Source of the DNA: Ruminococcus sp.
GTDB lineage: Bacteria; Bacillota; Clostridia; Oscillospirales; Acutalibacteraceae
Assembly: GCA_022768065.1 (NCBI GenBank)
Contig: JALELS010000020.1
Span: 1-64,000, forward strand
Reading direction: 5' to 3'
Length of the DNA stretch: 64,000 bases
Shown here in pieces: positions 1 to 64,000 of the stretch (positions are counted from its first letter, which is position 1; every line of letters starts with the position of its first letter). Both the position numbers and the translations under genes were made by a program. Under the pieces are notes generated by a model that worked only from the letters and a program-made list of their open reading frames with translations, made no database searches and was not told the origin of the DNA.

Positions 1-1264
1 GTCCTTTTATATCAACAAGGACATTCTTGTTTTCGTTATGCTTGAACATTGCTTCAAAGTCATTCATTGTTAATGACTTAAACTGCTCATGAGCAACGGC
101 AAGTATTACGGCGTCGCAATTTTTTATATCGTTAATATCGATAAATTCAATTCCGTAAAGACGCTTGGCTTCGTCAGCATCAGCTTCAGGGTCGGCTATT
201 ACCGGGGTTATTCCGTACTCGCGAAGCTCATTGTATATGTCGATGATTTTCGTATTTCTCGTGTCGGGGCAATTTTCTTTAAACGTAAAGCCGAGAATCG
301 CAACCTTTGCGTTTTTTACCGGGACATCCGCCTTTATAAGATTTTTAACGGTGTTTTCGGCTACATATTTGCCCATATCGTCGTTTATGCGTCTGCCGGA
401 GAGAATAATCTGGCTGTGATAGCCCATTTCCTCGGCCTTGTATGTAAGGTAATAGGGGTCAACGCCTATGCAGTGTCCGCCGACAAGTCCTGGATAGAAT
501 TTGAGGAAATTCCACTTTGTGCCTGCCGCCTCCAAAACGGATTTTGTATCTATGCCCATTTTGTTGAAGATTATTGACAGCTCATTCATAAACGCAATGT
601 TTATATCCCTCTGGCTGTTTTCAATAACCTTTGCAGCCTCGGCAACCTTGATGCTCTCCGCTCTGTGTACGCCTGCCTTTACGACAAGCTCATAGGTTTT
701 CGCCACGGTATCAAGAGTTTCATCGTCCATACCGCTTACTATTTTGGTTATTGTCTCAAGGCGGTGTACCTTGTCGCCGGGATTTATTCTCTCGGGACTG
801 TAACCGATTTTAAAGTCCGTACCGCATTTAAGCCCCGACTCTTTTTCGAGTATCGGCACGCAAATATCCTCGGTAACGCCGGGATAAACGGTGCTCTCAT
901 ATACAACTACCGAGCCTTTTGTAAGATTTCTGCCGACAATTTCGCTCGCACCCTCTACCGGTGTAAGGTCGGGGGTGTGGTCGTCGTTTACGGGAGTAGG
1001 CACGGCAACAATTATAAACCTTGCCTCCTTGAGCTTGCTTTCGTCCGCCGTAAACTCGACAGAACAATTCTTAACAGCCTCGTTGCCGACTTCATTGGTC
1101 GGGTCTATGCCGTTCTTGTAAAGCTCTATTTTCTTTGCATTGAGGTCAAAGCCTACAACCTTAACCTTCTTTGAAAACGCAACGGCAATCGGCATACCCA
1201 CGTATCCGAGGCCGACAAGAGCCAATTTTTCATCACCCGAAACGAGCTTTTCATACAACTGCAT
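1..1264 (-). CDS. Nucleotide-sugar (UDP-HexNAc type) 6-dehydrogenase, C-terminus cut by window edge
   Basis: About 421 codons are visible; the gene runs off the left edge with probably only a few residues missing. The start is the ATG at 1264 (begins MQLYEKLVSG). The N-terminal Rossmann motif GLGYVGMP is at about residues 18-25. The catalytic-cysteine motif GGHCIGVDPYYL lies about two-thirds along, and the C-terminal domain carries the family motif GFTFKENCPDTRN. This is the UDP-GlcNAc/GalNAc (WbpO/TviB-like) branch, which oxidises C6 of a UDP-HexNAc to a uronate using two NAD+. It overlaps the upstream glycosyltransferase by 14 bases, so it is translated from the same message. It supplies an acidic sugar for the surface polysaccharide assembled by the cluster up to 4827. 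The exact substrate is not readable from sequence. Confidence 0.88.
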   Translation of the reverse strand, partial: MQLYEKLVSGDEKLALVGLGYVGMPIAVAFSKKVKVVGFDLNAKKIELYKNGIDPTNEVGNEAVKNCSVEFTADESKLKEARFIIVAVPTPVNDDHTPDLTPVEGASEIVGRNLTKGSVVVYESTVYPGVTEDICVPILEKESGLKCGTDFKIGYSPERINPGDKVHRLETITKIVSGMDDETLDTVAKTYELVVKAGVHRAESIKVAEAAKVIENSQRDINIAFMNELSIIFNKMGIDTKSVLEAAGTKWNFLKFYPGLVGGHCIGVDPYYLTYKAEEMGYHSQIILSGRRINDDMGKYVAENTVKNLIKADVPVKNAKVAILGFTFKENCPDTRNTKIIDIYNELREYGITPVIADPEADADEAKRLYGIEFIDINDIKNCDAVILAVAHEQFKSLTMNDFEAMFKHNENKNVLVDIKG

Positions 1265-2378
1265 ATTTATTCGTCCTTTCTATGTTAAGATGACAGCACA
1301 TATCATCGTTAACCTTATCAACGCTGAATTTTTCGCGGGCATATTCCGCCGATGATGCACCGAGCGTTTTTATGAGCTCGGGATTCTCAATAAATTCCGT
1401 CATTTTTTCGGCAACCGCCTCTGCATTTTTTACGGGAACCAAAAATCCCGTTTTCCCGTCAATCACGGTTTCACGGCACCCGGGTGCGTCGGTCGTTATA
1501 ATCGCTCTGCCCATGCTCATCGCCTCCAAGACCGTTCTCGGAGTGCCCTCGCGGTATGACGGCAAAACATATACCGAGCACTGCTTGTAGTAATCTTCTA
1601 CTCTGTCCGTCTCGCCGAAATGCTCTATTATTCCCTTTTCTATATACGGCGCAAGGTCCGCCTGCGAGAGTGAATCCTGTATATTTTCGCACGCTCCGAG
1701 CAGCATAAATCTGACTTCGGGGTGTTTTTCTTTGACAATCTCGCACGCCCTCAAATACTCGCGTATGCCCTTTGAATACATAACGCGCGACAACATAAAG
1801 AACGTGATTTTATCGGGATAATCCGCAACGGAAAAACGGTTTGTATTGACGCCCGAACCGTTTACAACTCGGCATTTTTCGGATTTAACAAGTCCCGATG
1901 AAACGAACTGCTCTCTGTCGTCGGGATTTTGGAATATCACCGTATCGGCACAGTTTAAAGCCTTTTTATAAAGCACCGACATAACGGCTCTTATGGCTTT
2001 TGCCTTCTTGGTCTGCGCGGTAAACGCATAGCCGAGCCCCGTTATCATGGCGACCTTGTGAGGTACTCCGGCTTTTTTTGCGGCTATGGAGCCGTATATT
2101 ACGGGCTTCGCGGTATACCCGAGAACCACATCAGGTTTTTCCTTTTTAAACAACTCGCAAAGAGCCTTTTGATATTTCAGGTCCTCACGCGGATTCACAC
2201 CGTTTTTATTCATCGGTATTTCAAAAAAGCGTGCGCCGAGGGCTTCGATTTTTTCCACACCCACCCTGTCGGGACCCGTGACGATAACCTCATATCCGCA
2301 AGAAATTATTCTTTTGATAAGGTCGCCGCGGAAATTGTACGCCGTTCTGTTTTTAGGCGACACCAATATAAATTTCAA
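1251..2378 (-). CDS. Glycosyltransferase family 4 (GT-B) protein
   Basis: 375 residues, normal for GT4. The N-terminal GT-B half starts MKFILVSPKN and contains the TAKPVIYG segment typical of PglA/WbpX-like enzymes. The C-terminal nucleotide-sugar half has a serine/arginine strand (FFMLSRVMYSKG) and the donor-binding EX7E motif in REGTPRTVLEAMSMG, followed by TDAPGCRETV. A retaining cytosolic enzyme of this kind adds one sugar to the lipid-linked polysaccharide intermediate. Its start overlaps the stop of the 2-hydroxyacid dehydrogenase by four bases (ATGA), showing translational coupling. Donor and acceptor sugars are unknown. Confidence 0.88.
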   Translation of the reverse strand: MKFILVSPKNRTAYNFRGDLIKRIISCGYEVIVTGPDRVGVEKIEALGARFFEIPMNKNGVNPREDLKYQKALCELFKKEKPDVVLGYTAKPVIYGSIAAKKAGVPHKVAMITGLGYAFTAQTKKAKAIRAVMSVLYKKALNCADTVIFQNPDDREQFVSSGLVKSEKCRVVNGSGVNTNRFSVADYPDKITFFMLSRVMYSKGIREYLRACEIVKEKHPEVRFMLLGACENIQDSLSQADLAPYIEKGIIEHFGETDRVEDYYKQCSVYVLPSYREGTPRTVLEAMSMGRAIITTDAPGCRETVIDGKTGFLVPVKNAEAVAEKMTEFIENPELIKTLGASSAEYAREKFSVDKVNDDMCCHLNIERTNKYAVV

Positions 2379-3295
2379 TATGTATTCTCCCCATTCAAAA
2401 ATTCACTCAAATTATTATATATCACCGAAAACAGGCGATCTGCATTTTTTTCGGATACAAACGAATTGTGCGGAGTTATAATGACGTTTTCCATATCCCA
2501 CAGAGGGCTGTCCTGCGGCAGCGGCTCATTTTCAAAGACATCGAGCACCGCTCCGTAAAGCTTTTTCTCGGAAAGAGCCGCAGTGAGAGCCGATTCGTCA
2601 ACCACCGCGCCCCTTGATATATTTACAAGAACGGCGGTGTCTTTCATATATGAAAACATCTTTTCTCCGAAAAGACCCTTTGTCTCATCGGTAAGCGGAA
2701 GCGTTAAAACCGCCGTATCGGCATTTGAAAGCACGCTCGGAAGCTCCGAAAGCGGATAAATCTTATCATAAAATTCATTCTCCGAAGGGTAAAGGTCAAC
2801 GCCGGAAACACGGCAGCCGAAAGCCTTAAAACGCTTTGCGCACTCCGTTCCCACAGAGCCGCAGCCTATTATCGCAACACTCTTGCCGCAAAGCTCCGAA
2901 AGCTCTCTGTTTTTTTGCCAAATGTGATTTTTTTGATTGTCACGAAAGAAAAAACTTTTCTTATAAATTAACAAAGTACCGAGAACAGCAAATTCTGCCA
3001 TTGGTACGCTGTAAACGCCCCTCGCGTTGAAAAGGGCAATATTTTTACTTTTTATATACTCCGCGGGCACTCTGTCAAGACCTGCGCTCGTGAGCTGAAT
3101 GTATTTAAGACTTTTGAATTTTTTTATGTCATTATATAAAAACAGACCGTTGCATACGACCGCGTCAACAGATGAAACGTCAAAAGGGATTTCCTCTCTT
3201 TCGTCTGCGACGTAGAGAATCTCTGCCCCCATGGCTTTAAGCCGTGAAAGCTGACAATCCGTATATTTGTATGCACCGGTCAAAAGGATTTTCAT
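2375..3295 (-). CDS. D-isomer-specific 2-hydroxyacid dehydrogenase family protein
   Basis: 306 residues. It has the flavodoxin-like catalytic half and an inserted NAD-binding Rossmann domain with GCGSVG at about residues 143-148. The three catalytic residues of the family are visible: Arg in NISRGAVVD, Glu in DVFENEPLP and His in TPHNS. Relatives reduce 2-oxo acids to D-2-hydroxy acids or oxidise 3-phosphoglycerate. Position inside a polysaccharide cluster and next to a 2-oxoacid-forming HpcH/HpaI-type aldolase suggests that it reduces or supplies an acid substituent for the polymer. That link is inference; nothing in the sequence fixes the substrate. Confidence 0.85.
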   Translation of the reverse strand: MKILLTGAYKYTDCQLSRLKAMGAEILYVADEREEIPFDVSSVDAVVCNGLFLYNDIKKFKSLKYIQLTSAGLDRVPAEYIKSKNIALFNARGVYSVPMAEFAVLGTLLIYKKSFFFRDNQKNHIWQKNRELSELCGKSVAIIGCGSVGTECAKRFKAFGCRVSGVDLYPSENEFYDKIYPLSELPSVLSNADTAVLTLPLTDETKGLFGEKMFSYMKDTAVLVNISRGAVVDESALTAALSEKKLYGAVLDVFENEPLPQDSPLWDMENVIITPHNSFVSEKNADRLFSVIYNNLSEFLNGENTY

Positions 3296-3334
3296 TAAAT
3301 GATGCCCCTGTTACTGATTTTAAAACGCATGGAT

Positions 3335-4165
3335 TTACGAGATACTTCTTTTCGCTTTTACGATATCATCGACGCATTGTACGAGTTTCCCGTGATTTTC
3401 CGCAAGCTCTTCCGGGGTCATTTTTTCCGCCTTTTTTTCATACTCGCGGAATTCTCTGACACCTATATTAAACCTCTCATATATCTCATCCTCGCGAAGC
3501 TTTGAAACGTCGCAGAACGCTCGCGACAATATCACCATGCCCGAACCGAGCCTGTAATGTTCGGCTATTATGTATTCCGCAGGCAGCATAACCTCGCTGT
3601 GAACTCTGCCCACGCCTCCGAAGCCGTAAAATATGCCCTTTTCGCGGAACTTACGGCAAAGCTTTTCCACCGTACCGTCCGCCACAAGCTGAAACATAAA
3701 GTCCATTTTGTAGCCGAGATGTAAATCGTTAAGCCCTATATGCACTTCGTCTATCCCGGGCACCGCAAGAATTTCGTCTATGTGCTCTACCGCCTCGGGT
3801 GTTTCCACAAGAAGGCATGTCCTCGCCCTTTTGCCGACGCAGTCTATAAAATCTCTTACCTCGTCCGCAGTCTTAAAGTACGGGAGCATAACAATATCGG
3901 CGCCGTCGTCTATGACGCGGTTTATTTCATCGCGCGAGCCGTAATACATGGAGTTTACCCTGACCAGAAGCTCTGTCTTACCGAGAACAGCTCTGAGCTT
4001 TTTTACGTCCTCGATGCTGTTATGCGAAATAACGGTGTCCATATTTGCCTGGCGCTCTGCCTTACCGCGTGTTTCAAGATCAAGGAATATCCGGTCAACG
4101 GAAACGTCCTGCGCCGTTTTTGCGATTTTCGGATCGTTTGTCAGATACATAAGTTTAAGAGCCAT
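3335..4165 (-). CDS. HpcH/HpaI-type aldolase/citrate lyase family protein
   Basis: 276 residues. The TIM-barrel family features are present: LVETPEAVEHIDEIL (the metal-binding glutamate strand), then GIDEVHIGLNDLHLGY with the acidic residues that complete the divalent-metal site, and a glycine-rich GFGGVGR strand. Characterised members perform reversible class II retro-aldol cleavage producing pyruvate or acetyl-CoA. The ATG overlaps the stop codon of the upstream sugar transferase (TAATG), so it belongs to the same operon. Such an aldolase is not a standard component of capsule clusters; it may make a branched or keto-acid sugar or an acyl decoration. Confidence 0.82.
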   Translation of the reverse strand: MALKLMYLTNDPKIAKTAQDVSVDRIFLDLETRGKAERQANMDTVISHNSIEDVKKLRAVLGKTELLVRVNSMYYGSRDEINRVIDDGADIVMLPYFKTADEVRDFIDCVGKRARTCLLVETPEAVEHIDEILAVPGIDEVHIGLNDLHLGYKMDFMFQLVADGTVEKLCRKFREKGIFYGFGGVGRVHSEVMLPAEYIIAEHYRLGSGMVILSRAFCDVSKLREDEIYERFNIGVREFREYEKKAEKMTPEELAENHGKLVQCVDDIVKAKRSIS

Positions 4166-4827
4166 TATTTTTCTATGCCCTCCGTCTTGCCCGAAGTTTC
4201 TTTTTCCGTTTTCGCGTCCGCGGCGACGGTAGCGCCGCTGTTTTCGTTGTCGGCGTTTGTAATCACCTTGAAAACGGTCATAAACATAATTTTTATGTCG
4301 AGTAAAAGCGACATATGGTCAACATACCAGACGTTAAGCTCGATTCTTTTGTGCCACTCGACGTCCTTTCTGCCGTGAACCTGCGCCCAGCCGGTTATAC
4401 CCGGCCGCACCTCAAACATACGCTTTTGAAAATCGGTGTACTCCTCGTATTTCCACGGGTGATATGTAAGCGGAGGCCGAGGCCCCACAAAGCTCATTTC
4501 GCCTTTTAAAATATTTAAAAGCTGCGGCAGCTCGTCTATACTCGTAGCGCGCAGAATTTTGCCTATCTTTGTAACTCTGGCGTCGCCTTTTCCGGAATAG
4601 ACGCCCGAACCGGTTTTTTCCGCTCCGACGCACATCGAACGGAATTTGTATATTTCAAAGACCTTTCCGTTTCTGCCTATTCTTTTTTGGCGAAAAATAA
4701 CGGGTCCGCGACTGTCGATTTTTATAAGCAACGAAACCGCAATCATAAGAGGCGACAGTAAAACAAGCCCTAAAAAGGACACAGTTATGTCAAAAAATCT
4801 TTTTACAACTCCGTAAATGCCTCTCAC
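4165..4827 (-). CDS. Initiating sugar-phosphate transferase (undecaprenyl-phosphate, short PHPT)
   Basis: 220 residues, the short monotopic PglC/EpsL-like form without the WbaP N-terminal membrane bundle. It shows the membrane re-entrant helix near residues 10-32 ([16 protein letters not shown]), then [20 protein letters not shown], and the catalytic Asp-Glu pair in [12 protein letters not shown] followed by [10 protein letters not shown]. It transfers a sugar-1-phosphate from a UDP-sugar to undecaprenyl phosphate at the inner leaflet, the first step of polysaccharide assembly. The C-terminal ~25 residues are a charged, threonine- and lysine-rich tail. It is the first gene of the visible minus-strand operon. 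Confidence 0.92.
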
Positions 4828-4923
4828 TTGCCGACACCCTCAAAAAACAGTCTTATTTATCTAATTTATTATATACTTATACCTTAAATATGTCAATTAA
4901 AACAGGCGATTGTAAACATTTGT

Positions 4924-4971
4924 AAAAAAGCAGCGGCCGACACGGTAAAAACGATGTCGGTCGCTGCTTTT
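4924..4971 (-). terminator. Rho-independent terminator after cysS
   Basis: A 17-base inverted repeat with few mismatches flanks a ~12-base loop (AAGCAGCGGCCGACA paired with TGTCGGTCGCTGCTT). On the minus strand the stem is followed by a T-run, which fits the end of the cysE-cysS transcript. Confidence 0.85.
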
Positions 4972-4985
4972 AAATCTTGTTGATA

Positions 4986-6383
4986 TTATTTTTTGTGCCA
5001 TTTAACGCCGTTCGGAGTATCCTCCAAAACTATACCCATAGCGGCTATCTCGTCGCGTATGCTGTCAGCTTTTGCAAAGTCCTTTGCTTTTCTCGCGGCA
5101 GTTCTTGCGGCTATGAGCTCTTCCACCTTGCTGTCAAGGTCGTTGTCCTTTTTCTCATACACAAGACCGAGTACGCCCGTAAGCTCCGAAAACAGTTCTT
5201 TCGCAAATGTCAAAAGCTCTTTGGACGAAGTGGGTATTACATTTGAGTTTATATCTCTGACAAGCTCAAATACCGCCGAAAGTCCGTCGGCAGTGTTGAG
5301 GTCGTCGTCCATAACCTCTATAAAGCGCTCCTTGTGTGAGAGAAGGCTCTTTTTGATTTCCTCGGCGTTGTCGGGGAGAACGTCCTCTGCATTTTGAAGA
5401 GCGAAATCAAGAGAATCGCGGCAGGTATAGAGCCTTTGAAGCGACGCCTTGCACTGCTCTATAATGTCCACGCTGTAATTTATCGGACTTCTGTACTGAG
5501 AAGAAATCATAAGATAGCGTATCGGCTCATATCCGTATTTTTCGGCAACGTCGCGAACGGTAAAGAAATTGCCGAGCGACTTTGACATCTTGACATTGTC
5601 AACGTTTATATAGCCGTTATGCATCCAGTAATGGGCAAAAGGAACGCCGTTGCAGCACTCGCTCTGCGCTATTTCGTTCTCGTGATGCGGGAAAATAAGG
5701 TCCTGACCGCCGCAGTGTATATCAATGGTCTTACCGAGAAAACGCCTTACCATCGCGGAGCACTCAATGTGCCAACCCGGTCTGCCCTTGCCCCAAGGCG
5801 ACTCCCAATACGGCTCGCCGGGCTTTGCGCCTTTCCAAAGGGCAAAATCCATAGGTTCTCTTTTAAGCTCTTCGATGTTTATTCGTGCGCCTGCTTCAAG
5901 ATCCTCAAGCGGCTGATGAGAGAGCTTGCCGTATTCCTTAAACTTGGAGGGGCTGAAGTACACATCGCCGTTTGAAACGGGATAAGCATAGCCCTTTTCG
6001 ATAAGGGTCGAAATAATGTCTATTATTTCATCGATATTTTCGGTGGCTCTCGGGTGAACCGTGGCTTCGCGCACATTCATACCCTTTGTGTCAATCCAAT
6101 ATTCTTTTATATATTTTTCGGATACGGTTTTGTAATCCGTACCCTCTTCAATGGCTCTTTTAATTATTTTGTCGTCGATGTCGGTAAAATTCTGAACGAA
6201 CGTCACCTTGTAGCCGCGGTATTCAAGGTAGCGGCGGAACGTATCGAAAACACAGAGGGGACGCGCGTTTCCTATGTGAATGTAGTTATAAACGGTGGGG
6301 CCGCAGGCATAGATTTTAACTTCGCCCGGAGTTATGGTTTTAAGTTCCTCTTTTTTTCGGGACATCGTATTATATATCTTCAT
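4986..6383 (-). CDS. cysS: Cysteinyl-tRNA synthetase
   Basis: 465 residues from the ATG at 6383 (MKIYNTMSRK); an AGGA ribosome site lies about eight bases upstream, and an in-frame ATG at 6413 would make a needless extension inside cysE. Class I signatures are GPTVYNYIHIGNARP (HIGH) and KMSKSLGN (KMSKS). Zinc ligands include Cys of YACGPTVY and Cys/His of WHIECSAM and FPHHENE. It charges tRNA-Cys with cysteine in the cytosol. It overlaps the cysE stop by 14 bases. With cysE it sits behind a T-box leader, so both are probably induced when tRNA-Cys is uncharged. Confidence 0.97.
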   Translation of the reverse strand: MKIYNTMSRKKEELKTITPGEVKIYACGPTVYNYIHIGNARPLCVFDTFRRYLEYRGYKVTFVQNFTDIDDKIIKRAIEEGTDYKTVSEKYIKEYWIDTKGMNVREATVHPRATENIDEIIDIISTLIEKGYAYPVSNGDVYFSPSKFKEYGKLSHQPLEDLEAGARINIEELKREPMDFALWKGAKPGEPYWESPWGKGRPGWHIECSAMVRRFLGKTIDIHCGGQDLIFPHHENEIAQSECCNGVPFAHYWMHNGYINVDNVKMSKSLGNFFTVRDVAEKYGYEPIRYLMISSQYRSPINYSVDIIEQCKASLQRLYTCRDSLDFALQNAEDVLPDNAEEIKKSLLSHKERFIEVMDDDLNTADGLSAVFELVRDINSNVIPTSSKELLTFAKELFSELTGVLGLVYEKKDNDLDSKVEELIAARTAARKAKDFAKADSIRDEIAAMGIVLEDTPNGVKWHKK

Positions 6384-7050
6384 CTTCGTAATTCCTTTCG
6401 TTTTGCTCTTCATATTCGGCTTTTTTATATTTTTTCAGCTCTTTTTCAAGCTGTGTTATGCGGTGCGACATTCTGCAAAGCTCTTGCGATACGGGGTCGG
6501 GAATATGAACCTGATCGAGGCAATCTACACGCACGCCCTTATGCTTTACAACTCTTGCCGGAACGCCCACGGCGGTGCAGTCCGGCGGAATTTCCTCAAG
6601 CACCACGGCGCCTGCCGCTATATTTGTATTGTCGCCCACCTTAAAGGGGCCGAGCACTTTTGCACCGGCGCCTATGAGCACGTTATTTCCTATGGTGGGA
6701 TGTCTTTTGCCGGTATCCTTGCCGGTGCCGCCGAGCGTTACGCCCTGGTAGAGCGTTACATCGTCGCCTATTTCCGTGGTTTCTCCTATTACCACTCCCG
6801 TGCCGTGGTCAATAAAAAAGCGTCTGCCGATTTTTGCCGCCGGGTGTATTTCTATCCCCGTCTTTTTGGCGGCTCTCTGAGAAATATACCTGCCGAGGAA
6901 TTTCATATTGTGATTCCAGCACCAGTAGGCTCGCCTGTGCATTCTGATGGCTTTAAGCCCGGGGTACAAAAGCAGTATCTGTAAGGTTGAGGTCGCCGCC
7001 GGGTCGCGGTCCTTAACCGACTGTATGTCTTCTTTCAAGCGGTCAAACAT
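6370..7050 (-). CDS. cysE: Serine O-acetyltransferase
   Basis: 226 residues from the ATG at 7050 (MFDRLKEDIQ), chosen because GGGAGGTG precedes it at ideal distance; an upstream in-frame start would read into the T-box terminator. It has the N-terminal helical region, then the left-handed beta-helix hexapeptide repeats (about residues 65-175) with HPAAKIG, DHGTGVVIGE and GGTGKDTGKRHP, which hold the catalytic His-Asp of the family. It acetylates L-serine with acetyl-CoA, the committed step of cysteine synthesis. The C-terminal tail is charged (QLEKELKKYKKAEYEE) and coiled-coil-like. Confidence 0.95.
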   Translation of the reverse strand: MFDRLKEDIQSVKDRDPAATSTLQILLLYPGLKAIRMHRRAYWCWNHNMKFLGRYISQRAAKKTGIEIHPAAKIGRRFFIDHGTGVVIGETTEIGDDVTLYQGVTLGGTGKDTGKRHPTIGNNVLIGAGAKVLGPFKVGDNTNIAAGAVVLEEIPPDCTAVGVPARVVKHKGVRVDCLDQVHIPDPVSQELCRMSHRITQLEKELKKYKKAEYEEQNERNYEDEDI

Positions 7051-7066
7051 TTTAAACACCTCCCGC

Positions 7067-7300
7067 AAAAAAATTAAAGCCCCCGCAGGAAAAATCATCC
7101 TGCGAAGGCGCAAGTACGCGGTTCCACTTCGTTTTATAACTCATTATCCTTAACGCGGAAAACGTGCGAAGATACTTTATTTCCCTTCGCCTGCTCACGG
7201 ACGCACTTCGCAGCACGCATCTTTAAGGGCATTTCAGCACGTGTGCCCTCTCTCTAAAAAAGTGCGTAAAACTGCTACTCTTTCCGATCAAAGCATTTTT
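7067..7300 (-). promoter_or_regulatory. T-box leader (probably tRNA-Cys) controlling cysE-cysS
   Basis: Reading the minus strand, the leader begins near 7289 with GATCGGAAAGAGTAGCAG, the classic T-box 5' sequence. The T-box proper, AAGTGGAACCGCG, is at 7117-7129. An intrinsic terminator follows: arms at 7098-7109 and 7079-7090 (12 pairs) and a T-rich run at 7067-7078, just before the cysE ribosome site. Several TGC triplets lie in the Stem I region (about 7205-7245), compatible with a Cys specifier, but I could not fold Stem I with certainty. Known mechanism: uncharged tRNA binds the leader and stabilises the antiterminator. Confidence 0.93.
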
Positions 7301-7312
7301 ACATCTCAATAT

Positions 7313-7318
7313 ATTGTA
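7313..7318 (-). promoter_or_regulatory. Extended -10 promoter of the cysE-cysS T-box transcript
   Basis: On the minus strand TGATACAAT (extended -10, TGnTACAAT) lies about 25 bases before the conserved T-box start. No strong -35 is seen, as expected for an extended -10 promoter. Confidence 0.55.
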
Positions 7319-7343
7319 TCACATTTTTTGTGTTTTGCACCAA

Positions 7344-7946
7344 TTATTTTGAATAATCGATAACATTTTTACTGTCCTTTAAGTAAATGGCGCCGGAAAC
7401 AACGGTGAGAGCGGCGGTTATCCAAAGCAGTAAATTTGAAATATGCGGCAAAGTAAACCATGTGTTCGCCGCGGAGAAAATCTCTTTTGAAAACGAGGTT
7501 CTCAAAATGTAATCCGTCTCGCAAAGGAGCATTATAATAATGGTGAACGTCATCTGGCTTACGGTTTTTGCCTTGCCCCACATATTCGCCGGGATTACGA
7601 CTCCGTCGGCGGCGGCTATCATCCTTACGGACGCAACGGCAAATTCCCTTGCAAGCACTATCATAACTATCCAGATATTGCAAAGACCCATAGACATAAA
7701 CGCAAGCAGCGCCGAGGTTGTGAGTATTTTATCGGCTATCGGGTCAAGCAGTTTTCCGAAATTCGTCACCTGACCGTTTTTTCTCGCAAGGTGACCGTCA
7801 ACGGCGTCCGTTATCGCTCCGGCGGCGTAAATTGCCGTTGCGATAAGAAAGCGGTGCGGCAGCGACTCCCAAAGTATTGCGGCAAGGAAAAACGGAGTTA
7901 ATATTATTCTGGCAATGGTCAGTTTATTGGGCAAATTCATCTTCAT
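7344..7946 (-). CDS. pgsA: CDP-diacylglycerol-glycerol-3-phosphate 3-phosphatidyltransferase
   Basis: 200 residues. The CDP-alcohol phosphotransferase motif DGHLARKNGQVTNFGKLLDP carries the spaced aspartates of the active site at about residues 49-70. Several hydrophobic segments follow. It makes phosphatidylglycerol phosphate in the membrane, leading to phosphatidylglycerol and cardiolipin. The ATG at 7946 overlaps the rimO stop by four bases (ATGA), and GGAG lies seven bases upstream; a second ATG at 7940 is possible. Confidence 0.95.
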   Translation of the reverse strand: MKMNLPNKLTIARIILTPFFLAAILWESLPHRFLIATAIYAAGAITDAVDGHLARKNGQVTNFGKLLDPIADKILTTSALLAFMSMGLCNIWIVMIVLAREFAVASVRMIAAADGVVIPANMWGKAKTVSQMTFTIIIMLLCETDYILRTSFSKEIFSAANTWFTLPHISNLLLWITAALTVVSGAIYLKDSKNVIDYSK

Positions 7947-9280
7947 ATGACTTCTCCGATCAGATCGTATTCATTTACTTCGAATATCTCCACATCCACA
8001 AAGTCGCCCTCATTAAGCTCATATCCGCAGGTAAAGCTTACCGTGCCGTCAATTTCCGGAGCGTCACGCCACGTTCTGCCGTAATAGCTGTCGGTATAGC
8101 CGTCGTAACCCTCAACAACACAGCGCATGGTTTTGCCGATGTTGTCGTGATTCAGCTTTTCAAATATTTTGTACTGCTGCTCCATTATGATTTCGCCGCG
8201 TTTTTTTCTGACTTCCTCATCCACCTGATCGGGGAATTCGGCAGCGGGCGTGCCCTCCTCCTGAGAGTAGGCAAAGCAGCCGAGCCTGTCGAATTTTATT
8301 TCATTCACAAATTCGGAAAGCTCCGAGAACTGCTCTTCGGTCTCGCCGGGGAACCCGGTTATAAGCGTTGTACGAAGCACAACATCGGGTATCTTTTTTC
8401 TGATTTTGGCTATAAGCGCCGTCAGCTCCTCGCGCGAGCCGCGGCGGTTCATACGCCTTAAAATATCCGAATTGCAGTGCTGAATCGGAATATCCATATA
8501 ATTGACGACCTTATCGTTGTTTGCGAAGGCGTCGATTATCTCGTCGCTGAGCCTTTCGGGATAGAGATATAAAACTCTTATCCACTCTAAGCCCTCGATT
8601 TTTGAAAGCGAAGTCAAAAGAGCAGGCAGAGCGCATTTTCCGAAGAGGTCCTCACCGTAACGGGTGGTATCCTGCGCCACAACTATAAGCTCTTTAACGC
8701 CGCCCGCAACAAGAGTTTCGGCTTCTTTTAAAATACTCTCGGGCGTGCGGCTTCTGTATTTTCCGCGTATCGACGGTATCGCGCAGTAGGTGCAGTTATT
8801 TGAGCAGCCCTCACCTATCTTAATATAAGCATAGTAAGACGGCGTTGTGAGCATACGCTTGCCATCAAGGGGCAAACAGGTTTTTTCGCCGAAGGTTTTA
8901 AGCTCCTCTTCGCCGCCGCAGACCTTTTCGCAGACCTCGCATATATCGGAATTTGAGCCTATGCCGACAACGGCGTCAACCTCGGGAATTTCCGACAGTA
9001 CTTCGTCCTTGTATCTTTCCGCAAGGCAGCCCGTAACCACTATTTTGCGTATTACACCCTCTTTTTTCAGTTCGACCATATCAAGTATATTTTCAATGGC
9101 TTCCTTTTTGGCGTCCTCGATAAAACCGCAGGTATTAACAATAACCACGTCCGCTCCGTCAACGTCATTCGTTATCTCGAATCCGTTATCCGCAAGCTTA
9201 GACAGCATAATTTCACCATCCACCTGATTTTTGGGACAGCCGAGAGATATCATACCGACTTTTTTACTCATAAAATTCAC
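7943..9280 (-). CDS. rimO: Ribosomal protein S12 methylthiotransferase
   Basis: 445 residues. The N-terminal MTTase domain has SLGCPKNQVD, the RimO hallmark. The radical-SAM CxxxCxxC is in GEGCSNNCTYCAIP, followed by IRGKYRSR. A C-terminal TRAM domain ends in YDLIGEV. It adds a methylthio group to the conserved aspartate of S12 using SAM and two 4Fe-4S clusters. AAAGG lies six bases before a GTG at 9280; an ATG three codons in (9271) is the alternative. pgsA is coupled downstream. Confidence 0.95.
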   Translation of the reverse strand: MNFMSKKVGMISLGCPKNQVDGEIMLSKLADNGFEITNDVDGADVVIVNTCGFIEDAKKEAIENILDMVELKKEGVIRKIVVTGCLAERYKDEVLSEIPEVDAVVGIGSNSDICEVCEKVCGGEEELKTFGEKTCLPLDGKRMLTTPSYYAYIKIGEGCSNNCTYCAIPSIRGKYRSRTPESILKEAETLVAGGVKELIVVAQDTTRYGEDLFGKCALPALLTSLSKIEGLEWIRVLYLYPERLSDEIIDAFANNDKVVNYMDIPIQHCNSDILRRMNRRGSREELTALIAKIRKKIPDVVLRTTLITGFPGETEEQFSELSEFVNEIKFDRLGCFAYSQEEGTPAAEFPDQVDEEVRKKRGEIIMEQQYKIFEKLNHDNIGKTMRCVVEGYDGYTDSYYGRTWRDAPEIDGTVSFTCGYELNEGDFVDVEIFEVNEYDLIGEVI

Positions 9281-9301
9281 ACATAGCCTTTCACGCTGTA
9301 A

Positions 9302-9910
9302 TCAATCCGATTCGTTTTCGACGCTCTCAAACGCCGCACGTATGTCGGAATACGAATAACCGAGGCGCAAAAGGGCATTTTTGGTTCTTACTATACCCTT
9401 TTCGTCGCCGAGATTACCCCTATACTTGGTTTGCAACAATAATATAATACGATTTAAATCATCTTTGTCAAGTCTTTCTGCTGCTTCTTCGGCTAAAGTT
9501 CGGTCTATGCCTCTTCGCATAAGCTCCTGCTTTATGCGGCCTATGCCGTATTTACGGTGTGTGTAAAGCTCCTGCGCCAGCATATCCGCAAAGTCCTCGT
9601 CATTTATAAGCCCGAGACTTTCGAGCTTGTCGGCAGCCTGCTCGGCGCACTCCCTCGGGTACTTCTGCATAAGCTTTCTCATAAGCTCCGCCTTGCCGTG
9701 CGCCCGACGCGACAGAAGCTCGGCACCCTTTAAAAAAGCGCGACGGGAGTTCACGGACAATGTTAAGTCCGCGAGCTCCTCGTCGTTAATTTCATTTACT
9801 TTATGCCATTTTTCGGAAAACCAAAATGTATCATCGACGGTAAGGGCATATTCGTCGTCCACGAATATATGTATTTTCCCCTGCCTGCCGTCTTTAAAGC
9901 TCAGTTTCAT
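9302..9910 (-). CDS. recX: Recombination regulatory protein RecX
   Basis: 202 residues built of three-helix repeats, with family segments [29 protein letters not shown] and [15 protein letters not shown]. Known members bind the RecA filament and restrain or modulate it. The start codon overlaps the recA stop by four bases, so it is co-expressed with its target. An N-terminal ~65-residue beta-rich extension is common in Bacillota RecX. Confidence 0.92.
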
Positions 9911-11031
9911 TCGTCGTCATCCACCGCCACGTCGATTTTGGCTCTTGCCGCGGTCTTGGTGGTCTTTACGGGGCGGTAAGCTATGGGCGCGTCATCGTCG
10001 GCGGCACCTTTGGCGTCGGATTTTTTCTCATCGCCGGCACCGTGCTCCTCCGCCATCTTTTCGCGAATCTGCTTCTCGATTTCATCGGAGAGCGCCTTGT
10101 CGTTTTTAAAGAGGTTTTTAACATTGTCTCTGCCCTGGCCGAGTCTTGTCTCGCCGTAAGAGAACCACGCGCCGCTCTTTTTGATAATGCCGTAGTTAAC
10201 GCCGAGGTCAACTATCTCGCCGACCTTTGAAATACCCTCGCCGTACATAATGTCAAATTCAGCGGTCTTGAAAGGCGGAGCCACCTTGTTTTTAACTATT
10301 TTTGCCCTTGTTCTCGAACCGATAAATTCTCCGCCTGCGCCCTTGAGCTGCTCTATACGCCTTACGTCAACACGTATGGAGGCGTAGAATTTAAGCGCTC
10401 TGCCGCCCGTGGTAACCTCGGGATTGCCGTAGACCACGCCGACCTTTTCACGGAGCTGATTTATAAATATTATTATGGTATTTGATTTGGAAATAACGCC
10501 TGCAAGCTTACGAAGAGCCTGCGACATAAGTCTCGCCTGAAGTCCCACGTGGCTGTCGCCCATATCGCCGTCTATTTCCGCGCGCGGAACGAGAGCCGCT
10601 ACGGAGTCAACTATTATTACGTCAAGCGCACCAGAACGCGCCAGCGCCTCTACTATTTCGAGCGCCTGCTCGCCGTTGTCGGGCTGCGATACCAAAAGGG
10701 AATCGACGTCTACGCCGAGATTTTTTGCATATACCGGGTCAAGTGCGTGCTCCGCGTCAACAAACGCCGCCTCGCCGCCGAGCTTTTGCGCCTCTGCCAC
10801 AACGTGCAGCGCAAGTGTGGTTTTACCGGATGACTCGGGGCCGTAAACCTCTATTATCCTGCCGCGCGGGAAACCGCCTATTCCGGTAGCACAATCAAGA
10901 GTTATGGAGCCTGTCGAAATAGCCTCGACATTGAGCGCGTTATTATCTCCGAGACGCATAATGGTTCCGGAGCCGTATTTTTTCTCAAGCTGAAGTATGG
11001 CTGTATCAAGCGCTTTACTTTTATCGGACAT
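9907..11031 (-). CDS. recA: Recombinase A
   Basis: 374 residues from the ATG at 11031 ([10 protein letters not shown]), with GAGAGG upstream; in-frame codons farther upstream lie in the promoter. Walker A is GPESSGKTT, Walker B is [10 protein letters not shown], and the L2 DNA-binding region [11 protein letters not shown]...[12 protein letters not shown] is intact. The C-terminus after about residue 330 is a long acidic, alanine-rich tail ending VDDDE, normal for RecA autoregulation. It drives homologous recombination and LexA autocleavage. Confidence 0.98.
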
Positions 11032-11050
11032 CTTAAAATTACCTCTCAAT

Positions 11051-11064
11051 CGTACAAATGTTCG
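11051..11064 (-). promoter_or_regulatory. SOS-box-like operator before recA
   Basis: The sequence CGTACAAATGTTCG matches the Bacillota SOS consensus CGAAC-N4-GTTCG with one mismatch in one half-site. It lies just downstream of the predicted start of transcription, a good position for LexA repression. Confidence 0.6.
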
Positions 11065-11073
11065 TTTGACGTC

Positions 11074-11102
11074 ATTATATAATATCGGCATCAAAAAAGC
11101 AA
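11074..11102 (-). promoter_or_regulatory. Sigma-A promoter of recA-recX
   Basis: On the minus strand, TTGCTT (11097-11102) and TATAAT (11074-11079) are separated by exactly 17 bases. Confidence 0.75.
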
Positions 11103-11139
11103 GAGATTTTTATAAAAATAGTTAATTTTAAAAAAACGC

Positions 11140-11168
11140 TTGCATTTTACGTTATATTCTGTTAGAAT
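11140..11168 (+). promoter_or_regulatory. Sigma-A promoter of rpmB
   Basis: TTGCAT at 11140-11145 and TAGAAT at 11163-11168, with a 17-base spacer, lie 36 bases before the rpmB start. Confidence 0.75.
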
Positions 11169-11204
11169 ACTGTTTGCTAATCATTAAAGGAGGTGCTCTT
11201 CGTT

Positions 11205-11393
11205 ATGGCAAAATGTGAATTCTGCGGTAAAGACGTAGCTTTCGGAATTAAAGTTTCTCACTCACACAGACGTTCCAACAGAACCTGGAAGCCAAACGTA
11301 AAAAAAGTTAAGGCTATCGTAAACGGCTCTCCTAAAAGAGTTTATGCTTGCACTCGTTGCCTTCGTTCAGGCAAGGTCACAAGAGCTGTCTGA
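11205..11393 (+). CDS. rpmB: Ribosomal protein L28 (zinc-binding form)
   Basis: 62 residues from the ATG at 11205 (MAKCEFCGKD), which follows AAAGGAGGTG; the upstream in-frame start at 11193 lacks a ribosome site. Two CxxC pairs (CEFC, CTRC) make this the zinc-binding C+ type. It is a structural protein of the 50S subunit. It is monocistronic, with its own promoter and a terminator directly after it, and it is divergent from recA. Confidence 0.97.
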   Translation: MAKCEFCGKDVAFGIKVSHSHRRSNRTWKPNVKKVKAIVNGSPKRVYACTRCLRSGKVTRAV

Positions 11394-11430
11394 GGCATAA
11401 AGCAAACTTTATACGGACGAAAAATTACGA

Positions 11431-11460
11431 CGCTTTCCGGGTTACCGGAGAGCGCTTTTT
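11431..11460 (+). terminator. Terminator after rpmB
   Basis: Stem CGCTTTCCGG / CCGGAGAGCG with a GTTA loop (11431-11454), followed by CTTTTTCGTTT. Confidence 0.85.
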
Positions 11461-11496
11461 CGTTTCCGGAGACATTTTAAATCCGAGGTGCAACCC

Positions 11497-12207
11497 ATGA
11501 AAAAACTTTTAAGCCTTGTCAGAGCCGCCGTTGACCGCTACAACATGATAGACGAGGGCGACAAAATCGCCGTGGGCGTTTCGGGCGGCAAGGATTCGCT
11601 TGCCCTTTTATATGCTCTCGCGCGGCTTCGCACGTTTTACCCGAAGCACTTTGACATTATCGCAATAACGCTTGACTACCGTTTCGGGAACGAGGACGGC
11701 GACTTCACCGAAATACAAAAGCTCTGCGACAGTCTCGATGTTAAATACGTTGTAAAAAAGACCGACCTTTGGGACGTCATATTCAATATCCGCCGCGAAA
11801 AAAATCCGTGCAGTCTCTGCGCCAAAATGCGCCGCGGTATTCTTCACGATACCGCCAAGGAATACGGCTGTAACAAAATCGCCCTCGGCCACCACCTTGA
11901 CGACGCCGCGGAAACATTTATGATGAATCTTTTAAACGGCGGCACGATAAAATGCTTTTCGCCCGTCTCATATCTTTCGAGGAAAGAGCTGTATTTAATA
12001 CGCCCTTTGATATTTGCCTACGAAAAAGACGTAAAGCGTGCGGCGACGAGCCTTAACCTGCCGATAGTTAAAAGCAAATGCCCGGCGGACGGGGTAACGG
12101 AGCGGCAAAACACAAAAGAGCTGCTCTTGTCTCTCGAAAAAAAGTATCCCGCTCTGCGCGAAAAAATAGTCGGCGCAATGCAGCGCGGCGAAGTCAGCGG
12201 TTGGTAA
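11497..12207 (+). CDS. TtcA-family tRNA 2-thiolation protein (PP-loop ATPase)
   Basis: 236 residues from the ATG at 11497, with GAGGTG six bases upstream; a GTG at 11488 is inside the ribosome site. The PP-loop SGGKDS starts at about residue 31. CSLCAKMRRG gives the CxxC of the Fe-S/thiolation site, and the typical GHHLDDAAET follows. TtcA proteins make 2-thiocytidine at position 32 of tRNAs. Bacillota members of this COG0037 group are less studied, so the modified position is inferred. The final codons of this gene are duplicated downstream (see 12161-12330). Confidence 0.85.
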   Translation: MKKLLSLVRAAVDRYNMIDEGDKIAVGVSGGKDSLALLYALARLRTFYPKHFDIIAITLDYRFGNEDGDFTEIQKLCDSLDVKYVVKKTDLWDVIFNIRREKNPCSLCAKMRRGILHDTAKEYGCNKIALGHHLDDAAETFMMNLLNGGTIKCFSPVSYLSRKELYLIRPLIFAYEKDVKRAATSLNLPIVKSKCPADGVTERQNTKELLLSLEKKYPALREKIVGAMQRGEVSGW

Positions 12208-12330
12208 GCGGAAAAGTGTTGTATTTACATATTTATACGCAAAAAACAGTCGGCGCAATGCAGCGCGGCGAAGTCAGCGGCCGGTAAAAACGTCAAAACA
12301 CGAAAAAGTGTTGTATTTACATATTTATAA
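12161..12330 (+). repeat. Tandem duplication of the 3' end of the ttcA-like gene and its flank
   Basis: Copy 1 (about 12161-12236) covers the last ~15 codons, the stop and the following GTGTTGTATTTACATATTTATA. Copy 2 (about 12241-12330) repeats all of this with few changes, plus a 13-base insertion, and keeps the reading frame GAMQRGEVSG then a stop. The second copy supplies the -35 element of the downstream gene. Confidence 0.9.
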
Positions 12331-12339
12331 TGGTATTAT
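12311..12339 (+). promoter_or_regulatory. Promoter of the DUF975-pgm-metY operon
   Basis: TTGTAT at 12311-12316 and TATTAT at 12334-12339, spaced by 17 bases. The -35 half lies in the second copy of the duplicated ttcA tail; the equivalent -10 position after copy 1 is not preserved. Confidence 0.6.
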
Positions 12340-12379
12340 TTACTTATTAAAATAACACCCGATTACGGAGGAATCTTTT

Positions 12380-13243
12380 ATGCAGGAAATTCTTAACCGC
12401 CCGGCAATAAAAGCCGAGGCAAAAAAGTTCATAGGTCAAAACGCCCGTTGGTGGAAAATGACGCTCGCAACAATTCTTTTATATCTTCTCAGCGGCGGAA
12501 TTTCGATTTATGTAAACATAGCAGAGGCAATCGGCGACAACGACCCGTCGGCAACAGTCGGTTATTCAAGCAGTATAATCACGTTTTTGCTCATACCGTT
12601 TACCATAGCTGCGTCAGGCTATTACCTCAACCATATACGCGGCTTTAACCCCGAGTGGAAAAGCCTCTATAAAGAGGGTGTAGATAACTACGGCTCATAT
12701 CTCGCAACGGGAATACTTGTAAACATCTTCACCTTCCTTTGGTCACTTTTGTTTATAGTTCCCGGCATAGTAAAAGCCATCGCTTACTCACAAGCTCAAT
12801 ATGTTATTCACGACAATCCGCGCCTTAAAGGCAAAGAGGCTATCGAAATAAGCAAGAGAATGACAAACGGCTTCAAGGGCAAGCTCTTTTCAATGTACCT
12901 CAGCTTTATAGGCTGGTATATTTTAGTCGGCCTCACGGGCGGAATACTCGCTATATATGTTACCCCTTATGTTGAGACGACATCCGCCATGTACTATGAA
13001 AATCTCAAGAGATATTCGATTGAAAACGGCATTGTAGCTCCCGAGGCGTTCGGTATAGCTCCCGTTACGGGCGGCGAACAGGGTGGAAACGGCGATTCTC
13101 AAAGCTCTTACGCGGCCGGCAGCTCATATTCCGCCCCCGTCGACAGCGACCCCTACAAGGCTGTCGGCATAAATCCCGAGGATACATTTAAGCCCGGCAA
13201 CCCGGACTCTGATAATTCAGATAATATGAAAGGTGAAAACTAA
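12380..13243 (+). CDS. DUF975 family integral membrane protein
   Basis: 287 residues with an N-terminal cytosolic helix, then four to five membrane segments at about residues 25-45, 63-85, 110-145 and 178-205. The DUF975 signature around IVPGIVKAIAYSQAQY is present. The last ~65 residues are a hydrophilic serine/glycine/proline-rich tail. The function of the family is not known. GGAGGAA precedes the ATG. The stop codon overlaps the start of the next gene by one base (TAATG), so the two are coupled. Confidence 0.85.
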   Translation: MQEILNRPAIKAEAKKFIGQNARWWKMTLATILLYLLSGGISIYVNIAEAIGDNDPSATVGYSSSIITFLLIPFTIAASGYYLNHIRGFNPEWKSLYKEGVDNYGSYLATGILVNIFTFLWSLLFIVPGIVKAIAYSQAQYVIHDNPRLKGKEAIEISKRMTNGFKGKLFSMYLSFIGWYILVGLTGGILAIYVTPYVETTSAMYYENLKRYSIENGIVAPEAFGIAPVTGGEQGGNGDSQSSYAAGSSYSAPVDSDPYKAVGINPEDTFKPGNPDSDNSDNMKGEN

Positions 13244-14454
13244 TGAAATACGTTGTAGTTCTCTATGACGGAATGGCAGATTATCCCGTTCCTGCTCTCG
13301 GCGGCAAAACACCGATGATGGTTGCAAAAAAGCCGAACTTTGACTACCTTGCAAAGCACGGCGAAGTCGGTCTTGTAAGAACCGTTGCAGAGGGTCTGAA
13401 GCCCGGCAGCGACGTTGCCAATATGAGCGTACTCGGTTTTGATCCCAAGAAGTGCTACACGGGTCGTTCTCCTCTTGAGGCGGCGAGTATGGGCGTTGAA
13501 CTTCTCGACACGGACGTAACGCTGAGAACAAATCTCGTAACTCTTTCGGACGAGCCGAATTACGAAGACAAAACCATGGTAGACTACTGCGCCGGCGACA
13601 TTTCGACCGAAGAAGCGCACGAAATAATAAAATCGGTACAGGAAAAATTCGGAAACGACAAATTCCGTTTTTATCCGGGAGTCAGCTACCGCCACTGCCT
13701 TGTCTGGTCAAACGGTACAACCGATCTCGGAAATATGACCCCTCCGCATGATATTTCGGGCAGGGTTATTGGCAAATATCTCTCTTCTTCGGAAAACGCG
13801 AAAGAGCTCATAGCCATGATGAAAGAGAGCTACGACTTTTTAATGCAGCACCCCGTCAACAAAAAGAGAATAAGCGAGGGCAAGCACCCCGCAAATTCCA
13901 TATGGCTTTGGGGCGAGGGTAAAAAGCCCGCTCTGCCGTCATTTTATGAGACATTCGGCAAAAAGGGCGCTATAATTTCCGCAGTTGACCTCCTTAAAGG
14001 AATCGCAAAATGCGCCGGTATGGCTGCCCCCGACGTTGAGGGCGCCACAGGCTACATTGATACTAACTTTGAGGGCAAGGCAAGAGCCGCCGTCGAAGAG
14101 CTTAAAAACGGCTGCGACCTCGTATATATTCACTTTGAGGCTCCCGACGAGTGCGGTCACAGAAACGAACCCGAAAACAAGGTGAAATCCATTGAGATGA
14201 TAGATTCGCGCGTACTCCCCATAGTTCTCGACGCGCTCAAGGAGTATGACGACTACAAAATAATGGTGCTCCCCGACCATCCGACTCCCATTGTTACAGG
14301 CACGCACGCCTCAGACCCCGTACCGTTTATGATTTATCATAAAAACGACGAAAAGGACAGCGGCGTTGACTCTATAAACGAAGAGAGCGCAAAAACGACC
14401 GGCCTGTTTATAGAGCATGGCCCCGACATTATGAAGAGATTTTTGGAGGATTAA
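13243..14454 (+). CDS. Archaeal-type cofactor-independent phosphoglycerate mutase / proposed homoserine kinase
   Basis: 403 residues of the alkaline-phosphatase fold. The N-terminal metal-binding strand is VVLYDGMADYP, then TVAEGLKPGSDVANMSVLG carrying the nucleophile serine, and C-terminal metal ligands lie in VLPDHPTP and GTHASDPVPF. The family interconverts 2- and 3-phosphoglycerate. A bacterial subset of about 400 residues (TIGR02535) has been proposed to phosphorylate homoserine, because it clusters with homoserine-pathway genes. Here it lies four bases before metY, an O-acetylhomoserine enzyme, which agrees with that proposal. Sequence alone does not decide between the two activities. 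Confidence 0.8.
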   Translation: MKYVVVLYDGMADYPVPALGGKTPMMVAKKPNFDYLAKHGEVGLVRTVAEGLKPGSDVANMSVLGFDPKKCYTGRSPLEAASMGVELLDTDVTLRTNLVTLSDEPNYEDKTMVDYCAGDISTEEAHEIIKSVQEKFGNDKFRFYPGVSYRHCLVWSNGTTDLGNMTPPHDISGRVIGKYLSSSENAKELIAMMKESYDFLMQHPVNKKRISEGKHPANSIWLWGEGKKPALPSFYETFGKKGAIISAVDLLKGIAKCAGMAAPDVEGATGYIDTNFEGKARAAVEELKNGCDLVYIHFEAPDECGHRNEPENKVKSIEMIDSRVLPIVLDALKEYDDYKIMVLPDHPTPIVTGTHASDPVPFMIYHKNDEKDSGVDSINEESAKTTGLFIEHGPDIMKRFLED

Positions 14455-14458
14455 AAAA

Positions 14459-15742
14459 ATGGGATACAATCCTGATTCCGCAATAGAGACAAAATGCGTA
14501 CAGGCAGGCTGGCAGCCGAAAAACGGCGAGCCGCGAGTTCTGCCCATTTATGAATCTACAACATACAAATATGACACAAGTGCCGAAATGGCAAAGCTTT
14601 TTGACCTTGAGCCGGGTTATATGTATACGCGCCTTGCGAACCCGACAAACGACGCGGTCGCAAATAAAATCGCATGCCTTGAGGGCGGTGTCGGCGCGGT
14701 GCTCACATCATCGGGTCAGGCGGCAAATTTCTTTGCGCTTATAAACATACTCGGTGCAGGCGACCATATAGTAAGCTCTGCAACTATTTACGGCGGCACG
14801 TTTAATCTTTTAAACGTGACTATGCGTAAAATCGGTGTTGACGTTACGTTTGTTGACCCGAGAGCGAGTGAAGAGGAAATAAACGCAGCCTTCCGCGACA
14901 ACACAAAGGCGATGTTCGGCGAAACAATAGCGAATCCGTCGCTTGATGTATTGGACATTGAGAAGTTCGCAAAAATCGCACATTCGCACGGAGTTCCGCT
15001 TATAGTTGACAACACTTTCCCCACTCCCATAAACTGCCGTCCGTTTGAATTCGGCGCAGACATAGTAACTCACTCTACCACAAAATATATGGAAGGTCAC
15101 GCTTCTACAATAGGCGGATGCGTCGTTGACAGCGGCAATTTCGACTGGTATCAAAATGATAAATTCCCGGGGCTTACAACTCCGGATGAGAGCTATCACG
15201 GAGTTACATACGCTAAGGACTTCGGCAAAAACGGCTATATCGTAAAGATAGTAGCACAGCTTTTGCGCGACTACGGCCCAACTCCGTCGCCGTTTAATTC
15301 GTTCCTCTTGAACATAGGTCTTGAGTCGCTCGCGGTACGTGTGGAACGCCACTGCGAAAACGCACAAAAGGTTGCCGAATATCTTGAAAAGAACGATAAA
15401 ATCGCTTGGGTAAATTACCCGGGGCTTAAATCAAGCAAGGATTACGAGCTTGCCAAAAAATATTTACCGCACGGTACCTGCGGCGTAATTTCCTTCGGCG
15501 TAAAAGGCGGAAGAGAAAAAGCCGAACAGTTTATGAACTCATTAAAGCTTGCCGCCATAGTCACGCACGTCGCCGATGCGAGAACCTGCGTTCTTCACCC
15601 CGCAAGCTCCACTCACCGTCAGCTTTCGGACGAGGAACTCACGGAATGCGGCGTAACCCCCGACCTCGTAAGACTTTCCGTCGGCATTGAAAATGTAAAC
15701 GATATAATCGCCGACATAGAGAATGCTCTTAAAGCCATATAA
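14459..15742 (+). CDS. metY: O-acetylhomoserine sulfhydrylase (PLP-dependent)
   Basis: 427 residues, typical for the MetY/Cys-Met PLP family. The PLP lysine is in HSTTKYMEGH (about residue 209), and the family segments YTRLANPTND, SSGQAANF and VDNTFPTP are intact. It makes homocysteine from O-acetylhomoserine and sulfide in the cytosol. TTGGAGGATT precedes the ATG. Coupling with the putative homoserine kinase suggests a methionine/threonine branch-point operon. No SAM or Met T-box leader is seen, since the promoter is upstream of the DUF975 gene. Confidence 0.93.
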   Translation: MGYNPDSAIETKCVQAGWQPKNGEPRVLPIYESTTYKYDTSAEMAKLFDLEPGYMYTRLANPTNDAVANKIACLEGGVGAVLTSSGQAANFFALINILGAGDHIVSSATIYGGTFNLLNVTMRKIGVDVTFVDPRASEEEINAAFRDNTKAMFGETIANPSLDVLDIEKFAKIAHSHGVPLIVDNTFPTPINCRPFEFGADIVTHSTTKYMEGHASTIGGCVVDSGNFDWYQNDKFPGLTTPDESYHGVTYAKDFGKNGYIVKIVAQLLRDYGPTPSPFNSFLLNIGLESLAVRVERHCENAQKVAEYLEKNDKIAWVNYPGLKSSKDYELAKKYLPHGTCGVISFGVKGGREKAEQFMNSLKLAAIVTHVADARTCVLHPASSTHRQLSDEELTECGVTPDLVRLSVGIENVNDIIADIENALKAI

Positions 15743-15756
15743 CACACATAACACAT

Positions 15757-15797
15757 AAAACAGCCGTCCGAAAACCTGATTCGGACGGCTGTTTTTT
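15757..15797. terminator. Bidirectional terminator between metY and the nitroreductase
   Basis: Perfect 13-base arms AACAGCCGTCCGA / TCGGACGGCTGTT around a 9-base loop, with A-run before and T-run after, so it can serve both converging genes. Confidence 0.9.
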
Positions 15798-15835
15798 ACT
15801 TATAAATCATCTGTTTTAAACGGTAATTTTTCGCT

Positions 15836-16357
15836 TTATTTGATATGGTAAACGCGGTTTTCAGCTATGATATGCTCCTTCGGCTCTTCATCGGCATAGC
15901 CTAAGGCACAATGTCCTATTCCCTCATATTCGCCGTTTATACCGAGCTTTTTGAGAATCGCCTTACCCTTATCGGATTCAAACTCCTCCTTTGCGCGGTG
16001 AATCCAGCATGAGCCGAGTCCGAAATTATGTGCGGCAAGCATAAGGTTTCCCATTGTAAGCGAGCCGTCGTAAACAGCTGTGCGGCACTCCTTATTTGCC
16101 AGCACAATAAGTATTGCGGGCGCACCGTAAAACGGGTCAAAGCCCTCCTGCCAACCGCCTATTTCGCGGTTCATTTCGGATATTTCGTCGCGCATTTTTC
16201 TGTCTGTAACGGCAATAATTATCGGCGACTGCTTATTCATACCCGACGGCGCATAAAGTCCCGCCTCGATAATCTTATCCATAAGCTCCTGCGGTACTGC
16301 GTCGGGCTTAAACTTTCTTATACTTCTTCTCGTTTTCATATTTTCGATAGCTTCCAT
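15836..16357 (-). CDS. Nitroreductase family protein (FMN-dependent)
   Basis: 173 residues, the compact one-domain form. FMN-contact segments are visible: RRSIRKFKP near the start, APSGMNKQ at about residues 36-43, and GLGSCWIHRA near residue 115. Such enzymes reduce nitro, quinone or flavin substrates with NAD(P)H. The physiological substrate is not known. It is monocistronic, converging on metY. Confidence 0.88.
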   Translation of the reverse strand: MEAIENMKTRRSIRKFKPDAVPQELMDKIIEAGLYAPSGMNKQSPIIIAVTDRKMRDEISEMNREIGGWQEGFDPFYGAPAILIVLANKECRTAVYDGSLTMGNLMLAAHNFGLGSCWIHRAKEEFESDKGKAILKKLGINGEYEGIGHCALGYADEEPKEHIIAENRVYHIK

Positions 16358-16469
16358 AATTTATCCTTTCCGACAATTCAGGTCTTTTTATTCGGGCACA
16401 CAGACGAGCCCTCATCATCAATATAGCATATTTGTCAAGCGCCGACCGTGCAAAAAAACAAAATACACC

Positions 16470-17822
16470 TTATTTTTGCTTTGTGAGCAATGCGACGCTC
16501 TCTACATGAACGGTACGGGGAAAAAGGTCGGCGGCGGCGAGCCGTTTTGTCTCATATCCGAGTTCTTTAAGCCTATTGCAGTCCCTTGCAAGTGTAGACG
16601 GGTCGCACGACACATAAACTATGCGTTCGGGCGCCATTTTTACGATTTCCGCCAAAAGTGTTTCGGAGCAGCCTTTGCGGGGCGGATCAAGCAGCACCAC
16701 ATCGGGCTTTATTCCGCGCGACGACAGCTCCTGTGCCGCTTCCCCGGCATCCGCGCATATAAATTCGGCGTTTTCTATACCGTTTTCGAGGGCATTGCGC
16801 TTTGCGTCAAGTACAGCCTCGGGAACTATCTCCGCTCCTATTATCCTCTTTGCGTTTTTTGCCATGGAAAGACCTATTGTGCCCGTTCCGCAATACATAT
16901 CGAGCACGGTTTCTTTGCCGCTGAGGCAGGCGTATTCCGCGGCTTTTTTATAAAGCTGCTGCGCCATATCGTGATTTACCTGATAGAACGACAGCGGAGA
17001 CAGCCTTACCCTGACGCCGCAGAGCACATCGTATATGCAGTCGTTTCCCCAAAGAGTCACGCACTCTTTGCCGAGAATTACATTGGTTCTGTCGCGGTTG
17101 ATATTTAAAACTATGCTCTTAACCGATGGTATTTCTGTAAGATTTTTAATCAGCTCTTCCTTATGCGGCAAATCGCTGCCGTTTATAACGGCGCACACCA
17201 TAACCTCGCCCGTAGCTTCGGCAAGGCGGAGATATATATGCCTAAAAAGCCCCGTGTGCTTTTCGGAATCATATACCGTTATGCCGTTTTTGATTATAAA
17301 TTTCCTGAAAATTTTAACTATATCCGCAAATATCGGCGGCTGTAATATACATTTTTCGCAATCCACCACGCGATGCGAGCGCGGAGCGAAAAAGCCTATT
17401 TTAAGCTGCCTGTCAAACGATACGGGATACTGCGCCTTGTTGCGGTAACAGGACGTTTTATCGTCCGACAAAAGCGTTTCCGCCTTTATCTCCATATGCG
17501 CGAGGTGTAAAAACGCATCTTCCACACGTTTTTTCTTGTGCTCTTTTTCCTTTTCGTACGATATATGCTGAAAAGCGCATCCGCCGCATGACGGAAAATA
17601 CGGGCACGCAGGCATTATACGCGATTTTGCCGGCTTTAATACCTTTTCGAGTTTGGCTACGGCATAGGTCTTTTTCACCTTGATTATGTGTGCCGTGACT
17701 TTATCACCCGCCGCGGCACCCGAAACGAATACAGCCATATTTTCATATCTGCCGACGCCGCTGCCCTCGCTCGTAAAGCTGTCTATATAGAGTTCTATAT
17801 TCTGATTTTTACTGAGTGACAT
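16470..17822 (-). CDS. 23S rRNA (uracil-5-)-methyltransferase, RlmD/TrmA family
   Basis: 450 residues from the ATG at 17822. An N-terminal TRAM domain (about residues 8-60) is followed by the 4Fe-4S ligands in CPYFPSCGGCAF, the SAM site VLDMYCGTGTIG, the catalytic aspartate strand LLDPPRKG, and the nucleophile cysteine in IVYVSCDPST. The enzyme methylates C5 of a uridine, most likely in 23S rRNA. Bacillota often have several paralogues (RlmCD type), so the exact site is uncertain. The ATG shares a base with the stop of the small membrane ORF upstream (TGATG). Confidence 0.9.
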   Translation of the reverse strand: MSLSKNQNIELYIDSFTSEGSGVGRYENMAVFVSGAAAGDKVTAHIIKVKKTYAVAKLEKVLKPAKSRIMPACPYFPSCGGCAFQHISYEKEKEHKKKRVEDAFLHLAHMEIKAETLLSDDKTSCYRNKAQYPVSFDRQLKIGFFAPRSHRVVDCEKCILQPPIFADIVKIFRKFIIKNGITVYDSEKHTGLFRHIYLRLAEATGEVMVCAVINGSDLPHKEELIKNLTEIPSVKSIVLNINRDRTNVILGKECVTLWGNDCIYDVLCGVRVRLSPLSFYQVNHDMAQQLYKKAAEYACLSGKETVLDMYCGTGTIGLSMAKNAKRIIGAEIVPEAVLDAKRNALENGIENAEFICADAGEAAQELSSRGIKPDVVLLDPPRKGCSETLLAEIVKMAPERIVYVSCDPSTLARDCNRLKELGYETKRLAAADLFPRTVHVESVALLTKQK

Positions 17823-18001
17823 CACTTTTTCTCCGAATCGTTTTTATGTTTTTTTACAGCCTTTTTAAGGCACAGACAAAACAGCAGTAAAAGCACCGCG
17901 GCTATTACCGCCACCATTGCAAATTCAAGCCTTTGCTGAGGCTCGTCAAAAACATATTCGCCGCCGAAAAGATTTACGGCGTCCCAAAATGTAAGCTTCA
18001 T
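17822..18001 (-). CDS. Small single-pass membrane protein, 59 residues
   Basis: A short ORF beginning MKLTFWDAVNLFGGEYVF. Residues about 27-47 are strongly hydrophobic (EFAMVAVIAAVLLLLFCLCL), followed by a lysine-rich cytosolic tail ending NDSEKK: an N-out, positive-in topology. The stop overlaps the start of the RlmD-type gene by one base (TGATG), the kind of coupling seen with real genes. No clear Shine-Dalgarno sequence precedes its ATG. I do not recognise the family. Confidence 0.6.
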   Translation of the reverse strand: MKLTFWDAVNLFGGEYVFDEPQQRLEFAMVAVIAAVLLLLFCLCLKKAVKKHKNDSEKK

Positions 18002-18176
18002 TGTTTATAAGCACCGTTTCTTTGTTTCTTTCAGACATTGTAACACAATAAAAAGTAAATATAAAGCGTATTATATCGAAAACGGACGTATTCAAACAAA
18101 TGTTTTATTATTTTCAACAAAAAATCGCCATATACAAAAAAAGAGTAAAAAATAACTTTTAATTTACGCCGCTCGG

Positions 18177-18185
18177 TGGTATAAT
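18177..18185 (+). promoter_or_regulatory. Extended -10 promoter of murA
   Basis: TGGTATAAT is an extended -10; the -35 region is weak. It leaves a leader of about 100 bases (18192-18292) in which I see no recognised riboswitch. The rest of 18002-18176 is AT-rich with no ORF. Confidence 0.6.
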
Positions 18186-18292
18186 AACCGTAATGTATGT
18201 CTTGAGGTGCGGCGAAGTGCGCCCGTTTTTGCCTTGAGACTTTGAATTTGACTTTTTTCTTTACATAAAAACTTTAGGGAGTGAGCCGTCCT

Positions 18293-19588
18293 TTGGATAA
18301 ATTTGTTATTACCGGCGGTCATAGGCTTAAGGGTGAGGTTACCGTCAGCGGCGCCAAAAACGCTGTTGTCGCCATCATTCCGGCTACAATTTTAGCCGAA
18401 GATATATGCCGCATAGAAAATATACCGAATATCAGCGACGTTACCGCAATGCTCAACATTTTGGGCAGTATGGGCGCGTCGATTAAATTTATAAACAGTT
18501 CCACTATCGAAATAGACACACGCCACATAAATTCTTTTGTAGTTGAGCACGAGCTTACAAAACAGCTTCGCGCGTCATACTATCTCATAGGTGCGCTTCT
18601 CGGCAGATTTAACAAAGCCAAGGTTGCAATGCCCGGCGGATGTTATCTCGGCGTTCGTCCCATAGACCAGCACATCAAGGGGTTTGAAGCGCTCGGCGCC
18701 GAAGTGACTATGGAAGAAAACGCCATGGTTAACGCAAAAGCCGAGTCCCTTTTGGGCAATGCGGTTTACCTCGACGTTGTTTCGGTAGGAGCTACCATAA
18801 ACGTAATGCTGGCAGCCGTAAAGGCTAAGGGTCTTACCATAATCGAAAACGCAGCCAAAGAGCCGCACATAGTAGACCTCGCGAACTTCCTCAACACCAT
18901 GGGCGCCGACGTCAGAGGCGCAGGCACCGATGTTATTAAAATTCGCGGCGTAGAGCATCTGCACGGCTGTGAATATTCCATAATTCCCGACCAGATTGAG
19001 GCGGGAACCTATATGGTGGCGGCAGCCGCCACAAGGGGCGACGTACTCGTTAAAAATGTTATTCCGAAGCATCTTGAAAGTATTTCGGCAAAACTTATAG
19101 AGTGCGGCGCAACCGTTACCGAGTATGATGATTCCGTCCGCGTCTCGTGTGACCGCAGACCCGGAAAATGCAATATAAAAACCATGCCGCATCCCGGCTT
19201 TCCCACCGATATGCAGCCGCAGTTCGCCGTGCTTTTATGCTTGGCAGACGGCACAAGCATTATTTCGGAGAGCGTTTGGGACAACCGTTTCCGTTATGCC
19301 GAGCAGCTCACAAGAATGGGCGCTCAGATACACGTTGACGGCAAAACCGCTATTATTGAGGGTGTTCCCTCGCTCAAGGGCGCGCCGATAAGGGCGGATG
19401 ACCTTCGCGCGGGCGCGGCTATGATGATAGCAGGTATGGTCGCTACGGGCGTTACCGAGATTGAAGAAATTTATCACATTGAGCGCGGATATGAAAATGT
19501 TGTTGAAAAATTCCGCTCGCTCGGCGCTGTTATTGAGAGAAAGACCTTCCCGGACGAAGATAAAAAATCTCATAAAAACGCCGGTTGA
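18293..19588 (+). CDS. murA: UDP-N-acetylglucosamine 1-carboxyvinyltransferase
   Basis: 431 residues. I prefer the TTG at 18293 (reads MDKFVITGGH, the normal MurA N-terminus), because the ribosome site GGAGTGA ends seven bases before it; the in-frame GTG at 18281 is inside that site. The fosfomycin-target cysteine is in PGGCYLGVRPID, and the substrate segment SGAKNAVVA is near residue 18. It transfers enolpyruvate to UDP-GlcNAc, the first committed step of peptidoglycan synthesis. Confidence 0.95.
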   Translation: MDKFVITGGHRLKGEVTVSGAKNAVVAIIPATILAEDICRIENIPNISDVTAMLNILGSMGASIKFINSSTIEIDTRHINSFVVEHELTKQLRASYYLIGALLGRFNKAKVAMPGGCYLGVRPIDQHIKGFEALGAEVTMEENAMVNAKAESLLGNAVYLDVVSVGATINVMLAAVKAKGLTIIENAAKEPHIVDLANFLNTMGADVRGAGTDVIKIRGVEHLHGCEYSIIPDQIEAGTYMVAAAATRGDVLVKNVIPKHLESISAKLIECGATVTEYDDSVRVSCDRRPGKCNIKTMPHPGFPTDMQPQFAVLLCLADGTSIISESVWDNRFRYAEQLTRMGAQIHVDGKTAIIEGVPSLKGAPIRADDLRAGAAMMIAGMVATGVTEIEEIYHIERGYENVVEKFRSLGAVIERKTFPDEDKKSHKNAG

Positions 19589-19649
19589 TGTTTTCCGAAT
19601 ATTAAGCCGCCGAGAGCGGCTTTTTGCTTTTATACAGGGGTGTAACGAT

Positions 19650-21323
19650 ATGACAGACAATCAAAAACTCGCGGAGCTTTTGTTCCCCGACATTACAAAA
19701 ACGCCGGAGGACTACGAAAAGCTCTATCCGGAGAGGAATTTAAAAGAGGGTGCGCGCGTCACGCGATTTGCACCGAGCCCCACGGGCTACCTTCACCTCG
19801 GCGGCTTTTTCGGCGCGCTGACGGACTATTTGACGGCTAAGGCCTCGGGCGGAATAGTGTACCTCAGGATTGAGGACACCGACAAAAAAAGAGAGATTGC
19901 CGACGGTGTTTCCGCCATCATAAACGGCTTTAAGTCGTTCGGCATTACATTTGACGAGGGCGTTACCGGCATTGACAGCGAGAAGGGAGACTACGGTCCT
20001 TACACGCAGAGCAAGCGTGAAGAGATTTACAAAACCGTCGCAAAAAGCCTTGTTTTAAAAGGACTCGCATACCCTTGCTTCTGCACGGCGGACGAGCTTT
20101 CGGCTCTTCGCGACAGGCAGGAAAAAGACGGCGCTCTTATAAGAGGTTATTTCGGCAAATATGCAAAGTGCCGCAATTTAAGCTACGAAGAAATCGAAAA
20201 GAACATAAAAGACGGCAAACCGTATGTGCTTCGTTTCCGCTCAAACGGCGACGAAAACAAGAGGATTGTTTTTGACGATATGATACGCGGCAAAATCGAA
20301 ATGCCCGAAAACATCATAGACGAAGTGCTTTTAAAAAGCGACGGTATACCCACATATCACTTTGCCCATGTATGCGACGATCACTTTATGCGTACAACTC
20401 ACGTTATAAGAGGCGAAGAGTGGATTTCCTCCGTCCCCAAACACATAGCTCTGTTTAAGGCGTGCGGTTTTAAGGTTCCGAAATACGCGCACACTCCCCA
20501 GGTTATGAAAACGGACGAAATTGACGGCACAAAACGCAAACTCTCAAAGCGCAAGGACCCCGAGGCGTCCGTAAGCTATTTCGCACAGAGCGGTTACCCG
20601 AAAGAAGCGCTCACCGAATACATTATGACGCTTTTAAATTCAAATTTTGAGGATTGGCGCAGAGCAAACAAAACGGCGGATATATTTTCTTTCCCGTTTA
20701 ACCTTAAAAAGATGAGCGTCAGCGGTTGCCTTTTTGACCTTGCAAAGTTAAACGATATAAGCAAAAACGTAATTTCGGTTATGACTGCCGACGAGGTGTA
20801 TGAGAGAACTCTCGAATGGGCAAAGGAATACGACAGCGAATACTATACCGTTCTTTCGGAAAACGAAAACAAAGCAAAGCTTATGATGGACCTTGACCGC
20901 GGAGGCAAAAAGCCGCGCAAGGATATAGCAAAATGGAGCGAAGTCAAGGATTACTTCTCATACTTCTATCCGATGTATTACAAAAAGGACTATACCCTGC
21001 CGCAAAACATCACTCCCGCGGACGCCGAAAAAATACTCACCGAGTATTTAAAGGTTTACAGTGAGGAGGACGAAAAAGACGTCTGGTTTCAAAAGATAAA
21101 GGACCTTTGCGAGCCTCTCGGATTCACTCCGAACGTCAAGGAATACAAGCAAAATCCCGAAAAATACAAGGGTCATGTCGGCGATGTTTCAACGGTAATC
21201 AGAATCGCCGTAACGTCAAGGACAAATACGCCCGACCTTTGCTCGATTATGAAAATACTCGGCAAAGACGAAACCGTGAGCCGCATAGCGGACGCAATAA
21301 ATTACTACAAGGAGGTAAAATGA
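19650..21323 (+). CDS. gltX: Glutamyl-tRNA synthetase
   Basis: 557 residues from the ATG at 19650 ([10 protein letters not shown]) behind AGGGGTG; longer in-frame readings reach back into murA and are not real. HIGH is [13 protein letters not shown], and KMSKS is [10 protein letters not shown]. At 557 residues it is longer than the usual ~485, with an N-terminal extension of ~35 residues and a longer, divergent anticodon-binding half. It overlaps glnS (ATGATG). Because a dedicated GlnRS is next to it, a discriminating GluRS is expected. Confidence 0.93.
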
Positions 21324-22981
21324 TGGACGAAGAAGTTATGTCGTCAAATTTCATTCACGACTTTATCGACGAAGACTTAAAAGAAGGGGTTTACGACCAC
21401 GTCCAGACCCGTTTTCCTCCGGAGCCCAACGGTTACCTGCATATAGGCCATGCAAAGGCAATTTGCATAAACTTCGGCACGGCGCAGAAATACGGCGGCA
21501 TATGCAATTTGCGTCTCGACGACACAAATCCCCAGAAAGAGGATACCGAATACGTTGACGCCATAAAAGAGGATATAGAGTGGCTCGGGTTCAAATGGAA
21601 CAAGTGCCTTTATGCGTCGAGCTATTTTGATTTTATCTATGAATGTGCGGTAAAGCTTATAGAGGACGGCAAAGCGTATGTTGACGATCTCTCGGCAAAT
21701 GAAATAAGGGAGTACCGCGGAACGCTTACCGAGCCCGGCAAAAACAGCCCTTACCGCGACAGAACAAAAGAGGAAAACCTCGACCTCTTTAAGCGTATGA
21801 CAAACGGTGAATTTCCGAACGGCGCAAGAGTTCTGCGTGCAAAAATCGATATGGCGTCGCCCAATATAAATATGCGCGACCCCGTAATTTACCGTATCGC
21901 GCACGTTACACACCATCAGACCGGCGACAAGTGGTGCGTATATCCCATGTACGATTTCGCACACCCCCTCTCCGACTACAAAGAGGGCGTCACACACTCG
22001 CTGTGTTCTCTCGAATTTGAAAACCACAGACCCCTTTACGATTGGTTCCTTCGCGAGCTTGACTTTAAAAATGTGCCGAGACAGATAGAATTTGCAAGGC
22101 TCAACTTAAATTACTGCCTTACAAGCAAGCGCAAATGTCTCGCACTTGTAAACGAGCACATAGTTGACGGCTGGGACGACCCGAGAATGGCTACAATAAG
22201 CGGTATGAGGCGCCGCGGCTATCCGGCAAAGGCAATACGCACTTTCTGTGAAAAAATCGGCGTTTCCAAGGCTTACTCGGTAGTCAGCATGGATCTTCTC
22301 GAATCCTGCGTCCGTGACGAGCTTAACGAAAACGCTCCGAGAGCAATGGCTGTGCTGGATCCGCTCAAGGTAATTATCGACAATTACCCCGATGGCAAGA
22401 CCGAAGAAATAGAAGTAGAGGTTCACCCCAATCACCCCGAAATGGGCACAAGAAAGGTTCTTTTCGGAAGAGAGCTGTTCGTTGAGCGCGAGGACTTTAT
22501 GGCAGAGCCGGTTAAAAAATATTTCAGGCTCTTCCCCGGCAATGAGGTAAGACTCAAGAGCGCTTACTTTGTAAAATGCGTCGGCTTTGACTGCGACGAA
22601 AACGGCGAAGTCACCGCGGTTCACTGCACATACGACCCCGAAAGCCGCGGCGGAAATTCCCCCGACGGCAGAAAAGTCAAGGGAACAATACATTGGGTAT
22701 CGGCAAGCGGCAGCTTTAATGCCACCGTAAATATGTACGACAGACTCTTTAACGTGCCTAACCCGTCCGACGAAACCTCCGGCAGCTTTAAGGACAACTT
22801 AAATCCCGACTCTTTAAAGGTTTTGACGGGGTGCCTTATAGAGAGCGGCTTAAAGGACGTAAAACCGGGCGATGTTTTCCAGTTTATGCGTAAGGGCTAC
22901 TTCTGTGTTGACAAAAATTCAACTTGTGATAATATTATATTCAACCTGACTGTTCCGCTCAATTCCTCGTGGGGCAAATAA
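21320..22981 (+). CDS. glnS: Glutaminyl-tRNA synthetase
   Basis: 553 residues. AAGGAGG lies 4-7 bases before two adjacent ATGs (21320 and 21323); either may be used. HIGH is [15 protein letters not shown], the KMSKS-like loop is [11 protein letters not shown], and GlnRS-specific VHPNHPEMG and two beta-barrel anticodon domains follow. It charges tRNA-Gln directly. Most Bacillota lack it and use GatCAB, so it marks a lineage with acquired GlnRS. Start and gltX stop overlap, so the two are co-translated. Confidence 0.95.
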
Positions 22982-22994
22982 AGGAGAGTATTAA

Positions 22995-23666
22995 ATGGCA
23001 AAGACCAAGAGTAGAAACAAAAATCTCGGCACCGATATTCTGTACCGTATTATAATGGCGGTAATGGCGGTGTGCGTACCGATAGTCGCGTATTTCGGAA
23101 ATCTTGTTTACACCGTTATCGAGTCCGATATATATAAGCTCGTCGCTCAGCTCAAGGGCGACACAAACGACGACGGCACCTCATATGATTATTGGAGCAT
23201 AAAGCGTGTTATTTCGCTCGTTCATGAGGGCAGCGGCGACAAGAGCAGTCTCTCATCAATTTGGGATGCACTCTCACCCGTACACGGCGCGCTGGTCGGC
23301 ACATTGATATTTTTTGCGATAGCTCTCGTTTTGGCTGTTGTTATATTCTTCTTTGCGCTTATAAGCAAAAAGAAGTTACCGCAGCTCATAATTTCCGGAG
23401 CCGGGCTTATATCGGTAATAGGTATGCTGATTTGCTTTAAATCGCTCGCCGCCGCAATTGTAAACGGTACAATTACATTGGCGGACTTTCTCACCGGCGT
23501 ATCGGGTCTTTTCGGTTCGGCTGTGATAACGCAGATAATTCCGTACATAGCCAAATTTACCGTGGTTCAGGTAAGCTCGGGTTGGTTTATAATGCTCTTC
23601 CTTTATATAGGAATGGTTGTTTGGTCGGGCTCGTATGTGCTTATAGAGTCGGGCGAAAAGAAATAA
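22995..23666 (+). CDS. Uncharacterised membrane protein with four predicted segments
   Basis: 223 residues; not a family I recognise. Hydrophobic segments are at about residues 17-38, 95-120, 130-155 and 185-215, with an extracytoplasmic stretch of ~55 polar residues after the first. GGAGAG precedes the ATG, 13 bases after glnS, so it is probably read through from the synthetases. A terminator follows directly. Confidence 0.7.
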   Translation: MAKTKSRNKNLGTDILYRIIMAVMAVCVPIVAYFGNLVYTVIESDIYKLVAQLKGDTNDDGTSYDYWSIKRVISLVHEGSGDKSSLSSIWDALSPVHGALVGTLIFFAIALVLAVVIFFFALISKKKLPQLIISGAGLISVIGMLICFKSLAAAIVNGTITLADFLTGVSGLFGSAVITQIIPYIAKFTVVQVSSGWFIMLFLYIGMVVWSGSYVLIESGEKK

Positions 23667-23682
23667 AACCGAAAAAATTTCG

Positions 23683-23715
23683 GGAGCGGTCGTCCAGAAC
23701 GATTGCTCCTTTTTC
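23683..23715 (+). terminator. Terminator of the murA-to-membrane-protein run
   Basis: Arms GGAGCGGTCGT and ACGATTGCTCC (11 pairs, two G-T) with a CCAGA loop, followed by TTTTTC. Confidence 0.85.
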
Positions 23716-23728
23716 TTTTATATAACAA

Positions 23729-23757
23729 TTGCAAAAACACTCGTAAAATGTTAAAAT
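23729..23757 (+). promoter_or_regulatory. Promoter of mltG
   Basis: TTGCAA at 23729-23734 and TAAAAT at 23752-23757 with a 17-base spacer, 37 bases before the start codon. Confidence 0.65.
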
Positions 23758-23794
23758 ATATTGTATATACTCAAGTTAAAAAGGAATTACACAT

Positions 23795-24676
23795 ATGAAT
23801 AAATCATCGGCAAAAAAAGTTTTATCGGTTATTATGTGTCTCGCGCTTGTATTACTGCTCGGGGCATGCCAAAAAAAGACCGACAACGGCACAACCGCAA
23901 CATACGACCCCGACGCGCCCACCACACAAAAATCGGGCAATAAAGAGAGCACTTCCGACAGCAACACCGCCAACGTGACGATTCCCGAGGGATACACGCT
24001 CGTTAAAATCTCATGGCTTATGGAGGAGAGCGGTGTTTGCTCTTCTGCGGACTTTATATCCGCGGCACAAAACTACGACCTCTCAAAATACGGGATTCTC
24101 ACAGACGTCAAAAACGCACAGAACGTCTGCTTCCCTCTTGAGGGCTATCTTTTCCCTGCCACATATACATTCAAGAAAAACAGCGACCCGACAGCGGTAA
24201 TAGACAAGCTCGTCGAGACGTTTCAGTCGCGTTTTACCGATGATATGAAAGCGAAAGCGGCATCTATGGGAAAGAGTGTTCACGAGGTTCTCACGGTAGC
24301 CTCCATAATCGAAAAAGAGGCGTATACTCCGGAGCAGAGAACTCTTATTTCCTCGGTTTTATACAATCGGCTTAACGCAAAAATGAAGCTGCAATGCGAC
24401 GTAACGGTAAAATACTGCACCGGCGTTATTGAGCTTCAGTATCCCGACAAAATAGACGAATACAAATATTATTACAACACATACCGCTGCCAGGGTCTTC
24501 CGGCAGGGCCTATCTGCAATCCGGGCATAGAGTCGATTAACGCCGCTCTGCAGCCCGACAACACAGATTATCTTTACTTTGTAATAAACACCGAACCGCC
24601 CTATGATTCGGCATTCTCCGCAACATATGAAGAACATATAGAGAACTGCACCAGAATGGGCTATACGGCAAAATAA
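23795..24676 (+). CDS. mltG: Endolytic transglycosylase MltG/YceG-like lipoprotein
   Basis: 293 residues. A type II signal peptide ends in the lipobox LLGAC (Cys at about residue 25), then comes a Thr/Asp/Ser-rich linker to about residue 65. The YceG catalytic region contains VASIIEKEA with the glutamate, SSVLYNRLNAKMKLQ, and near the end DYLYFVINT. Most MltG proteins have a transmembrane anchor; here a lipid anchor seems to replace it. It cleaves nascent glycan strands outside the membrane and so sets their length. Confidence 0.88.
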   Translation: MNKSSAKKVLSVIMCLALVLLLGACQKKTDNGTTATYDPDAPTTQKSGNKESTSDSNTANVTIPEGYTLVKISWLMEESGVCSSADFISAAQNYDLSKYGILTDVKNAQNVCFPLEGYLFPATYTFKKNSDPTAVIDKLVETFQSRFTDDMKAKAASMGKSVHEVLTVASIIEKEAYTPEQRTLISSVLYNRLNAKMKLQCDVTVKYCTGVIELQYPDKIDEYKYYYNTYRCQGLPAGPICNPGIESINAALQPDNTDYLYFVINTEPPYDSAFSATYEEHIENCTRMGYTAK

Positions 24677-24699
24677 TACACCCACGAAGGAGATATCAG

Positions 24700-25317
24700 A
24701 TGAATATAGAAATAGCCGACAGACTCGTTAAGCTTCGCAAAGAGCATAATCTCTCGCAGGAAGCGCTTGCCTCAAAGCTCGGACTCAGCCGCCAGGCTGT
24801 TTCAAAATGGGAACGCGCGGAGGCGTCGCCCGACACGGATAACTTAGTTGCTCTCGCGGAGCTTTACGGCGTACCGCTTGATGAAATTCTCAACGGTCCC
24901 AAGGCGCAGGAGGAAAATCCGCCGAAAGACGAGCCGACAAAAAAAGAGCTTAAAGAAATGAAACTTGCCGGTATGTCAAAAAGACAAAAGGCAGGCCGCA
25001 AAATGGTCAAATTTCCGTTCCCGATTTTAATCGCCGCAGTATATTTGCTGCTCGGATTTATAAACGGCAACTGGCATCCGGGCTGGATAATACTGCTGTT
25101 TATACCCATTTACTACTGCGTCGGCGGCGCTCTTTGCTGCCGCACAAAAAAAGCAATGCTCCTCACCATGCCTATACATCTTGTATTGGTTGCGGTTTAC
25201 CTGCTTTTCGGATTCACCAAGGGGATGTGGCAGCCGCAATGGCTTATTTTCCTTATAATTCCGCTGTATTATTGGATTATCAGCGTATTTTACAAGGAAA
25301 AGAAAAACAAATCATAA
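24700..25317 (+). CDS. Xre-family regulator with a C-terminal membrane domain
   Basis: 205 residues. The helix-turn-helix (about residues 5-60) includes LSQEALASKLGLSRQAVSKWERAE, a canonical Cro/CI fold. A charged linker is followed by two repeated halves, each with two hydrophobic segments and the phrase LLFGF/LLGF...NWHPGW or MWQPQW (about residues 107-150 and 158-200). It is therefore a membrane-tethered DNA-binding protein. The signal sensed is not known. Confidence 0.88.
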   Translation: MNIEIADRLVKLRKEHNLSQEALASKLGLSRQAVSKWERAEASPDTDNLVALAELYGVPLDEILNGPKAQEENPPKDEPTKKELKEMKLAGMSKRQKAGRKMVKFPFPILIAAVYLLLGFINGNWHPGWIILLFIPIYYCVGGALCCRTKKAMLLTMPIHLVLVAVYLLFGFTKGMWQPQWLIFLIIPLYYWIISVFYKEKKNKS

Positions 25318-25335
25318 TTTTAAGGGGCTAAAAAA

Positions 25336-26448
25336 GTGAATTTTAAATGCGGTAATAAAAAGAAAAATGCAATTATTATTATAATCGGAATTGTTACGGT
25401 TGCGATATGCATAACCGCCGCAGTGCTTTTATCAAGAGCGAAGAAAAAAACGGCGGCAACGCAATTTGTGCCCGAAACCGAGACTTACTCGGAGGAATCG
25501 GAAGAAGCTCTCACCGAGGAGGAAACCGTGTCGGAGACAGCAGCCGAAACCGCTCCGATTGTGAAGCCCGTAGGCACGACGGCCCCGATAGAGCGAGCCG
25601 CTCCGGCTATACCGAAAAAGCTAACGCAACCGAAACCGAGCATAACGCCCACAAAGCTTTTAAATGTGCCGTTTATCGACCAGAGAAAAAAATATCCCAC
25701 AGGCTGTGAAAGCATCTCTGCGGTTATGGCGCTTCAATACCTCGGTATATCTATTTCGCCCGAAACCTTTATAGACAATTATCTTGACAAGGGGCGCACA
25801 CCGTACAGCGACGAAAGCGGGAATTTATTCGGAGACGATCCGCGCAAGGTGTTTTTGGGCGACCCTTACAGCAAAAACGGATGGGGCTGTTGGGCACCGG
25901 TAATTGAAAATGCAGTCAATAAATTCATCGGTAAAAATTACACCGTAAAAACAATATACGGCAGCTCAATAGACGAGCTTTGCTCAAAATATATAGACAA
26001 CGACATCCCGGTGCTTGTATGGGCTACACAAAATATGGCTCCGGCAAGAAGATATAAGACCTGGTATATTACGGGTACGTCCGACCAATTCACGTGGATA
26101 ACCCCCATGCACTGCCTGCTTCTTGTGGGCTACGACGACAGCGGCTACTACTTTAACGACCCGTTACAATGTAAAAATATGCGTTACGACAAGAGTAAGG
26201 TTATATCCGCATACAACGCGCTGAATTGTCAAGCGGTGGTAATTGCACCGAAATCGGCATCCGATGAGCCGCCAAGCAGCACAAAACACGAAACAACAAC
26301 ATCACCTGCAACGACAAAGCCGCAGAATACAACCGACCCGTCAGCCGCAACAAAACCCGACGCAACAGGCAGTCACGGCACGACATCGGCCACAACCGCT
26401 GCGGAAAAAGATACCGCGTCTCCCTTAAAGAATAACGAGCACAATTAA
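25336..26448 (+). CDS. Membrane-anchored C39-like cysteine peptidase
   Basis: 370 residues from GTG at 25336 behind AAGGGG. One N-terminal membrane segment (about residues 11-32), a Glu/Thr/Pro-rich stalk to about 112, then the Peptidase_C39_2 domain with the cysteine in YPTGCESISAVM, the histidine in PMHCLLLVGYDD and the FNDP aspartate. The last ~60 residues are Thr/Pro/Ala-rich with no sorting signal. Probably an extracellular protease or peptidase-like domain; substrate unknown. Confidence 0.85.
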   Translation: MNFKCGNKKKNAIIIIIGIVTVAICITAAVLLSRAKKKTAATQFVPETETYSEESEEALTEEETVSETAAETAPIVKPVGTTAPIERAAPAIPKKLTQPKPSITPTKLLNVPFIDQRKKYPTGCESISAVMALQYLGISISPETFIDNYLDKGRTPYSDESGNLFGDDPRKVFLGDPYSKNGWGCWAPVIENAVNKFIGKNYTVKTIYGSSIDELCSKYIDNDIPVLVWATQNMAPARRYKTWYITGTSDQFTWITPMHCLLLVGYDDSGYYFNDPLQCKNMRYDKSKVISAYNALNCQAVVIAPKSASDEPPSSTKHETTTSPATTKPQNTTDPSAATKPDATGSHGTTSATTAAEKDTASPLKNNEHN

Positions 26449-26463
26449 ACAAAAGCATAAGAA

Positions 26464-26507
26464 AGCGAGTGTGTTTTGGCCAAGCCAAAATACACTCGCT
26501 GATTTTT
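26464..26507 (+). terminator. Terminator after the C39-like gene
   Basis: 17-base arms AGCGAGTGTGTTTTGGC / GCCAAAATACACTCGCT with a three-base loop, then GATTTTTTC. It may also stop the converging alcohol dehydrogenase transcript. Confidence 0.9.
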
Positions 26508-26522
26508 TCTTTGAGCTATCGC

Positions 26523-27731
26523 TTATTCGGCAATCATAAGCTTCTTGACTATCTGAGTCATTCTGTCCTCGTCAAAGATAACAGGAACGGGATAGAGCGG
26601 ATTTGCCTCTTTAAGAGCCCTTGAAACGATAGTCGGAATATCCTCTTCCTTAATCTGGGTAAAGCCCTTCGGGATATTCATTCTCTCGTTCATAGCGTAG
26701 ATTTCGGCAATGAACTTCTTAGCCTTATCTTCATCGGTTGTGCCCTCAATGCGTGCAAAGTTGGCAAGCTTTGAAAGCTGCGGATAAATAGCCGCACCGT
26801 ATTCTTCAAGCATAACCGGAAGAATTATCGCGTTTGCAAGGCCGTGCGGAATACCGTACATACCGCCGAGGTTGTGAGCCACAGCGTGAACATAACCGAC
26901 ATAAGCTCTTGTGAAAGCCATACCGCCGTAGAATGAACCGAGAAGCATCTGACCTCTTGCGTTTATGTTTTTACCGTCTTTATAAGCAGTCTCAAGGTTT
27001 GCAAATATAATTGCAACAGCCTTTTCGGCATAATCGCGTGTGGACTTTGTATTGCTCTTGCCTATGTAAGCCTCAACCGCGTGGGTGAGAGCGTCCATAC
27101 CTGTTGTTGAAGTGATGTGCGGAGGAAGACCTACGGTAAGCTCGGGGTCAAGTACCGCAAACTTCGGACGAAGGCACGGGTCGTTTATAGCGTATTTCTC
27201 ATGGGTCTGAGTATTTGTAACAACAGCCGCAAGGGTAGTCTCCGAGCCTGTTCCCGCTGTTGTGGGAACCGCAAAGAACGGAGGAAGTTTATGCATAACC
27301 TTGAGCTGACCGCGCATCTGAGGAATGGTCTTGTTGGGTCTTACCACTCTGGCGCATGCAGCCTTAGCGCAATCCATGGGCGAACCGCCGCCGAAAGCTA
27401 TCATAGCCTGGCAACCGTTGGCAACAAACTGAGCGCGTGCCTCTTCGATATTTTCGATTGAGGGGTTCGGCTGAACACCGTCATATATGGTATATGAAAT
27501 GCCGTCCTCTTCAAGCTGTTTGAAAAGTCCGTCAAGAAGATGAAGGCTCATGAGGCCTTTATCGGTGACGATCATAACATTGTTGATACCTTTTTCTTTA
27601 ATAACGCCGGGAAGCTTTTTGATAGCTCCGGGTCCTGTAAGCAGCTGCGGTTCAGACCAGTCAAGGAACATCATAAAGATTTTCATGACCTTCTGAAAAG
27701 CACGGTAATAAGCTACCTTCATTGCCCACAT
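26523..27731 (-). CDS. Iron-containing alcohol dehydrogenase
   Basis: 402 residues of the group III dehydrogenase family. The NAD-binding GGGSPMDCAKA is near residue 115. Metal ligands are in GMDALTHAVEAYIG and in AVAHNLGGMYGIPHGLANA. These enzymes interconvert aldehydes or ketones and alcohols, often in clostridial fermentation (butanol-dehydrogenase-like). The N-terminal MWAMKVAYYRAF extension is typical of the clostridial subgroup. AAGGGATGG lies upstream of the ATG. Confidence 0.93.
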   Translation of the reverse strand: MWAMKVAYYRAFQKVMKIFMMFLDWSEPQLLTGPGAIKKLPGVIKEKGINNVMIVTDKGLMSLHLLDGLFKQLEEDGISYTIYDGVQPNPSIENIEEARAQFVANGCQAMIAFGGGSPMDCAKAACARVVRPNKTIPQMRGQLKVMHKLPPFFAVPTTAGTGSETTLAAVVTNTQTHEKYAINDPCLRPKFAVLDPELTVGLPPHITSTTGMDALTHAVEAYIGKSNTKSTRDYAEKAVAIIFANLETAYKDGKNINARGQMLLGSFYGGMAFTRAYVGYVHAVAHNLGGMYGIPHGLANAIILPVMLEEYGAAIYPQLSKLANFARIEGTTDEDKAKKFIAEIYAMNERMNIPKGFTQIKEEDIPTIVSRALKEANPLYPVPVIFDEDRMTQIVKKLMIAE

Positions 27732-27792
27732 AGATAAACACCATCCCTTTTTGTAAATTATAAATTGAATTTATAGCTTCATTTTACCTTTT

Positions 27793-28683
27793 TTAAGCAT
27801 TTTTTGCAATAGTATTTTGAAATATTTTCACGGCGCTCTCGCTGTCGGATTTTATTTGGGCGGAAAGCGCCGAAAGGCTGTCGAACTTTTTTTCTCCCCT
27901 CAGGAATTTAAGCAGCCGTACCTCGGTGTTGCTTCCATACAGATCACCCGAAAAGCCGAGTATGCAGGTCTCGCTGCGAACCGTGGAAGTTCCTATTGTG
28001 GGGCGCAGTCCGAAATCCGTGACTGCCGGATAATCTCTGCCGCCGATATTCACGTATGAAGCATAGACTCCGTATAACGGCTCAACAAAATTTTCGGGAA
28101 AGAACTGATTTATTGTCGGAAATCCCAAAAGGTGACCGCGCCTGTCGCCTGCCGTGACCGTAAAATCATATGAGAACGGTCTGCCGAGCATCTCAGCCGC
28201 CGCCTGCATATCGCCGTTTTTTATTGCCGCTCTTATGCGCGTTGAGCTGATTTCGCTGCCGCCGAATTTAACCATGGGCGATACATAAAGCTCTATACCG
28301 TATTTGCGGCACAAGAGGCGCAGCGTATCAATGTTTCCCGAACCGTTTTCCCCGAAAGTATAATTTTCGCCGCAGGATACCGCGCCTGCCGAAAACCTGT
28401 TAACGAGAATATCCCTGACAAAGCTCTCGGGCGATAAGTGCATTATCTCCGAAAAATCGATATTGAGTGCGCCGACGTTCATTTCGTCGAGCAATTTTTT
28501 GCGTATGCTTTTTGTGAGTATTTCGGGCGGCGCCTGCCCTTTTATGCACTTGAGCGGATGGTCGGAAAACAACAGCACATACGGCATATATCCGCTCTTT
28601 TTTGAAAGCTCTATAACGCTTTGATGCCCCAAATGGAACCCGTCGAATGTTCCGAGGGCTATGGATTTTTTACACTCATTCAC
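27793..28683 (-). CDS. ribF: Bifunctional riboflavin kinase / FAD synthetase
   Basis: 296 residues. The N-terminal adenylyltransferase has GTFDGFHLGHQ and the ISSTRIR motif; the C-terminal flavokinase has GHLLGFPTIN and GVYASYV. It converts riboflavin to FMN and FAD. It is the last gene of the rimP operon and overlaps truB by eight bases. Confidence 0.96.
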   Translation of the reverse strand: MNECKKSIALGTFDGFHLGHQSVIELSKKSGYMPYVLLFSDHPLKCIKGQAPPEILTKSIRKKLLDEMNVGALNIDFSEIMHLSPESFVRDILVNRFSAGAVSCGENYTFGENGSGNIDTLRLLCRKYGIELYVSPMVKFGGSEISSTRIRAAIKNGDMQAAAEMLGRPFSYDFTVTAGDRRGHLLGFPTINQFFPENFVEPLYGVYASYVNIGGRDYPAVTDFGLRPTIGTSTVRSETCILGFSGDLYGSNTEVRLLKFLRGEKKFDSLSALSAQIKSDSESAVKIFQNTIAKNA

Positions 28684-29566
28684 CTTGAAACACCCTCTTT
28701 ACCGTGAGACATCCCGTTTCGGTATTTTTTTCGCCTATTCCGAGAAATTCGTTCTCGGGCGAAAATACTCTGAAAAATCCCTCGCCCGTCGGATTTCCTA
28801 TGCGGTCGAGAAACAGCTCTCCGCCGTTTTTAAACCTCACCGCCTGTGCCGAGGTTACGCGCACCGATTTATACTGCGACAAAACCTCCGAAACCGGCAT
28901 AACGTAATTGCCGAGTTCGCCGTTTTCGCATATTTCACGCAGCTTTTCTATCGTAACGCAGTCGTCCGTCGAAAATCCGTTTGCCTTTGTTCTGCGAAGC
29001 GACTTGAGAACCGCGCCGCAGCCGAGCTTTTTGCCGATGTCGTCGGCAAGGCTTCTTATATATGTTCCCGCGGAACACGTTACGTCGAGAGAAAACTCGT
29101 TGCCCGAAAAATCATATGCACGAATTTCGCTTATATTTATCTTACGCTTTTCGCGCTCAACTTCTTTGCCCTGCCTTGCAAGGTCATATAAACGAACTCC
29201 GTCCTTACTCACGGCAGAGTACATAGGCGGGGTCTGAAGCTGCTCGCCGTAAAACGAAAGCACGGCTTTTTCCGTTTCCTGCGGCGTGACGTTTACCGAA
29301 AATTCGCCGGTTACCGTACCGGTAATATCAAGCGTGTCGGTGGTAACGCCGAGTAGGACCCTTGCGGTGTAGCTTTTTTCGTGATCGGGTATAAGCTCTA
29401 TAAAGCGCGTTGCCCCCGAAAGGGCAACAGTTAACACGCCCGTTGCCATAGGGTCGAGCGTGCCTGTATGCCCGGCTTTTTTGGAGCCGGTTATTCTCTT
29501 TACCAAATTTGCCGCCGTAAACGACGTCATATTTTCAGGCTTGTCAATGCAGATAAATCCCGTCAT
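28676..29566 (-). CDS. truB: tRNA pseudouridine-55 synthase
   Basis: 296 residues. The catalytic aspartate is in GHTGTLDPMATGVL at about residue 41, followed by YTARVLLG and the C-terminal segment with GTYIRSLADDIG. It isomerises U55 in the T-loop of tRNAs. It overlaps nrnA by four bases and ribF by eight, in the conserved nrnA-truB-ribF order. Confidence 0.96.
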   Translation of the reverse strand: MTGFICIDKPENMTSFTAANLVKRITGSKKAGHTGTLDPMATGVLTVALSGATRFIELIPDHEKSYTARVLLGVTTDTLDITGTVTGEFSVNVTPQETEKAVLSFYGEQLQTPPMYSAVSKDGVRLYDLARQGKEVEREKRKINISEIRAYDFSGNEFSLDVTCSAGTYIRSLADDIGKKLGCGAVLKSLRRTKANGFSTDDCVTIEKLREICENGELGNYVMPVSEVLSQYKSVRVTSAQAVRFKNGGELFLDRIGNPTGEGFFRVFSPENEFLGIGEKNTETGCLTVKRVFQGE

Positions 29567-30537
29567 GCGTTTTCAAGCTCCGTTTTGATTATTTCAAGAA
29601 GTTGTTTTTTGCCGTCGGCGTAATCTGCCGCAAAATCGCAGCCTGCCGCACGGGCATGACCGCCACCGCCCATTTTGGCGCAAATAGCCGAGGCGTCCAC
29701 GGGAGCATAGGTTCTGAGCGATACCTTAAACGTGCCGTCAGCCCGTTCTCTCAGCGTAACGCCTACCTTAACGCCCTCGATTTTGCGCGGAAGAGAAGCT
29801 ATGCCGTCACATTCGGTCTCATTTGAACCGCTCTGCTTAAACATATCCTTGGTGATTGTGATAACGGCGCATTTTCCGCCGAAATACATTTCTATCGAAT
29901 TTAAAACAAGCTCCTCAAGTCTTAAATAAGTCCTTGTTTTTGTCTCAAACATAACACGGTTTATCTCGTCAAACCGCGCTCCGAGCGATATAAGCTCTGC
30001 CGCCTTAATGTGCGTTTCGGGCGTCACGTTGGAGTATCTGAAACAGCCTGTGTCCGTTGAAATTCCCGTATACAGACAATCCGCCGTGCAAGCGTCCGGT
30101 TTTACACCGAGGCACTTTATTATGTCGTAAACTATCTCGCACGCCGCCGCGCTGTCTTTAAGGCAGAGCATTTTCGCATATCCCGTATTTGAAATATGGT
30201 GGTCTATGCACAGCGGTATTTCGGGGAATTTTTCCATAAGGCGCGCACCGAGGAGCTTTGAATCGGCAACATCTACCGCCAGTACAAAATCGGGAGTAAA
30301 CTCCATACTCCTTTGCGGATTGTAATTTTTCTCCGATGAGCCCCACATATACGAATATTTTTTCGGTATATCGTCGGAGCAATCGACCAAAACCGTTTTG
30401 CCCATCCCGGAGAGAACGCGTCGGAGCGCAAATGCGCAGCCGAGCGTGTCGCCGTCGGGACTGCGGTGTGTAAGAATCAGAATATTGTCTTTACTTTTGA
30501 GAATTTCTGCCGCCTCGGCCTCATTTATCCTCTTCAT
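29563..30537 (-). CDS. nrnA: DHH/DHHA1 phosphoesterase, NrnA-type oligoribonuclease / pAp phosphatase
   Basis: 324 residues from the ATG at 30537 (MKRINEAEAA), which overlaps rbfA by 17 bases; in-frame codons upstream are inside rbfA. The metal-binding motifs are THRSPDGDTLG and IDHHISNTG, and the DHHA1 motif is MGGGGHARAAGC. Known relatives degrade short oligonucleotides and 3'-phosphoadenosine 5'-phosphate. Confidence 0.93.
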   Translation of the reverse strand: MKRINEAEAAEILKSKDNILILTHRSPDGDTLGCAFALRRVLSGMGKTVLVDCSDDIPKKYSYMWGSSEKNYNPQRSMEFTPDFVLAVDVADSKLLGARLMEKFPEIPLCIDHHISNTGYAKMLCLKDSAAACEIVYDIIKCLGVKPDACTADCLYTGISTDTGCFRYSNVTPETHIKAAELISLGARFDEINRVMFETKTRTYLRLEELVLNSIEMYFGGKCAVITITKDMFKQSGSNETECDGIASLPRKIEGVKVGVTLRERADGTFKVSLRTYAPVDASAICAKMGGGGHARAAGCDFAADYADGKKQLLEIIKTELENA

Positions 30538-30883
30538 CTTCTTTTTCCAGAGCCTCAATCTTTCTGAAAATTTCCATACCGTGCTCAACCGAATCGTCCG
30601 CCGTAAATTTAAGCTCGGGAGCTTTTCTTAAATGAAGCCGTTTGCCGACTTCGCGCCGTATAAGCCCGGTTGCGCTCTCAAGCCCCTTGACTGCCTGCTT
30701 GGCGTCGTCTATACCGGAGAGTGAGCTTACAAAAACCTTGGCGTAGCTCAAATCCTGACTTACCTCGACTCTTACCACGGTGAGCATTTTATCTTTTACG
30801 CGCGGATCTTTGAGTTCGCGGATAAGCGCAACTATCTCGCGCTTAATATCCTCCGCGACTCTGTCTTTTCTGTATCCTGCCAT
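30521..30883 (-). CDS. rbfA: Ribosome-binding factor A
   Basis: 120 residues with the KH-like RbfA fold: EIVALIRELKDPRV, SQDLSYAKVFVS and LRKAPELKFTADDSVEHG. It assists maturation of the 30S subunit. It sits between infB and nrnA, and its acidic C-terminus overlaps the nrnA start. Confidence 0.96.
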   Translation of the reverse strand: MAGYRKDRVAEDIKREIVALIRELKDPRVKDKMLTVVRVEVSQDLSYAKVFVSSLSGIDDAKQAVKGLESATGLIRREVGKRLHLRKAPELKFTADDSVEHGMEIFRKIEALEKEDEEDK

Positions 30884-30910
30884 AACTTAATTCCTTTCAT
30901 ATAAAAGGGA

Positions 30911-33283
30911 TCAGTCCTTGTATTCCTCCATAACGAATGCCTCGAGGATATCTCCCTCTTTAATGTCGTTGAACTTCTCAAGACCTATTCCGCATTCATA
31001 GCCGGACTGAACTTCTTTTACGTCGTCCTTAAAGCGCTTTAAGGATGCAATGCTGTCCTCCGAGACAACTATGCCGTCGCGGACAACACGAATCTGTGAA
31101 TTTCTTGTGATTTTGCCGTCAAGAACGTAGCTGCCGGCTATCATACCCGCTGAGGAGAGTTTAAATACATTTCTGACCTCTGCCTTGCCGAGCGTTACTT
31201 CACGGTATTTCGGAGCGAGCATACCCTTGATTGCGTCGCTTATCTCTTCTATGCAATCATAGATTATTCTGTACATTCTCATATCTACGCCGTCGCGCTC
31301 CGCTATTGACTCGGCTACGGAGTCGGGGCGAACGTTAAAGCCTACTATAATCGCATTTGAAGCCGCGGCAAGCATAACGTCCGATTCACTTACCGCACCG
31401 ACGCCGCCGTGTATTACCTTTACCTTGACTTCGTCGTTGGAGAGCTTTTCAAGGCTTTGCTTTACAGCCTCAACCGAACCTTGTACATCGGCTTTTACTA
31501 TGATATTGAGTTCTTTTAATTCACCCTCGTTAATAGATGAGAAGAGATTGTCAAGCGTAACCTTCTGGAACTGCTTGAACTGCTCCTCTTTCTGCTCATG
31601 CTTTCTCTGCTCAACAAGCTCACGCGCAAGCTTTTCGTCGGAAACGGCGTCAAATTTATCGCCGCCTATCGGAACTTCGTCAAGACCCATAACCTCTACG
31701 GGTACAGACGGACCCGCCTCTTCAAGCTTTTGACCGCGCTCGTTTGTCATAACTCTGACTCTGCCTACGGTGGTGCCGGCAACTATAATGTCGCCCACTC
31801 TGAGCGTACCGTTTTGTACAAGAAGAGTTGCAACGGGGCCTCTGCCTTTATCAAGCTTTGCCTCTATTACAATACCCTTTGCCGCACGGTTCGGATTTGC
31901 TTTGAGCTCAAGCATTTCCGCAACGAGAAGTATCGACTCAAGAAGCTTGTCGATACCCATATGAGTCTTTGCCGAAACGGGAACGCATATTACGTCGCCG
32001 CCCCATTCCTCGGGAACCAAGTCGTACTCGGTGAGCTGCTGAAGAACTCTGTCGGGGGAAGCATCGGGTTTATCCATTTTGTTTATGGCAACTATTACGC
32101 TGACTCCTGCTGCCTTGGCGTGGTTTATAGCCTCTATGGTCTGCGGCATTATACCGTCGTCGGCGGCAACTACGAGAACGGCAATATCGGTAGCCATAGC
32201 GCCTCTCGCTCTCATAGATGTGAATGCGGCGTGACCGGGTGTGTCGAGGAATGTTATCATCTGACCGTTAAGGTTTACTCTGTAAGCGCCTATGTGCTGG
32301 GTTATGCCGCCCGCCTCGGTCTCGGTTACGGAGGTATTTCTTATGGCGTCGAGAAGAGAGGTTTTACCGTGGTCAACGTGACCCATAACTACTACTACGG
32401 GGTCTCTCGGTTCAAGGTTTTCCTCTGTATCCTCGGTATCGTCTATAATTCTTTCTTCAATTGTTACAACGACCTCTTTTTCGACCTTTGCGCCGAGCTC
32501 AGAAGCCGCTATTGCCGCGGTATCGTAATCAATAACGTCGTTAACGGTAGCCATAACGCCGAGAGCCATAAGTTTTTTGATTACCTCGGCAGCTGTCATC
32601 TTGAGTTTGAGAGCCAAATCGCCTACGGTGATTTCATCGGGAATGGTTATCTTGATATGTCTCTTGGCACGCTCCGCCGCTATTCTCTTAAGTCGCTCAG
32701 CCTCTGTCTCGCGTTTGTGGCTTCTTACGCCCTGCTGTCTTCTGTACTGCTGAGACTTCTGCTTTAACTTCTGCTTGTGAACGGTGTTATCGCCGTTGTT
32801 GCGGTTGTTTACGGGAGCAATGTTTTCGTAATGCTCGTTGTATTTATCAAGGTCTACCGATGTGCCTCTTGTATCAACGTGGCGCATTTCGCCCTTGGTA
32901 CGCGACTGCATCGGTTTTGAGGGATCCTTTTCCTTCTTATCCTTTTTGCTCTTGAACGGAGCCGGATTTTCCGCCTTGTCGTTTTGTTTTGTTTTGCCGC
33001 CGTCCGCTTTATTCGCAGTCTTTTTATCGTTTGATGCGGACGCGGACTTCTGCGGTTTTTCTTTAAAATCGTCCGCCGATTTCTGCCTTGCAAAATAGCT
33101 GTCAAGGCTCTTCGGCGCTTTCTCCTTTGAGAGCAGGTCAAATATCAAATCAAGCTCTTTTTCCTCGAGTGCGGTCTGATATTTTTTCTCGCCGTCAAAA
33201 TACTTTGAGACAAGCTCTATCAATTCCTTGCTTTGAATATCAAAATCTTTAGCTGCTTCATGTATCTTATATTTTTTTGTCAT
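30911..33283 (-). CDS. infB: Translation initiation factor IF-2
   Basis: 790 residues. An N-terminal IF2N helix domain is followed by a ~140-residue lysine-rich linker, then the G domain with [23 protein letters not shown] and NKMDKPDA, and C-terminal domains II-IV. It delivers initiator tRNA to the ribosome using GTP. GGGAGGG precedes the ATG. A 389-codon antisense frame exists opposite it but is a shadow of codon usage. Confidence 0.98.
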
Positions 33284-33286
33284 ATA

Positions 33287-33604
33287 TTACTTTCCCTCCC
33301 GGATCAATTCTGTTATTTTACGTGCAAAGCCGCCGTCGTTGACCGTCAGTACGGCGGTCATTTTGGCGCCGAGGCACCTGCCTAAATCGTTCATTGTACA
33401 GCCAAGGGTAAATACCGGAGTTTTGCCGCCGGTCTTTTCGCAAAGGGAGATAAATTCGCCCTTGAGTCTTTCCGACGAATCGGAAGCCAAAATACATACG
33501 GAAGCTTTGCCTTCTTTTACGGAGGACAGCGCCGCGTCGTGCCCGAGACTCAGAGCCGAAGCCCGCCTTGCTATACCGAGCAGCCCTAATGCCCTGTCAT
33601 TCAT
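33287..33604 (-). CDS. ylxQ: L7Ae-family ribosomal protein YlxQ-like
   Basis: 105 residues with LLGIARRASALSLGHDAAL and the RNA-binding core ILASDSSERL. L7Ae/L30e proteins bind kink-turn RNAs. It lies between rnpM (8-base overlap) and infB, the conserved place of ylxQ. Confidence 0.92.
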   Translation of the reverse strand: MNDRALGLLGIARRASALSLGHDAALSSVKEGKASVCILASDSSERLKGEFISLCEKTGGKTPVFTLGCTMNDLGRCLGAKMTAVLTVNDGGFARKITELIREGK

Positions 33605-33866
33605 TTTCCGAAAGCTCCTTTTCCATCTCGTCGTAAACCTCGTCGGGTACCGTCACCGAGAACGCGCGGTCTATCCGCTTTGCTTTGCGCGCCGCCTTGA
33701 GGCACTGTGCGCTTTTGCATATATACGCTCCCCTGCCCGCCTTTTTGCCGGTGATGTCAAGCGAAACCTCGCCCTCGGCGCTTCTGACCACTCTCACAAG
33801 CTCCTGCTTAGGCTTTTGGCAACCGCATCCGAGACATTTTCTCAGAGGTATTTTTTTCTGCTTCAT
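33597..33866 (-). CDS. rnpM: YlxR/RnpM (RNase P modulator) family protein
   Basis: 89 residues with the DUF448 motifs RKCLGCGCQKPKQEL, KKAGRGAYIC and CLKAARKAKR. In B. subtilis the YlxR homologue binds the RNase P RNA. It lies between nusA and ylxQ as usual. Confidence 0.93.
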   Translation of the reverse strand: MKQKKIPLRKCLGCGCQKPKQELVRVVRSAEGEVSLDITGKKAGRGAYICKSAQCLKAARKAKRIDRAFSVTVPDEVYDEMEKELSENE

Positions 33867-33893
33867 TTTGTTCTCCCTTAAACTCTAAAAGAC

Positions 33894-34943
33894 TCAGCCT
33901 TCGTAAAATCCGCTTTCGGGTTTTATATCTATCTTCCAGCCGGTAAGGCGCGCTGCGAGACGTGCATTCTGACCCTTATTGCCTATTGCGAGCGAGAGCT
34001 GATTATCCGGTACTGTGACAACGCATGATTTAACTTCCGGATCGGGTATCTCAACATTAAGTACGTTTGCGGGAGCAAGAGCCGCCGCAACAAACTGCTT
34101 GGGGTCTTCGCTGTAATTTACTATGTCTATCTTTTCGCCGCCGAGGAGCTCGACTATCTTGTTGACTCTGGAGCCTCTCGGACCTATGCAGGCGCCTATT
34201 GCGTCTACGTTTTCGTCCTTGCTGCTGACCGCCATTTTTGTTCTGGCGCCGGCTTCACGCGAAATTGCGTTGATGGTGACGGTGCCGTCGTAAATTTCGG
34301 GAACTTCCGTCTCAAACAGGCGTTTTACAAGTCCCTGATGCGTGCGTGAAATCATCGCTTTCGGACCTTTTTCCGTATCTCTGACATCAACTATAAATAC
34401 TTTTATAAGCTCACCTACGGTAAGCTCCTCGCCCGGAACCTGCTCACCCTTCGGAAGAATTGCCTCCGCCTTGCCGATTTCGAGTGTAGCATTTCCCGTA
34501 ATGGGGTCAACGCTGAGAACCTTGGCGGTAACGAGTTCCTGCTGCTTTGACTGGAACTCCATCATTATCTGACCCTTTTCGGCGTCGCGTATACCCTGAC
34601 GGATAACGTGCTTTGCGGTCTGAGCCGCTATTCTGCCGAAGTCCTTTGTGTCAAGCATTATCTCGACAGTATCGCCTGCCGCGGCGCCGGGTTTGTACTG
34701 CTGAGCGTCGGCTACGGTTATGTCGGTATCCTCGTCCTCAATATCGTCCACCACGTTTTTGCGGACAAATACATTCATTTCATACTTTTCGGGATCGATT
34801 TCGCATGAGACAACATCCTTGCCGTTGTAATCCTTGCGAAGCGCCACGATTATGGCATTCTGTATCTTCTCATAAAGATACTCGGCAGGAATCCCCTTTT
34901 CTTTTTCAAGCATCTGCACAGCTTCAAAAAATTCTTTATTCAT
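33894..34943 (-). CDS. nusA: Transcription termination/antitermination factor NusA
   Basis: 349 residues from the ATG at 34943 (MNKEFFEAVQ). It has the N-terminal RNAP-binding domain, an S1 domain, KH1 (ending GPRGSRVNKIVELLGGEK) and KH2 (LAIGNKGQNARLAARLTG). No C-terminal acidic repeats, as in other Gram-positives. AAAGGA lies about 12 bases upstream. Confidence 0.97.
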   Translation of the reverse strand: MNKEFFEAVQMLEKEKGIPAEYLYEKIQNAIIVALRKDYNGKDVVSCEIDPEKYEMNVFVRKNVVDDIEDEDTDITVADAQQYKPGAAAGDTVEIMLDTKDFGRIAAQTAKHVIRQGIRDAEKGQIMMEFQSKQQELVTAKVLSVDPITGNATLEIGKAEAILPKGEQVPGEELTVGELIKVFIVDVRDTEKGPKAMISRTHQGLVKRLFETEVPEIYDGTVTINAISREAGARTKMAVSSKDENVDAIGACIGPRGSRVNKIVELLGGEKIDIVNYSEDPKQFVAAALAPANVLNVEIPDPEVKSCVVTVPDNQLSLAIGNKGQNARLAARLTGWKIDIKPESGFYEG

Positions 34944-34989
34944 TTTAATAACCATTCCTTTCAAGGCGGTGTTTCACCGATTTTTTACA

Positions 34990-35466
34990 TTACATATCGA
35001 AGTCGTCAAGCTTTACGAATGAAACTTCTTTTTTCTCGAAGGACATTCCGCCGCCCTCATCGAATTCAACCGTGATAAGACCTGCGTCGTAATCCTTTAA
35101 AGTGCATTTGTAAACTCTCTTGCCGTTTACGGGGCGTATAAACTTAACTATTACGCGGCTGCCGAGGTATCTCGTAAAGTGAAAATCCCTTGTAAGCTCG
35201 CGCTCAATGCCCGGCGAAGAAACCTGAAGAGAATAACTTCTGTCTATGGGGTCGGCTTCGTCAAGCGGCTCATCGAGAGCGTGGCTCATATTTACGCAGT
35301 CGTCAATTCCTATGCCGCCGTCCTCTTTATCTATGAATATGCGCAAATACCACTCCGCGCCCTCTTTTTGAAAGCGGACGTCCCACAAAATGAGGCCGAG
35401 CTCCTCGGCGAGCGGCTGTGCGATATTCCAGACTGTACCGACGGTACCGGTCAATTTTTCTGCCAT
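34990..35466 (-). CDS. rimP: Ribosome maturation factor RimP
   Basis: 158 residues. Typical elements: EYLRIFIDKEDGGIGIDDC (as WYLRIFIDK), VSSPGIERELT and the C-terminal SH3-like KDYDAGLITVEF. It assists 30S assembly. It is the first gene of the long rimP-to-ribF operon. Confidence 0.96.
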   Translation of the reverse strand: MAEKLTGTVGTVWNIAQPLAEELGLILWDVRFQKEGAEWYLRIFIDKEDGGIGIDDCVNMSHALDEPLDEADPIDRSYSLQVSSPGIERELTRDFHFTRYLGSRVIVKFIRPVNGKRVYKCTLKDYDAGLITVEFDEGGGMSFEKKEVSFVKLDDFDM

Positions 35467-35554
35467 TCGGATATATCCTTTCGTAAAAAAGTCTTAACAA
35501 AACTAAGAGAGCGGGTCGCCCCACTCTCAATCATACGAATATTCTTACTGTGTT

Positions 35555-35583
35555 ATAATACCATATATATATACGGTTTGCAA
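35555..35583 (-). promoter_or_regulatory. Promoter of the rimP-ribF operon
   Basis: On the minus strand TTGCAA (35578-35583) and TATTAT (35555-35560) are separated by 17 bases. The leader between it and rimP holds an imperfect hairpin (35508-35529, GAGAGCGGG / CCCCACTCTC). Confidence 0.7.
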
Positions 35584-35591
35584 GCTTTTTT

Positions 35592-35783
35592 TCAAAGGTC
35601 GTCGGAATCCTGCTCGGGCTCTTTGTCGATGCCTGCGGGATTACCCGTATAACTGCCCAAAACGTCGGCGTTTGTGGTATCGTTGTAGCCGTTCCAGATT
35701 TCCGCCATCTCCGTGCCGAGTTCGCTGAGCTTATTTACGGCTTTTTTTGACGGTTTCTTTTCGTTTTTATCCTTTTTACTCAA
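35592..35783 (-). CDS. Small hydrophilic protein with GSYTG / DDL tail, 63 residues
   Basis: I choose the TTG at 35783 (reads MSKKDKNEKK), because AAAGGATG sits the right distance upstream. The protein has a lysine-rich start, a short helix (NKLSELGTEMAEIW) and a tail with DVLGSYTGNP and, at the very end, DSDDL. I recall very small clostridial proteins of unknown function with a similar GSYTG...DADDL tail, so this is probably a real gene. It precedes rimP and would be read into that operon's leader region. Confidence 0.7.
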   Translation of the reverse strand: MSKKDKNEKKPSKKAVNKLSELGTEMAEIWNGYNDTTNADVLGSYTGNPAGIDKEPEQDSDDL

Positions 35784-35929
35784 AATTATCATCCTTTCTT
35801 TTTGTGCCGCAATGCGGCTGAGCAAGCGATAATCCGCACAATACGGTTTTTATTCGGCTCTCACTTGCTTAATCTTATTATGCCGAAAAAAATGCGCTAT
35901 ATTTATATATCTTTTTTGTTATTTTCAGG

Positions 35930-35958
35930 TTGACTTTTAAAATTTTAGTTGTTATAAT
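35930..35958 (+). promoter_or_regulatory. Strong sigma-A promoter of the surface protein gene
   Basis: TTGACT at 35930-35935 and TATAAT at 35953-35958 with a 17-base spacer, near consensus, 58 bases before the start codon. Confidence 0.85.
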
Positions 35959-36016
35959 ACAAGAGAATATAAAGGGGTCATTCCCTAACAAAAAAATGAA
36001 AGGGTTTGTTTAAGTT

Positions 36017-36751
36017 ATGAAAAAGACGATTTCTGTTATTGTCGCCATTGCCATGATGCTTATGATAAGCATTCCCGCGTTTGCAGGCAATTTCGATGAC
36101 AACGCCGATCTCACCGCTCAGCAGAAGGTTTTTGCCGAAGTTATTTATGACGGTCTTACCGCAGGCAACACCACCGCTGATTCTCTCGCAAATTATGTAG
36201 GCAGCAACCTCGATTACAAAAACGACATCACATCTCCCGACACAATTGCGGACGATGTTTCCGTTGCTTTAGAGGCTGCTAACGCAAAGCTTGCTGCGCC
36301 CATTACCGATGAAAATGTCATCAACACAATGGTACTCAAGCTGTATGCAACCATTGCCGGCCACTATCAGGCGGCTAACGGCGAAGGTTCATCAAACATC
36401 GGTTCAAACGGCAGCGGCAGCGCTATACTTGATAAGCTTTTCCCCGATTTTTCAAACGGTGATTTCAGCGACCTCTTCAAAGGTTTCGGTGATTCCATCT
36501 CTCAGATCGGCGGAGCTATTTCTGATCTTCTCGGCGGCCTCGGCATCGGCGGCGGTTCGGGCAGCGGCAACGGCGGCTCAACTTCGAGCACAACAAAGCC
36601 TTCCACCACTAAGTCAAGCAGCTCTAAACCCTCAACCGCTTCTATCCCGAAAACCGGCGACGTTGCAATATATGCAGTTGCAGGTGTTGCGGTAGCAGCA
36701 GGTCTTGCACTTGTACTTACCAAGAAGAGCAAAGATTCTGACGAGAAATAA
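36017..36751 (+). CDS. Secreted surface protein with sortase-type C-terminus
   Basis: 244 residues. A signal peptide of ~24 residues ends AFAG. The body (25-150) is helical and has no family I know. Then come a Gly/Ser-rich stretch and a Thr/Ser/Lys linker (about 185-210). The C-terminus SIPKTGD, a ~20-residue hydrophobic helix and KKSKDSDEK form a sorting signal with IPKTG in place of LPxTG. It is probably wall-anchored, or membrane-held if no matching sortase exists. Strong promoter and terminator suggest high expression. Confidence 0.82.
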   Translation: MKKTISVIVAIAMMLMISIPAFAGNFDDNADLTAQQKVFAEVIYDGLTAGNTTADSLANYVGSNLDYKNDITSPDTIADDVSVALEAANAKLAAPITDENVINTMVLKLYATIAGHYQAANGEGSSNIGSNGSGSAILDKLFPDFSNGDFSDLFKGFGDSISQIGGAISDLLGGLGIGGGSGSGNGGSTSSTTKPSTTKSSSSKPSTASIPKTGDVAIYAVAGVAVAAGLALVLTKKSKDSDEK

Positions 36752-36778
36752 GACTTAACACAAAACTTTTTGTAAAAA

Positions 36779-36812
36779 AACCTCAATCTCCGAAAAGAGA
36801 TTGAGGTTTTTT
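36779..36812. terminator. Terminator after the surface protein gene
   Basis: Ten-base perfect arms CCTCAATCTC / GAGATTGAGG around CGAAAA, A-run before and T-run after; usable in both directions. Confidence 0.92.
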
Positions 36813-36830
36813 ATTACCTTTTTTTATTTT

Positions 36831-36851
36831 GGAAATAGGGAGTCGAACCCT
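36831..36851 (-). other. tRNA T-arm-like fragment
   Basis: On the minus strand AGGGTTCGACTCCCT followed by ATTTCC resembles the T-arm and 3' acceptor end of a tRNA. The T-loop TTCGACT is canonical, but the fifth stem pair is a mismatch, and no 5' half or CCA is present. It begins six bases after the stop of the GH38-like gene. Confidence 0.35.
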
Positions 36852-36856
36852 TAGTC

Positions 36857-38806
36857 TTAGTTATGTTTAATGTCGATTCTGAATTTAAAATACGCGTTAT
36901 CATCATACCAAAGCGGAAAATTAGTGCCCCATATATTGTCGTGAAGAATATATGTAAGCCCATCCGATAAAGGCGAATACACATTGTCAAAGCGCAGTAT
37001 TTTGCCTTTACCTATGCCGACAAGCGGCGAATGGTAATTATAAACCACGGCATTGTCAAGTGCAACATTTTGTACCGCCGAGATATTGCGGTTTCCGTTT
37101 TTAACAATATCATACGGGTCGACTTTTTCTTCAATCTTTTGAAACTCAACGCTCTTACTCTCCGGATAAATATGAAACATAGTGCTCTCAGGCAGACGAT
37201 TCGCGGATTTATTGAGCCACAATAATTCAGCCGTAACTCCGTTTCCGTCAACCGTATATTTGATTTCAAAAACCGACGGCGCACCGAGATTTTCCGAAAA
37301 ATATTTGTCTATATACAATTCCGCAAGAAAAATCGCTTTCTCTTGAGCCATATGTGCGGAAAGTGATTTAAGGGAATAATCGTATCTCCCGGACTTATAT
37401 TTTTTGGCAATTCTTTTGATATTCGGCTTGCCGAAATCCGGCTTTGCCCAAATCGCCGTCTTTATCAAATTGCGGCTGTAATGCGCAAACCAATATTCAT
37501 AATCCGAGTAATTATATGAGTCATACGTCACGCACGGCAGGGAATTGTCTCTGATAATCACCGCGTTGCCCTTTGCAAGTCTTTTAATTCCGCCGTATGA
37601 GTTAAACGCGATTTTTATATCGCCTACCGTGTAATCTTTATCAGTCTCCGCTTTTTCGGCTGAAATATCAAACGGCTTTTTCGGCAGCAAGGCGAAAAGC
37701 TCGTCCTGCGCCTGTTTTTTATGCTCTTCGGATAATCCGTTCACCACTTTTTCGATATAGAGCCTTTGCTCCTGCCAGCTCTTCTCAATTTTTTGATAAG
37801 ACGGCTTTTCTCGGCGTGCGGAAATAAAATCGTCTTTCAGATAGTTTTTATATTCGCCGAGAGCGATTTTGACATCCATACCGCACGTATGCTCTGCGAT
37901 GCAGAGAATATTGTCGGCAAGATTTATGTATTCCTCGTCGTTTCTTTTAAGCGAACCGTCCGAAAGCCATCGATTTTTAAGTGATATCAACGTCCGCAGT
38001 GCGGCTGATTTATATGGGTCGGCGGCACTGCCGTGTATCCAGCTGTCACCTATTTCTTGTGTGACGACAGGCAATTTATCGCGTACAGCCCAAATTTCTT
38101 CGGCATAATCGTCGAGGGTGCCTGCAACCACCTCATACCCCGGATATTTGCATTTTATGGACTTGATATTTTTCAGGACGGCGCTCTTTTTGCCCGAGCC
38201 GTGATTATCAAGAGTGTGGTCAAAATACAGCACATCGTCCACATATTCGTTCTTGTAAGCGCCGCCGTATTCGCCCGAATAAATAACAACTACCTCGCTG
38301 CCCTTATACCTCCATAAAAAGCACTCGGGCACGTCGGGCATTGCGGACGCGCCGTTTACGCCTATGTGCAAAAGTCTGATACCTTTTTCGGCAAGGTACG
38401 GTATAAGCGCCTTGGTGTGACCCGGAACGTCTGTCATTTTAGCCGAAATTGTTTTTCTGCCTCTGATATTGTCTATTTCGTCAACCAAAGACAGCCCGTA
38501 CCTGACAGTATCTCCGTCCAAAAGCTCCGTATGCATTGTAAACGGAAGTGCGTGAGGTGCAATATATCCCTTTTTCAATGCCGAAATAAGCTTTTCCCGA
38601 TTTTCGTCTTTTCCGTGCTTCAACTCCTCTTTGAGCAGCCACGAACCGGTGGTCCACACAAAGTTAGGTCTGTCGGTATTTACGGTCTCGGCTGTATCTA
38701 TAGCCTCGGGTATAAACTCGTCAAGATATTTTTTCCTGATGTTTTCCGCAAGGTCGGTAAAGCCCAAATCAAGATGTGTTTTTGACACAACAATTACTTT
38801 TTTCAT
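36857..38806 (-). CDS. DUF5054 / GH38-like alpha-mannosidase-related protein
   Basis: 649 residues from the ATG at 38806 (MKKVIVVSKT) with GGGAGA upstream. The N-terminal (beta/alpha)7 region starts VVSKTHLDLGFTD, in which His-x-Asp matches the zinc-binding strand of GH38. A second ligand-like region is MTDVPGHTKAL, and a C-terminal beta-sandwich follows. No signal peptide, so it is cytosolic. Relatives split alpha-linked mannosides; the actual substrate here is not known. It is the distal gene of a minus-strand run with a sugar symporter and a phosphoesterase. Confidence 0.8.
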   Translation of the reverse strand: MKKVIVVSKTHLDLGFTDLAENIRKKYLDEFIPEAIDTAETVNTDRPNFVWTTGSWLLKEELKHGKDENREKLISALKKGYIAPHALPFTMHTELLDGDTVRYGLSLVDEIDNIRGRKTISAKMTDVPGHTKALIPYLAEKGIRLLHIGVNGASAMPDVPECFLWRYKGSEVVVIYSGEYGGAYKNEYVDDVLYFDHTLDNHGSGKKSAVLKNIKSIKCKYPGYEVVAGTLDDYAEEIWAVRDKLPVVTQEIGDSWIHGSAADPYKSAALRTLISLKNRWLSDGSLKRNDEEYINLADNILCIAEHTCGMDVKIALGEYKNYLKDDFISARREKPSYQKIEKSWQEQRLYIEKVVNGLSEEHKKQAQDELFALLPKKPFDISAEKAETDKDYTVGDIKIAFNSYGGIKRLAKGNAVIIRDNSLPCVTYDSYNYSDYEYWFAHYSRNLIKTAIWAKPDFGKPNIKRIAKKYKSGRYDYSLKSLSAHMAQEKAIFLAELYIDKYFSENLGAPSVFEIKYTVDGNGVTAELLWLNKSANRLPESTMFHIYPESKSVEFQKIEEKVDPYDIVKNGNRNISAVQNVALDNAVVYNYHSPLVGIGKGKILRFDNVYSPLSDGLTYILHDNIWGTNFPLWYDDNAYFKFRIDIKHN

Positions 38807-38874
38807 ATATTCTCCCATAGGAAAATATCTCCCACCCAAAGATGAGAGATATTTTTTATTAAATATTAAACAGA

Positions 38875-40323
38875 TTATTCGGCGTTGTCAAGGTTGTATT
38901 TATTTCTCTGTTCCAAAAGCGCCTCGTGAATTTCTTCTTTTCTCTTACCGGTAAGCTTATAGAAGAAGAACGGAACACCTGCAAGGAACATCATAATACC
39001 GTGGAAAATCGTGTAGAAGAACAGCATCCATATTTTGGTTTTGAGCGACTGCATTGTACCGTCCTCAATGCCCTGAACATAACCGCATATCGAATTATCA
39101 CCGTAAAGGATAAGCGGTGACAATGCGCCTGCGATAGTGCCGCTGACCATAGTGAAAATGCCGATGACAAAGGGAAGCGAAGAATCAAGGCGCTTACCCG
39201 TTTTAAGCTCGATATCCTCCAAAACATCTGCCTGGAACATACTCGGCAAAAGGTTTGACGCACCGAACTGCAAGCCGATTAAGAAGAGGAATACGATAAA
39301 TACGATTTGAAGCGGACCGCCGCTCTTTTCCTGCTTGAAATATGTAAAGCCGATAAGGAACGCACAGGTGTTTGCGATAATCGAATAAATACCGCTTGCA
39401 ATATAAAGCGTGCGCGAATCGAATTTTTTAAGCAGGAAGTTGATAAGAAGCATACCTACCGCGGTGCCGATACCCGTAGGCAAGCCGAAGAGAAGGAATT
39501 TACTCGACGAGCCGAGAAGAGCCGCTGCAAGGAATACGCCCATATAGTTTGCGATGCTTCTGAAGCTCTTTAAAAATTCGGATATGATAATAGTCCATGC
39601 ATACTTATTCTTAAGAATATCGCCGAAGCCTACCAGCGGATTTTTCTTTTCGTTATCATATGCAATGCGCTCTCTTGTCATTTTCATACCAAGGAGCATT
39701 GTGATAATACCCAAAACGCCGCTCAAAGCTGCACATACAATAAACTGAAGCGCCTGGTTGTCTTTCCAAATAAGGTTTAAAACAACAATGATTACAAGAG
39801 ACGCCGAATTGCCGACTGCCGATACAATACCCCTGAACGAAATGACCGTATCACGCTCTTTGAGGTTTGGCGTCATAACAACGGCGACATTATTTATAGT
39901 ACTGCCGAAGGTGTTCATAGCGCCCCATAAAACGGCAACGGTGATTATGTAAATCATCAAAAGCGAGCCGGTTATGCCCTTGGGAACCCAGAAGCTGAGG
40001 AACAAAAGAATACCCATGGGTATTGCCGCAAGCATAACGAGCGGTCTGAATTTTCCGCTTTTGCCTATGCTTCTGCCGTCAATATACATAACTATAAAGA
40101 AGTTGAGTATAAACGGCACAATGCTTGTAATTACGCTGAAAAGCGATGATTCCTTATTTGTGATCTGAACAACGTCAACGAGGAACGCATTACGATACTG
40201 GCCTACAAAGCCGGTCATATTCGTGTAAAAGAATACGGCTATCAAATACCATATAAATTCGCTTGTTTTTACATTCTTTTTATCTGCGCCGACATTTAAA
40301 ACAGCGCTTGATGTTCCTGTCAT
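38875..40323 (-). CDS. MFS transporter, GPH (glycoside-pentoside-hexuronide) type
   Basis: 482 residues with about twelve hydrophobic segments. The N-terminal half carries the family pattern around NTFGSTINNVAVVMTP, and a central charged loop is near residue 225. GPH proteins import glycosides or uronides with cations. Its start overlaps the stop of the metallophosphoesterase (ATGA), and the GH38-like gene lies 68 bases downstream, so import and cleavage are probably linked. Confidence 0.88.
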   Translation of the reverse strand: MTGTSSAVLNVGADKKNVKTSEFIWYLIAVFFYTNMTGFVGQYRNAFLVDVVQITNKESSLFSVITSIVPFILNFFIVMYIDGRSIGKSGKFRPLVMLAAIPMGILLFLSFWVPKGITGSLLMIYIITVAVLWGAMNTFGSTINNVAVVMTPNLKERDTVISFRGIVSAVGNSASLVIIVVLNLIWKDNQALQFIVCAALSGVLGIITMLLGMKMTRERIAYDNEKKNPLVGFGDILKNKYAWTIIISEFLKSFRSIANYMGVFLAAALLGSSSKFLLFGLPTGIGTAVGMLLINFLLKKFDSRTLYIASGIYSIIANTCAFLIGFTYFKQEKSGGPLQIVFIVFLFLIGLQFGASNLLPSMFQADVLEDIELKTGKRLDSSLPFVIGIFTMVSGTIAGALSPLILYGDNSICGYVQGIEDGTMQSLKTKIWMLFFYTIFHGIMMFLAGVPFFFYKLTGKRKEEIHEALLEQRNKYNLDNAE

Positions 40324-41657
40324 AATTGTTCCCCCTTAAAGTCAACGTTATAATTATTTTTGTTTATATTAAGAGTTAAATCCCAGTCTCTTTGCTCATT
40401 GTCGCCTATCATATCAAGGACAAACGAATTGATATCGCTCAGCACCGCGTTTTTCTTGCCCATTTTCTTCTCAATGACGCGGGTGACGGGACGAAGTCTT
40501 TTAAGCGCTTTTTCCATAGCGCCGTATATCGGCGTTCCCTTTACATACGGCTCGTTGCCGATAAAAATATTTCTGACAAGCTCTATGCCCAAATCCTTGG
40601 CAAGTCTGTTTTCCACGCTTTTGTCAACCTTAAACCACAAAAGCCTGCCTACTTTTTTCAGAGTCAGCTTATCGAGCATTTTGTTTACGGGCTTCGGCAG
40701 TACCTTAGCCATTTCGAGATTTATCATTCTGTCAAAGCGCCATCGGAAATACTCCTTTGCCGTTCTGCCACCCTTATCGTAGTCAAAATCCTCTATGGTG
40801 TACGACTTGATGCTTACGGTGTTTTTATCCTCAAACGTAACTTTTCTGTAAGCGCACGGACAGCCCACAAAACACGCGGTCTGCACATCCGTTATTGTAT
40901 TGTTGTTTTCGGTGGTGTAGTCCGTCACCGACTGCGCGTGCATATGCCCCGTAAAAATCAAATCCACTCCGGAGTCCGCAAGTGTTTTTGCGGTCTTTTC
41001 CCAATCGGTCAAATGGGAATCGTCTATTAAATTCATAATCGGCGAAAACGGCAAAAGCGGATAATGCGTCATCGCAAATATGTAGTTGCCGCTTTTGTGC
41101 GCGGCATCTATTTGCTCTTTTGCCCACTGCATCTGATCGTCCCAAATGCCCTTGAAATCTTTGCAGTCGCCGTCGCAGTTGAGAGCGAGAAGCCTTATAC
41201 CGTCCGTAAGCTGAGCCACATATGACATACTTTTTTTGTGCTCGCTGACGGCGGAGTCAAAACCGAAATCTCTGTAAAAATCTCTAAGCTCTTCTCTCTC
41301 CATACCCTTAACGGGAATTGTTTTGTCGCCGTCAAATTCGCACGGTTCCTCCGCGTAGTCGTGACGCGCCGTAATGAGATATATTTTTTTGCCCTGCTCT
41401 TTTAACTTATAAAGCCTGTCTCTGAAGCCGACGTGGCTTTGGTATTCTCCCCTGTATACAAGGTCGCCCGGAATAAGGATAACGTCGGTCTGCCTGTCGG
41501 CGGCTATTTTTGCAAAACCGGCGTCCACAATTGCCGGAGTTTCGGCAACACACTTCTGGTCGGTTTTGCTGCGCTCCTCGTACGCTTTTCCGCTGCGTTT
41601 AAAGGAGCTGTCATAATAATGTGTATCGGTAACAAGATAGAAACTGAATTTTTCCAT
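40320..41657 (-). CDS. Divergent calcineurin-like metallophosphoesterase
   Basis: 445 residues. The metal motifs are VTDTHYY (DxH), IPGDLV (GD), then ITARHDY where a normal enzyme has GNHD, MTHYPLLP and FTGHMHAQ. The usual Asn metal ligand is therefore Arg here. A ~160-residue C-terminal extension of no known family follows. It is a clear paralogue of the gene at 59688. No signal peptide. Substrate unknown; coupling to a glycoside transporter suggests a sugar-phosphate or phosphodiester. Confidence 0.82.
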   Translation of the reverse strand: MEKFSFYLVTDTHYYDSSFKRSGKAYEERSKTDQKCVAETPAIVDAGFAKIAADRQTDVILIPGDLVYRGEYQSHVGFRDRLYKLKEQGKKIYLITARHDYAEEPCEFDGDKTIPVKGMEREELRDFYRDFGFDSAVSEHKKSMSYVAQLTDGIRLLALNCDGDCKDFKGIWDDQMQWAKEQIDAAHKSGNYIFAMTHYPLLPFSPIMNLIDDSHLTDWEKTAKTLADSGVDLIFTGHMHAQSVTDYTTENNNTITDVQTACFVGCPCAYRKVTFEDKNTVSIKSYTIEDFDYDKGGRTAKEYFRWRFDRMINLEMAKVLPKPVNKMLDKLTLKKVGRLLWFKVDKSVENRLAKDLGIELVRNIFIGNEPYVKGTPIYGAMEKALKRLRPVTRVIEKKMGKKNAVLSDINSFVLDMIGDNEQRDWDLTLNINKNNYNVDFKGEQL

Positions 41658-41746
41658 AATTTTGCCCTCAATTTAGCATCTTTATTAAAAATAGCACATA
41701 ATATCTCTGAATTCAGTAGAATATATCATAAGAAATTTATGATTTA

Positions 41747-42547
41747 TCACACTTTCATTAAATCGCGATATTTTTTCGGAGAGTACCCCGTCTCTTTTTT
41801 GAACGAATATGAGAAATACTGTTGATCAGAGAATGCAAGCGCGTTTGAGATCTCGCCCACCGTCATTTTGGTGTTTGTGAGGTATTCTTTTGCAAGCTGA
41901 ATTTTATTGTCCTTATAGTATTTGTAAGGGGTGACACCGAATTTATTGAAAAACACATTTATAATGTGGTTTTTTGAATAATTCATATCGCGGCACAGGG
42001 TTTCAAGGTTAAATTCCTCGGCAATATTGTTTTCCATATATTGCTTGATTTTGTCAGCCAAATCTTCGCTTTCGGTTTTTTGGCGCGTATACAGTAAACT
42101 GAATATCTTAAAAAGCTCGGTGCTTATGCCGTAATTTATTTTTGCCATATCTTCATTGTTAAAGGCGTAGTCAAATATGCGTTCAAAATTTCTTCTGAGA
42201 ATCGAGCAGCCCTCAAAAAGATATGTGTTTTCGGGCAGATAGTTTTTAATAAGCATATCGGCAACCGGTCCGTAAAAGCTTACAAAATATTTGTGCCACG
42301 GCTTATCTTTGTCACAGTAATATTTGTGTTCGCTGCCCTCAAGCAGCAGGAAGATATCGTTCTTTTTAGGGTGCAGCGTCTGCCCGTTTATGCAGAGCGT
42401 GCCACTGCCGTCAACAATATATTCAAGCGAAATAATGTCGCTGTTTTTTCTGCTTATAAGGTATTTTTCGTCACACAGAGTTTCGCCGACAAAATGTATT
42501 CCGAACGGTACGGCCTCTTCTCTGTAAACCTTTATGTTTTCGTGCAT
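41747..42547 (-). CDS. AraC-family transcriptional regulator
   Basis: 266 residues from the ATG at 42547 (MHENIKVYRE). A cupin sensor domain occupies about residues 1-140 (GSGTLCINGQTLHPKKNDIF), and two helix-turn-helix motifs follow in the last 100 residues, with GEISNALAFSDQQYFSYSFKKETGYSPKKYR as the AraC signature (YFSYSFKKETG). It likely senses a sugar and activates the flanking genes; target not shown. Confidence 0.92.
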   Translation of the reverse strand: MHENIKVYREEAVPFGIHFVGETLCDEKYLISRKNSDIISLEYIVDGSGTLCINGQTLHPKKNDIFLLLEGSEHKYYCDKDKPWHKYFVSFYGPVADMLIKNYLPENTYLFEGCSILRRNFERIFDYAFNNEDMAKINYGISTELFKIFSLLYTRQKTESEDLADKIKQYMENNIAEEFNLETLCRDMNYSKNHIINVFFNKFGVTPYKYYKDNKIQLAKEYLTNTKMTVGEISNALAFSDQQYFSYSFKKETGYSPKKYRDLMKV

Positions 42548-42763
42548 TGTGATAATTCTAACCTTTCTTGCAAAAAACTTAATGCCGAGTCGCAATTTAA
42601 TGTGATAAATTAAATATATCATATGCAGATGGCAAAAGCAACCGCTTCATTTTGTGAATATTTAACATGAAGTTTTATAAAATCACATCGTTAAATTATA
42701 TGAACAAGCTCCGGTTATTTATGAAACGGACAGTGCGCCCATTCTTTTAAAATATTTGAACTT

Positions 42764-42799
42764 ACGAAAAAATAAAGCACGCTCCGTAAAGAAGCGTGC
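42764..42799 (-). terminator. Terminator after pduL (uronate operon)
   Basis: On the minus strand the arms GCACGCT / AGCGTGC are followed by TTTATTTTTTCG, directly downstream of the pduL stop. Confidence 0.8.
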
Positions 42800-42836
42800 C
42801 TTACAAATAAATTTTGTTTTTTATCGCATCGATTTA

Positions 42837-43412
42837 TCAGTCAAGAATAACGCCTGTCGCATCGCGGCCTGCCATTACGGCGTTTGACTCATCGGTATCA
42901 ATATGCATAGCGAGTTTGAATTTCGGGCTTACTCTTACAACAACATCACCGAATACAAGCGAGCGCTCGGGTGAATCAATTTTAACCGATACAACCTGCT
43001 TATCTTTTACGCCGTAATTCTCAGCGTCCTCGGGAGTCATATGTATGTGTCTCTTGGCCACGATAACGCCCTCTTTAAGCTCAACTTCGCCCTTGGGGCC
43101 TACCAATTTGCAAGCACCGCTGCCTGCAATGTCGCCCGATTCACGAACGGGAGCTGCAACGCCTATTGAGCGCGCGTCGCTTGCGGAAAGCTCAACCTGA
43201 TCGGCAGGTCTTGTGGGACCCAATATTGAAACAGCCGGGAAGCTGTTTTTAGGTCCTATAACCTGGACTCTCTCTTCGCAGGCGAACTGACCCGGCTGTG
43301 AGAGGTCCTTCTTCTTTGTAAGCTGATAGCCCTTACCGAAGAGTGTTTCAAGCGTTTCTTCTGTAACGTGAACGTGTCTTGCGGAGGTTTCCACCATTAC
43401 GGTTTTTTCCAT
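42837..43412 (-). CDS. pduL: PduL-family phosphate acyltransferase
   Basis: 191 residues with the repeated PTAC beta-barrel. Zinc-ligand histidines are in SARHVHV near the start and in AKRHIHMTPEDAE near residue 125, and IDTDESNA near the end. No encapsulation peptide is seen at the N-terminus, so it is a free, housekeeping-type enzyme. It converts acyl-CoA and phosphate to acyl phosphate. With the KDPG aldolase next door it can take acetyl-CoA from pyruvate to acetyl phosphate. Confidence 0.9.
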   Translation of the reverse strand: MEKTVMVETSARHVHVTEETLETLFGKGYQLTKKKDLSQPGQFACEERVQVIGPKNSFPAVSILGPTRPADQVELSASDARSIGVAAPVRESGDIAGSGACKLVGPKGEVELKEGVIVAKRHIHMTPEDAENYGVKDKQVVSVKIDSPERSLVFGDVVVRVSPKFKLAMHIDTDESNAVMAGRDATGVILD

Positions 43413-43441
43413 TTTAATTTACCCCTTTATTTAAGATTTGA

Positions 43442-44095
43442 TTATTTGCTCATTTCGGCTCTTGCAGCCTTGATGTTTGCAACAAATTTCTTACCGGTTT
43501 CGGTTATCTGTTTATAGTCGCCGGTCTTGGCTCCTGCCGTGAGCGATGAACCTGCACCTACTGCTACTGCGCCCGCTTTTATCCATTCGCCTACATTGTC
43601 GGCGTTAACACCGCCCGTGGGCATCATTTTGGCATACGGTATCGGACCGCGTATATCCTTGATTATCTTCGGTCCGAAAAGGTCGGCGGGGAATACCTTT
43701 AATATATCCGCTCCGTTTTCCATGGCAAGCAAGCCCTCGCGTACCGACATAATTCCCGGCATCATCGGAACTCTGTAACGGTTGCACATATGAAGCGTGT
43801 CAAGGTCAAGAGCGGGGCTTACTATATACTGAGCACCCGACAGCATTGCTATACGAGCGGTTGTTGCATCAAGCACCGTGCCTGCGCCGAGGATTATCTC
43901 GTCCGGTGTGTAGCGCTTTGCAAGTTCCTCTATGACCTTGTCTGCGTGCGGAACGGTAAACGTCAGCTCTATGGCTGCAACTCCGCCCTCGATGCAAGCA
44001 TCGGTAATACGGATTGCTTTGTCCGTGCTCTCGGCGCGGACTACCGCAACTATACCGCAGTCCTGAATTTTTGTAAGTATTTGTTCTTTATCCAT
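43442..44095 (-). CDS. eda: KDPG / 4-hydroxy-2-oxoglutarate aldolase
   Basis: 217 residues from the ATG at 44095 (MDKEQILTKI) with GGAGATG seven bases before it. The class I TIM-barrel motifs are VAAIELTFTVP (Glu), ILGAGTVLDA, and the Schiff-base lysine in ADILKVFPADLFG. It splits KDPG to pyruvate and glyceraldehyde-3-phosphate, completing the mannonate branch encoded up to 47443. Confidence 0.95.
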   Translation of the reverse strand: MDKEQILTKIQDCGIVAVVRAESTDKAIRITDACIEGGVAAIELTFTVPHADKVIEELAKRYTPDEIILGAGTVLDATTARIAMLSGAQYIVSPALDLDTLHMCNRYRVPMMPGIMSVREGLLAMENGADILKVFPADLFGPKIIKDIRGPIPYAKMMPTGGVNADNVGEWIKAGAVAVGAGSSLTAGAKTGDYKQITETGKKFVANIKAARAEMSK

Positions 44096-44160
44096 TAGTA
44101 ACATCTCCGGATATATTTATTTTCAAATTTAGTCTTATTCCTTATGCATGGCCTTTATTT

Positions 44161-44388
44161 TCAGATGGAAAAGATTTCGTATGTTACGGCTTTTTGATGC
44201 CCCGAAGCATATTTTTGATATGCGAGTTTGGGCAACGAAAAGTCCTGATATGCGTAAGATTTTACCACTTGATTTCAGAGGGAAAAGATTTCGTATATTA
44301 CGGCTTTTTGATGCCCCGAAGCATATTTTTGATATGCGAGTTCGGGCACCGAAAGGCCGTAAGATGCGTAAGATTTTACCTCTGAACG
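44161..44388 (-). repeat. Tandem structured repeat after kdgK, two copies, period 114
   Basis: Copies start at 44161 and 44275. Each holds CCCCGAAG, then the hairpin GCATAT/ATATGC, then CGAGTTYGGGC and ends ATGCGTAAGATTTTACC. The last bases of copy 2 include the kdgK stop codon. The same architecture recurs at 50323-50518. An 86-codon frame on the minus strand through both copies looks like a by-product of the repetition. Confidence 0.9.
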
Positions 44389-45473
44389 CGTGCACCCGCG
44401 CCGGATACGATATTCTCTACTTCTTTGAGCGACGCCATAGATGTGTCACCGGGCGTGGTCATTGCGAGAGCACCGTGAGCTATACCGTAATTTACGGCTT
44501 TGTCGGGGTCGCCGGTGGTCATAAGACCGTAGATAAGTCCGGAGGCGAAGCTGTCGCCGCCGCCTACACGGTCAAGAATTTCAAGTGAGGGAAGAGACAT
44601 ACCCTTATGAACGCTGCCGTCGGCATAGAGCATTGCGGACCAATCATTTATCGTCGCGGTTTTTACGGTACGCAGGGTGGTACCGATAGCCTTGAAATTG
44701 GGATATACCTTAACAACCTCGGAAAGCATTTTGCAGTATCCGTCGATATTGAGCTTTTTAAGATTTGCGTCGTTGCCCTCTACTTCAAAGCCGAGGCAGG
44801 CGGTAAAATCCTCCTCATTGCCTATCATAACATCTACATATTTTGCTATTTTTTTGTTTACTTCCTGCGCCTTTTCCTTGCCGCCGATGTCTTTCCAGAG
44901 GGACGGACGGTAATTGAGGTCGTAAGAAACGATTGTTCCGTACTTTTTAGCCGCTTTAACCGCCTCTATAACCACCTCTGCGGTAGTTTCGGAAAGTGCG
45001 GCAAAAATTCCGCCGGTGTGGAACCAACGAACGCCGAGTTCGCCGAAGATGTATTCCCAGTCAATATCGCCCGGCTTTAATTTTGAAACAGCTGTATTTC
45101 CGCGGTCGGAAACTCCGAGAGCTCCCCTTATACCGTAGCCTCGCTCGGTAAAGTTAAGACCGTTGCGAACCGTTCTGCCTATACCGTCGTAGGGAACCCA
45201 TTTGATGAGAGAAGTATCGACTCCGCCCTCTAACATAAAGTCCTCTACGAGCCTGCCGACTTCATTGTCGGCAAGAGCCGTAACAGCCGCGGTACGCATA
45301 CCGAAACAACGTCTGAGTCCTCTTGCAACGTTGTATTCGCCGCCGCCCTCCCAGGCTCTGAAAGAACGTGCGGTTTTAATTCTGCCCTCACCGGGGTCAA
45401 GTCTCAGCATTATTTCGCCGAGAGAAATCATATCATATTTGCATGAAGATGCGTCTTTTATTTTAAGGTCCAT
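44376..45473 (-). CDS. kdgK: 2-keto-3-deoxygluconate kinase (PfkB family)
   Basis: 365 residues. The glycine-rich start is SLGEIMLRLDPGEG, the substrate strand GGGEYNVARGLRR, and the PfkB signature DRVGGGDSFASGLIYG with the catalytic aspartate is near residue 315. It phosphorylates KDG to KDPG. The family also has fructokinases, but the neighbours eda, uxuA and the mannonate dehydrogenase support KDG. The C-terminus runs into the tandem repeat, which supplies the stop. Confidence 0.92.
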   Translation of the reverse strand: MDLKIKDASSCKYDMISLGEIMLRLDPGEGRIKTARSFRAWEGGGEYNVARGLRRCFGMRTAAVTALADNEVGRLVEDFMLEGGVDTSLIKWVPYDGIGRTVRNGLNFTERGYGIRGALGVSDRGNTAVSKLKPGDIDWEYIFGELGVRWFHTGGIFAALSETTAEVVIEAVKAAKKYGTIVSYDLNYRPSLWKDIGGKEKAQEVNKKIAKYVDVMIGNEEDFTACLGFEVEGNDANLKKLNIDGYCKMLSEVVKVYPNFKAIGTTLRTVKTATINDWSAMLYADGSVHKGMSLPSLEILDRVGGGDSFASGLIYGLMTTGDPDKAVNYGIAHGALAMTTPGDTSMASLKEVENIVSGAGARVQR

Positions 45474-45498
45474 ATTTATTCTCCTGAAACTGCTTGCA

Positions 45499-46347
45499 TT
45501 AAACTCCGGAATAAGCGTTAAATCCGCCGTCTACCGGAATTGTTGTACCGGTTATAAAGCCCGAATATTCCTCATCGCAGAGGAAGAGAAGCGTACCGTC
45601 AAGCTCGCTCGGCTCACCGAAGCGCTTCATGGGAGTTGCGGCAAGAATCTTGCCCGTACGCGCGGTGGGAGTGCCGTCCTCATTCCAAAGGAGCGTTTTA
45701 TTCTGATTGGTCGAGAAGAATCCAGGCGCTATTGCGTTTACTCTGATACCGACCTCGGCAAAATGAACCGCCATAAACTGTGTAAAGTTTGAAACTGCCG
45801 CCTTTGCAGCCGAATATGCCGGAATTTTGGTGAGCGGACGATAGGCGTTCATTGAGGAAATCATAACTATGCAGGTGTTTTCCTTCTGAGCCATATCGCG
45901 TGCAAATACCTGAGTCGGAATAAGCGTTCCGAGGAAATTGAGGTTAAACACGAACGAAATTCCCTGAGGGTCAAGGTCGAAAAATGTCTTGATGTTTTCG
46001 TCGTGCTGAGTTAAATCTATTTTTTCGAGGGTTTCTTTGGTGGTAGTTCCCTTGGGATTGTTGCCGCCCGCTCCGTTAAGAAGAATATCGCAGGTGCCGA
46101 GCTTTTCGTTTACAACCTCGCGCGCTTTCTGCATACTCTCGGGGTCAAGCACGTTGCAGCCCACGGCAATAGCCGTTCCGCCGTCGGCGGTTATCTCGTC
46201 AACCACCTTTTGAGCCGCCGCCTCGTTTAAATCAAGCACGGCAACCTTTACGCCCTGCTTTGCAAGCACTTTGGAGAAGTCTCCGCAGAGAACTCCGCCG
46301 CCGCCCGTAACAACTGCAACTCTGCCTTTTAAATTTTCGTGTTTCAT
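45499..46347 (-). CDS. SDR-family D-mannonate oxidoreductase (fructuronate reductase)
   Basis: 282 residues from the ATG at 46347 (MKHENLKGRV), with AAAGGA nine bases upstream. The NAD site is VTGGGGVLCG (unusually rich in glycine), followed by NGAGGNNP, the catalytic Ser in MISSMNAY and YSAAKAA (YxxxK). This SDR type replaces the long-chain UxuB in many Bacillota and interconverts fructuronate and mannonate. The position directly after uxuA supports this. Confidence 0.88.
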   Translation of the reverse strand: MKHENLKGRVAVVTGGGGVLCGDFSKVLAKQGVKVAVLDLNEAAAQKVVDEITADGGTAIAVGCNVLDPESMQKAREVVNEKLGTCDILLNGAGGNNPKGTTTKETLEKIDLTQHDENIKTFFDLDPQGISFVFNLNFLGTLIPTQVFARDMAQKENTCIVMISSMNAYRPLTKIPAYSAAKAAVSNFTQFMAVHFAEVGIRVNAIAPGFFSTNQNKTLLWNEDGTPTARTGKILAATPMKRFGEPSELDGTLLFLCDEEYSGFITGTTIPVDGGFNAYSGV

Positions 46348-46378
46348 AAAGTCCATTCCTTTCGGTTCGTACTTTTAA

Positions 46379-47443
46379 TTACTTTTTTGATTTTTCAACG
46401 GCTTCCCATAAACCGTTGAGGTATGCGGCGCCGAGCGCTCTGTCATAAAGTCCGTATCCGGGTCTTGCGACTTCGCCCCAAATCATTCTGCCGTGGTCGG
46501 GGCGCACATAGCCGTCAAATCCGACATCCTGAAGAGCTTTTACTATCTCGTACATATCGAGAGAGCCCTCGCTTGACTCATGAGCCGTCTCATTGAAATG
46601 TCTGCCCGAAACCTTGACGTTGCGAAGGTGAGCAAAATATATTCTGTCGCCGAATTCGCGTATCATAGCCGGCAAATCATTGTCTTTGTTTGCGCCGAGG
46701 GAGCCGGTGCAGAAAGTAATTCCGTTATACTTTGACGGAACAATGTCCAAAAGTTTTTTAAAGGAATCGCGCCCCGTTATAATACGCGGCAGACCGAATA
46801 TTCCCCATGGCGGATCGTCCGGATGTATCGCCATTTTGACGTCGCACTCTTCGCAGACGGGCATAAGCTTTGTAAGGAAATATCTGAGATTTTCCCAAAG
46901 GTCGTCGGCTGTTACGCCCTCGTATTTTTTGAACAGTTCTTTTATTTCGCCCATACGCTCCGTTTCCCAGCCGGGCATCGCGTAGCCGTTTGAATTATTG
47001 TCTATCTCGCGGAACATATCCTCGGGGGATTTGCCCTCTATCTGAGTGCCGTCATACGAAAGGCACGTGGCGCCGTTGCCCATATCCATGGCAAGGTCGG
47101 TTCTTGTCCAGTCGAAAACAGGCATAAAGTTGTAGCAAATAACCTTAACTCCGACCTTTGCGAGATTTCGTATGCTCTCAATATAATTTTCTATATATTT
47201 GTCTCTTGAGGGAAGTCCTATTTTTATATCCTCATGGACATTGACGCTCTCTATGCACTCCATGGTAAAACCTGCGGCAACTATCTCGTCGCGCATTGCG
47301 GTGACGTCCTCAAGACGCCAAGCTTCACCTGCCGGCAGATAATGAAGAGCCGGTACTATGCCGGTCACTCCCGGAATTTGCTTTATCTGCTCAAGAGTTA
47401 CGGTGTCCTTATCGCGGCCGAACCAGCGAAAAGTCATCTGCAT
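46379..47443 (-). CDS. uxuA: Mannonate dehydratase
   Basis: 354 residues, AGGAGG seven bases before the ATG. The family pattern is clear: MTFRWFGRDKDTVTLEQI at the start, then IPGVTGIVPALH, the metal-site segment AIHPDDPPW and the C-terminal DHGRMIWGE. It dehydrates D-mannonate to KDG. It is the first gene of the operon uxuA, mannonate oxidoreductase, kdgK, eda, pduL. A uronate isomerase is not in this window. Confidence 0.96.
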   Translation of the reverse strand: MQMTFRWFGRDKDTVTLEQIKQIPGVTGIVPALHYLPAGEAWRLEDVTAMRDEIVAAGFTMECIESVNVHEDIKIGLPSRDKYIENYIESIRNLAKVGVKVICYNFMPVFDWTRTDLAMDMGNGATCLSYDGTQIEGKSPEDMFREIDNNSNGYAMPGWETERMGEIKELFKKYEGVTADDLWENLRYFLTKLMPVCEECDVKMAIHPDDPPWGIFGLPRIITGRDSFKKLLDIVPSKYNGITFCTGSLGANKDNDLPAMIREFGDRIYFAHLRNVKVSGRHFNETAHESSEGSLDMYEIVKALQDVGFDGYVRPDHGRMIWGEVARPGYGLYDRALGAAYLNGLWEAVEKSKK

Positions 47444-47471
47444 AAATATGCCTCCTTTTTTCTTTTTTTAT

Positions 47472-47500
47472 ATTTTATCACTATCGCGCCGATATATCAA
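47472..47500 (-). promoter_or_regulatory. Promoter of the uxuA operon
   Basis: On the minus strand TTGATA (47495-47500) and TAAAAT (47472-47477) with a 17-base spacer. Confidence 0.75.
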
Positions 47501-47549
47501 TGAATTTAGATTAAAAAAGAGCGTCAAAGCGCAAAAAAATATTCCCCGT

Positions 47550-47588
47550 AAAAGAAAAAAGAGCCGTAAGACATATGTCTTACGGCTC
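47550..47588 (-). terminator. Terminator after the asnB-type gene
   Basis: Perfect 12-base arms GAGCCGTAAGAC / GTCTTACGGCTC with a loop of ATAT, then on the minus strand TTTTTTC. Confidence 0.92.
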
Positions 47589-47621
47589 ATGGTTGTACCA
47601 CGGAATATCGGCTTTACGCAA

Positions 47622-49466
47622 TCAGTTCTCGACAAAGTACTTTTCGTACCAGAGAATGAACGAATAAACCGACCATATTTTTTTCATATTGTGCGCTGTA
47701 CCGGCTTTGTGGTCGTTCAAAAGCTTCATTATATAGTCGCGGTTAAAGAATCTCGCCGCAACTTCGCCCTCGAATTTTTCTTTTACCATATTGTAATATT
47801 CATCGCGGCGAAGCCAATCGTTGAGAGGCGTTAAAAATCCGGTTTTTCTCATAGCGGCGGTCTGCGCGGGAAGCTCTTTTGCCGCGGCACCCCTGAGAGC
47901 TACCTTGGTAGTCTCTTTATTCACGCGGTATTCGGAGGGAATACGAAGAGCGATTTTGAGCATTTCCTTATCGAGGAACGGAACGCGAAGCTCCAGCGAA
48001 TTTGCCATACTCATTCTGTCCGCTTTTACGAGTATATCCTGCACAAGCCAGGTGCGAATATCGGCATACTGCATTTTGGTAATGTCGTCCTCGTTTTTAA
48101 CCTCGTCAAAAAACGGTTTTGTATACACGGCAGGGTCTTTCGACGGAATGTGCTTTGCAAGCACCTTATCGACGTCCTCGTGATTGTAAACGTAATTGTT
48201 GCGGATATAGCGCTCCTCTATCGGATATCTGCCGCGCGTCAAAAACCTCTTGCCGTGGAACGGGGGCATTTTTTCGGCAATACCGCCGAGCATATTGCGA
48301 AGCCACTGCGGAAGACGCATATATTTTGCGAAATCAAGCGGTTCGCGGTAATAATGGTAGCCGCCGAAAAGCTCGTCGGCGCCCTCGCCCGACAAAACCA
48401 CCTTCACCTGCTGTGAGGCGAGATTCGCGAGGAAATACAGTGCTATTGCCGAGGGGTTCGGGAGCGGTTCGTCCATATAATACTGAACCATGGGAGTAAT
48501 ATTAAAGTACTCCTCGGCAGTTATCTTTTTGGAAAAATTCTTGACGTTTTCGTGCCTTGCAAATTCCTGAGCGTGAGAGAGCTCGGAATATTTTTCCTCA
48601 GCGTAGCCTACGGAAAAGGTCTTTACATCATTGCGCTTTGCCATTTCGTGAACGACATAACTTGAATCGACGCCGCTTGAAAGGAAGCAGCCTACCTCAA
48701 CGTCGGAAATGCCGTGCGCCACGGTAGAGCCCTTAAAGGTCTCGTCAATAAGATCTTCCCAATACTCAATGGACTTCGTATCGTCAATATCATATTCGGG
48801 AGTAAAATATCTTTTGGTTTCAAATTTACCGTCCGAAAAGGTGAAATAACTGCCCGGCTCCATTTTGTATACGTTTTTGAACATAGTCTCGGTGGTCGGG
48901 ATATATTCAAAGCAGAGATAATCGGGAAGTCTCTCCTCATTGAGTTCTTTCTCAAACAGCGGATTTGACAAAAACGCCTTTATCTCGGAACCGAAAAGGA
49001 AGTTTCCGTCCTTGAGATAATAGAAAAACGGCTTTATACCGAATATATCACGCGCGCCGAAGAGCTTTTTCTCGGTGCTGTCCCAAATTACAAAGGCGAA
49101 CATTCCGCGCAGCTTGTTTAAAAGCTCGCAGCCGTACTCCTCATAACCGTGCAGCAAAACCTCGGAATCGGTCTTTGTGCGAAAAACGTGACCTTTTTTT
49201 ATAAGCTCTTCTCTTATGGGCTGATAATTGTAAATCTCTCCGTTGAATACGAGAACCTTTGTACCGTCCTCGTTAAGTATCGGCTGACTGCCGCCGTCAA
49301 GGTCTATTATGCTCAGACGGCGAAATCCGAGCGAAACGGACGAATCCACATAGTAGTCGTCCTGATCGGGGCCGCGGTGACGGATACGATCCGCCATATC
49401 TTTTATTATTTTCTTGTTTACAGACTTATCCGGTGTGTCATTGACATACCCTACAAAACCACACAT
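47622..49466 (-). CDS. asnB: AsnB-type glutamine-dependent amidotransferase (asparagine synthase family)
   Basis: 614 residues. The glutaminase half begins with the catalytic cysteine (MCGFVGYVND), and FNGEIYNY and RGMFAFVIWD are intact; the synthase half has the PP-loop SSGVDSS and LSGEGADELFGG. The classic reaction makes asparagine, but close homologues (B. subtilis AsnB, L. lactis AsnH) amidate peptidoglycan precursors. The neighbours here, an aspartate racemase and a D-Asp-ligase-like ATP-grasp, favour amidation of a D-Asp cross-bridge. Confidence 0.9.
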   Translation of the reverse strand: MCGFVGYVNDTPDKSVNKKIIKDMADRIRHRGPDQDDYYVDSSVSLGFRRLSIIDLDGGSQPILNEDGTKVLVFNGEIYNYQPIREELIKKGHVFRTKTDSEVLLHGYEEYGCELLNKLRGMFAFVIWDSTEKKLFGARDIFGIKPFFYYLKDGNFLFGSEIKAFLSNPLFEKELNEERLPDYLCFEYIPTTETMFKNVYKMEPGSYFTFSDGKFETKRYFTPEYDIDDTKSIEYWEDLIDETFKGSTVAHGISDVEVGCFLSSGVDSSYVVHEMAKRNDVKTFSVGYAEEKYSELSHAQEFARHENVKNFSKKITAEEYFNITPMVQYYMDEPLPNPSAIALYFLANLASQQVKVVLSGEGADELFGGYHYYREPLDFAKYMRLPQWLRNMLGGIAEKMPPFHGKRFLTRGRYPIEERYIRNNYVYNHEDVDKVLAKHIPSKDPAVYTKPFFDEVKNEDDITKMQYADIRTWLVQDILVKADRMSMANSLELRVPFLDKEMLKIALRIPSEYRVNKETTKVALRGAAAKELPAQTAAMRKTGFLTPLNDWLRRDEYYNMVKEKFEGEVAARFFNRDYIMKLLNDHKAGTAHNMKKIWSVYSFILWYEKYFVEN

Positions 49467-49481
49467 ATGCTGTTCCTTCCG

Positions 49482-50198
49482 TTATTCTTTGATTTTCTTG
49501 CCGCAAAGCTCTATGCTTCTGCGCGCCAAGACCTCCATGGAGTCTATAATTTTGCTGTCTTTTTTTGAAAGACTGAAATCCTTGTCGATTATCGACAGCT
49601 CGGTGCAGCCGAGTATAACGGCGTCGCACCCCTGCTTTTTCATATTGCCGATAATTCTCATAAATTCAAATATATCGACCTTTTCGCCCGCCTTGACTTC
49701 GCCGTAAATGATATTCATAAGCGACTTTTTGTCCTCTTCGTCGGGCAGTTTGCATTCTATGGAATACTTGTCGGCGACACGCTCGTACGCCCCGGATTTT
49801 ATAGTACCCTCCGTTGCCAAAATTCCGAGTGTTTTAAGGCCGGGAACCGTCTTAATGGCGTACTTTACGGTCTCCTCTATAATGTTGATTATCGGAATAT
49901 CGACGTTTTTCTGTATCTCGTCATAAAAATAGTGCGCCGTGTTGCAGGGTATAACTATATAATCGCACCCTGCCGCCTGAAGCTTTTTTGCGTCGGCAAT
50001 CATAACGGGAAGCGGATTCGGCTTTGAGTGGTCGAGAATATAATCGGTCCTGTCGGGTATCGCTCCGTGATTTAAAATGACCATGGAGATGTGTTCCTGA
50101 TCGGTCTTGGCATCTGTCATTTTGACGACAAGATCCGCAAAATATATGGTTGCGAGCGGTCCTACGCCGCCCAGAACACCGAGAGTTTTTTCTTCCAT
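49482..50198 (-). CDS. racD: Aspartate/glutamate racemase family protein
   Basis: 238 residues. The two catalytic cysteines are in VIPCNTAHYF (about residue 80) and ILGCTELSI (about residue 190), with GGVGPLATIYFADL at the start. The enzyme is cofactor-independent and likely makes D-aspartate. It lies 15 bases before the asnB-type gene, so they are probably co-transcribed. The call of aspartate over glutamate rests on family likeness and context. Confidence 0.88.
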   Translation of the reverse strand: MEEKTLGVLGGVGPLATIYFADLVVKMTDAKTDQEHISMVILNHGAIPDRTDYILDHSKPNPLPVMIADAKKLQAAGCDYIVIPCNTAHYFYDEIQKNVDIPIINIIEETVKYAIKTVPGLKTLGILATEGTIKSGAYERVADKYSIECKLPDEEDKKSLMNIIYGEVKAGEKVDIFEFMRIIGNMKKQGCDAVILGCTELSIIDKDFSLSKKDSKIIDSMEVLARRSIELCGKKIKE

Positions 50199-50322
50199 TT
50201 TTTGAGGTGTCCTTTCTTTCGGCTCAATTTCGTGAGCTTAGTTATTTTTTATCTAATTGTGTTTTAACGAAAATTTATATAGCGGCCGGCAAACAAAAAA
50301 TGTGCTTTTCCGCTGTTGCTGA

Positions 50323-50518
50323 CCGTGCATTTTCAGCGCCCCGAAGTGTACGAAGGTACTCGAGAGGACGATAAAGATGCGGAGTGCGTATTATCTTTAG
50401 AAACCTTTGCTTAAATATTTCCGAGAATGCGTGCAGCCGTGCATTTTTGACGTTCCGAAGTGTACGAAGGTACTCGAGTGGACGGCAAAAAAGTGCGGGG
50501 TGCGTATTATCAGAAATA
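50323..50518 (-). repeat. Tandem structured repeat after the D-Asp-ligase-like gene, two copies
   Basis: Copies start at 50323 and 50437 (offset 114-116). Each has CCGTGCATTTT, then CCGAAG, a hairpin GTGTAC-GAAG-GTAC, CTCGAG, and GTGCGTATTATC. Copy 2 meets the stop codon of the upstream gene. The layout matches 44161-44388. This is the whole content of the 311-base gap between the ligase-like gene and the racemase; no ORF with a ribosome site is seen here. Confidence 0.9.
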
Positions 50519-51721
50519 TTTGCGGAATTTACGGAACTGATTGATATAAGCCGCTCTCGCGTAAAAATTATGCTTGAGATTGCGGTCGGCGGAGTAAAAC
50601 AGAGGTTCGGAGACCTTGCCCTCGGACCAGAGCTTTAAGGCAAGGGACTTAAAATCGCTGTCGGGAACATACTTTTTGATTACGCCTTTGGGAACAACCG
50701 TGTAAAGATTTATATTGTCGGCTACGGTGTAATCATCAAGCTTATGATAAATATAGTCGTCAACAATCCATTTAACGGTGTTAAAACCGCTGCCCGTAAC
50801 ATAGAAATTACTTCTGCCGAGACGGACATTTATTTCAAAGAACTTGAATTTGCCGTCGCGCTCGTCGTATTTTATGTCGAAGTTTGCAAAACCCGTGTAG
50901 CCGATATGCTCAAGGAATTTTGTGGCGGCGGCAACTATTTCGGGATTCACCTCGTTAACTATGGCAACGGGGTTGCCTATCGCCGTGGGGGTGTGATCCT
51001 CAAGCAGAGTTCTGCCGAGAGAGGCAAAGCGCACCTTGTGGTTCTGATCGCAATAGCAGGTCAAAACACGCATATACGTATCGTCGCCGGGAATGCAATC
51101 CTGTATGAGAAATTTATAGTTGTAGCTTGATTTTTCAAGCTTTTCGAGCATATCGCGGAGTTCTTTTTCGTTATTGAAGCGGAACACCTTTTTCTTGCCC
51201 TCGAATTTGGCATAATGATACATAGCTGAGTTTGCGGGCTTTGCTATAACGGGATAATCGAAGTCAAATTTGAGGTCGTTTTCCTTGCCGCACTCATACA
51301 CATATGTCTTGGGGTAATTAAGCCCCAGTTCCTCAAATATCTCGTAGAACTTATCCTTGAGTACAATTTTATTTAAAAGGTCAAGGTCGATATACGGAAT
51401 AATGTAGTACGGGGAAAGCTCCTGCTTGCTCTCTATGAGCGCTCTGACGTACCAATCGCCGCAGCCTAACACGATAAGCTTCTTTTTGCCCTCAAATTCC
51501 TTGCCAACCTCTATAAGATGCTTTACAAGAACCTCTTTCTTTTCAAGGCCCGGGAATATTCTGTTTTCTATAATATCGGAATTGGCTATATAGCCGCCCT
51601 CCGACATACTTAATACGAGTGATTTAATACCGTATTCCTCGTGGAAGCTCCTCGCGAGAGAATACGCGGTTATATCGGCGCCGAGTATTACCGGTAAAAA
51701 TTCCTTTTCCTGGAACTGCAT
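50510..51721 (-). CDS. ATP-grasp carboxylate-amine ligase resembling D-aspartate ligase
   Basis: 403 residues. The start QEKEFLPVILGADITAYSLA and the following FHEEYG match my memory of Enterococcus/Lactococcus D-aspartate ligases. The ATP-grasp domain follows: DFDYPVIAKPANS (Lys-containing lid), FLIQDCIPGDDTYMRV and the metal site FFEINVRLGRSNFY. Such ligases add the beta-carboxylate of D-Asp to the lysine side chain of UDP-MurNAc-pentapeptide. A near-perfect promoter lies upstream, and a racemase and an amidotransferase lie downstream. Confidence 0.82.
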   Translation of the reverse strand: MQFQEKEFLPVILGADITAYSLARSFHEEYGIKSLVLSMSEGGYIANSDIIENRIFPGLEKKEVLVKHLIEVGKEFEGKKKLIVLGCGDWYVRALIESKQELSPYYIIPYIDLDLLNKIVLKDKFYEIFEELGLNYPKTYVYECGKENDLKFDFDYPVIAKPANSAMYHYAKFEGKKKVFRFNNEKELRDMLEKLEKSSYNYKFLIQDCIPGDDTYMRVLTCYCDQNHKVRFASLGRTLLEDHTPTAIGNPVAIVNEVNPEIVAAATKFLEHIGYTGFANFDIKYDERDGKFKFFEINVRLGRSNFYVTGSGFNTVKWIVDDYIYHKLDDYTVADNINLYTVVPKGVIKKYVPDSDFKSLALKLWSEGKVSEPLFYSADRNLKHNFYARAAYINQFRKFRKYF

Positions 51722-51756
51722 AGAAAAACCTTCTTTTCCACAATATATACTCTGTT

Positions 51757-51785
51757 ATTATAAGATATAACCAAATCTATGTCAA
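51757..51785 (-). promoter_or_regulatory. Consensus sigma-A promoter of the D-Asp cluster
   Basis: On the minus strand TTGACA (51780-51785) and TATAAT (51757-51762), both perfect consensus hexamers with a 17-base spacer, 36 bases before the ligase-like gene. Confidence 0.92.
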
Positions 51786-51792
51786 CAAAAAA

Positions 51793-51907
51793 GGGACGTA
51801 AAAAAGCCCGAAACGCCGATTACGCGGACGTTTCGGAGCAAGCGAAATTTTCAACGTTTTCAGCCGAAATCGAGCGAGGCGTAAAACTGCCCGATTTTTT
51901 ACGCCCC
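51793..51907 (-). other. Nested inverted-repeat element between two genes
   Basis: Outer arms GGGACGTAAAAAA (51793-51805) and TTTTTTACGCCCC (51895-51907) enclose an inner hairpin CCGAAACG / CGTTTCGG (51808-51836). It lies after the stop of the helical-bundle gene (51922), so its 3' part may be that gene's terminator; the size is larger than a simple terminator. Confidence 0.6.
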
Positions 51908-51921
51908 ACCCGATATTACAA

Positions 51922-52362
51922 TTAACCGAGGTACTGTTTCATTTTTTGTATGCTGTTTTCCTCAAGCTTAATCAAATTCTCGCCGAGTTTTCGGCAATCC
52001 TCAGGGGTATCGCCGTATTCCTTTAGGGTTCGCGACATATCTATAACGCCCATCATACTGCCCTGCATCATCATTTCGGCGATTTTATCGGGGCTTTTGT
52101 CAAATGCCGTATTCATCTGTATACCCGACCAAACTCCGAACTGTGCCAGCGGTCCCTTTTCCTTAGGCAATTTGTTTTCCTTTGCGAGCAGATTTACAGC
52201 CTCGCCCGACAAATCGGTATAATCCCTGTGTTCGCTCTGAAGCTCCGACAAAAGGCTCGGGTCCTCAACCTTTTCGGTTATCATTGAAATGGATTCGCAG
52301 CACATCTCGGCATTTTCGTATACCTTATTTAAAAATTCTTCGGTTCTGCTTTTTTCCTTCAA
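51922..52362 (-). CDS. Helical-bundle (ferritin-like/DUF2383-type) protein
   Basis: 146 residues from a TTG codon at 52362 behind AAGGAAG. It is almost all helix, four segments separated near residues 35, 70 and 105, with MNTAFDKSPDKIAEMMMQGSM in the third. Similar small four-helix proteins of unknown function are common in clostridia. No obvious di-iron ExxH motif is seen, so it is probably not a ferritin. Confidence 0.75.
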   Translation of the reverse strand: MKEKSRTEEFLNKVYENAEMCCESISMITEKVEDPSLLSELQSEHRDYTDLSGEAVNLLAKENKLPKEKGPLAQFGVWSGIQMNTAFDKSPDKIAEMMMQGSMMGVIDMSRTLKEYGDTPEDCRKLGENLIKLEENSIQKMKQYLG

Positions 52363-52504
52363 GTGTATCTTCCTTCCTTTTTTGCCGTAAAAACGGATTT
52401 TTTATTATTATCCCGAAGCAACAGAGCTTTATACTGTTTACTTTTTAATGATTTTAAACTATAATATGTTTTAAACAGCAGTAAGAAAGGTTAAGGTGAT
52501 TTTT

Positions 52505-53359
52505 ATGAGCAAGCTTAACAGATTCACAGCGTTTATGGGAAATAAATTCCAGCCGGTATTCGGCAAAATGGTATATAAAAATATGCGTAAAAAGCCGATA
52601 GTTCCGCGCGAACTCAAAAGGCTTTCCGATTTGGCGCCGCTCGATAAAGACAAGGTTCAGCTTGTGGCGCACCGCGGACTTTCCGGGGCGTATCCCGAAA
52701 ACACCGCTCCGTCGTTTGAGGCGGCAGGCAAGCACGGCGGATATTTCGGCCTTGAGTGCGACACTCATATGACAAGAGACGGTGTTTGGGTAATCATGCA
52801 CGACCCGGATGTTTCGACCATATACAGCGGCACGGGCGACGTTAAAGAGCTCTCGTTTGACGAAATCGAGAGAATGCACGTCGTAAGAGGCTCCAACGCC
52901 GACAAGTTCCCGGGGCTTAAAGCCTGCACGCTTCAGGAATACATCGACATCTGCAAAAAGTATAATTGCCACCCGATAATCGAAATCAAGGACCCGCGCA
53001 AAGATAAAATGCAGGATTTCTACAACGTGCTTCTTAAAAACGATTTGCTTAAAGATGCCGTTATAATTTCATTTATACTCGACGACCTTAAAGAGCTCCA
53101 CGATATAGACCCGACCCTTAATATGTGGTATCTCGTAAACTATCTCGACAACCGAAACATTAAGGACGCAAAAGACGCAGGCTGCAGCGGTATGGACTTT
53201 TCGGCGGAATTCAACGCCTGCCGTCCCGAATGGATACGCAAGGTTCATGACAGCGGTCTTAAAACCGCCTGCTGGACGGTTGACAACCGCGAAATGCTCG
53301 CCTCAATGATAGACGCAGGCGTAGAATACATCACAACAAATTCCATTCTTCCGGAATAA
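52505..53359 (+). CDS. Glycerophosphodiester phosphodiesterase family protein
   Basis: 284 residues from the ATG at 52505 with AAGGTGA upstream. Active-site residues are intact: VAHRGLSGAYPENT (HR...PEN), GLECDTHMTRDGV (ExD) and MHDP (HD). The TIM barrel ends with the typical ACWTVDN and GVEYITTN. It hydrolyses glycerophosphodiesters to glycerol-3-phosphate. No signal peptide. The ~35-residue N-terminal basic stretch before the barrel is unusual. Confidence 0.93.
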   Translation: MSKLNRFTAFMGNKFQPVFGKMVYKNMRKKPIVPRELKRLSDLAPLDKDKVQLVAHRGLSGAYPENTAPSFEAAGKHGGYFGLECDTHMTRDGVWVIMHDPDVSTIYSGTGDVKELSFDEIERMHVVRGSNADKFPGLKACTLQEYIDICKKYNCHPIIEIKDPRKDKMQDFYNVLLKNDLLKDAVIISFILDDLKELHDIDPTLNMWYLVNYLDNRNIKDAKDAGCSGMDFSAEFNACRPEWIRKVHDSGLKTACWTVDNREMLASMIDAGVEYITTNSILPE

Positions 53360-53376
53360 GACCCCAAGGAGACTTT

Positions 53377-54168
53377 ATGGCAAGATTTTGTCCGCTTTTT
53401 TCCGGAAGTTCCGGCAACTCAATGTACATAGGCAACAACGACGGCGGAATACTCGTGGATGTCGGTATGAGCGCAAAAAAAATTTGCGAGGCACTTTTTA
53501 ACATAGGCGTAGCTCCCGAGAGCTTAAACGCCGTTTTTATCACACACGAACACTCCGACCACATTAAGGGTCTGCGCGTTTTCGCATCTAAATATCACAT
53601 AAAGGTATACGCGACAAAGGGCACGCTTTCGGCGCTTGACGATATGGGCATATTAAACGGCAAATTTGAAACGGAGGAGGTCTCGTTTTCGGGAAACGAG
53701 GCAGGTCCTCTTTTGGTAACTCCGTTTCACACCTCGCACGACGCAAGGGAGAGCTGCGGCTACAAAATCGACTGCAGCGACGGCAGAAAAATATCCATCG
53801 CCACCGACCTCGGCGAGATGACCGAGGAAGTGTTTTCCGCAGTAAGCGGTTCCGACCTTGTTATGCTCGAGTCGAATCACGACGTTATGATGCTTGAAAA
53901 CGGTCCGTACCCATACGTTCTGAAAAAGAGAATACTCGGAAAAAAAGGTCACCTTTCTAACGACGCATGCGCGAGCACGGCGGAAAGGCTCGTAAACAGC
54001 GGTACCACGAGAATTTACCTCGGTCACCTGAGCCGCGAAAACAACATACCGGCTCTCGCGTATCAGACCACGTGCTCGGCTCTTACCATGGCAGGAGCAA
54101 AGGAGAACAGCGACTACATACTCAAGGTTGCAAAGCCCGTCTGCGACGAGAAAGCGATGATATTATGA
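53377..54168 (+). CDS. walJ: MBL-fold metal-dependent hydrolase WalJ/YycJ-like
   Basis: 263 residues. The metallo-beta-lactamase motif is ITHEHSDHIKGL; further ligands are in PFHTSHD and LESNHD. It starts MARFCPLFSGSSGN, typical of YycJ, a 5'-3' exonuclease family linked to replication and mismatch repair. It overlaps rlmH by four bases (ATGA), the usual walJ-rlmH pairing in Bacillota. Confidence 0.93.
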   Translation: MARFCPLFSGSSGNSMYIGNNDGGILVDVGMSAKKICEALFNIGVAPESLNAVFITHEHSDHIKGLRVFASKYHIKVYATKGTLSALDDMGILNGKFETEEVSFSGNEAGPLLVTPFHTSHDARESCGYKIDCSDGRKISIATDLGEMTEEVFSAVSGSDLVMLESNHDVMMLENGPYPYVLKKRILGKKGHLSNDACASTAERLVNSGTTRIYLGHLSRENNIPALAYQTTCSALTMAGAKENSDYILKVAKPVCDEKAMIL

Positions 54169-54647
54169 TAAATGTTACCGTTATAGCGCTCGGCAAGCTC
54201 AAAGAAAGCTATATGCGCGAATTTTGCGCAGAATACGAAAAGCGGCTCAAGGCATTTTGCAAAATTAAAATAATTGAGCTTTCTCCCGTAAGATTGCCGC
54301 AAAACCCGAGCGAGAACGATATAAAAAACGCTCTCAAAAGCGAAGCCGGTACGATAAAATCCAAAATACCGTCCGGCGCATATATATTTTCGATGTGTAT
54401 TGAGGGCAAGCAAATGTCAAGCGTCGCATTTTCCGAAAGAATAGCGGATATAGCGCTGTCGGGTAAAAGCAATATTGTTTTTATCATAGGCAGTTCGTTC
54501 GGTCTCGGCGATGAAATCAAAAAAATGTCGGATTTTAAATTTTCAATGTCCGAAATGACGTTTCCGCATCAGCTCGCGCGGTGTATGCTTCTTGAGCAGA
54601 TATACAGAGCTTTTGAAATATCCTCCGGCGGAAAATATCACAAATAA
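54165..54647 (+). CDS. rlmH: 23S rRNA pseudouridine-1915 N3-methyltransferase
   Basis: 160 residues from the ATG at 54165 (MINVTVIALG). The SPOUT-fold signature FIIGSSFGLGDEI (as VFIIGSSFGLG), MSEMTFPHQLARCMLLEQIYRA (SEMTFPHQL) and the end GGKYHK are all present. It methylates pseudouridine 1915 in helix 69 of 23S rRNA. An in-frame extension upstream to 53967 lies within walJ and is not real. Confidence 0.97.
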   Translation: MINVTVIALGKLKESYMREFCAEYEKRLKAFCKIKIIELSPVRLPQNPSENDIKNALKSEAGTIKSKIPSGAYIFSMCIEGKQMSSVAFSERIADIALSGKSNIVFIIGSSFGLGDEIKKMSDFKFSMSEMTFPHQLARCMLLEQIYRAFEISSGGKYHK

Positions 54648-54671
54648 ATTTATAAGGATAGGGTGAATAAT

Positions 54672-55388
54672 ATGTTTTGTAAATATTGCGGTGCGGCTTT
54701 GCCGAAAGACGCGGAAATATGCCCGAATTGCAGCAGACCCGTCAGTCAGCCGAGCGTCGCGCAAACCGAAGTTCCGAAGTCGGACGCAAATCACAACGGG
54801 CAAAGCGAGCCTTTGCACTACACAAACGGGGCTTCTCCCGTTAATTTTAAAGAGCAAAACGCTCATTACAGACCCGAGAGCTGTAATGAGACTTTGCCAC
54901 CGCAGCACGGAGCCGACGGATACTACGGTTCTCAGCCGTACAATCCGGTAAATAATCAATATAACGCTCCCGTAGGGAACGAGCCTTACCGCCGAAACGG
55001 GCAGGGGCAGTATAACAGTTACAATCAAAACTATAATCAAAACGGCGGTGCGTTTAATCCTCAGACATACCGCAATCCCAACGAAAAGGCAAGCGTGGGG
55101 CTGTGCATTGTCTCCGTACTTTTCCCGATTGTCGGTCTTATACTCTTTTTGATTCAGAGAGATGATACTCCGCGCGCCGCAAAATCATACATCATCTGTG
55201 CCGGCGTAAGCTTTGCCGTTCAGATATTTTTTACGATAATTTTTACGCTCATTCTCTGGTTTGCAACCTGGGCTGCCGTTCCGTACTCGGATAATTTCGG
55301 AGATTACGGCTACGATTACAGCTTTGAAGAGACGTCAAAACTGCTTTCCGCTGCGGCTTCTGCATTAATAAAGCTCTTCATAAAATAA
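54672..55388 (+). CDS. Zinc-ribbon membrane protein
   Basis: 238 residues from the ATG at 54672. The first 20 residues form a zinc ribbon (CKYCG...CPNC). Residues about 25-135 are low-complexity, rich in Asn, Gln, Tyr and Pro. A membrane domain follows with two segments (about 145-165 and 175-205), in the layout of DUF4190-like proteins. Function unknown. AGGGTGA precedes the start. Confidence 0.8.
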   Translation: MFCKYCGAALPKDAEICPNCSRPVSQPSVAQTEVPKSDANHNGQSEPLHYTNGASPVNFKEQNAHYRPESCNETLPPQHGADGYYGSQPYNPVNNQYNAPVGNEPYRRNGQGQYNSYNQNYNQNGGAFNPQTYRNPNEKASVGLCIVSVLFPIVGLILFLIQRDDTPRAAKSYIICAGVSFAVQIFFTIIFTLILWFATWAAVPYSDNFGDYGYDYSFEETSKLLSAAASALIKLFIK

Positions 55389-55430
55389 AGCGCCTATAAA
55401 ATTATGCAAAAAGCTTAAAACGTATAAAAC

Positions 55431-55473
55431 AAAAACGGCACCGTGAAACATTAAGTTTCACGGTGCCGTTTTT
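55431..55473. terminator. Bidirectional terminator
   Basis: Perfect 19-base arms starting AAAAACGGCACCGTGAAAC with a five-base loop, between converging genes (zinc-ribbon protein and hpf). Confidence 0.95.
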
Positions 55474-55514
55474 ATACCTTTAAAAATTTGCCGAAAATAA
55501 TTATTCGCCAAAAG

Positions 55515-56042
55515 TTATTCTTCTTCGGGCTCAAGTATGCCGTAACCGCCGTCCGCGCGCTTATAAACCACGTTTACGCTGTCGGTATCGGCATTGCGGA
55601 ACATATAGAATTCGTGGCCGAGCATATTCATCTGAAGTATGGCTTCCTCAGGCGACTGCGGCTTTAAAATCACAGCCTTGGTTCTGACTATATCGTACTC
55701 CTCTTCCGCGGCGTCGTCCGCCGAATTAAACGCCTCGTCAAAGGAAACATCGCGTATACGCTTGGCAAGCTTCGTTTTATTTTTCCTTATCTGACGAATC
55801 AGCGAATCCACGCACTTATCAAGCGCGTCTTCAAGATCCTGCGAACGTTCCTGACTTCTGAATATAAAACCGCCCTTAGAAAGCGTTATCTCAACAATTT
55901 TAATGTTCTTTTCAACCGTAGCGGTAACTTTGGCATTAGCGTCGGGGCCGAAGAATTTTTCGACCTTTTTAAGTTTTAATTCCGCCCTTTCTTTGAAAGA
56001 CTCTCTCGGTGTGCATTTTCTGCCGATAATGGTAATGTTCAT
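55515..56042 (-). CDS. hpf: Ribosome hibernation promoting factor, long form
   Basis: 175 residues. The N-terminal RaiA/HPF domain (about 1-100) has basic ribosome-binding residues (KVEKFFGPDA, RSQERSQDLEDALD), and the C-terminal ~55-residue dimerisation domain has KPQSPEEAILQMNMLGHEFYMFRN. The long form dimerises 70S ribosomes into 100S in stationary phase. It is monocistronic with its own promoter (see 56123). Confidence 0.96.
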   Translation of the reverse strand: MNITIIGRKCTPRESFKERAELKLKKVEKFFGPDANAKVTATVEKNIKIVEITLSKGGFIFRSQERSQDLEDALDKCVDSLIRQIRKNKTKLAKRIRDVSFDEAFNSADDAAEEEYDIVRTKAVILKPQSPEEAILQMNMLGHEFYMFRNADTDSVNVVYKRADGGYGILEPEEE

Positions 56043-56095
56043 TAAGACATCCCCTTATTTATATATTCAAAGGCCGAAGCCCTTGTTGCGACAAT

Positions 56096-56128
56096 ACACT
56101 AAATCTTCTTTAGTGTGATTTTATTATA
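56096..56128 (-). promoter_or_regulatory. hpf promoter (extended -10) and adjacent inverted repeat
   Basis: On the minus strand TGCTATAAT (-10 at 56123-56128) is followed by a perfect eight-base inverted repeat ACACTAAA-TCTTC-TTTAGTGT (56096-56116) at the expected start of transcription. It may be an operator or a 5' stem-loop of the mRNA. Confidence 0.55.
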
Positions 56129-56197
56129 GCATATATTTACAGTAAAATAAAGACTGTTTTTGAATTTTTTGTTAAAATTAAATAATCAATATTTATA

Positions 56198-56231
56198 AAA
56201 AATGCGGCGCCCGTAAAAAAACGGGTGCCGC
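56198..56231 (-). terminator. Terminator after the fumarase alpha gene
   Basis: Arms GCGGCGCCCGT / ACGGGTGCCGC (one G-T pair) with a loop of A residues; on the minus strand a T-run follows. Confidence 0.88.
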
Positions 56232-56245
56232 TCGTCATATTCAAT

Positions 56246-57088
56246 TCAAATTGTCTTTTCGGCGTGGCGAGTTACGTGGCAGCCGATATTCACCGCCGCC
56301 GGAAGCCCTGCTATGTGCGTCGGCGCAGTCTCAATATTTACGGCAAACGCCGTTGTTTTGCCGCCGAAGCCCTGGGGGCCTATATTCGTCTCGTTTATGC
56401 GGCGCAAAAGCTCCTGCTCCATCTCGCGGTAAATCGGGTTTTCGTTTCTCTCGCTCACGGGGCGGCAAAGCGCCTTTTTGGCAAGATACGCGCAGTATTC
56501 AAAGTCACCGCCGAAGCCTACGCCTATCACCATAGGCGGACACGGATTTCCTCCGGCAAGTTTTACCGTTTCAAGCACAAAGTCCATAAGGTCCTCTTTT
56601 GAGGCGGCAGGCGTAAACATTTTAAGTCTGCTCATATTCTCGCTGCCGAAGCCCTTCGGAGCAACGGTAAGCTTTATTTTGTCTCCCGAAACTATTCTTG
56701 TGTGGATAACGGCAGGCGTGTTGTCGTTTGTATTTTCTCTGCAAAGCGGATCGCGCACTATTGATTTACGCAGAAGCCCGTTTGTGTATCCGCGCGAAAC
56801 ACCCTCATTTATCGCTTTTTCAAAATCGCCGCCGACAATATGCACGTCCTGACCCACATCGCAAAAAATTACCGCCATACCGGTATCCTGACAAATAGGC
56901 AAATCGAGTTCTTTTGCCGCGTCAATATTTTCAAGCAATGTGCCCATTATTTTTTTGGGCAACTCCCCGGTTTCGGCTTTTTCGGCGCAGGATATACATC
57001 CGCACAAATCGTCCGGCAAAATTTTATTTGCCTTTATGCAAAGTTCCTCTACGGCGTCAATTATTTCGCCGACATCTATTTCTCTCAT
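56246..57088 (-). CDS. Class I fumarate hydratase / tartrate dehydratase, alpha subunit
   Basis: 280 residues from the ATG at 57088 (MREIDVGEII), with GGAG six bases upstream. Fe-S cysteines and family motifs are present: PICQDTGMAVIF, GGNPCPPMVIGVGFGG and NIGPQGFGG. The enzyme pair converts fumarate to malate with an oxygen-sensitive 4Fe-4S cluster. The beta subunit (FumB domain), usually next to it, is not in this window: a terminator follows immediately. Confidence 0.92.
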   Translation of the reverse strand: MREIDVGEIIDAVEELCIKANKILPDDLCGCISCAEKAETGELPKKIMGTLLENIDAAKELDLPICQDTGMAVIFCDVGQDVHIVGGDFEKAINEGVSRGYTNGLLRKSIVRDPLCRENTNDNTPAVIHTRIVSGDKIKLTVAPKGFGSENMSRLKMFTPAASKEDLMDFVLETVKLAGGNPCPPMVIGVGFGGDFEYCAYLAKKALCRPVSERNENPIYREMEQELLRRINETNIGPQGFGGKTTAFAVNIETAPTHIAGLPAAVNIGCHVTRHAEKTI

Positions 57089-57136
57089 ATTAAGCTCCAT
57101 AAAAACAGGCAGACAAAAACTTGCCTGCCGTAACAT

Positions 57137-57586
57137 TTATTTTCTTCTTGAGTACGAACCGCGTTTTCCGTCCGTAGCACGTTTAAGGTCGGTCATTTTT
57201 TCGTCGCTGACCTTTTTGAATCTGTCCATCATATCTTCAAAAGACATAGGACCGTCTTTCTTTTCCGACGGCTGACCCTTCCAGACATTGGGGGCGCCGT
57301 TTCTGAAGCCCTTGTTCTGGCGGAAAGGACGTTCGCCCTGCTGCTGCGGCTGCGGCGGTAAAGCCTTTTTGATGGAGAGGCTTATTTTGCCCTCCGGCGT
57401 AATATCAATTACCTTTACCTTGACTGTTTGATTTTCTTTCAGATGCTCGTGAATATCACTTACATAAGACTGTGAAACCTCCGAGATGTGAACCATGCCC
57501 GTAAGATTTCCCGGCAGACTTATAAAAGCTCCGAAATTTGTGAGTCCGGTAACCTTGCCTTCAAGTATTTCCCCTACTTCGACCAT
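57137..57586 (-). CDS. yabR: S1-domain RNA-binding protein, YabR-like
   Basis: 149 residues. One S1 domain (about 1-75) has GKVTGLTNFGAFI and GMVHISEVS, and the remainder is Gln/Pro/Lys-rich and basic. In B. subtilis yabR follows divIC, as here. It binds RNA; its role is unclear. Confidence 0.9.
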   Translation of the reverse strand: MVEVGEILEGKVTGLTNFGAFISLPGNLTGMVHISEVSQSYVSDIHEHLKENQTVKVKVIDITPEGKISLSIKKALPPQPQQQGERPFRQNKGFRNGAPNVWKGQPSEKKDGPMSFEDMMDRFKKVSDEKMTDLKRATDGKRGSYSRRK

Positions 57587-57619
57587 AAAAGAATTTTATC
57601 CTCCCCGTGAGCTAACCTC

Positions 57620-57943
57620 TCAGTTGCCCGGTGTAATATCATAGTATACCTTTTCGTCAGGCATAACGTATCCGAGTTTTTCGCGTGCAACACGTTCGAT
57701 ATATTCTTCCTGACTGCCGCCGTCAGCTACCTTTTGCAAGCGTTCGTTTTCGGCGAGCTGCTGCTCGTACTGGGCAGAAACCTGCTCCGCCGTTTTTTCC
57801 CTCTCCTTAATTTTGAGCTGCGTGTCGATAAGGCTTATTGTAAAATAGCCGACAGCAAGCACCAAAAGCAAGGTAAGTATGAAGCTGTGTTTGGCTTTAC
57901 CTTTTTTCTTTTTTGTTTTTACCGCTCTTTTTTCGGTTGCCAT
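57620..57943 (-). CDS. divIC: Septum formation initiator DivIC/FtsB-like
   Basis: 107 residues: a lysine-rich cytosolic start, one membrane segment (about 20-40), then a coiled coil (about 41-75) and the DivIC tail REKLGYVMPDEKVYYD. It is a bitopic divisome protein. It overlaps the yabQ end by 47 bases. Confidence 0.92.
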   Translation of the reverse strand: MATEKRAVKTKKKKGKAKHSFILTLLLVLAVGYFTISLIDTQLKIKEREKTAEQVSAQYEQQLAENERLQKVADGGSQEEYIERVAREKLGYVMPDEKVYYDITPGN

Positions 57944-58505
57944 TTTGCTTCACTTCCTTCCGCATTTTCGGATAATTGCACTTATTATTGAATTGATTAT
58001 ACAACAAAGAGCCGCATAGTTTCAAGTGAATTTTTGATTTTTTTGCCGCTTTTGTCGCTTTTTTTCGACTTTTTTGTGATATTTTTCCAAAAATGCGTTT
58101 CAGAAGCGCAAAAAGCTTTAAAAAAGGGGCTGTCAAAGCCTTAAAAATTTTAATAAAAAATTTTTTAACGGCGAGCGCGACTCGTTCTGAAAAACGCACC
58201 GCAAACACTCCGAACGTAATGTAATATATAAAAAAACCCGTCGCCTCCCCGAAAACCACATACGCCATCACCATACCGTTCGTTATAACGAGTGAAAAAA
58301 TAAATGTCACAAGCCCCGCAAAAGCCGAATACAGTATATCAAATATCAGCACCGTGCGTTTTCCGCCGCCGAAAATAAGGCGTATCGTTCTGACAACGTC
58401 ATACAATACGCCTATGCAGAATCCAAAGCCGAGCGACAGCAAAAAATTTGTCGTCTGCCGCGGCATACCGACTATGTAATCCATCAGCGGAATACCCTGC
58501 TCCAA
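57897..58505 (-). CDS. yabQ: Spore cortex biosynthesis protein YabQ
   Basis: 202 residues with about four hydrophobic segments in the first 120 residues, including FLLSLGFGFCIGVLYDVVR (YabQ hallmark) and FIYYITFGVF, then a basic tail rich in Lys. In B. subtilis it is a membrane protein needed for the spore cortex. It overlaps yabP (22 bases) and divIC. Confidence 0.92.
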   Translation of the reverse strand: MEQGIPLMDYIVGMPRQTTNFLLSLGFGFCIGVLYDVVRTIRLIFGGGKRTVLIFDILYSAFAGLVTFIFSLVITNGMVMAYVVFGEATGFFIYYITFGVFAVRFSERVALAVKKFFIKIFKALTAPFLKLFALLKRIFGKISQKSRKKATKAAKKSKIHLKLCGSLLYNQFNNKCNYPKMRKEVKQNGNRKKSGKNKKEKR

Positions 58506-58786
58506 AAGCCGCCCTCCTGCGCCGGTTTGCTGTCGGAATACGCGAGCGAACTGATATTTCCCTCTATCATAATTTCACCGACCTCAAGGCTCAGGCGGTT
58601 TATATGAAGCCCCTCACCCTTTACCGTAAGCTCGCCCATTTCGGTAAAGACGATTACGGTCTGTTCGTCAAAACTGTCCACATCGGAAATTCCCGAAACC
58701 GTAAGCGTGTGTCTGTCCTCCATAATGACATTATGCGGAGCTTTTATGCTCTCGGCGGCTCCGAGCATAGCTTTACTGCCGTTCAT
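58484..58786 (-). CDS. yabP: Sporulation protein YabP
   Basis: 100 residues from the ATG at 58786 with AGGAGG upstream. Family features are APHNVIMEDRHTLTVSGI, DVDSFDE and LEVGEIMIEGNISSLAYSD. Works with YabQ in spore coat/cortex formation. The usual upstream gene (S4-domain yabO) is absent from here. Confidence 0.93.
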   Translation of the reverse strand: MNGSKAMLGAAESIKAPHNVIMEDRHTLTVSGISDVDSFDEQTVIVFTEMGELTVKGEGLHINRLSLEVGEIMIEGNISSLAYSDSKPAQEGGFWSRVFR

Positions 58787-58888
58787 AAACACGACCTCCT
58801 TTGCTTTGTACAAGTATATGCCGCAGGTCGTTTTTTTATGTGCGGCGGGGCGCCGTTGCCGCCGATACTCCGAATACGATAAAATACC

Positions 58889-58925
58889 ATACAAAAAACA
58901 TCGCCCCGAAAAACGGAGCGATGAA
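58889..58925 (-). terminator. Terminator of the phosphoesterase-GDPD pair
   Basis: On the minus strand CATCGCTCCG-TTTTT-CGGGGCGATG (one mismatch), followed by TTTTTTG. Confidence 0.85.
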
Positions 58926-58928
58926 AAA

Positions 58929-59678
58929 TTACTTGATAAGCGACATTAAAAGGCGCGGATTTCGCGTGGTGATATTATCGGGAGCAAGGCTCAAAATATA
59001 CAGCATAAGCGGCTTTTTATCCACAGTCCAAACCGATACCGAAAGCCCCTGTTCGTGCATAACCTCAACCAAGGTCTTTGACAAATATGTATATTTGCAG
59101 TTTATTCCCACGGCTCCGGCGCGCTTTATTTCGGCTGCCGCACGCTCAATGTATTTTTTGTCGCGAAGCTTTAGAATATTCAGCTTCATATTGAGATAGT
59201 ACGGTATTTCCGGTGCGTATTTTTTGACATTTGCCGCGTTGTCTTTCTCAACTCCCGTGAAGAAGCATCTGCCTATAAGCCCTGCTTTTTTTACAATGCT
59301 TTGTATTTCGCCGAGATTTTCAAATACCTTCAAATCGAGATTTTGCAAAGCCGTGCTTGAATTTGCCGCTATATAATACTGCGCCTCGGCAAAAGACAGT
59401 CCGCCGTCCCCTGCGGATTCGGCGTGCATAAAGACCGGCGTCCCATCGTCCCTGAGAGTCAAATCGTTTTCTATCACGGGAACGCCCAAGGAAATCGCCC
59501 TTTGTATAGATTCGATTGAATTGTCGGGGCTGCCCTCGCAGCCCGTGTGAGCGGTAACGGTAAAGTCCTTCGGCAAAGAAAATTTTTGATTTTTAAGCTT
59601 TTGATATTCCGCCCCCAAGACAGCCGCTCCGAAAGCGGAGAGCGCGGCGGCAAATCCAAAAGAATGCCTTAAATTCAT
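58929..59678 (-). CDS. Degenerate GDPD-like protein
   Basis: 249 residues with one N-terminal hydrophobic segment (about 5-22). The TIM-barrel plan is kept, but active-site positions differ: AHTG in place of AHRG, DNS in place of ENT, IENDLTLRDDG (Glu/Asp kept) and MHAE in place of MHDP. It may have a changed specificity or be inactive. It lies nine bases after the metallophosphoesterase. Confidence 0.8.
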   Translation of the reverse strand: MNLRHSFGFAAALSAFGAAVLGAEYQKLKNQKFSLPKDFTVTAHTGCEGSPDNSIESIQRAISLGVPVIENDLTLRDDGTPVFMHAESAGDGGLSFAEAQYYIAANSSTALQNLDLKVFENLGEIQSIVKKAGLIGRCFFTGVEKDNAANVKKYAPEIPYYLNMKLNILKLRDKKYIERAAAEIKRAGAVGINCKYTYLSKTLVEVMHEQGLSVSVWTVDKKPLMLYILSLAPDNITTRNPRLLMSLIK

Positions 59679-59687
59679 TTAATCACC

Positions 59688-61064
59688 TTATTTTTGCGGA
59701 AGCACCGCATTCCAGTCCTCCGGCGGAGCGTCGTACATAGACGACAGAACCGCATCGAGAATGTTTTTAATTTTATTGTCCTTGTCAAACGGCCCTACAA
59801 GCTTCTTTAGTCTGCCTATAAACAAATCCATTGCACCGTACTCCGGCGTACCGGGATAAAACGGCTCGTCGCCGTGATAAATATTTATCATTATCTGCAA
59901 AACGAGATCCTTGAGTACCGTGCCGCGGACGCGCGGGTCAATCCTATGCGATACGCCGAGATATTTTGCCGCCGCTCCGACCGTGCGGTTATTTAGGAGC
60001 GTACCGATAATTTTTATCGGAATTTTCAGCTTGTAAACGGTCTCGGCGGTCATACTGAAGCCGGGCGCCAAAAACGCAAGATGGTCTATATCATACGCGG
60101 TAGATGAGATAATATCATTAAGGAAAAACGTAAAGTGTTTTTTAAGATACTCATTTACCGAGAGATTGTGTCTGTCGAAGTCAAAATCATCTATCTGCTC
60201 CGTTCTGACGTCAATCTTTTCGCTGTCGATTGTGACCTTTCTTATCGCCGTGGGATAGCCTACAAGCGACGACGTGTTGACATCGTAAAACACATTGCCC
60301 TTTTCGGTGCGTTTCATGGCGATATTTTGCATATGGGTGTGACCCGTAAACACAAGATTTACGCCTGCGTCGGCAAGGCGCGTTGTTATTTCGTCGGAGT
60401 CTGCGAGCATATCCTTTTTTGAAAATACGGGATAAATGGGGGTTGGCGGCAGGCACGGGTGATGCGTCATCATAAATATATAGTCGCCCGCTTTTTTTGC
60501 CTCTTCAATCTGCGAAAACATCCATTCGATTTGGCTTTCCGAATAGCCGTGGCGTTCGGGGGTGCCGTCGTCGTTCATACACAGAAGTCTGTATCCTTTT
60601 TTGAGCTTTACGCAGTAAGAAAATGATTCCTTATGCTCGGAAACGGCTCTGTCCCAACCGAAATCCGCATACAGTTCGCGAAGCTTCGGACGCGGCGTAG
60701 GCGTTGCGGGTAAAAGCTCGTCACCCTCACACCGCAGGGGTTCCATTTCCGAACTTATAAAGTCATGTGTGGCCGTTATAAGATACACCTGTTTCCCGGC
60801 GTCACGGAGCCTTTGCAGCTTGGGCAGCAAATCGAGATGACTTTCCATAGCACCCGTGCTTGTAAGATCACCGGCTATCAAAACTATGTCAATGTCCTTG
60901 TCTGCAATGAGCTTTGAAAATGCAGCATCAATAATCGCCCCTGTCTCGGCAAGGCATTTTTGTTCCTTGTTGTTCCACTTTTCATATGCCTTGCCACTTG
61001 TTCCGAGCGACGGAGCATAGTGATGAAGGTCGGTAATAAGGTAAAACTTCAATGAATCAGCCAT
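59688..61064 (-). CDS. Divergent calcineurin-like metallophosphoesterase (paralogue of 40320)
   Basis: 458 residues from the ATG at 61064 (MADSLKFYLI). The motifs are ITDLHHY, IAGDLT, ITATHDF (normal GNHD), MTHHPCLP and FTGHTHMQ; a Thr stands in place of the Asn ligand. The C-terminal ~170 residues match the same extension in the paralogue at 40320-41657. Probably co-transcribed with the GDPD-like gene. Confidence 0.82.
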   Translation of the reverse strand: MADSLKFYLITDLHHYAPSLGTSGKAYEKWNNKEQKCLAETGAIIDAAFSKLIADKDIDIVLIAGDLTSTGAMESHLDLLPKLQRLRDAGKQVYLITATHDFISSEMEPLRCEGDELLPATPTPRPKLRELYADFGWDRAVSEHKESFSYCVKLKKGYRLLCMNDDGTPERHGYSESQIEWMFSQIEEAKKAGDYIFMMTHHPCLPPTPIYPVFSKKDMLADSDEITTRLADAGVNLVFTGHTHMQNIAMKRTEKGNVFYDVNTSSLVGYPTAIRKVTIDSEKIDVRTEQIDDFDFDRHNLSVNEYLKKHFTFFLNDIISSTAYDIDHLAFLAPGFSMTAETVYKLKIPIKIIGTLLNNRTVGAAAKYLGVSHRIDPRVRGTVLKDLVLQIMINIYHGDEPFYPGTPEYGAMDLFIGRLKKLVGPFDKDNKIKNILDAVLSSMYDAPPEDWNAVLPQK

Positions 61065-61087
61065 AAATATCATCTCCGTTCAAAAAT

Positions 61088-61114
61088 AATACCCCCCGAG
61101 AGAAGCACGGAGGG
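61088..61114 (-). terminator. Terminator after the SCP2-like gene
   Basis: On the minus strand CCCTCCG / CGGGGGG arms are followed by TATTATTTTTG. Confidence 0.7.
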
Positions 61115-61130
61115 CATATAAAGTCTTTTT

Positions 61131-61946
61131 TTATTTTGCGAGAGCAGCAACCTCAAGCATATATGTACCTATCTGGCCGCCGAATTCGGGAGCACCGTCC
61201 ATGATAAGATGACCCGTCTTTACCGCCTCAAGCATATCATCTGTGCCGAGGAGTATTCCGAGCGCACTGTCAAGGTTGTCAAAGCGCAAGGTGAAGAACG
61301 GCATAGCACGCTTATAATCGCCTCTGCCTGCTCTTGACTTACCGGCTTTAATGCGTAGATACGCGGAAACCGACGGATAACCGTCAACCGCCCATGCATA
61401 AACACGGTCGGGGCTCTTGCTGGTCCAGTCGTGAATATCCTCGTGACCCATCTTGTTGAGCTGGCTTATACCGCTTGACAAAAGATAGAAGAAGCACTTA
61501 ACCATAAGCTCTTTTGTTGCCTCGTCCTTCGGAGCCTCGGTTGCGCCGAGAAGCGACGACATTTTAAGTAGCGTCATTAAGAATGCCTTGAACGCACCGA
61601 AGTGTGTTACGACGCCTTTCATCTTAGGCAGAGTCGCAGGTGACATCTTACCCTTAAAGAATGCGTTCATAGCCTCAACGCTCTTAAATTCAAGCTCAAC
61701 GTGAGGATTGGGGTCAACCCTGTTTAAATGGACAAGCCATTCATCGCTGTTTACAACAAAGTGCATACCGACTTTGCCGCCGGGAGCGTCCGGGTCTTTG
61801 GCACTTACCTGGATAATGGCATGAACGTGCGCGAACTGCTTTTTAAGCGAGGGTACATCGTTCGCAATTACCTTAACAAGCGGTAAGGCTGCATTAAAGA
61901 ATATTTTATTTGAATATAATTCTTCTTTTGTATGCAAATTTTTCAC
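61131..61946 (-). CDS. SCP2-like (sterol-carrier fold) protein of unknown role
   Basis: 271 residues from a GTG behind GGAGAG. The middle part looks like an SCP2 fold: HFVVNSDEWLVHLNRV, PHVELEFKSVEAMNAFFKGK and a C-terminal helix. This assignment is from pattern only. No signal peptide and no membrane segment. It may bind a hydrophobic ligand. Confidence 0.55.
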   Translation of the reverse strand: MKNLHTKEELYSNKIFFNAALPLVKVIANDVPSLKKQFAHVHAIIQVSAKDPDAPGGKVGMHFVVNSDEWLVHLNRVDPNPHVELEFKSVEAMNAFFKGKMSPATLPKMKGVVTHFGAFKAFLMTLLKMSSLLGATEAPKDEATKELMVKCFFYLLSSGISQLNKMGHEDIHDWTSKSPDRVYAWAVDGYPSVSAYLRIKAGKSRAGRGDYKRAMPFFTLRFDNLDSALGILLGTDDMLEAVKTGHLIMDGAPEFGGQIGTYMLEVAALAK

Positions 61947-62081
61947 TCTCCTTTTTTGAGGATTTTATTTGCTCGAAAGCGCGAAAAATCACAACGAATT
62001 TTCCGCCGAAGCGGTACGCCGAAACCGAAAAAGCACCGGCATACCGTTAATAATTTAAGCGATGTATTAAACAATCTCCGA

Positions 62082-62400
62082 TCGTTTAACAGACTTTGGA
62101 GAAAACGGATTAAAGCTCCGCTGCCACGTACTGTGGCACGACAGAGATCGGTTAATTCGTTTTATCAAAGAATACCTTGCAAAAATTATTTTGTTTGATA
62201 GGCTTTAGAGAAAACGGATTTAAGTTCCGCCGCCGCGTACTGTGGTACGACAGAGATCAGTTAATTCGTTTTATCAAAGAATACCTTGCAAAATTTATTT
62301 TGTTTGATAGACTTTAGAGAAAACGGATTAAAGTTTGACCGCCGCGTACTGTGGTACGTAAGGGAAAAATTAATTCGTTTTATCAAAGATTATCGGACAA
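62082..62400 (-). repeat. Tandem repeat of three ~109-base units after transketolase
   Basis: Units start at 62091, 62200 and 62309. Each has GAGAAAACGG, a hairpin CGTAC-TGTG-GTACG, and TTAATTCGTTTTATCAAAG; the outer parts AAACGGATTAA and TTAATTCGTTT also pair. It fills most of the 456-base gap 61947-62402, and the third unit stops at the transketolase stop codon. No gene is seen in the gap. Confidence 0.93.
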
Positions 62401-62402
62401 AA

Positions 62403-63413
62403 TCAGACCTCATCGTCCCAGTTGTCGTCTAACTCAAAGTCCTTATGCATAAGCTCACGAACCGCCTCGATTATGCCGTTGGCGTCGATGCCGACCATGG
62501 ACATAATGTCCTCGTGGAGACCGATGGGAGCGAACTTGTCGGGGTGACCGAGCTTCTTGAAGGCGCAGCCCTTACCGGATTCAACAACAACCTCGGCAAC
62601 GGCAGAGCCGAGACCGCCGATTATGTTGTGGTCCTCAACCGTGATTATACGACGAGTATCCTGAACAGCCTTTAAGATAGCCTCTTTATCGATGGGCTTA
62701 ATGGTGTGCATATTGAGCACGCGAACCTTAAGTCCGTCTGCACTCTCAAGGAATTTGGCAGCCTCACGAGCCTGGAATACACAGGAGCCGCAGGCTATTA
62801 CGGTAATGTCGGTGCCGGGATGAACCTCAACAGCCTTACCTACTTCAAAGCCGTAATCCTCATTATCATAAAGAACACGGTCAAAGCCGCGGTTAATTCT
62901 GATGTAATACGGGCCGAAGTTTTCATAAGCGGCGCGAACCGCATTTGCCGTCTCATAACCGTCTGCCGGGCAGATAACGGTGAGATTGGGCATAGCTCTT
63001 GTAACCGCAAGGTCAACAATAGCGTGGTGAGTAGAACCCGCCTGACCGAAAGAGGTGCCGGAATGCGTAGCTATAATTTTAGCGTTGACATTCTGATAGC
63101 AGATATCGGTGTGCAACTGATCTGCCGCACGAAGTGATGCAAATACCGAGAAGGTGGAAGCAAAGGGAACGAGCCCCGCTCTTGCCATACCTGCCGCTAC
63201 GCCGATCATATTCTGCTCTGCGATACCGACATTGAAAACTCTGTCGGGGCACGCATTTGTGAAGTCCTGAAGCTTTGTGGAGGTTGCAAGGTCAGCTGTG
63301 ACCGCAACTATTTCTTTATGCTCCTTGGCAAGGTCCGCCAAGGTTTTTCCGTAAATCTCCGAGGTGGAAAGCTCGGGAGTCTCAATTACGTTATATACAA
63401 ATCCGCCTGCCAT
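62403..63413 (-). CDS. Transketolase, C-terminal (pyrimidine-binding) subunit
   Basis: 336 residues. It has VTADLATSTKLQDF, NVGIAEQNMIGVAAGMA (with the catalytic glutamate), SGTSFGQAGSTHH and the C-terminal domain VEDHNIIGGLGSAVAE. It works with the N-terminal subunit, TAATG-coupled upstream, to exchange two-carbon units in the pentose-phosphate pathway. The split form is common in Clostridia. Confidence 0.95.
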   Translation of the reverse strand: MAGGFVYNVIETPELSTSEIYGKTLADLAKEHKEIVAVTADLATSTKLQDFTNACPDRVFNVGIAEQNMIGVAAGMARAGLVPFASTFSVFASLRAADQLHTDICYQNVNAKIIATHSGTSFGQAGSTHHAIVDLAVTRAMPNLTVICPADGYETANAVRAAYENFGPYYIRINRGFDRVLYDNEDYGFEVGKAVEVHPGTDITVIACGSCVFQAREAAKFLESADGLKVRVLNMHTIKPIDKEAILKAVQDTRRIITVEDHNIIGGLGSAVAEVVVESGKGCAFKKLGHPDKFAPIGLHEDIMSMVGIDANGIIEAVRELMHKDFELDDNWDDEV

Positions 63414-64000
63414 TATTCAAACTCCTTTCCGCAGCGAGCTATACGCTCAGCACTGTATTCATCAAGGTCTTTTGCGGCAACCTTTGCCATCTCTTCATCA
63501 ATGGCGCCGTAATGCCACTTGTAGTTACCGCTTGTAAGCTTAATTCCGACGCCCTTAATGGTATCGGCAACTATAACGGTAGGCTTATCCTTGGTCTTGT
63601 GTGCCTCATCAATAGCCTTGCAGAGAGAAACGATGTTGTTGCCCTCGCAAACGATTGTATGGAAGCCGAATGCCACGAATTTATCCGCAAGCGGTTCGAG
63701 CTTCATAACATCCTCGGTGTTGCCGTCTATCATGCAATGGTTGCGGTCAACAATCGTGATGCAGTTTGTAAGATTGTAATGACGGATGGTCATAAGACCT
63801 TCCCAGTTTGAACCCTCATCAAGCTCACCGTCGCCTGTTACAACGTAGGTGTAGTAATCCTTGCCGAGAACTCTTGCGGCAATAGCCGTACCTGCCGCTA
63901 TCGGAATGCCGTGACCGAGCGAACCTGTGGATGCGTCAACGCCGGCAACCTTATTTGAGTCAAGATGGATACCCATTTTTGAGTTTGTAAGGTTAAAGGT
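63413..64000 (-). CDS. Transketolase, N-terminal (ThDP-binding) subunit, start beyond the right edge
   Basis: 195 codons are visible; the frame is open to the last base of the window, so the start is missing. The ThDP/metal motif is VTGDGELDEGSNWEG (GDG...N), and VDASTGSLGHGIPIAAG and IVDRNHCMIDG are also present. The stop overlaps the start of the C-terminal subunit by one base (TAATG). Confidence 0.95.
   Translation of the reverse strand, partial: TFNLTNSKMGIHLDSNKVAGVDASTGSLGHGIPIAAGTAIAARVLGKDYYTYVVTGDGELDEGSNWEGLMTIRHYNLTNCITIVDRNHCMIDGNTEDVMKLEPLADKFVAFGFHTIVCEGNNIVSLCKAIDEAHKTKDKPTVIVADTIKGVGIKLTSGNYKWHYGAIDEEMAKVAAKDLDEYSAERIARCGKEFE

Follow-up and report, generated by a model that had tools for sequence, protein, structure and literature searches.

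The tandem repeats that follow two unrelated genes of one bacterium appear to belong to a little-known kind of mobile palindrome and not to be a peculiarity of these genes, because very distant bacteria also have hairpins with this tip. Long hairpins capped by it are found in Rickettsiales, Coriobacteria, Eremiobacterota, Desulfovibrio, and others, and the two tandem repeats are thereby tied to a repeat family reaching several phyla. The best explanation, to which we would give about even chances, is a non-autonomous, mobile, REP-like palindromic element. Its positional rule, placement at the stop codon, is sharper than any described in the sources consulted. The family provides natural material for testing how palindromes spread in bacteria, how their pairing is maintained by template switching, and how a hairpin of about 45 pairs at a stop codon affects translation and mRNA ends.

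The window, i.e., the whole 64,000-nucleotide stretch of DNA analysed, contains three arrays with all units on the plus strand. Array 1 consists of a distal unit (u1, 44161–44272; R2 78.2 bits, plus-strand fold z −7.2) and a gene-proximal unit (u2, 44275–44386; 88.0 bits, z −10.5), the latter containing the stop codon of a kdgK-like PfkB sugar kinase gene on the minus strand (44376–45473). Array 2 comprises a distal unit (u3, 50309–50403; 46.4 bits), which we consider decayed because of its fold z of +0.1, and a gene-proximal unit (u4, 50423–50518; 84.3 bits, z −5.2) containing the stop codon of a minus-strand ATP-grasp (D-Asp-ligase-like) gene with weak Pfam matches (50510–51721). Both tandem pairs were found where the preliminary description had placed them, with a period of 114 at each, a minus-strand stop codon within the last copy (lowest gene coordinates 44376 and 50510), and the common plan of TTTTTGAYG, CCGAAG, hairpin, CGAG, GG-C, and RTGCGTA visible across both arrays. 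The third array, beyond these two loci, spans 62081–62404 with a tandem period of 109 and abuts, with its gene-proximal unit, the stop of the C-part of a transketolase on the minus strand (62403–63413). Its most distal, middle, and gene-proximal units (62081–62188, 62190–62295, and 62299–62404) score R2 26.4 bits (E 0.008), 36.7 bits (E 1.2e-5), and 55.4 bits (E 8.1e-11; z −6.7), respectively. The source genome carries 15 units in seven arrays, in all seven of which the gene-proximal copy is the top scorer.

The similarity between arrays 1 and 2 is too weak for them to find each other with blastn at E ≤ 10. A profile built from the sequences of 24 units of other species, which has zero rows from the source genome although these units were originally found with a model built on the units of that genome, picks up each of the four copies described at first (E 1e-17 to 1e-8), matching 50417–50520 (1e-17), 50322–50395 (4e-12), 44285–44375 (6e-10), and 44171–44260 (1e-8). 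The profile also matches parts of array 3 at 62211–62249 (8e-4) and 62339–62365 (0.012); the best remaining match after these six has an E of 1.1. The search of related genomes, which had been proposed as a check, revealed further members beyond the four copies, and 15 of the 39 genomes of Candidatus Fimenecus, the source genus, carry the family.

Each unit of about 110 nt is mostly one imperfect long hairpin, whose paired region exceeds the short hairpin noted at first. Well-kept units show this long hairpin with the conserved tip CCGAMGYGTAYnnnnRTACRCGAGNGG and variants of it, fixed mismatches, and arms that differ in sequence yet remain paired in stems of about 45 pairs. Double changes were found at 45 of 51 pairs, and the double-change cells number 321 versus 134.7 ± 8.9 in shuffled and at most 149 in slid alignments; the covariation counts are 113 versus 31.0 ± 4.8 for Eremiobacterota and 94 versus 31.5 ± 4.5 for Coriobacteria. 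Of the structured-RNA family with a compensated fold suggested earlier, the single family, the compensated fold, and the existence of many further members are strongly supported, but structured RNA is not proven since these data are equally compatible with a single strand of DNA that folds.

The covariation may in part be a product of template switching. The units might even be old functionless palindromes with their pairing maintained solely by template switching in replication, a process that can create and maintain hairpins (PMC8794818). The outer arms in Eremiobacterota (columns 2–19), with 91 double versus 9 one-sided changes and 32 unpaired cells, would fit such an origin, as would the inverted copy extending into coding sequence by 8 nt at kdgK, 9 nt at the D-Asp ligase, and 8 nt at smc. 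However, we regard this explanation as very improbable because it accounts neither for the tip conserved across phyla and the fixed distance to the stop codon, nor for the conserved boxes located outside the variable arms in Coriobacteria, nor for a strand-biased excess of G-U pairs.

The tip-bearing strand folds better in 39 of 40 units, the sense strand being the worse one. This strand carries 174 G-U but only 37 A-C pairs in Fimenecus, so that its fold seems to matter; the G-U excess is absent in three lineages (G-U:A-C of 21:31, 24:27, and 39:32). Strand-biased mutation may also be the cause of the excess, on which composition gives no decision: G is scarce at third positions of the sense strand (G 339, C 677), though T is above A at these positions, and in intergenic DNA the sense strand has G 97 and C 82. 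A trans-acting or antisense RNA, transcribed from the tip strand toward the 3′ end of the gene and active as a folded RNA, the dose of which tandem copies would raise, is compatible with the better fold and the G-U excess, and promoter-like plus-strand sites are present to the left of arrays 2 and 3 (50122–50150 and 61873–61902). We consider such an RNA quite unlikely, as promoter-like sites occur in about the number expected by chance with none on the plus strand at array 1, in Rickettsiales the tip strand and the left gene have the opposite relative orientation, and the units have no Rfam family.

In most cases, the unit directly adjoins the stop codon of whichever gene the tip-bearing strand is antisense to, and the stop codon is often paired into its stem. 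In Fimenecus, the stop is located at or within the unit in 27 of 34 rows, and 6 or 7 of the 34 are away from any stop. Tip and stop are 90–96 nt apart in 8 of the 11 rows from Coriobacteria/Eggerthellaceae, 48–55 in 15 of the 21 from Eremiobacterota, and 61–69 in 5 of the 7 from G074. The right arm of u2 holds the kdgK-like stop together with the last codons, and its match with the far arm covers the final 6 nt of coding sequence plus two of the three stop letters; in u4, the right arm holds the D-Asp-ligase-like stop, and the match with the far arm again covers the final 6 coding nt. A far arm matching every letter of the stop codon is present in 13 of 26 rows, and likewise in all eight argJ rows, with both TGA and TAA. 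Fimenecus units reside between co-directional genes (the minus strand carries the left neighbour in 39/39 rows and the right neighbour in 36/38), according to a survey that overshoots the hairpin ends and from which only the gene strands were taken. All six Rickettsiales rows go against the antisense rule, their left neighbour having the direction of the tip strand. In G067, most units lie between convergent genes by our own ORF calls. We dropped the idea that the element is a source of new C-termini in Coriobacteria because the C-termini there look native, one presumably resembling the GroEL tail.

A host cis-acting mRNA element could also be placed in this manner, with a sense hairpin at the stop slowing the terminating ribosome or blocking 3′ exonucleases and thereby tuning operon expression. 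The co-directional genes, the full matches to the stop, including those of argJ, and the top-scoring gene-proximal copies are in line with this role, and E. coli REPs ≤15 nt from the stop were reported to stall ribosomes (PMC12306157). Nevertheless, it appears unlikely to us, given that the sense strand is nearly always the worse fold, that presence among sister species is erratic, that the convergent genes around most G067 units do not suit it, and that a tip conserved across phyla is unnecessary for such a role. Of the two functions originally considered, a 3′-UTR element or a mobile REP-like unit, the REP-like unit is the better reading; the location at gene 3′ ends was borne out, but the better-folding strand is antisense to the gene.

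Gain and loss of units are also suggestive of mobility. Among the smc-ftsY gaps lacking the element, 16 of 23 are short empty sites of only 11–72 nt, one species retains half a unit there, and unit presence differs among sister species. Single genomes of other phyla contain 67, 42, 16, and 14 copies, and G009 has two further copies that are 96% and 88% identical over about 215 nt. The empty sites and the differences between sister species, together with the genome that holds 67 copies, speak for a mobile REP-like palindrome. The 30-row tree implies nine gains or losses, whose clustering is no stronger than in shuffles (149/500 as low). Orthologous positions at argJ, smc, and transketolase are occupied in several species, a pattern that old inheritance followed by losses would explain as well. 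As for MITE criteria, unit ends are inverted yet vary from locus to locus, and target-site duplications are indistinguishable from arm copying. Viral spread was rejected, as a viral collection contained no stretch with the tip pattern.

We found no mobiliser among the families tested in carriers, Y1_Tnp and RVT_1. A Y1/RAYT transposase was rejected, with no Y1_Tnp match in 11 of 25 carriers searched and a clear unit beside only one of 20 Y1 loci (L170; weaker matches at L177 and L182). The G008 site L060, the counterpart of L170, has the same protein start. RAYT-like proteins seemed enriched in element-positive Fimenecus, but the RAYT-like gene of G009 contains, by eye, copies of a separate GTAG-type palindrome. 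Reverse transcriptase was likewise discarded, with RVT_1 matches in 12 of 30 carriers, none in the other 18, and matches in 3 of 9 non-carriers of the genus.

For the preferred mobile REP-like element, we propose that the tip strand, folded in single-stranded form as ssDNA or RNA, would be the form in which it spreads. A putative enzyme would recognise the tip and insert the element just behind stop codons, and local duplication would give rise to arrays. Intrastrand template switching would copy one arm onto the other and could extend the palindrome across the stop codon into the last codons. Selection for the tip-strand fold may have added the G-U excess in Fimenecus, and the stop-codon copy would be the youngest or best kept of its array. 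Tentatively, and with somewhat less than even confidence, we suggest a cross-phylum class of mobile palindromes conserved at the tip but not at the ends, inserted at stop codons in fixed orientation via a folded single strand by a widespread, as-yet-unrecognised enzyme, the stop then being absorbed into the stem.

No Rfam family could be assigned at the gathering cut-off, at which only a T-box elsewhere in the window and RNase P and tRNA at 15 foreign loci were matched; MIR2646 (27.6 bits versus 245) and others appeared below it. K-turn, SRP RNA, and small ribozymes were weighed as candidates and tentatively set aside. The three window arrays contain no intrinsic terminator (GC-rich stem and T run) inside them, and terminator-like sites in the three array regions number 0, 1, and 1, about chance. 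Our search of open-licence PMC papers found none describing the palindrome family.

Integron attC sites are located behind a stop codon, and it is their bottom strand, folded and with fixed extrahelical bases, that recombines; their ends are the core sites RYYYAAC and GTTRRRY. The units resemble them in the folded strand antisense to the preceding gene and in the position directly after the stop, as expected of a recombination site of an integron-like system. Such a site seems far-fetched, however, since conservation resides in the tip, the unit alignments A4, A6, and A7 show by eye no RYYYAAC or GTTRRRY ends in common, cassettes are lacking, and the neighbours are housekeeping genes.

The enterobacterial ERIC/IRU and RU-1 to RU-3 repeats are intergenic, 103–168 bp long, and called mobile (PMC2759123). 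Compared by description only, they are similar to the units in length, intergenic place, and apparent mobility, but neither the tip nor a stop-codon rule figures in the description compared. CGTC-tagged REPs, including Rickettsia RPE-4/6 and Neisseria dRS3, have 8–9 bp stems, loops of 4–5, and a CGTC end, occur in several phyla, and are reported to have no dedicated transposase found (PMC3733652). The units are likewise palindromic and found in several phyla with no dedicated transposase detected, but, with their far longer stems, they fit none of the stem, loop, and end criteria given there, and no shared CGTC end is present in alignments A4 and A6.

REPs and REPINs are GTAG-tagged palindromes mobilised by RAYTs. 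REPs measure 20–40 bp with an unpaired GTAG end (PMC3733652), whereas the units here are about 110 nt long, are conserved at the tip while their ends vary, and show no consistent association with a RAYT, and alignments A4, A6, and A7 contain no shared GTAG end. Fimenecus relatives, by eye, also carry an apparent ordinary GTAG-type REP. As described in the same source, REPs are dispersed, intergenic, downstream of genes, hairpin-forming, and non-coding, and pairs of them can fold into larger hairpins (PMC3733652); the units are also dispersed, intergenic, gene-downstream, hairpin-forming, and non-coding.

The tandem pairs proposed for two loci of the window are indeed present with a period of 114 nucleotides, at the kdgK-like PfkB gene (array 1, 44161..44272 and the gene-proximal 44275..44386) and at an ATP-grasp gene (array 2, 50309..50403 and 50423..50518). 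The units are long hairpins with a conserved tip on the plus strand (the tip strand). In most of them, folding on the plus strand spans nearly the full unit length, with −43.4 kcal/mol (z −7.2) and −55.5 kcal/mol (z −10.5) for the two units of array 1 and −37.2 kcal/mol (z −5.2) for the second unit of array 2, the first being decayed (z +0.1). Because blastn did not join the two arrays, we tested their link with a profile of 24 units, all from other species, which recovers both (E 1e-17 to 1e-8) as the preliminary description had anticipated. These units came via a model built from the own genome (GCA_022768065.1), and the test is therefore not wholly independent. The profile also partly recovers a third array at the transketolase C-part (62081-62404; E 8e-4 and 0.012, next match E 1.1).

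The search beyond the four units found array 3, more loci in the own genome and other carriers. Model R2 detects at least 15 own-genome units on the tip strand (weakest E 0.008) at seven or more loci, all of which hold two or three units in tandem. They follow the PfkB sugar kinase, the ATP-grasp gene, the transketolase C-part, an APH-like gene, the V-type ATPase F subunit (one further copy beyond the 15 by eye), and two genes which, from their sequence, we take to be smc and a small neighbor of an rsmH/mraW-like gene. The copy at the stop codon is the top scorer in all seven own arrays (model R2) and in those of genomes G020, G024 and G031 (smc), not in the G031 transketolase array; the tally omits one G013 array truncated at the end of its contig. 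The window also contains a T-box leader (7101-7300, minus strand; 107.4 bits, Rfam cut-off 93) and a small tandem repeat (55367-55402; 17-bp period, 2.2 copies).

The compensated hairpin was borne out in Candidatus Fimenecus, the probable source genus, where 34 units from 14 genomes show double changes at 45 of 51 pairs. Double-change cells number 321 versus 134.7±8.9 shuffled and at most 149 slid, and paired cells amount to 75.1% versus 58.5% and at most 48.2%, respectively, the structure having an advantage over the slid controls since it was derived from the same sequences. Two positions, separated by ten pairs, are unpaired in most units, chiefly as G-A (columns 12/102, GA in 19/34 units; columns 22/91, AG in 14/34), and in many units bracket a box, GTGCGTGC, found on both arms and pairing through tandem G-U. 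Of 40 units, 39 fold better on the tip strand than on the complementary one. In an alignment scoring G-T and A-C alike, G-U versus A-C counts were 174 versus 37 in Fimenecus (28/32 units usable), 32 versus 2 in Rickettsiales (7/8), 21 versus 31 in Coriobacteria/Eggerthellaceae (12/12), 24 versus 27 in G074, a carrier outside Fimenecus (7/7), and 39 versus 32 in Eremiobacterota (21/21); the units are related, so p-values on these counts overstate significance. The many one-sided G-U states in Fimenecus favor the tip strand and suggest selection on its fold, strand-biased mutation being a possible alternative source of the excess.

The exact tip pattern matched 33 stretches in the genome collection, five of them from Fimenecus, and none in the viral collection. 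By eye, the tip sits on a longer stem in 27 of the 28 others (the exception being Chromohalobacter, L102); since these stretches, and the carriers selected from them, were picked for having the tip, it is the pairing of the arms that counts as independent evidence. Tip-model matches (E<=0.01) in the 15 carriers reached through the pattern number at least 67, 42, 16, 14, 11, 9, 8, 8, 7, 6, 6, 5, 1, 1 and 1 per genome, from no more than 150 scored candidates in each. Among 20 aligned units of the 24 Eremiobacterota matches, pairing holds in 94.3% of cells, and double changes occur in 113 versus 31.0±4.8; for 12 Coriobacteria/Eggerthellaceae units, the values are 89.7% and 94 versus 31.5±4.5. In the latter, conserved boxes enclose the variable arms on both sides, so simple copying from the target does not account for the arms.

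Genome searches give lower bounds: at least 15 of 39 Fimenecus genomes match (E<=0.001), as does at least 1 of 397 other Bacillota genomes (tip model, E<=1e-6, strict filters), and model R1 gave no match among the candidates scored in 23 genomes that belong to the order's other families. At smc-ftsY, where 30 of 38 sites found were read, six carry the element, one (G007) half and 23 none, the last with a gap of 11-72 nt in 16 and other inserts in seven. The half unit (L256), cut near the loop, is apparently a deletion remnant. Two gaps without the hairpin, L241 (G010) and L242 (G008), hold different, related inserts (530 and 661 nt), and the gap seems insertion-prone. In a 30-row smc C-part tree that includes 13 carriers (G014 and G015 left out), presence of any unit needs nine changes, and carriers are not clustered beyond chance (149/500 shuffles as low). 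Two more copies occur in genome G009, with 96% and 88% identity across roughly 215 nt. A longer-tip subtype (GGCGTAC/GTACTCC; L077, L079 and L081 in G009, L080 in G008) is scattered in G009 as near-identical copies with flanking palindromes, away from stop codons.

The suspected relation to stop codons holds in 27 of 34 Fimenecus rows, orthologous sites included, where the stop lies at or inside the unit. The others are the own-genome C11 locus (49 nt off), an array truncated where its contig ends, four scattered copies in G008/G009, and L252 (8 nt off, coordinates rough). The left neighbor is on the minus strand in 39/39 unit rows and the right one in 36/38, both exceptions being one place, atpF, where the gene caller chose a different frame; as it picks the longest nearby frame, individual rows may be wrong in any lineage. 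All eight argJ rows tested have a far arm that matches the stop codon (six TGA, two TAA; a ninth unit, L062 in G021, was omitted), and a full match occurs in 13 of all 26 gene-proximal rows, with the register visibly mischosen in some smc rows. The distance from tip centre to the antisense gene's stop is 90-96 nt in 8/11 Coriobacteria/Eggerthellaceae rows, 48-55 nt in 15/21 Eremiobacterota rows and 61-69 nt in 5/7 G074 rows; in Rickettsiales, the left gene is co-directional with the tip strand (6/6 rows) and the right side is mixed. In most Coriobacteria/Eggerthellaceae loci (L221-L229), a further conserved hairpin, short and TTCCGCCGTTCGTTAGAACGGCGGAA-like, is seen by eye to separate the long one from the stop of the gene.

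The main rival reading is a role of the hairpin in mRNA, which may also be a later consequence; ribosomes are reported to stall at E. coli REPs that lie no more than 15 nt from a stop codon (PMC12306157). Conservation of the tip between phyla, together with the tight placement, points to a specific enzyme. Neither Y1/RAYT nor RVT_1 fits as a mobilizer, with no match in 11 of 25 and 18 of 30 carriers searched, respectively. On these grounds together, we favor a mobile REP-like palindrome, which would act through its folded single strand. In the Eremiobacterota outer arms (columns 2-19), summed cells comprise 9 one-sided changes, 91 double and 32 unpaired; the rarity of one-sided changes suggests a joint change of the two arms, which template switching in hairpins can bring about (PMC8794818).

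GTAG and CGTC REPs, as described in PMC3733652, are short and marked by an unpaired end, and GTAG REPs are tied to RAYTs. A separate short palindrome, GTAGGGCGGGGGCTTGCTCCCGCC, distinct from the long hairpin units, resembles a classic GTAG REP by eye and occurs in L170 (2795-3007), in intergenic stretches of L050, L058, L059 and L071, and inside a RAYT-like gene of G009. The units themselves are longer than both REP classes and show neither class's unpaired end nor a consistent RAYT tie such as GTAG REPs have, and we therefore say that they work like a REP rather than that they are one.
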